Of a DNA stretch of 13,650 nt, positions 1 through 13,650 are shown one piece after another. The DNA is from Caryophanales bacterium UBA4869. Its GTDB lineage: Bacteria; Bacillota_I; Bacilli_A; RFN20; CAG-288. The position numbers were made by a program, and so were the translations under genes. The stretch covers positions 22,629 through 36,278 of the forward strand of contig DHDT01000059.1 in assembly GCA_002399505.1 (NCBI GenBank), read 5' to 3'. The number at the start of each line of letters is the position of its first letter. Position 1 is the stretch's first letter. The notes beneath the pieces are model-generated. The model did no database searches. It was not told where the DNA came from and saw nothing but the letters and a program-made list of their open reading frames with translations.

Positions 1-708
1 AAAACTTATATCTGGGAAAATCCAGCATGGAGGTATCACGAAGAGCTAAGAATATCCGGTGTGTATCAGTCAGCACTTTCTTATTTGAATGATTCAAGAG
101 AGGAAGTGATAAATGAGTCTCTCTGGTTTACTCCATTTCAAATCTACGGTGAGCATTTCGGAGCTGTTTCGGTTCTAGACAAAAACATACCTTCATATGC
201 TAAAGCTTGTTTCTTCTCCGATTCTGTTTCCTATGCTGAGTACAAGAATATTCTTAATGCTTTTCAAGGACTGAAGTCGACCGAAAACAAGAATCAAGAT
301 ATTATTTCTCTTGTTGAATACTCGAAAGAAATCGGTTATATCGGCGGTGCTTTTGTCATTCTTCTTTCATTAGTTTACTTTTTCCTCTTTCTCAGGAATA
401 TTGAAGAAGATTTGGATTTTGTGTTTATACATTTCGGCCACCATAAAAGAAGTCGAAGCAGTTATCTTTTCTCTTCGGTCTTTATGCAGCTTATTCCCTG
501 TCTCTTCTCTTTGATTGTATCAGTCCCAGCTGTGTTATATCTTCAGCGTCTTATCAACAGTCCATTTGCAGTAAAACAAAATTTTGCTTCGCTGAGTTTC
601 AACTATAAATTCTTTGTCATTGTATTGATAATTATAGGATCGATAAACATTTTCATGGGATTATTTTCAATTATTGAAAACAATAAAAGGAAGAAAAAAG
701 GAAACTGA
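1..708 (+). CDS. FtsX-like permease family membrane protein, 3' part (5' end outside window)
   Basis: The reading frame is open from base 1, with no stop upstream of the GTG at 61, and that GTG has no convincing ribosome site. I therefore read this as the C-terminal 235 codons of a longer gene rather than a short gene. The visible part has a soluble stretch of about 110 residues, then three hydrophobic helices (about bases 331-393, 460-543 and 610-675) separated by a basic loop (HHKRSRSS), and ends in a Lys/Arg-rich tail. A soluble domain followed by three closely spaced helices is the usual C-terminal half of FtsX/MacB-type ABC permeases, which couple an ATPase to work on lipids, lipoproteins or peptides at the membrane. 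No diagnostic motif was recognised, so the family rests on topology alone. It ends convergently against the minus-strand gene at 736. Confidence 0.5.
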   Translation, partial: KTYIWENPAWRYHEELRISGVYQSALSYLNDSREEVINESLWFTPFQIYGEHFGAVSVLDKNIPSYAKACFFSDSVSYAEYKNILNAFQGLKSTENKNQDIISLVEYSKEIGYIGGAFVILLSLVYFFLFLRNIEEDLDFVFIHFGHHKRSRSSYLFSSVFMQLIPCLFSLIVSVPAVLYLQRLINSPFAVKQNFASLSFNYKFFVIVLIIIGSINIFMGLFSIIENNKRKKKGN

Positions 709-710
709 GT

Positions 711-731
711 TCTGAGATTTCAAAAATCAGA
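711..731. terminator. weak hairpin between convergent genes
   Basis: TCTGA at 711-715 pairs with TCAGA at 727-731 around an A/T-rich loop in the 27-base gap between the convergent genes. The stem is only 5 bp and no clear U-run follows on either strand, so a bidirectional terminator role is a guess. Confidence 0.2.
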
Positions 732-735
732 GCAA

Positions 736-1287
736 CTATAATTCACAGGTTTTAAGATACAGGTCAACAATCGAAGAGACATCATTAATCGTCTTGATAG
801 ACAGACGATAATTTGTCTTGGATTCCAGAGAGTGAGAAAAGCCAGGGAAGATATAAGTATTCGGATAAGGAGCCAGCTTAGTTTTGGCACCAGGCAGGAA
901 TTGATCTCTGTCTCCGCAGATGATCAAGTCTCGGTCTTCGATCAAAGGCAGGGTCTCATCTAGAGGAGTTATGAATATCTGAAAAATCTTATCGCATTTG
1001 ATAGACTGCTCATAATCGGCTGCGATGATTGTTCCAATTGATTTTGATAAGAAAACAATCTCGTCATAAGAGTTGAAGTCGATATCTTTAAGATGCTGGC
1101 GGCAATATTCAAAAGCAGTATCGATATTTTCGCTTAAGGGGATTTCCTCTGTCGATTCTCTGTTTACATCATAATGCATATATATCATCTCAAAACCATA
1201 GCTTTCTATAATACGGGAAGGGAAATATAAAAGTGATCTGTCACAGCTGTATCTTCTTCCTGGAAAGACAACACAAAGCTTTTTCAT
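736..1287 (-). CDS. small alpha/beta-hydrolase-like protein
   Basis: A 183-residue soluble protein with no signal peptide or membrane segment. The order of elements fits a compact alpha/beta hydrolase: a hydrophobic strand MKKLCVVFPG with Gly in the oxyanion region; a strand plus nucleophile-elbow candidate FLSKSIGT in mid-protein; an Asp after a strand in ICGDRDQFLP; and a late His in GFSHSLE. Ser, Asp and His thus occur in the expected order and spacing. The elbow reads S-K-S-I-G instead of G-x-S-x-G, a deviation seen in some short hydrolases, so activity is not assured. Substrate is unknown. An AGGAGG site lies just upstream of the ATG, and a promoter can be proposed at 1327-1354. Catalytic assignment is inference from motifs. 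Confidence 0.6.
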   Translation of the reverse strand: MKKLCVVFPGRRYSCDRSLLYFPSRIIESYGFEMIYMHYDVNRESTEEIPLSENIDTAFEYCRQHLKDIDFNSYDEIVFLSKSIGTIIAADYEQSIKCDKIFQIFITPLDETLPLIEDRDLIICGDRDQFLPGAKTKLAPYPNTYIFPGFSHSLESKTNYRLSIKTINDVSSIVDLYLKTCEL

Positions 1288-1326
1288 GTAAGCCTCCTGA
1301 CGTCTAGTAACTGATAGATAGTTAAT

Positions 1327-1354
1327 AGTATAGTTGAACTAAGGAATTAAGCAA
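1327..1354 (-). promoter_or_regulatory. promoter for the hydrolase-like gene
   Basis: Read on the minus strand, TTGCTT (1354-1349) and TATACT (1332-1327) are separated by 16 bp. They lie about 40 bases upstream of the ATG at 1287, which has a strong AGGAGG site. This fits a vegetative sigma-A-type promoter. Confidence 0.5.
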
Positions 1355-1366
1355 GTTTTCTCTTTC

Positions 1367-1396
1367 TTGTCTATTTTGTTTTATTTCCACTATAAT
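1367..1396 (+). promoter_or_regulatory. promoter for the 78-residue orphan gene
   Basis: TTGTCT (1367-1372) and a perfect TATAAT (1391-1396) are separated by 18 bp, upstream of AAGGAG at 1408-1413 and the ATG at 1426. The same hexamers with the same spacing occur at 11928-11957. The promoter is back to back with that of the minus-strand gene. Confidence 0.65.
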
Positions 1397-1425
1397 ATAA
1401 AAGGAAAAAGGAGACGTTATAGTTT

Positions 1426-1662
1426 ATGGCTAAATTAAAAGGTACGATCTTAATGTCTAAGGACGGTAAGCTTTTTCTTTTATCAGATAATAAGTACTAT
1501 ATCGCTAAGGGAGAAGGCGATAACGGAGACGAATTTGTCTTCGAAGGCAATGATGCTCTTCCGATGCCTTCTTACATGTTTGCAATCGCCGCCATGGAAG
1601 AAGAGAATCTCGATGATACTCTCGACTTCATCCAGTCTAAATGGTTCAATAAGGATAAGTAG
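1426..1662 (+). CDS. conserved-looking small acidic protein of unknown function
   Basis: A 78-residue protein I do not recognise. It has no signal peptide or membrane helix. The first half looks like alternating beta strands (KGTILMSKDGKLFLLSD, then KYYIAKGEGDNGDEFVFEG). The second half looks helical, with an acidic run EEENLDD followed by a short amphipathic helix ending in WFNKDK. This could be a small beta-barrel or a binding domain, but nothing identifies a ligand. Reality of the gene is well supported: it has its own consensus promoter, an AAGGAG about 12 bases upstream of the ATG (slightly long spacing), and a perfect Rho-independent terminator directly after it. It is therefore a single-gene transcription unit, probably well expressed. 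Confidence 0.75.
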   Translation: MAKLKGTILMSKDGKLFLLSDNKYYIAKGEGDNGDEFVFEGNDALPMPSYMFAIAAMEEENLDDTLDFIQSKWFNKDK

Positions 1663-1679
1663 ACGAAACGTATCATATG

Positions 1680-1712
1680 GCTGGTCAGCTTAAACTGACC
1701 AGCTTTTCTTAT
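1680..1712 (+). terminator. Rho-independent terminator after the orphan gene
   Basis: GCTGGTCAG (1680-1688) pairs perfectly with CTGACCAGC (1695-1703) around the loop CTTAAA, followed by the U-rich run TTTTCTTATTAT. A 9-bp perfect stem with a U-tract is a strong terminator. It insulates the orphan gene from the sugar locus. Confidence 0.9.
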
Positions 1713-1741
1713 TATACATATAATAATGTTGCTGTTTTAGA

Positions 1742-1750
1742 TGTTATACT
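1742..1750 (+). promoter_or_regulatory. extended -10 promoter of the regulator-kinase-lipoprotein operon
   Basis: TG-T-TATACT is an extended -10 element (TGnTATAAT-like). No good -35 hexamer lies 16-18 bp upstream, which is acceptable for extended -10 promoters or may indicate activator dependence. Transcription would start near 1757, and AAGAGGG at 1769-1775 precedes the ATG at 1781. Confidence 0.5.
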
Positions 1751-1780
1751 AAATAAACGACTATAACAAAGAGGGTCAAT

Positions 1781-3364
1781 ATGTACAGAGTCATTGTTGC
1801 CGATGATGAGGAAGCCGTCAGAGACAGACTTATTTCTTTGGTCAACAAACTCAAAGCTGATTTTCAGTTGGTCGGGCAGTTTGAAAACGGCTATGATGCC
1901 TTGGAAGGCATTGAACAGCTTCAGCCTGATTTGCTCATAACTGATATCAAGATGCCCTATATCGACGGCATCGAGCTTATCAAACAGGCAAAACTTGAAG
2001 TTCCTCTGATGCAGACCATCATCATCTCCGGCTATGATTCTTTTGATTATGCAAAGCAGGCTATCGACTTGAAAGTCATCGGCTATATCACTAAGCCCAT
2101 CAGTTTCGATGAACTTAAAGAAGCCATGTATAAAGCCAAGACTGAATTGGATCAGGTTCTTTCTATCGACAAGAACATCGAATCTCTTCAGGAACAGGCA
2201 AAGACTAATCTCTCTCTTTTGCAGGAAAACGATCTCTGCAAGCTTCTGTCTTTGAAAGATGTTCCCGATAACTTCCGAAAGAAACTTGAAATCGATCAGA
2301 TCAACATCAAAGAGAAATACTGCGTGTTGGGTATTTTCGATTTTGATGAGGAATTCGATAAAATCGGCTATGAGACAAGCGAGGTCGTCAACATCTATCT
2401 TCATCGTTATTTATATGATGAATTTGATGAACAGTATTCTATCTATGTCTTCAACAGAAGCAATCAGGTTCTTTTCCTGGCTCTGAGTCAAAAACCCATC
2501 GACAAAGATTCTATGGAAGAGTCTTTGGCTTCCATCTTGTCGAAGATTAACAAAGTCTGTCATATTTCCCTATCAGCCGCCATCAGTGATTTCTCCAGTG
2601 AGAAAGAACATAATTTCCGTAAACTGTTCCGCCATGCCTTGAGAACTCTTGAATACCGAACTGTCATCGGCAAGAGCACTGTTCTTTTCTTTGACGACAT
2701 TCAGAAAGAGGAAGTCAGTATCGGAAAGATTGACGACAATGAATTCAAGACTGTCACTTATGATCTTTCTTACGGATATATCAAAGACTGCAAGGGTCAT
2801 ATCAAGAACATGCTGACTAAGATTGCCAGTCCTGAATATGCCGATTCTTATTTGTATATTATCAGCAGTATCACCAATTCTCTTCTGAAGTCCTGCACGA
2901 ACTTCAAAGATCTCTATAAGAATTTCATGAACAACAACGAGATCTTTCAGACTGTTTATGAATGCAAAAGCGTCGATAAACTCAATGATTTCTTCAATTC
3001 CCTCATCGACAGCATCTATGCTGTCAATGAAGAGACAAGAAACAGCGGCGTCGAATCGGGACTGAAGCAGACTTTAGCCTATATCGACGCTCATTATGCT
3101 GATCAGAATCTTTCTTTGGAGGCTCTGTCAAAAGCTTTATGCTACAGCGTATCCTATCTGTCTTTGCTCTTGAAAAACGACAACAAGACTTTTACCAAGT
3201 ATGTGATGTCAGTCAGAATGGAACACGCCAAAGAGCTTTTGACTAATCCCAACAATAAGATAGTCACAGTTTCGGAAGCTGTCGGATATAGCGATCCTTA
3301 TTATTTTTCTCATTGCTTTAAGAAGTATGTTGGGGTAAGTCCAGTTGAATACCGCAAAAAATAA
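1781..3364 (+). CDS. YesN-like response regulator, receiver plus AraC-type DNA-binding domain
   Basis: 527 residues. Residues 1-120 form a CheY-type receiver domain: acidic pair D8/D9, phospho-acceptor D55 in LLITDIKMP, S83 in the ISGYDSF strand and K105 in ITKPIS. All key residues are present, so phosphorylation-dependent control is expected. Residues about 130-425 are a helical middle region without a recognised domain, typical of long YesN-type regulators. Residues about 428-527 are an AraC-type double helix-turn-helix, ending with the family pattern VSEAVGYSDPYYFSHCFKKYVGVSPVEYR. The gene overlaps the next one (kinase) by 20 bases, so the pair forms a cognate two-component system. The likely target is the promoter in front of the sugar transporter genes at 6154-6183; that link is inference from position. 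The ATG at 1781 has AAGAGGG upstream. Confidence 0.93.
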   Translation: MYRVIVADDEEAVRDRLISLVNKLKADFQLVGQFENGYDALEGIEQLQPDLLITDIKMPYIDGIELIKQAKLEVPLMQTIIISGYDSFDYAKQAIDLKVIGYITKPISFDELKEAMYKAKTELDQVLSIDKNIESLQEQAKTNLSLLQENDLCKLLSLKDVPDNFRKKLEIDQINIKEKYCVLGIFDFDEEFDKIGYETSEVVNIYLHRYLYDEFDEQYSIYVFNRSNQVLFLALSQKPIDKDSMEESLASILSKINKVCHISLSAAISDFSSEKEHNFRKLFRHALRTLEYRTVIGKSTVLFFDDIQKEEVSIGKIDDNEFKTVTYDLSYGYIKDCKGHIKNMLTKIASPEYADSYLYIISSITNSLLKSCTNFKDLYKNFMNNNEIFQTVYECKSVDKLNDFFNSLIDSIYAVNEETRNSGVESGLKQTLAYIDAHYADQNLSLEALSKALCYSVSYLSLLLKNDNKTFTKYVMSVRMEHAKELLTNPNNKIVTVSEAVGYSDPYYFSHCFKKYVGVSPVEYRKK

Positions 3365-5087
3365 AAGAAAATTCACTAATTCTATGGGCTTCCAGATGAT
3401 CTCCTGGTCTTTGGCTGTTTTTGTCTTGTTCTCGATTGTGGTTCTGATCATCGAAATCTTTGTCTATTCCAGTTACGCCAACCAGAATTCGACCACTCAG
3501 AACACAGTTTTGACTGAACAGGTTCTCTACAATTATGAAAAGTATTTTGAGAACATCAGCACGATAAGCAATCAGATTCAGGACCGCGTCTACAGCAACG
3601 ATGATCTGGTCTCTGATAACGAGGAAAAGAAAGAAGACGGACAGTTCTTTGACAATATCATCGCTATCAAGCGGGAGATAAACAGCATCAGGGTCTACAG
3701 TCTTTCTACTGGAAGTCTTCTGGCCAAAGACAGCCAGAGCATCAATGATTCTGTCGATGTCAACAATCCCGATGAGTGGTTCACCTCGGCTAAGACCAAT
3801 ACTCTGATCGACAACTTCTCAGCTGTCACCTATAGCGGAGAATCCTATCATATCGTTCTGTCAAGATATGCTGAAAGCAACAAAGGACAGCTAGACTGCA
3901 TAGTCAGGATGGATCTTGATTTCACCTCTATTGTCAACTCCATCTATGAGGTGGATTTTGGTACCGGCGGTCATATCATCATCTACGATAAGAATTACAG
4001 TCTTGTCTATACATCCTCTAATGAATATTCCGACAGCGAAAAAGCCCTTCTCAAAGAGAACGTCTTAGGTACTAAGAGCGTCACTATCGACAAACATGAC
4101 TTTGTCTTGACTCAGTATACGATTTCACATACGACCTGGAGAGTCGCTCTTTTCTCAAACGTCGATGCCGTCAGAGCGACCAATACGACTTTCATCATCA
4201 TCACCGCCATTGTCTGTCTGGCCTCCTGTGTGGCTTTCTCTTTCATCTTAGTATTATTGGCCAGCACCGTCACTCGTCCCTTGAATGATCTTCAGGAGGC
4301 GATGGACGCTGTCCGAGACAGCGACTATCTGAAATATGTTCCGACTAAGATCAAGGGCTCCAACGAAGTCGAGGAACTCAATGAGTCTTATGACGGCATG
4401 ATGAAACAGATCAAGAAACTGATGAGCAATGTTGTCGAAGAGCAGAACAATCAGAGAAAATCGGAGTTTAAGGCTCTCACCAATCAGATCAATCCTCATT
4501 TCTTATACAACACTCTTGATTCCATCATCTATCTTATCGATGAGGGAAAGAACGAGGATGCTCAGACGATGGTTCTGGCTCTGTCAAAGTTTTTCCGTAT
4601 ATCTATCTCCAAAGGAAAGACCATCATTTCCTTGAGAGATGAGATCGAGCATATCAAGAACTATCTGATTATTCAGAAGATGAGATACAAGGACTCTTTC
4701 AGCTATCAGATTGAGGCTGAACCTCTCTGCCTGGATTTCCAGGTCATCAAACTCATTCTTCAGCCGATTGTCGAAAATGCCATTTATCACGGCCTTCATG
4801 AGAAGGAGTCAGGTATCATCAGAGTCATCTGTTATCAGGAAGGTGATTTCCTGAAATTGTCTGTCAAGGATAACGGGCTTGGCATCACTCAGAATAAGAT
4901 CGATGAGATCAGACAGTCTTTTGATGATCCTGAGGTCTATAACGGTGTCGGTCTCAAGAACGTCTATCAGAGACTGAAGATCTACTATGGACCTAAAGCC
5001 GATGTCCTGATTGAAAGCGTCTTAGATGAAGGAACGACAATAACTTTGGTCATTCCTTTAAGAGGTGGATTAAATGACCAAAAATAA
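3345..5087 (+). CDS. LytS/YesM-type sensor histidine kinase with extracellular Cache-like domain
   Basis: 580 residues from a TTG start. TM1 is about residues 19-42. An extracytoplasmic region of about 235 residues follows, resembling a double Cache sensor (NSIRVYSLSTG, DEWFTSA, GGHIIIYDKNYSLVYTS). TM2 is about 282-306 and HAMP about 307-362. The His-kinase domain has phospho-acceptor H385 in QINPHFLYNTLDS, the form used by kinases paired with YesN regulators. The ATPase domain has N478 in ENAIYHG, D509 in KDNGLGI and a glycine box in NGVGLKNVYQRL. The TTG at 3345 is preferred because GGGG at 3332-3335 is suitably spaced, while the ATG at 3384 has no ribosome site; starting at 3384 would lose only 13 residues. 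It overlaps the regulator by 20 bases and the next lipoprotein by 14, implying translational coupling of all three. The lipoprotein may supply the sugar signal (inference). Confidence 0.92.
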   Translation: MNTAKNKRKFTNSMGFQMISWSLAVFVLFSIVVLIIEIFVYSSYANQNSTTQNTVLTEQVLYNYEKYFENISTISNQIQDRVYSNDDLVSDNEEKKEDGQFFDNIIAIKREINSIRVYSLSTGSLLAKDSQSINDSVDVNNPDEWFTSAKTNTLIDNFSAVTYSGESYHIVLSRYAESNKGQLDCIVRMDLDFTSIVNSIYEVDFGTGGHIIIYDKNYSLVYTSSNEYSDSEKALLKENVLGTKSVTIDKHDFVLTQYTISHTTWRVALFSNVDAVRATNTTFIIITAIVCLASCVAFSFILVLLASTVTRPLNDLQEAMDAVRDSDYLKYVPTKIKGSNEVEELNESYDGMMKQIKKLMSNVVEEQNNQRKSEFKALTNQINPHFLYNTLDSIIYLIDEGKNEDAQTMVLALSKFFRISISKGKTIISLRDEIEHIKNYLIIQKMRYKDSFSYQIEAEPLCLDFQVIKLILQPIVENAIYHGLHEKESGIIRVICYQEGDFLKLSVKDNGLGITQNKIDEIRQSFDDPEVYNGVGLKNVYQRLKIYYGPKADVLIESVLDEGTTITLVIPLRGGLNDQK

Positions 5088-6111
5088 ATTACTGATTATC
5101 TGTTCCTCTCTGTCGATTCTTCTTTCAGGCTGCAAACAGGTACAGAAGAAAATAGGTATCTTTCTCTATAACTCCAACGACACTTTCATCACTGAACTGA
5201 ATTCCTATCTGACTGAGAAACTTAAAATTTCTTATGATTATAAGGTATTTGATGCTCAGGAGTCACAGGTCAGTCAGAATGAACAGCTGCTTTCTGTTCT
5301 CAGAGAAGACTATTCCTGTCTTCTCATCAACACGGTTGACCGTCTGGCCTCAAGTGCCATCATTGAGAAGTGCTCGGCTAAAAATCTTCCTCTTATATTC
5401 TTTAACCGAGAACCTCTTTCCGAAGACATTCAAGGCAAAGAAGACATCTATTATGTCGGGACCAGCGCCAGCATTGCCGGCGAATATCAGGCTGAGATGG
5501 CTTTTGACTTGTTTGTGAAGAACAAGGCTCTTGATCCTGTCTACGACAGAAACAAAGACGGCCGTATTCAGACTGTTGTCATCAAAGGCGAAAAAGGACA
5601 TCAGGACGCGGAACAGAGAACAAAATCATCGACAAACAGACTCCGTGAGTTATTGATTTCAGCTTTAGGAGATAACGGAGAAGACCGATTGGAGATTCTT
5701 TCAGTCGAGTCCGCCGACTGGATGAGATCCAAAGGTCAGAACGTGATGAAGAATATGTATACGGAATACGGAGACAAGATCGAATTAGTCTTGTCAAACA
5801 ATGACGATATGGCAGTAGGTGCTATCGATTATCTGCTTGGAAACGAAAAATATATGGAACAGATAAGCAGTAAAACTCGCGTTTTTCTGCCTATTTTCGG
5901 TGTTGATGCCACAGACGTTGGAAGGGGTGCCATCGCCAATGGCTACTTGGCCGGAACGGTCTTAAATGATGCTGACGGTCAGGCTTCTGCCATCTCTGCT
6001 TTAGTCGATTATGAACTTAAAAATAAGGATTTATCGGACTTTCCTTATAAATTCACTGATGGAAACCGTATTTACATCGACGAAAGAAAATTAACAAAAG
6101 ACTCTCTTTAA
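5074..6111 (+). CDS. canonical glucose/galactose-binding lipoprotein (MglB family), probable sensor partner of the kinase
   Basis: 345 residues with a lipoprotein signal (lipobox LSGC, Cys20) and a type I periplasmic-binding-protein fold in normal lobe order. By comparison with E. coli MglB, the sugar-contacting residues are all present: D36 and F38 (NDTF), N111 (FFNREP), H176/D178/R182 (HQDAEQRT), W216, N243 (SNND), D278 (FGVDA) and N298 (LNDA). The EF-hand-like calcium loop D158-x-N-x-D-G-x-I-Q is intact, with its partner Glu at 237. It should bind D-glucose and/or D-galactose outside the membrane. It is translationally coupled to the kinase gene (14-base overlap, AGAGGTGG five bases before the ATG), whereas the ATPase and permease genes follow a different binding protein. 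I therefore infer a role as co-sensor, in the manner of binding-protein-assisted LytS/YesN systems. A role in transport is also possible, since read-through into the mgl genes is not blocked by any visible terminator. Confidence 0.9.
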   Translation: MTKNKLLIICSSLSILLSGCKQVQKKIGIFLYNSNDTFITELNSYLTEKLKISYDYKVFDAQESQVSQNEQLLSVLREDYSCLLINTVDRLASSAIIEKCSAKNLPLIFFNREPLSEDIQGKEDIYYVGTSASIAGEYQAEMAFDLFVKNKALDPVYDRNKDGRIQTVVIKGEKGHQDAEQRTKSSTNRLRELLISALGDNGEDRLEILSVESADWMRSKGQNVMKNMYTEYGDKIELVLSNNDDMAVGAIDYLLGNEKYMEQISSKTRVFLPIFGVDATDVGRGAIANGYLAGTVLNDADGQASAISALVDYELKNKDLSDFPYKFTDGNRIYIDERKLTKDSL

Positions 6112-6121
6112 TGGTTATTGG

Positions 6122-6160
6122 ATGTTTTTACATTAAGACTAGAGAATTATCAATGTTTTT
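6122..6160 (+). promoter_or_regulatory. candidate operator: ATGTTTTT direct repeat
   Basis: ATGTTTTT occurs at 6122-6129 and 6153-6160, start to start 31 bp apart, close to three helical turns. The second copy overlaps the weak -35 region. Spaced direct repeats next to a weak -35 are typical for AraC-type activators, so this could be the site of the YesN-like regulator. The repeat is short and T-rich and could be chance. Confidence 0.3.
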
Positions 6161-6183
6161 TTGCAACCGCTTACATCTATAAT
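6154..6183 (+). promoter_or_regulatory. promoter of the sugar transporter genes
   Basis: A perfect -10 TATAAT at 6178-6183 is paired with a poor -35 (TGTTTT, 6154-6159) at 18 bp. Poor -35 plus good -10 suggests activator dependence. The transcript leader would be about 80 bases; no riboswitch or other structure was recognised in it. AAGGGGG at 6258-6264 is the ribosome site of the downstream ATG. Confidence 0.5.
6162..6175 (+). promoter_or_regulatory. catabolite-responsive (cre) site candidate for CcpA
   Basis: TGCAACCGCTTACA matches the Firmicutes cre consensus TGWAANCGNTNWCA at all but the third position. It lies between the -35 and -10 elements, where CcpA binding would repress. This fits control of a sugar transporter by carbon catabolite repression. 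A LacI-family sugar repressor could use a similar site. Confidence 0.5.
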
Positions 6184-6271
6184 GGCTACAAACGAACTGG
6201 AAGAACTGTGAAATATTCGTCAGAAAGAAACACAGCTCATCTGGCTAGTAATGGAATAAGGGGGAACAAAA

Positions 6272-7501
6272 ATGAAAAAGAATCTGATTCCATTAGGTGT
6301 GTTGGCCTTCGTAGGTTTGGCTGTGACTTCTTGCGGCGGTGCTGCTACTTGGTCTTGGGAAAATGCCAAGGCTGATAAGGCTCTTAAGTATTGCTTACTC
6401 ATCGGCCAGATCGACCACAATGACTCTGCTGCCCGTACTGCCGGTATCCGTGACGCTCTGACAACCAGACCTGCCACTCATGCCACCAATGCAAATACTG
6501 AGACTCCTGTACAGGGCAAGCTCACTATTGGCGGAGTAGAATATGAAGTCGATGAACTTGAACATGCTGAACAGAAATCAACTGCCGGTGCAACTTGGGA
6601 TAAGCAGACTGCCAACGCTTCTGCTCAGACTTGGCTGAACAAGCACAATGATATTGATTTCTTCGTTTCTAATAACGATGGTATGGCTGAAGGTGCTATC
6701 GGTGCCTCCAACTGGATCAACGGATTACCGATCTTCGGTTATGATTCCAACGCCTCCACTCTTCAGTTCATCAAGGATGGAAAGATCATGGGAACCATCA
6801 ACCAGAACGCTTCTGCTCAGGCTGCTGGTATCTACATGTTAGCCAGAAACTGCATTGATGGCGTTGCTGCTGCCGATAGAACTGTCAAGGGTTTCACTGC
6901 CGCCTCTGCAAATGGCTATGGACAGATTTCTTCCAACTACACCTATAACCCTACTAATAAGTCCATGTTGGTTGATAACTTCAAGGTTACTTCCGACAAC
7001 GTCGATAAGTATCTTGGAAAGACTCCTGCTGATTTACTTGATACCAAGGTTACCAAAGGAACAACTGCCTCCAAGAAGGTCTGGCATTCATACTACAGTG
7101 ATCAGGATAACTTCCTCAACGAGAATATGAAGCCTTTGTTCAAGCTCTATAAGGACAAATTCAATCTCGATGTCACTGAGGCTTTCGGTGATGGCAATGA
7201 TGAAGCTAAGGAACTCAATGCCCTTAAGGCTACTGATGCCAATGCCTTTGACTGCTATATCATCAATATGACTAAGACCACCAATGCCAAGACTTATCTT
7301 GATGAAATCTATACCAAGAGCGGTGATGTACCGGTCATCTTCTGGAACAGACAGGCAACACTCACTGATGGAACTGTCGATTCTGCCGTCATGGCCGATT
7401 CCAGATTCACCAAGGGTGTCTACTATGTCGGCTTTGATGCCATCCAGGGTGGTACTCTCCAGGGTCAGATGATCGTCGACTATTTCAAGGCTCTTAAGTA
7501 A
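6272..7501 (+). CDS. circularly permuted glucose/galactose-binding lipoprotein of the Mgl transporter
   Basis: 409 residues, longer than canonical MglB. A lipoprotein signal ends at VTSC (Cys21). The C-terminal lobe follows directly: residues 38-63 carry H49-x-D51-x3-R55 (HNDSAART), then W109, N135 in VSNND, D158 in FGYD and N177 in INQN. About residues 198-268 hold the former C-terminal tail plus a Lys/Thr-rich linker. The N-terminal lobe comes last: residues 270-409 with DQDNFL (D279, F281), CYIINM, VIFWNR (N359) and VYYVG-x8-QGQ at the very end. Every sugar-contacting position of E. coli MglB has its counterpart, but the two halves are swapped. The new ends correspond to E. coli residues about 131 and 137, so the calcium loop is absent. 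A linked insertion GKLTIGGVEYEVDEL lies around 82-96. It has its own promoter, a cre-like site and a strong ribosome site, and a terminator follows. The position before mglA and mglC marks it as the transporter's binding protein. Confidence 0.88.
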   Translation: MKKNLIPLGVLAFVGLAVTSCGGAATWSWENAKADKALKYCLLIGQIDHNDSAARTAGIRDALTTRPATHATNANTETPVQGKLTIGGVEYEVDELEHAEQKSTAGATWDKQTANASAQTWLNKHNDIDFFVSNNDGMAEGAIGASNWINGLPIFGYDSNASTLQFIKDGKIMGTINQNASAQAAGIYMLARNCIDGVAAADRTVKGFTAASANGYGQISSNYTYNPTNKSMLVDNFKVTSDNVDKYLGKTPADLLDTKVTKGTTASKKVWHSYYSDQDNFLNENMKPLFKLYKDKFNLDVTEAFGDGNDEAKELNALKATDANAFDCYIINMTKTTNAKTYLDEIYTKSGDVPVIFWNRQATLTDGTVDSAVMADSRFTKGVYYVGFDAIQGGTLQGQMIVDYFKALK

Positions 7502-7529
7502 ACCGTCTTTGCTGTAAAGAAAAGAATAA

Positions 7530-7569
7530 CATCGGACCTGTTTCTTACGGGTCCGATGCTGTCTTTTTT
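7530..7569 (+). terminator. internal terminator between binding-protein and ATPase genes
   Basis: CATCGGACC (7530-7538) pairs perfectly with GGTCCGATG (7550-7558), extendable by a G-U and a G-C pair, followed by CTGTCTTTTTTA. No separate promoter is evident before mglA (only 18 bases remain to its ATG). It therefore probably acts as a partial terminator that keeps the binding protein in excess. Confidence 0.8.
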
Positions 7570-7587
7570 ATAGAAAGGGGAAAACTA

Positions 7588-9093
7588 ATGCCAGACAATA
7601 AATACATCCTTGAAATATCCGGTTTATCCAAATCATTCGGCAGAAACCAAGTTCTTAAAGACATTAATCTTAAAGTCAGACCGGGTACTATTCTTGGTCT
7701 TATGGGTGAAAATGGTGCAGGAAAATCAACGATGATGAAATGCCTCTTTGGCATCTACTCACGTGATGGCGGCAACATCAAACTTGATGGCTTAGATATT
7801 AACTTCACTTCTCCAAAGGAAGCTTTGGAACACGGTATAGCCATGGTTCATCAGGAACTGAACCAATGCTTGGATCGGACAATTCAGGACAATATGTTCT
7901 TAGGCAGATATATTACAAAAGGCGGAATCATTGATGAATCTGCCATGTATTATAAATGTCTGAGCATTTTTAATGAGTTAGGTATGAACTTCAATCCTAG
8001 GACGATCATGAGAACGATGTCTGTTTCTCAGCGTCAGATGGTTGAAATTGCCAAAGCTGTCTCTTACAACTCTAAAGTCATTGTCTTAGACGAGCCTACT
8101 TCTTCTCTTTCCGAAAGAGAAGTTGTGAAGCTATTCAGTATTATTAGAAATCTGAAGGCTAAAAAGAACATCAGTTTTGTTTTCATCTCACATAAGATGG
8201 ATGAAATATTTGATCTCTGTGACGATGTAGTTATTCTTCGTGATGGCTCCGTCACTTTGGATAAACCTGTCAAGAACACCAATCTTGATGAGCTTGTCGC
8301 CGCCATGGTCGGCAGATCTCTTGATTCAAGATTCCCGCCTATGACAAATAAGCCCGGCGAAGTCGTCTTTCAGGTACGTAATCTCTGCACTAAATATAAA
8401 CCATTCCTGAAAAATATCAGTTTTGACCTTAAAAAGGGTGAAATTCTTGGTGTTTATGGATTGGTCGGTGCTGGAAGAAGCGAACTTCTCGAGTCTCTGT
8501 TTGGTGTCAGAACCATTGCCGAAGGTGAAATCTTCTATCGTGGAAAACGAATTTTATTCACTTCGCCTATTCAGGCGATGCAGGCTAACTTCGCCTTCCT
8601 CACTGAAGAGAGAAAAGTCACTGGTTTATTCGGAACTGGCGATCTAGTCTTCAATACCTGCATCACTAATCTCGATAAGTATATGGATTTTGGATTCTAT
8701 GTCGACAATGCCAAGATGCGTGCCGCCGCTGATAAGGAAATCAAACAGATGCATGTCAAATGCATGAGTGCAAATGATAAGATCCTTTCTCTCTCTGGCG
8801 GTAATCAGCAAAAAGTAATCATCGGAAAATGGATGGAAAGACAACCTGATATTTTCCTGATGGATGAACCTACCCGTGGTATTGATATCATGGCAAAGTA
8901 TCAGATTTACGAGCTCATGGTCAAATTGGCTTCGGAAGGAAAATCAATCATCATGGTTTCTTCGGAAATGCCGGAAATCTTGGGTATCACCGATCGAATC
9001 GTCGTCATGTCCAACTATCATATGGCCAGTGTCGTCAATACTAAAGATACTAACCAAGAAGAACTGCTTAAGTTATGCGCCAAATACTTATAG
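7588..9093 (+). CDS. mglA: sugar ABC transporter ATP-binding protein, two-domain (MglA type)
   Basis: 501 residues, the usual length for the fused double-ATPase subunit of ribose/galactose-type importers. Domain 1 has Walker A GENGAGKST (40-48), signature region MSVSQRQMVEIAKA (S147) and Walker B VIVLDEPTSSL (D168, E169), with the switch His in FISHKMDE. Domain 2 has the degenerate P-loop GLVGAGRSE (291-299), as is normal in this family, an intact signature LSGGNQQK (402-408) and Walker B IFLMDEPTRGID (D426, E427). It is cytosolic and powers uptake through the downstream permease. AAAGGGGA precedes the ATG. The stop is 12 bases before the mglC start, with AGGAG between, so the two are cotranscribed. 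Substrate (glucose/galactose) is inferred from the adjacent binding proteins. Confidence 0.94.
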   Translation: MPDNKYILEISGLSKSFGRNQVLKDINLKVRPGTILGLMGENGAGKSTMMKCLFGIYSRDGGNIKLDGLDINFTSPKEALEHGIAMVHQELNQCLDRTIQDNMFLGRYITKGGIIDESAMYYKCLSIFNELGMNFNPRTIMRTMSVSQRQMVEIAKAVSYNSKVIVLDEPTSSLSEREVVKLFSIIRNLKAKKNISFVFISHKMDEIFDLCDDVVILRDGSVTLDKPVKNTNLDELVAAMVGRSLDSRFPPMTNKPGEVVFQVRNLCTKYKPFLKNISFDLKKGEILGVYGLVGAGRSELLESLFGVRTIAEGEIFYRGKRILFTSPIQAMQANFAFLTEERKVTGLFGTGDLVFNTCITNLDKYMDFGFYVDNAKMRAAADKEIKQMHVKCMSANDKILSLSGGNQQKVIIGKWMERQPDIFLMDEPTRGIDIMAKYQIYELMVKLASEGKSIIMVSSEMPEILGITDRIVVMSNYHMASVVNTKDTNQEELLKLCAKYL

Positions 9094-9105
9094 AGGAGAT
9101 AGAAA

Positions 9106-10782
9106 ATGGAACAAGATAATAAAGCCGTTGTCACGACGGATAAACAGGATAGTCCGTATGTATCCAATCCTGCTTTTGAAGACTATCTAAAACAGCTTAA
9201 TGAACTTAGAGCTGACGGTGAGAACAAAGCTATCGCCTTAACTAACGAAATCCAAGATCTCAAGCTCAATAAGCAGATTGAAAAAGAAGTCCGAGACGAT
9301 GCAATCGCCACTGATAAGGCTGCTCTTGAAATAGCCAAAGAAGAGCGTTCTAAGAAAAAAGATCAGGTTCATGAAATCATCCGGAAAGCTATCCAGGAAT
9401 CAAATACTCAGTTCAAACCTTATTTCGATGAACTCTGCAGTCGCGAAAGGGCCAACATTCAGGAAGCAAAAGAAGAGTATGCTTCTGCAATTGCCGGTTA
9501 CAAAGACAAACATCAGAAACGTTTAGCCATCATCAACAATATGAATGCCGCTGATAAATCAGCCGGCACTGATATTGAGAAGCAGAAGAAGATTGAGACT
9601 AAGGCTGAAAACATCGCCTATAAATCCCATATTCATGAAGCGACGATTGACCGTGATACAAAGATAACCAGTGCCAAAGATGCCAAATACAATGCCTTCA
9701 TGGAAAAGTACGGCTATGCTACCAAGGTCAGAAACAACAAACACTCGATACTTGAGAGCATCGAATACAAGTGGCAGCATTACCAGAATACCTTCAATGT
9801 CCGTGACTATTTGCTGAGAAATGCCCTTTACTTCGTTGTCATCGCTCTGTTCATCGTCTTCATCATCATTTCCAAAGGCAACCTGCTTTCCGGAAACAAC
9901 ATCATCGGTATTCTCTCACAGGCATCACCGAAACTCTTCTACTCTTTAGGTGTTGCCGGTCTGATCCTTATCGCCGGTACTGACTTGTCAATCGGTCGTA
10001 TGACTGGATTGGGATTGAGTATCTGCTGTCTGATTCTCTCTGATAATACTTATGCTGATAAATTCGGCAACACGTGGTTCAATCTTACTTCTGCCCCTTG
10101 GGGACTTAGAATCTGCTTAGCCATCTTCTTATCAATTCTCTTATGCGTCCTCTTCTCAGCCATTGCCGGATTCTTCACTGCCAAATTCAAGATGCATCCG
10201 TTCATCACCACTCTTTCCACTCAGTTATTGATGTTCGGTCTTGTTGAAGTCTTCTTCTCCAATATCTCTTCCTTCAATATGAATACTACTTTGAAAGCCA
10301 ACATCATCGGCTACCAGGGCTGGATTTTGATCATCTATGCCGCCATAGCGACGTTGATTGTCTGGTTTATCTGGAATAAGACTAAATTCGGTAAGTACAT
10401 GTACGCAGTCGGCGGCAACCCGGAAGCTGCTGCTGTCTCTGGTATCAACGTCTTCAAGATCACCATGGGAATCTTCGTCATGGCTGGTGTCCTCTATGGT
10501 TTAGGCGGTTTCTTCACCGCTGCCCAGGTCGGAACCGGTAACCCTAACACAGGTTATGGTACTGAACTTGATGCTATCGCAGCCTGCGTCATCGGCGGCA
10601 TTTCCTTCTCAGGCGGTGTCGGAACGATCAAAGGTGCTGTTATCGGAACCATCATTTTCACCGGTATGACTTATTGTCTTACTAACTTAGGTTATGATCC
10701 TAACATTCAGTATATCTTCAAAGGCGCCATCATCATGGCCGCTGTCTGTCTTGACTCTATCAAGTATCTGAAGAAGAAGTAA
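9106..10782 (+). CDS. mglC: galactose/glucose ABC transporter permease (MglC type) with long N-terminal coiled-coil extension
   Basis: 558 residues against about 336 for E. coli MglC. Residues about 232-558 are the normal permease core: a run of hydrophobic helices with family motifs AGTDLSIGR (290-298), FGKYMYAVGGNPEAAAVSGI and GGISFSGGVGT (497-507). Residues 1-230 are extra: very rich in Lys, Glu, Asp, Ala and Ile, with no hydrophobic helix. They are predicted by eye to form long cytosolic coiled-coil helices (for example the Lys/Glu stretch at about 65-90, and 105-140). No known domain was recognised there. The start is firm: AGGAG at 9094-9098, seven bases before the ATG, and the extension is continuous in frame with no later ribosome site evident before the core. 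It pairs with MglA to form the membrane channel. A strong terminator follows the gene. The function of the extension is unknown. Confidence 0.92.
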   Translation: MEQDNKAVVTTDKQDSPYVSNPAFEDYLKQLNELRADGENKAIALTNEIQDLKLNKQIEKEVRDDAIATDKAALEIAKEERSKKKDQVHEIIRKAIQESNTQFKPYFDELCSRERANIQEAKEEYASAIAGYKDKHQKRLAIINNMNAADKSAGTDIEKQKKIETKAENIAYKSHIHEATIDRDTKITSAKDAKYNAFMEKYGYATKVRNNKHSILESIEYKWQHYQNTFNVRDYLLRNALYFVVIALFIVFIIISKGNLLSGNNIIGILSQASPKLFYSLGVAGLILIAGTDLSIGRMTGLGLSICCLILSDNTYADKFGNTWFNLTSAPWGLRICLAIFLSILLCVLFSAIAGFFTAKFKMHPFITTLSTQLLMFGLVEVFFSNISSFNMNTTLKANIIGYQGWILIIYAAIATLIVWFIWNKTKFGKYMYAVGGNPEAAAVSGINVFKITMGIFVMAGVLYGLGGFFTAAQVGTGNPNTGYGTELDAIAACVIGGISFSGGVGTIKGAVIGTIIFTGMTYCLTNLGYDPNIQYIFKGAIIMAAVCLDSIKYLKKK

Positions 10783-10796
10783 ACGAGAAGCAAAAG

Positions 10797-10831
10797 AAAA
10801 GACCGCCTCTGCCCCGAGACGGTCTTTTTTT
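10797..10831 (+). terminator. Rho-independent terminator ending the sugar operon
   Basis: GACCGCCTC (10801-10809) pairs with GAGACGGTC (10816-10824) with a single C/A mismatch. A-residues come before it and a run of seven T follows. The A-tract/T-tract symmetry could also end transcription from the convergent minus-strand gene. Confidence 0.85.
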
Positions 10832-10874
10832 GTTGTCTGAAAACTATCGAACTTATCTTCTGATTTAAAGTTGT

Positions 10875-11834
10875 TTAGCTGATAATCGTCTTTTTTGCAG
10901 CACTGCTTTCTTCAATCTGACGGGCCAGGTTTAACGAGTAGCTGATACCAGTTGAGGTGGTTGACTTATCGACGAGAATCACATTCTTTTCAAATCCTAA
11001 AAGAACGACTCCGCCGGAGATTATCTTCTTATCGACGGAGGCGTGGAAGGACTGGAAGAGTCTTTTCATGAACATGTTGCCGATCTTATAGTTGAATGAG
11101 GTGTTGACTCCTTTTTCAATATAGCTGTCAAAGACGGTGATGCCCTGATTGATGCCGGCAATGACTGTCTGGAAGAGAACAGGATTTCCAAGCAAAATAT
11201 CTGTTTTGGCCTGAAGGAAGTTTTCGGTTTCCAAAAGTCCCAGATATCCTTCTTCTTCTTTCAGTCTTTCAATTATTTCTTTTTCTTTTTCATCGATTGT
11301 GATGTTTGAAGGGATGAGGAATTTAAATCCGGGCTTCTCGATTTTTAAAACGGCACTGCAATAGAACTTTAAGGCCTTGAGATAATAGAGGTAGTCGTCG
11401 ATTGTCGGATTCATCTTGAATCCCAGATCTCCGATGACGGTCTTCTTTGATGTGTAGGCATTGGCAAAGAGGGTTATATATAACTGAGAATCCGAAGATT
11501 TCTTTAAGCAGTTTTTGCAGGCTGAGGCAATCTCGTCTTTGTCGGTGAAGGTGACATAGGAATCGATCTTGCTTTCAGGATTTCGTAATAAGGAGAAGGC
11601 AATCTTCTGTGTCTTTCCTTTTAGAAACTCAGTGCTGTCATCTAGTTCTCTGTCATAGGTATCTACGTTGATTAGTTCGATATTGTTTTCGTTTTTGATA
11701 GTCAGAAGATTATTGATATCGCCGATTACAACGACTGATGAATTCTTGTTTTTTGATAAGAAAAATTTTATTCCCTGAACGGCTTTGGAAGAGTCTTTTT
11801 CTAAAGCGGAAACATCAATTAAGATTTTTGACAT
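10875..11834 (-). CDS. divergent PlsX-like (phosphate acyltransferase family) protein
   Basis: 319 residues. I place the start at the second ATG (11834), since AGGAG at 11848-11844 is nine bases from it but directly abuts the upstream ATG at 11843. The overall plan resembles PlsX, which makes acyl-phosphate from acyl-ACP at the membrane in phospholipid synthesis. The N-terminal strand KILIDVSALEKDSS sits where PlsX has its AVDAMGGD motif. A strand VVVIGD follows, then TDILLGNPVLFQTVIAGI where PlsX has its DGFxGN region. Near the end GGVVLLGFEKNVILVDKS resembles the GGxPLLG...V.KxHGS segment. The Asp-rich GGD motif and the HGS motif are both altered, so it may be a diverged paralogue without the usual activity. 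No signal peptide or membrane helix is seen. It is a single gene facing the mgl terminator. Assignment is by pattern memory only. Confidence 0.55.
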   Translation of the reverse strand: MSKILIDVSALEKDSSKAVQGIKFFLSKNKNSSVVVIGDINNLLTIKNENNIELINVDTYDRELDDSTEFLKGKTQKIAFSLLRNPESKIDSYVTFTDKDEIASACKNCLKKSSDSQLYITLFANAYTSKKTVIGDLGFKMNPTIDDYLYYLKALKFYCSAVLKIEKPGFKFLIPSNITIDEKEKEIIERLKEEEGYLGLLETENFLQAKTDILLGNPVLFQTVIAGINQGITVFDSYIEKGVNTSFNYKIGNMFMKRLFQSFHASVDKKIISGGVVLLGFEKNVILVDKSTTSTGISYSLNLARQIEESSAAKKTIIS

Positions 11835-11843
11835 TTTTATCAT

Positions 11844-11848
11844 CTCCT
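11844..11848 (-). promoter_or_regulatory. ribosome site deciding the start of the PlsX-like gene
   Basis: On the minus strand AGGAG is followed by ATGATAAAAATG. The first ATG has no spacing at all, while the second is nine bases away, which is normal. This favours a protein starting MSKILID. Confidence 0.7.
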
Positions 11849-11857
11849 ATAGGTAAT

Positions 11858-11886
11858 AGTATAAGTTTTTAATGCTTATATTACCA
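11858..11886 (-). promoter_or_regulatory. putative promoter of the PlsX-like gene
   Basis: On the minus strand, TATACT (11863-11858) is preceded 17 bp upstream by TGGTAA (11886-11881), which matches TTGACA at three of six positions. The placement upstream of AGGAG is good, but the -35 is weak. Confidence 0.4.
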
Positions 11887-11927
11887 TTGATATGGCTGTT
11901 TTCTGCGTGAATTCTCTTCTTATCCGG

Positions 11928-11957
11928 TTGTCTATTCTATGCTATATGAATTATAAT
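11928..11957 (+). promoter_or_regulatory. promoter giving a probably leaderless mRNA
   Basis: TTGTCT (11928-11933), an 18-bp spacer and a perfect TATAAT (11952-11957). The expected start of transcription, about seven bases after the -10, falls on the A of the ATG at 11964, and there is no ribosome site between. Confidence 0.65.
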
Positions 11958-11963
11958 CTTAGT

Positions 11964-12491
11964 ATGAAAAAAGCACACTTGTTATTAGCTTTGAGCGCAA
12001 TGATCATCCCTGCCTTTTTATCATCCTGTAAGAGCGCCTCAGCCTCATCTCAATACCCGTTATATGAAGGAACAGATCAGCCTTTGACCTATAAGACCAC
12101 TGAGGCCTTTATCAGCACTTATGATAATGGAAGCAACTTCAATCCCGTTGGCATCGAAGTGTATTTTAAGGATGCTAAACTGACCTCAGATCAGTATTTC
12201 TTTGTTTCCGTCGCCGCTAATCCTGAAAACTCCAAGATAACAACTGAAGCTACTTTCAGTTCTTCAAAGCCGACAGAAGAAGTATCTTTCTATGCCGCTT
12301 ATCATGACGATACTTCGATGTATGTGACCTCGGCAATCACCGTCACTGTCAAGAATTCACAGGCTGCCAGCCCCTGGCTTGTATATACAGTCACTGGCAT
12401 CGCTTTAGTCGGACTGGCTTTAGTCACTACTTTAGGTATGCGTGCCAAACAGAAGAAGAGCCAGGAAAATACTGAAGAAGGAAACAAATAA
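11964..12491 (+). CDS. lipoprotein with an additional C-terminal membrane helix, unknown function
   Basis: 175 residues from the ATG at 11964. The reading frame is open further upstream to an ATG at 11892, but the residues from 11964 form a clean lipoprotein signal peptide (MKKAHLLLALSAM...) with lipobox LSSC (Cys22), and the promoter -10 lies at 11952-11957, so the longer form cannot be made from this promoter. The mature part is a Ser/Thr-rich, probably beta-rich domain of about 110 residues (strands such as GIEVYF, QYFFVSVAA, EVSFYAAYHDD, SAITVTVKN). It looks like an Ig-like or beta-sandwich fold. A hydrophobic helix at about 138-158 is followed by a basic, then acidic cytosolic tail. No LPxTG motif is present. 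The protein would be held in the membrane at both ends. I do not recognise the family. It is probably cotranscribed with the small membrane protein and ung. Confidence 0.75.
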   Translation: MKKAHLLLALSAMIIPAFLSSCKSASASSQYPLYEGTDQPLTYKTTEAFISTYDNGSNFNPVGIEVYFKDAKLTSDQYFFVSVAANPENSKITTEATFSSSKPTEEVSFYAAYHDDTSMYVTSAITVTVKNSQAASPWLVYTVTGIALVGLALVTTLGMRAKQKKSQENTEEGNK

Positions 12492-12492
12492 C

Positions 12493-12759
12493 ATGAAATT
12501 CAATCTGAAAGAACATCCGATGATATTCTTAGTTCTGATGTCAGTTTTGATGTTGATTGTTTCTTTGTATTTAGGTGTCACTTATCACTTCAACATGTAT
12601 TCTGTTATCGCCATTGTCATATCTGGTTTGGGAACTGTCTGTCTTTTAGGCTATACCATTTATGATCTTGTTGATTTCCTGAAGAAAAAAGAACAGTACG
12701 ACAAATCTCATCAGAATAATGATCAGGATAAAACCGATCATTGTGAGGATGATAAATGA
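12493..12759 (+). CDS. small two-helix membrane protein, unknown function
   Basis: 88 residues starting MKFNLKEHP. The frame is open upstream of this ATG, but the upstream part overlaps the lipoprotein gene and reads as Arg/Lys-rich filler. The ATG at 12493 has AAGGA about ten bases ahead and comes one base after the previous stop. There are two hydrophobic helices, about residues 9-31 and 36-60, then a hydrophilic tail rich in Asp, His, Gln and Lys (for example HQNNDQDKTDHCEDDK). The topology suggests both ends inside. No family was recognised. Its last four bases overlap the ung start (ATGA), indicating translational coupling, though a shared function is not implied. Confidence 0.75.
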   Translation: MKFNLKEHPMIFLVLMSVLMLIVSLYLGVTYHFNMYSVIAIVISGLGTVCLLGYTIYDLVDFLKKKEQYDKSHQNNDQDKTDHCEDDK

Positions 12760-13454
12760 ATGAAGAAGAGATAAGGTCTTTTCTTTCTTCTTTTCCGGAT
12801 GGATGGGATGAATTGCTGAAAGACGAAAAGAACAAGACTTATTATCAGAATCTCCTTCTTTCTGTATCGAAGAAATACCTGACTGAAAAAGTCTATCCTC
12901 CTTATGAAAAGGTCTTTTCGGCTTTTTCCTATACCTCAGTCGATGATATCAAATGCGTTATCATCGGTCAGGATCCCTACTTCAATGAGGGACAGGCTAA
13001 TGGATTGGCGTTTTCTGTCAATAAGGGAGTTAGACTTCCTCCTTCCCTGCTCAACATCTACAAAGAACTGTTTAATGAATATTCTTATCCGATTCCTAAA
13101 AATGGATCTCTGGAATCCTGGGCCCGACAGGGTGTTCTTTTATTGAATTCTTCGTTGACTGTCAAAGAAGGTGAACCTAACAGCCATTCAAAATTGGGCT
13201 GGGAGACTTTCACTGACGATGTCATAAAGATTATCGATTCTTTGGACAGACCCATTGTCTATCTTCTCTGGGGAAACTATGCTTTTAAGAAGAGTTCACT
13301 GATTAAAAGCAGGAAAGCTTTTATCATTCACACTGCTCATCCTTCTCCTTTGTCTGCTTCACGGGGATTCTTTGACAGCAACTGTTTCAAGAGATGTAAC
13401 GAGTATCTTATTAAGAATGATATTGAACCGATCGACTTTCAGATAAAAGACTGA
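12756..13454 (+). CDS. ung: uracil-DNA glycosylase, family 1
   Basis: 232 residues, normal length. It removes uracil from DNA as the first step of base-excision repair in the cytosol. Motifs in order: IIGQDPYFNEGQANGLAFSV, with the water-activating Asp73; LLLNSSLTVKEGEPNSH, containing the uracil-binding Asn; VYLLWGNYAFKK; and HPSPLSASRGFF, with catalytic His195 and the DNA-intercalating Ser/Arg loop. Two otherwise common positions differ: the GQDPYH His is Phe76 and the following GQAHG is GQANG. The catalytic residues are kept, so it should be active. The start is fixed by GAGGAT at 12745-12750 and a four-base ATGA overlap with the upstream gene. No clear terminator follows. Confidence 0.95.
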   Translation: MNEEEIRSFLSSFPDGWDELLKDEKNKTYYQNLLLSVSKKYLTEKVYPPYEKVFSAFSYTSVDDIKCVIIGQDPYFNEGQANGLAFSVNKGVRLPPSLLNIYKELFNEYSYPIPKNGSLESWARQGVLLLNSSLTVKEGEPNSHSKLGWETFTDDVIKIIDSLDRPIVYLLWGNYAFKKSSLIKSRKAFIIHTAHPSPLSASRGFFDSNCFKRCNEYLIKNDIEPIDFQIKD

Positions 13455-13480
13455 TTTTAAGTCAAAAAAATGATATTTTA

Positions 13481-13495
13481 CAATATGGAATATTG
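13481..13495. repeat. small inverted repeat, possible operator or weak terminator
   Basis: CAATAT-GGA-ATATTG is a perfect 6-bp inverted repeat with a 3-base centre in the gap between ung and the next gene. A T-rich stretch (GTTTTTATTAT) follows. It may be a weak terminator of the ung unit or an operator for the gene at 13542. Confidence 0.3.
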
Positions 13496-13520
13496 AAGTT
13501 TTTATTATACAGAACTACAA

Positions 13521-13526
13521 TATACT
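13521..13526 (+). promoter_or_regulatory. -10-like element before the last gene
   Basis: TATACT lies 16 bases upstream of the ATG at 13542, and GAGGA (13530-13534) sits between them. A -35 match at 16-18 bp is not convincing; TTGAAG at 13493-13498 is too far (22 bp). Confidence 0.3.
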
Positions 13527-13541
13527 AAAGAGGAAATATTA

Positions 13542-13650
13542 ATGACAGTTTTATTACTCGTAAGTGTTCTGGCAGTGTCTTTTTCCTATACTCCAGGATC
13601 TTCTGAGTTTTGCCTATTAACGAGTAATGAAGTACTTTCTCAGAGTCATT
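13542..13650 (+). CDS. start of a secreted or membrane protein gene, truncated by window end
   Basis: An ATG seven bases after GAGGA opens a frame that stays open to the last base (36 complete codons). It starts MTVLLLVSVLAVSFSYTPGSS, a hydrophobic stretch that could be a signal peptide or membrane anchor, although it lacks the usual N-terminal Lys/Arg. Nothing more can be said from 36 residues. Confidence 0.55.
   Translation, partial: MTVLLLVSVLAVSFSYTPGSSEFCLLTSNEVLSQSH

Follow-up and report, generated by a model that had tools for sequence, protein, structure and literature searches.

A circularly permuted MglB-like lipoprotein, probably a sugar receptor, from a family with five cyclic block orders

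The locus and the permuted receptor gene

The window, meaning the whole stretch of 13,650 nucleotides that was analysed, carries genes for a two-component system, two MglB-like lipoproteins and an MglA- and MglC-like ATPase and permease. The second lipoprotein gene is the subject of this work; its features and those around it, with blocks named after the canonical order A-B-Ca-Cb-C2 (A-B-C for short), are as follows.

1781..3364, + strand: response regulator with AraC-type helix-turn-helix (profile match)
3345..5087, + strand: sensor histidine kinase (His_kinase, HAMP; profile match)
5074..6111, + strand: canonical A-B-C MglB-like lipoprotein (ORF, profile match and gene neighbourhood)
6272..7501, + strand: MglB-like lipoprotein of 409 aa, circularly permuted to Ca-Cb-C2-A-B (ORF, profile, BLASTP and model)
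6272..6334, + strand: lipoprotein signal peptide, residues 1-21, the last residue being lipobox Cys21 (sequence)
6383..6463, + strand: block Ca, the C lobe's first strand-helix past the calcium loop (IGQIDHND..R; MglB H152, D154, R158)
6539..6766, + strand: block Cb, remainder of the C lobe (W109, SNND, FGYD)
6785..6871, + strand: block C2, hinge and final N-lobe elements (GTINQN)
6992..7069, + strand: residues 241-266, the linker between the former C and N termini
7073..7291, + strand: block A, with which the N lobe begins (DQDNF; PF18610 match)
7325..7483, + strand: block B (IFWNR..YYVGF..QGQMI), C-terminal here and N-terminal in TpMglB-2, a permuted MglB of Treponema pallidum
7530..7568, + strand: hairpin and T run in the gap between the binding-protein gene and mglA
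7588..9093, + strand: MglA-like ABC ATPase (profile match and gene neighbourhood)
9106..10782, + strand: MglC-like permease with ~225 additional N-terminal residues (profile matches)

The MglB-like segments of the window protein follow the order C-A-B, as opposed to the canonical A-B-C. The Pfam profile PF13407 (Peripla_BP_4) matches with 91.1 bits (gathering score 35.1), its positions 121-256 falling on residues 36-197 so that the C part leads, and PF18610 (Peripla_BP_7) matches with 49.1 bits (gathering score 36.8). With BLASTP, the upstream canonical protein is matched significantly in two blocks whose order is swapped: window residues 97-190 align to its residues 204-310 (E 2e-7), and 268-405 to 25-147 (E 5e-8), whereas six other pieces have E values of 0.7 or worse. 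The swapped blocks and the PF13407 placement bear out a sequence-only reading of this gene, which had placed the C-lobe motifs (residues 49-177) ahead of the N-lobe motifs (277-399) and expected two such blocks in a comparison with the upstream lipoprotein. Shuffle z-scores against the same protein are 10.1 for C, 7.5 for B and only 2.3 for A alone, and because of this last value we base the homology of A on the joint A+B match, PF18610 and the family alignment. We also considered the upstream gene as a near parent of the permuted one, and rejected it on account of an identity of 23% after rotation and its different group in the 74-sequence protein tree, where it clusters with another set of canonical proteins.

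The predicted structure of the window protein is confident (pLDDT 92.9) and matches type I binding proteins in structure comparison. The cut would fall in the calcium-loop region, directly past the first C-lobe helix, and the linker, which by eye resembles those of B-C-A relatives, would join the old ends. Lipobox Cys21 is conserved in at least 90% of an alignment of 75 relatives, and in the model the lipid anchor appears to run straight into the C lobe, in line with the earlier suggestion that it is attached beside the other lobe. Model and alignment support the view that the window protein has the MglB type I fold in circularly permuted form and has kept the pocket residues.

Sugar pocket and calcium loop

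Of the ten residues through which E. coli MglB contacts its sugar, nine are identical in the aligned window protein; N256 is replaced by Gln178, so the earlier statement that each has a counterpart goes a little too far. The same Gln is present in all 14 B-C-A rows of the TpMglB-2 clade, and counterparts of D14 and F16 are retained in most alignment rows. Two groups depart from this pattern: a distant C-A-B group has H152 changed to Asn and D154 to Glu (7/7), and the Cb-first group has F16 changed to Asn (7/7), so that their ligands may differ. In general, the proteins would bind a hexose, e.g. glucose or galactose, and clam-shell closure of the receptor would hand the sugar to MglC.

Among the six positions that we take to be the calcium-loop ligands of MglB, D138 alone is identical in the window protein. 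The loop motif D-x-[ND]-x-D is kept in 128/128 B-C-A, 21/21 Cb-first and 98/98 A-B-C proteins, and is found in 0/108 near C-A-B proteins, in which the former calcium loop is the free N terminus, and in 0/6 members of a secondary B-C-A clade. E205 is named as a ligand of this loop in PMC4990184.

Operon context

The binding-protein gene adjoins the MglA-like gene in all 26 loci inspected, with MglC next where the contig extends. The hairpin between the permuted gene and mglA is strong (z -6.3), and excess production of the receptor over the rest of the importer would call for such a hairpin with a T run. The response regulator, sensor kinase and canonical binding protein precede the permuted gene in the window and in L146, L038 and L010. 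Since the canonical lipoprotein gene starts before the sensor kinase gene has ended, its product is probably a sensor partner; the canonical protein may serve the sensor and the permuted protein the importer.

Several further features of the locus were recorded. The MglC match of the permease covers residues 228-558, the preceding ~225 residues being extra, and in the neighbouring loci, too, the listed MglC-like ORFs are long (545-775 aa). A palindromic cre-like site, TGCAACCGCTTACA (window 6162-6175), lies ~100 bases upstream of the permuted gene and differs by one mismatch from what we take to be the CcpA consensus; cre-like matches in the window number 4 against 1.06 expected, two of them being this site read on both strands. 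The ORF at 10875-11843 (- strand) has a weak, below-threshold match to PF02504 (fatty acid synthesis protein), and similar ORFs occur near mgl genes in several loci. Rfam has no match in the window. Finally, tandem permuted receptor genes are present in L008 (565-3271), L044 (6398-9110), L011, L014, L112 and L113, with identities between copies from 77-80% (L008, L044) down to 36-41%. In L112 (3084-4559) and L113, from genomes G198 and G199, the second receptor's open frame is 615-620 aa long, exceeding its neighbour.

Five rotations among relatives

Block order was read with profiles of A, B, Ca, Cb and C2 built from the re-framed family, and applied to 360 proteins that make up three best-120 lists seeded by three queries of different order; the resulting counts are therefore not abundances. 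All five blocks are present in 354 of the 360, the other 6 being partial. The orders are B-Ca-Cb-C2-A (126), Ca-Cb-C2-A-B (108), A-B-Ca-Cb-C2 (98), Cb-C2-A-B-Ca (21) and C2-A-B-Ca-Cb (1), with natural cuts near mature MglB residues 81/84, 130/134-142, 168/175 and 247/249. No order beyond these five cyclic rotations was seen among the 354 complete relatives, nor a sixth one in 236 locus ORFs with all five blocks from partly overlapping loci. The sequence-only reading had left conservation of the order to a homologue search, and the order is indeed conserved: among the best 120 relatives of the window protein, 108 are full C-A-B, 6 are B-C-A and 6 are partial. The 21 listed Cb-first proteins have 52-99% identity to their query, and C2-first is known from one genome sequence and a second sequence of other origin, with 95% identity between the two. 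Proteins of different order can be close once re-framed, as for L121 (C2-first) and L114 (B-C-A; 67% identity), P0259 (Cb-first) and P0262 (A-B-C; 62%), and L002 (C-A-B) and P0105 (B-C-A; 54%).

The best 80 of 284 genome loci comprise 67 with B-C-A, which are from spirochaetes save L013, L038 and L060, and 13 with C-A-B, from Bacilli, Bacillales or uncultured bacteria. Within the family of G033 (23 genomes, 10 with a match) four rotations are present: C2-first in G033 itself, B-C-A in G013, G015 and G021, A-B-C in G019, and C-A-B in G001, G002, G028, G030 and G031. Cb-first and A-B-C occur together in the G037 family, where 3 of 18 genomes have a match. Across the phylum, 19 of 392 genomes match at E 1e-20, with no further order among the places listed, which are not full order assignments; among viral contigs, none of 19 pattern matches was a relative. 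A very diverged ORF in genome G002 (L187:1408-2748) is ordered B-Cb-A and lacks the NRQ motif; its block matches are weak (16.6, 11.5 and 4.1 bits), and G002 also carries a C-A-B gene.

How often the order changed

The existence of five orders requires at least four changes of order. We inferred trees from hand-picked rows of the family (a 100-row alignment, a 74-row protein tree, and a mixture-model tree with 66 of the 74 after eight long or redundant rows had been dropped), and from MglA+MglC of 59 loci, which include fewer spirochaetes than the 93 operons found, plus newly added Bacilli. The re-framed protein tree gives 6 order changes, the mixture-model tree 5 and the trees of the transporter, which is not permuted, 6, which is more than a single origin of permutation would give. 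In the transporter trees C2-first is nested in a B-C-A group, Cb-first stands next to A-B-C, and the B-C-A locus L013 lies inside the C-A-B clade, with a joint clade support of 100/100.

Clade tests, selected after a tree had been inspected, reject all B-C-A plus C2-first as one clade on the transporter tree (p 4e-42) and leave it unrejected on the binding-protein trees (AU p 0.06 with 74 rows, 0.105 with 66 rows). All C-A-B as a single clade is rejected by both the protein tree (p 0.03) and the transporter tree (p 0.0003), and near C-A-B excluding L013 is weakly rejected on the latter (p 0.026). The protein tree also speaks against the transporter result in another respect: its fit improves slightly over the free tree when near C-A-B is held together minus the P0104 clade. 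At the base, the protein tree has one C-A-B clade, and the transporter tree has two B-C-A groups beside that clade in an open fork; either order may have been the first to follow A-B-C, and C-A-B may have arisen once or twice.

Proposed origin of the rotations and its alternatives

The block orders, their conservation, the neighbourhood and the kept pocket residues are direct observations, and we regard it as highly probable that the window gene encodes the sugar receptor of an MglA-MglC-type importer, a permuted MglB from a family whose cut has moved repeatedly. It is also likely, if somewhat less so, that five or more re-cuts of the receptor, placed at four new surface loops and with one reversion from C-A-B to B-C-A among them, have occurred while the gene kept its operon slot, that all five rotations serve homologous importers, and that the planctomycete protein of PDB 5er3 reached or shares one of them. 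As had been proposed from the sequence, a plausible origin of the permuted gene is tandem duplication and loss of the outer parts. The lipoprotein gene would be duplicated in tandem, and tandem copies do occur in this slot; the copies would then be fused in frame, and loss of outer pieces from the fused gene would give the new rotation.

By this route, each new junction should consist of a former tail joined to a former mature start. In the C2-first protein L121, the passage from A to B looks like the A-end of a B-C-A protein running into the mature start of a B-C-A protein minus its signal peptide. For the B-to-Ca linker of the secondary B-C-A clade, the best scores are 83-100 against a C-A-B tail plus start and 60-72 against other B-C-A linkers, a comparison that is weak alone because the C-A-B rows are nearer kin overall and the stretch includes the end of block B. 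The lost calcium loop of this clade likewise would fit a return from C-A-B to B-C-A, and junctions and lost loop together suggest tandem fusion and re-trimming. No repeated-block or partly duplicated intermediate was found in the locus ORFs or in the 360 proteins of the lists, a search whose length limit kept out double-length proteins. When remnants of lost blocks were sought in the window, tblastn with the three segments gave the gene itself and its canonical neighbour, and otherwise E 0.5 or worse, and the direct repeats comprise four two-copy families, none at an interpretable junction.

Could each order instead have arisen once, with four changes in total and a scatter produced as whole binding-protein genes moved laterally from operon to operon? 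It has been suggested that the B-C-A type was shared horizontally (PMC4990184), and the protein trees leave B-C-A plus C2-first unrejected as one clade. However, protein and transporter trees concur in placing L013-type B-C-A with near C-A-B, C2-first with B-C-A and Cb-first with A-B-C sisters, a single C-A-B clade is rejected on both, and the lost calcium loop is common to the secondary B-C-A clade and near C-A-B, making this scenario unlikely. The function of the C-A-B protein could also differ: a folded protein outside transport, e.g. an adhesin or a sensor only, might be imagined from the canonical homologue beside a two-component system in the same operon, but the invariable position directly before mglA in the 26 loci and the retained pocket residues render this improbable.

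Two further alternatives concern the origin of block A and the reality of the rotated frames. For TpMglB-2 it was raised, in the available part of PMC4990184, that block A might come from another gene and resemble the MglB N lobe by convergence, with 13% identity reported for the A part; the low z-score of A alone noted above points the same way. Against this, a joint match of the A-B-C relatives L133/L134 covers both A and B in the C-A-B profile (82-83 bits), L124 residues 211-369 match MglB 10-160 through A, B and Ca in a single stretch, and the D14 and F16 counterparts are kept in most rows, and on these grounds we rejected a foreign block A as very improbable. Assembly or annotation artefacts of tandem genes come to mind since the sequences are mostly from metagenome assemblies and tandem copies occur, yet the 108 C-A-B, 126 B-C-A and 21 Cb-first listed proteins come from many clusters and contigs, C2-first is found in two separate sequences, every rotated ORF read carries its own signal peptide and lipobox, and TpMglB-2 and 5er3 are solved structures. 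With so many independent sequences this explanation is hardly credible, and was rejected.

Natural circular permutation is mostly encountered as an isolated protein pair. Here, close homologues (51-67% identical after rotation) occupy one slot in differing orders, so that permutation steps, their direction, scars and functional cost become readable and testable. The surprising part is the family-wide completeness and repetition of the rotations; if our reading is true, chain order in this MglB-like sugar-receptor family is evolutionarily fluid. There are practical consequences as well: domain models that presuppose one order break rotated proteins up into PF13407 plus PF18610, and searches tied to one order overlook relatives. 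The authors of PMC4990184 saw permutation as an adaptation to membrane tethering, an idea for which five lipid-anchor attachment points on one fold offer a comparison set.

Comparison with known permuted proteins

The sequence-only reading knew of no described natural permuted MglB. This fails, since PMC4990184, in its available part, describes under the name 'Type Ic' a circularly permuted MglB that has been crystallised and binds glucose, TpMglB-2 (Tp0684); what stands is the exact C-A-B order, which differs from the B-C-A of TpMglB-2. According to the same part, the 'Type Ic' or 'Cluster Bc' topology is found in treponemes and many Gram-positive bacteria, and the 2016 survey demanded matching N termini, so that other rotations could not be listed. 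TpMglB-2 (PDB 5jx2, 6bgc and 6bgd) shares with the window protein the permuted MglB fold, the lipoprotein nature, the C2-A linkage, the PF18610 match and an extra segment from old C to old N terminus, and 5jx2 is the best PDB match of the window protein (E 1.5e-61). We nevertheless rejected the verdict that the window protein is already known as TpMglB-2, because the block order differs: window residues 344-406 match 5jx2 chain residues 13-73 and 32-346 match 81-385, block B (FFNRQ..YYVGFD..QG.MI in TpMglB-2) moves from the N to the C terminus, the cut lies near MglB residue 130/142 instead of 81/84, and the calcium loop retained in the B-C-A type is lost. Our literature search found no paper describing the C-A-B order and, among the titles and abstracts listed, with most subscription papers outside its reach, no natural permuted binding protein besides that of PMC4990184. 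The window protein is a rotation new to a known kind of permuted receptor.

Two other proteins are instructive. PDB 5er3, a sugar-binding protein of Rhodopirellula baltica, is like the window protein a C-lobe-first permuted type I protein; this solved structure from outside the window appears to be a Cb-first permutant, and the literature search found no paper on it. E. coli MglB shares the fold, nine of ten sugar contacts and the mglBAC gene order, and differs in its canonical A-B-C order, with 28% identity after rotation over 302 positions; the window protein scores 85.1 bits against the NCBIfam MglB equivalog NF011924, below the 420-bit cut-off.

A breadth of block orders is known in DNA methyltransferases. 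In these and other families several natural permutations are described, and methyltransferases resemble the MglB family in having more than one circular order and duplication as a proposed route (PMC3320104, available part). Unlike the methyltransferases, the MglB family combines 51-67% identity after rotation with one operon slot and a complete set of five-block rotations.
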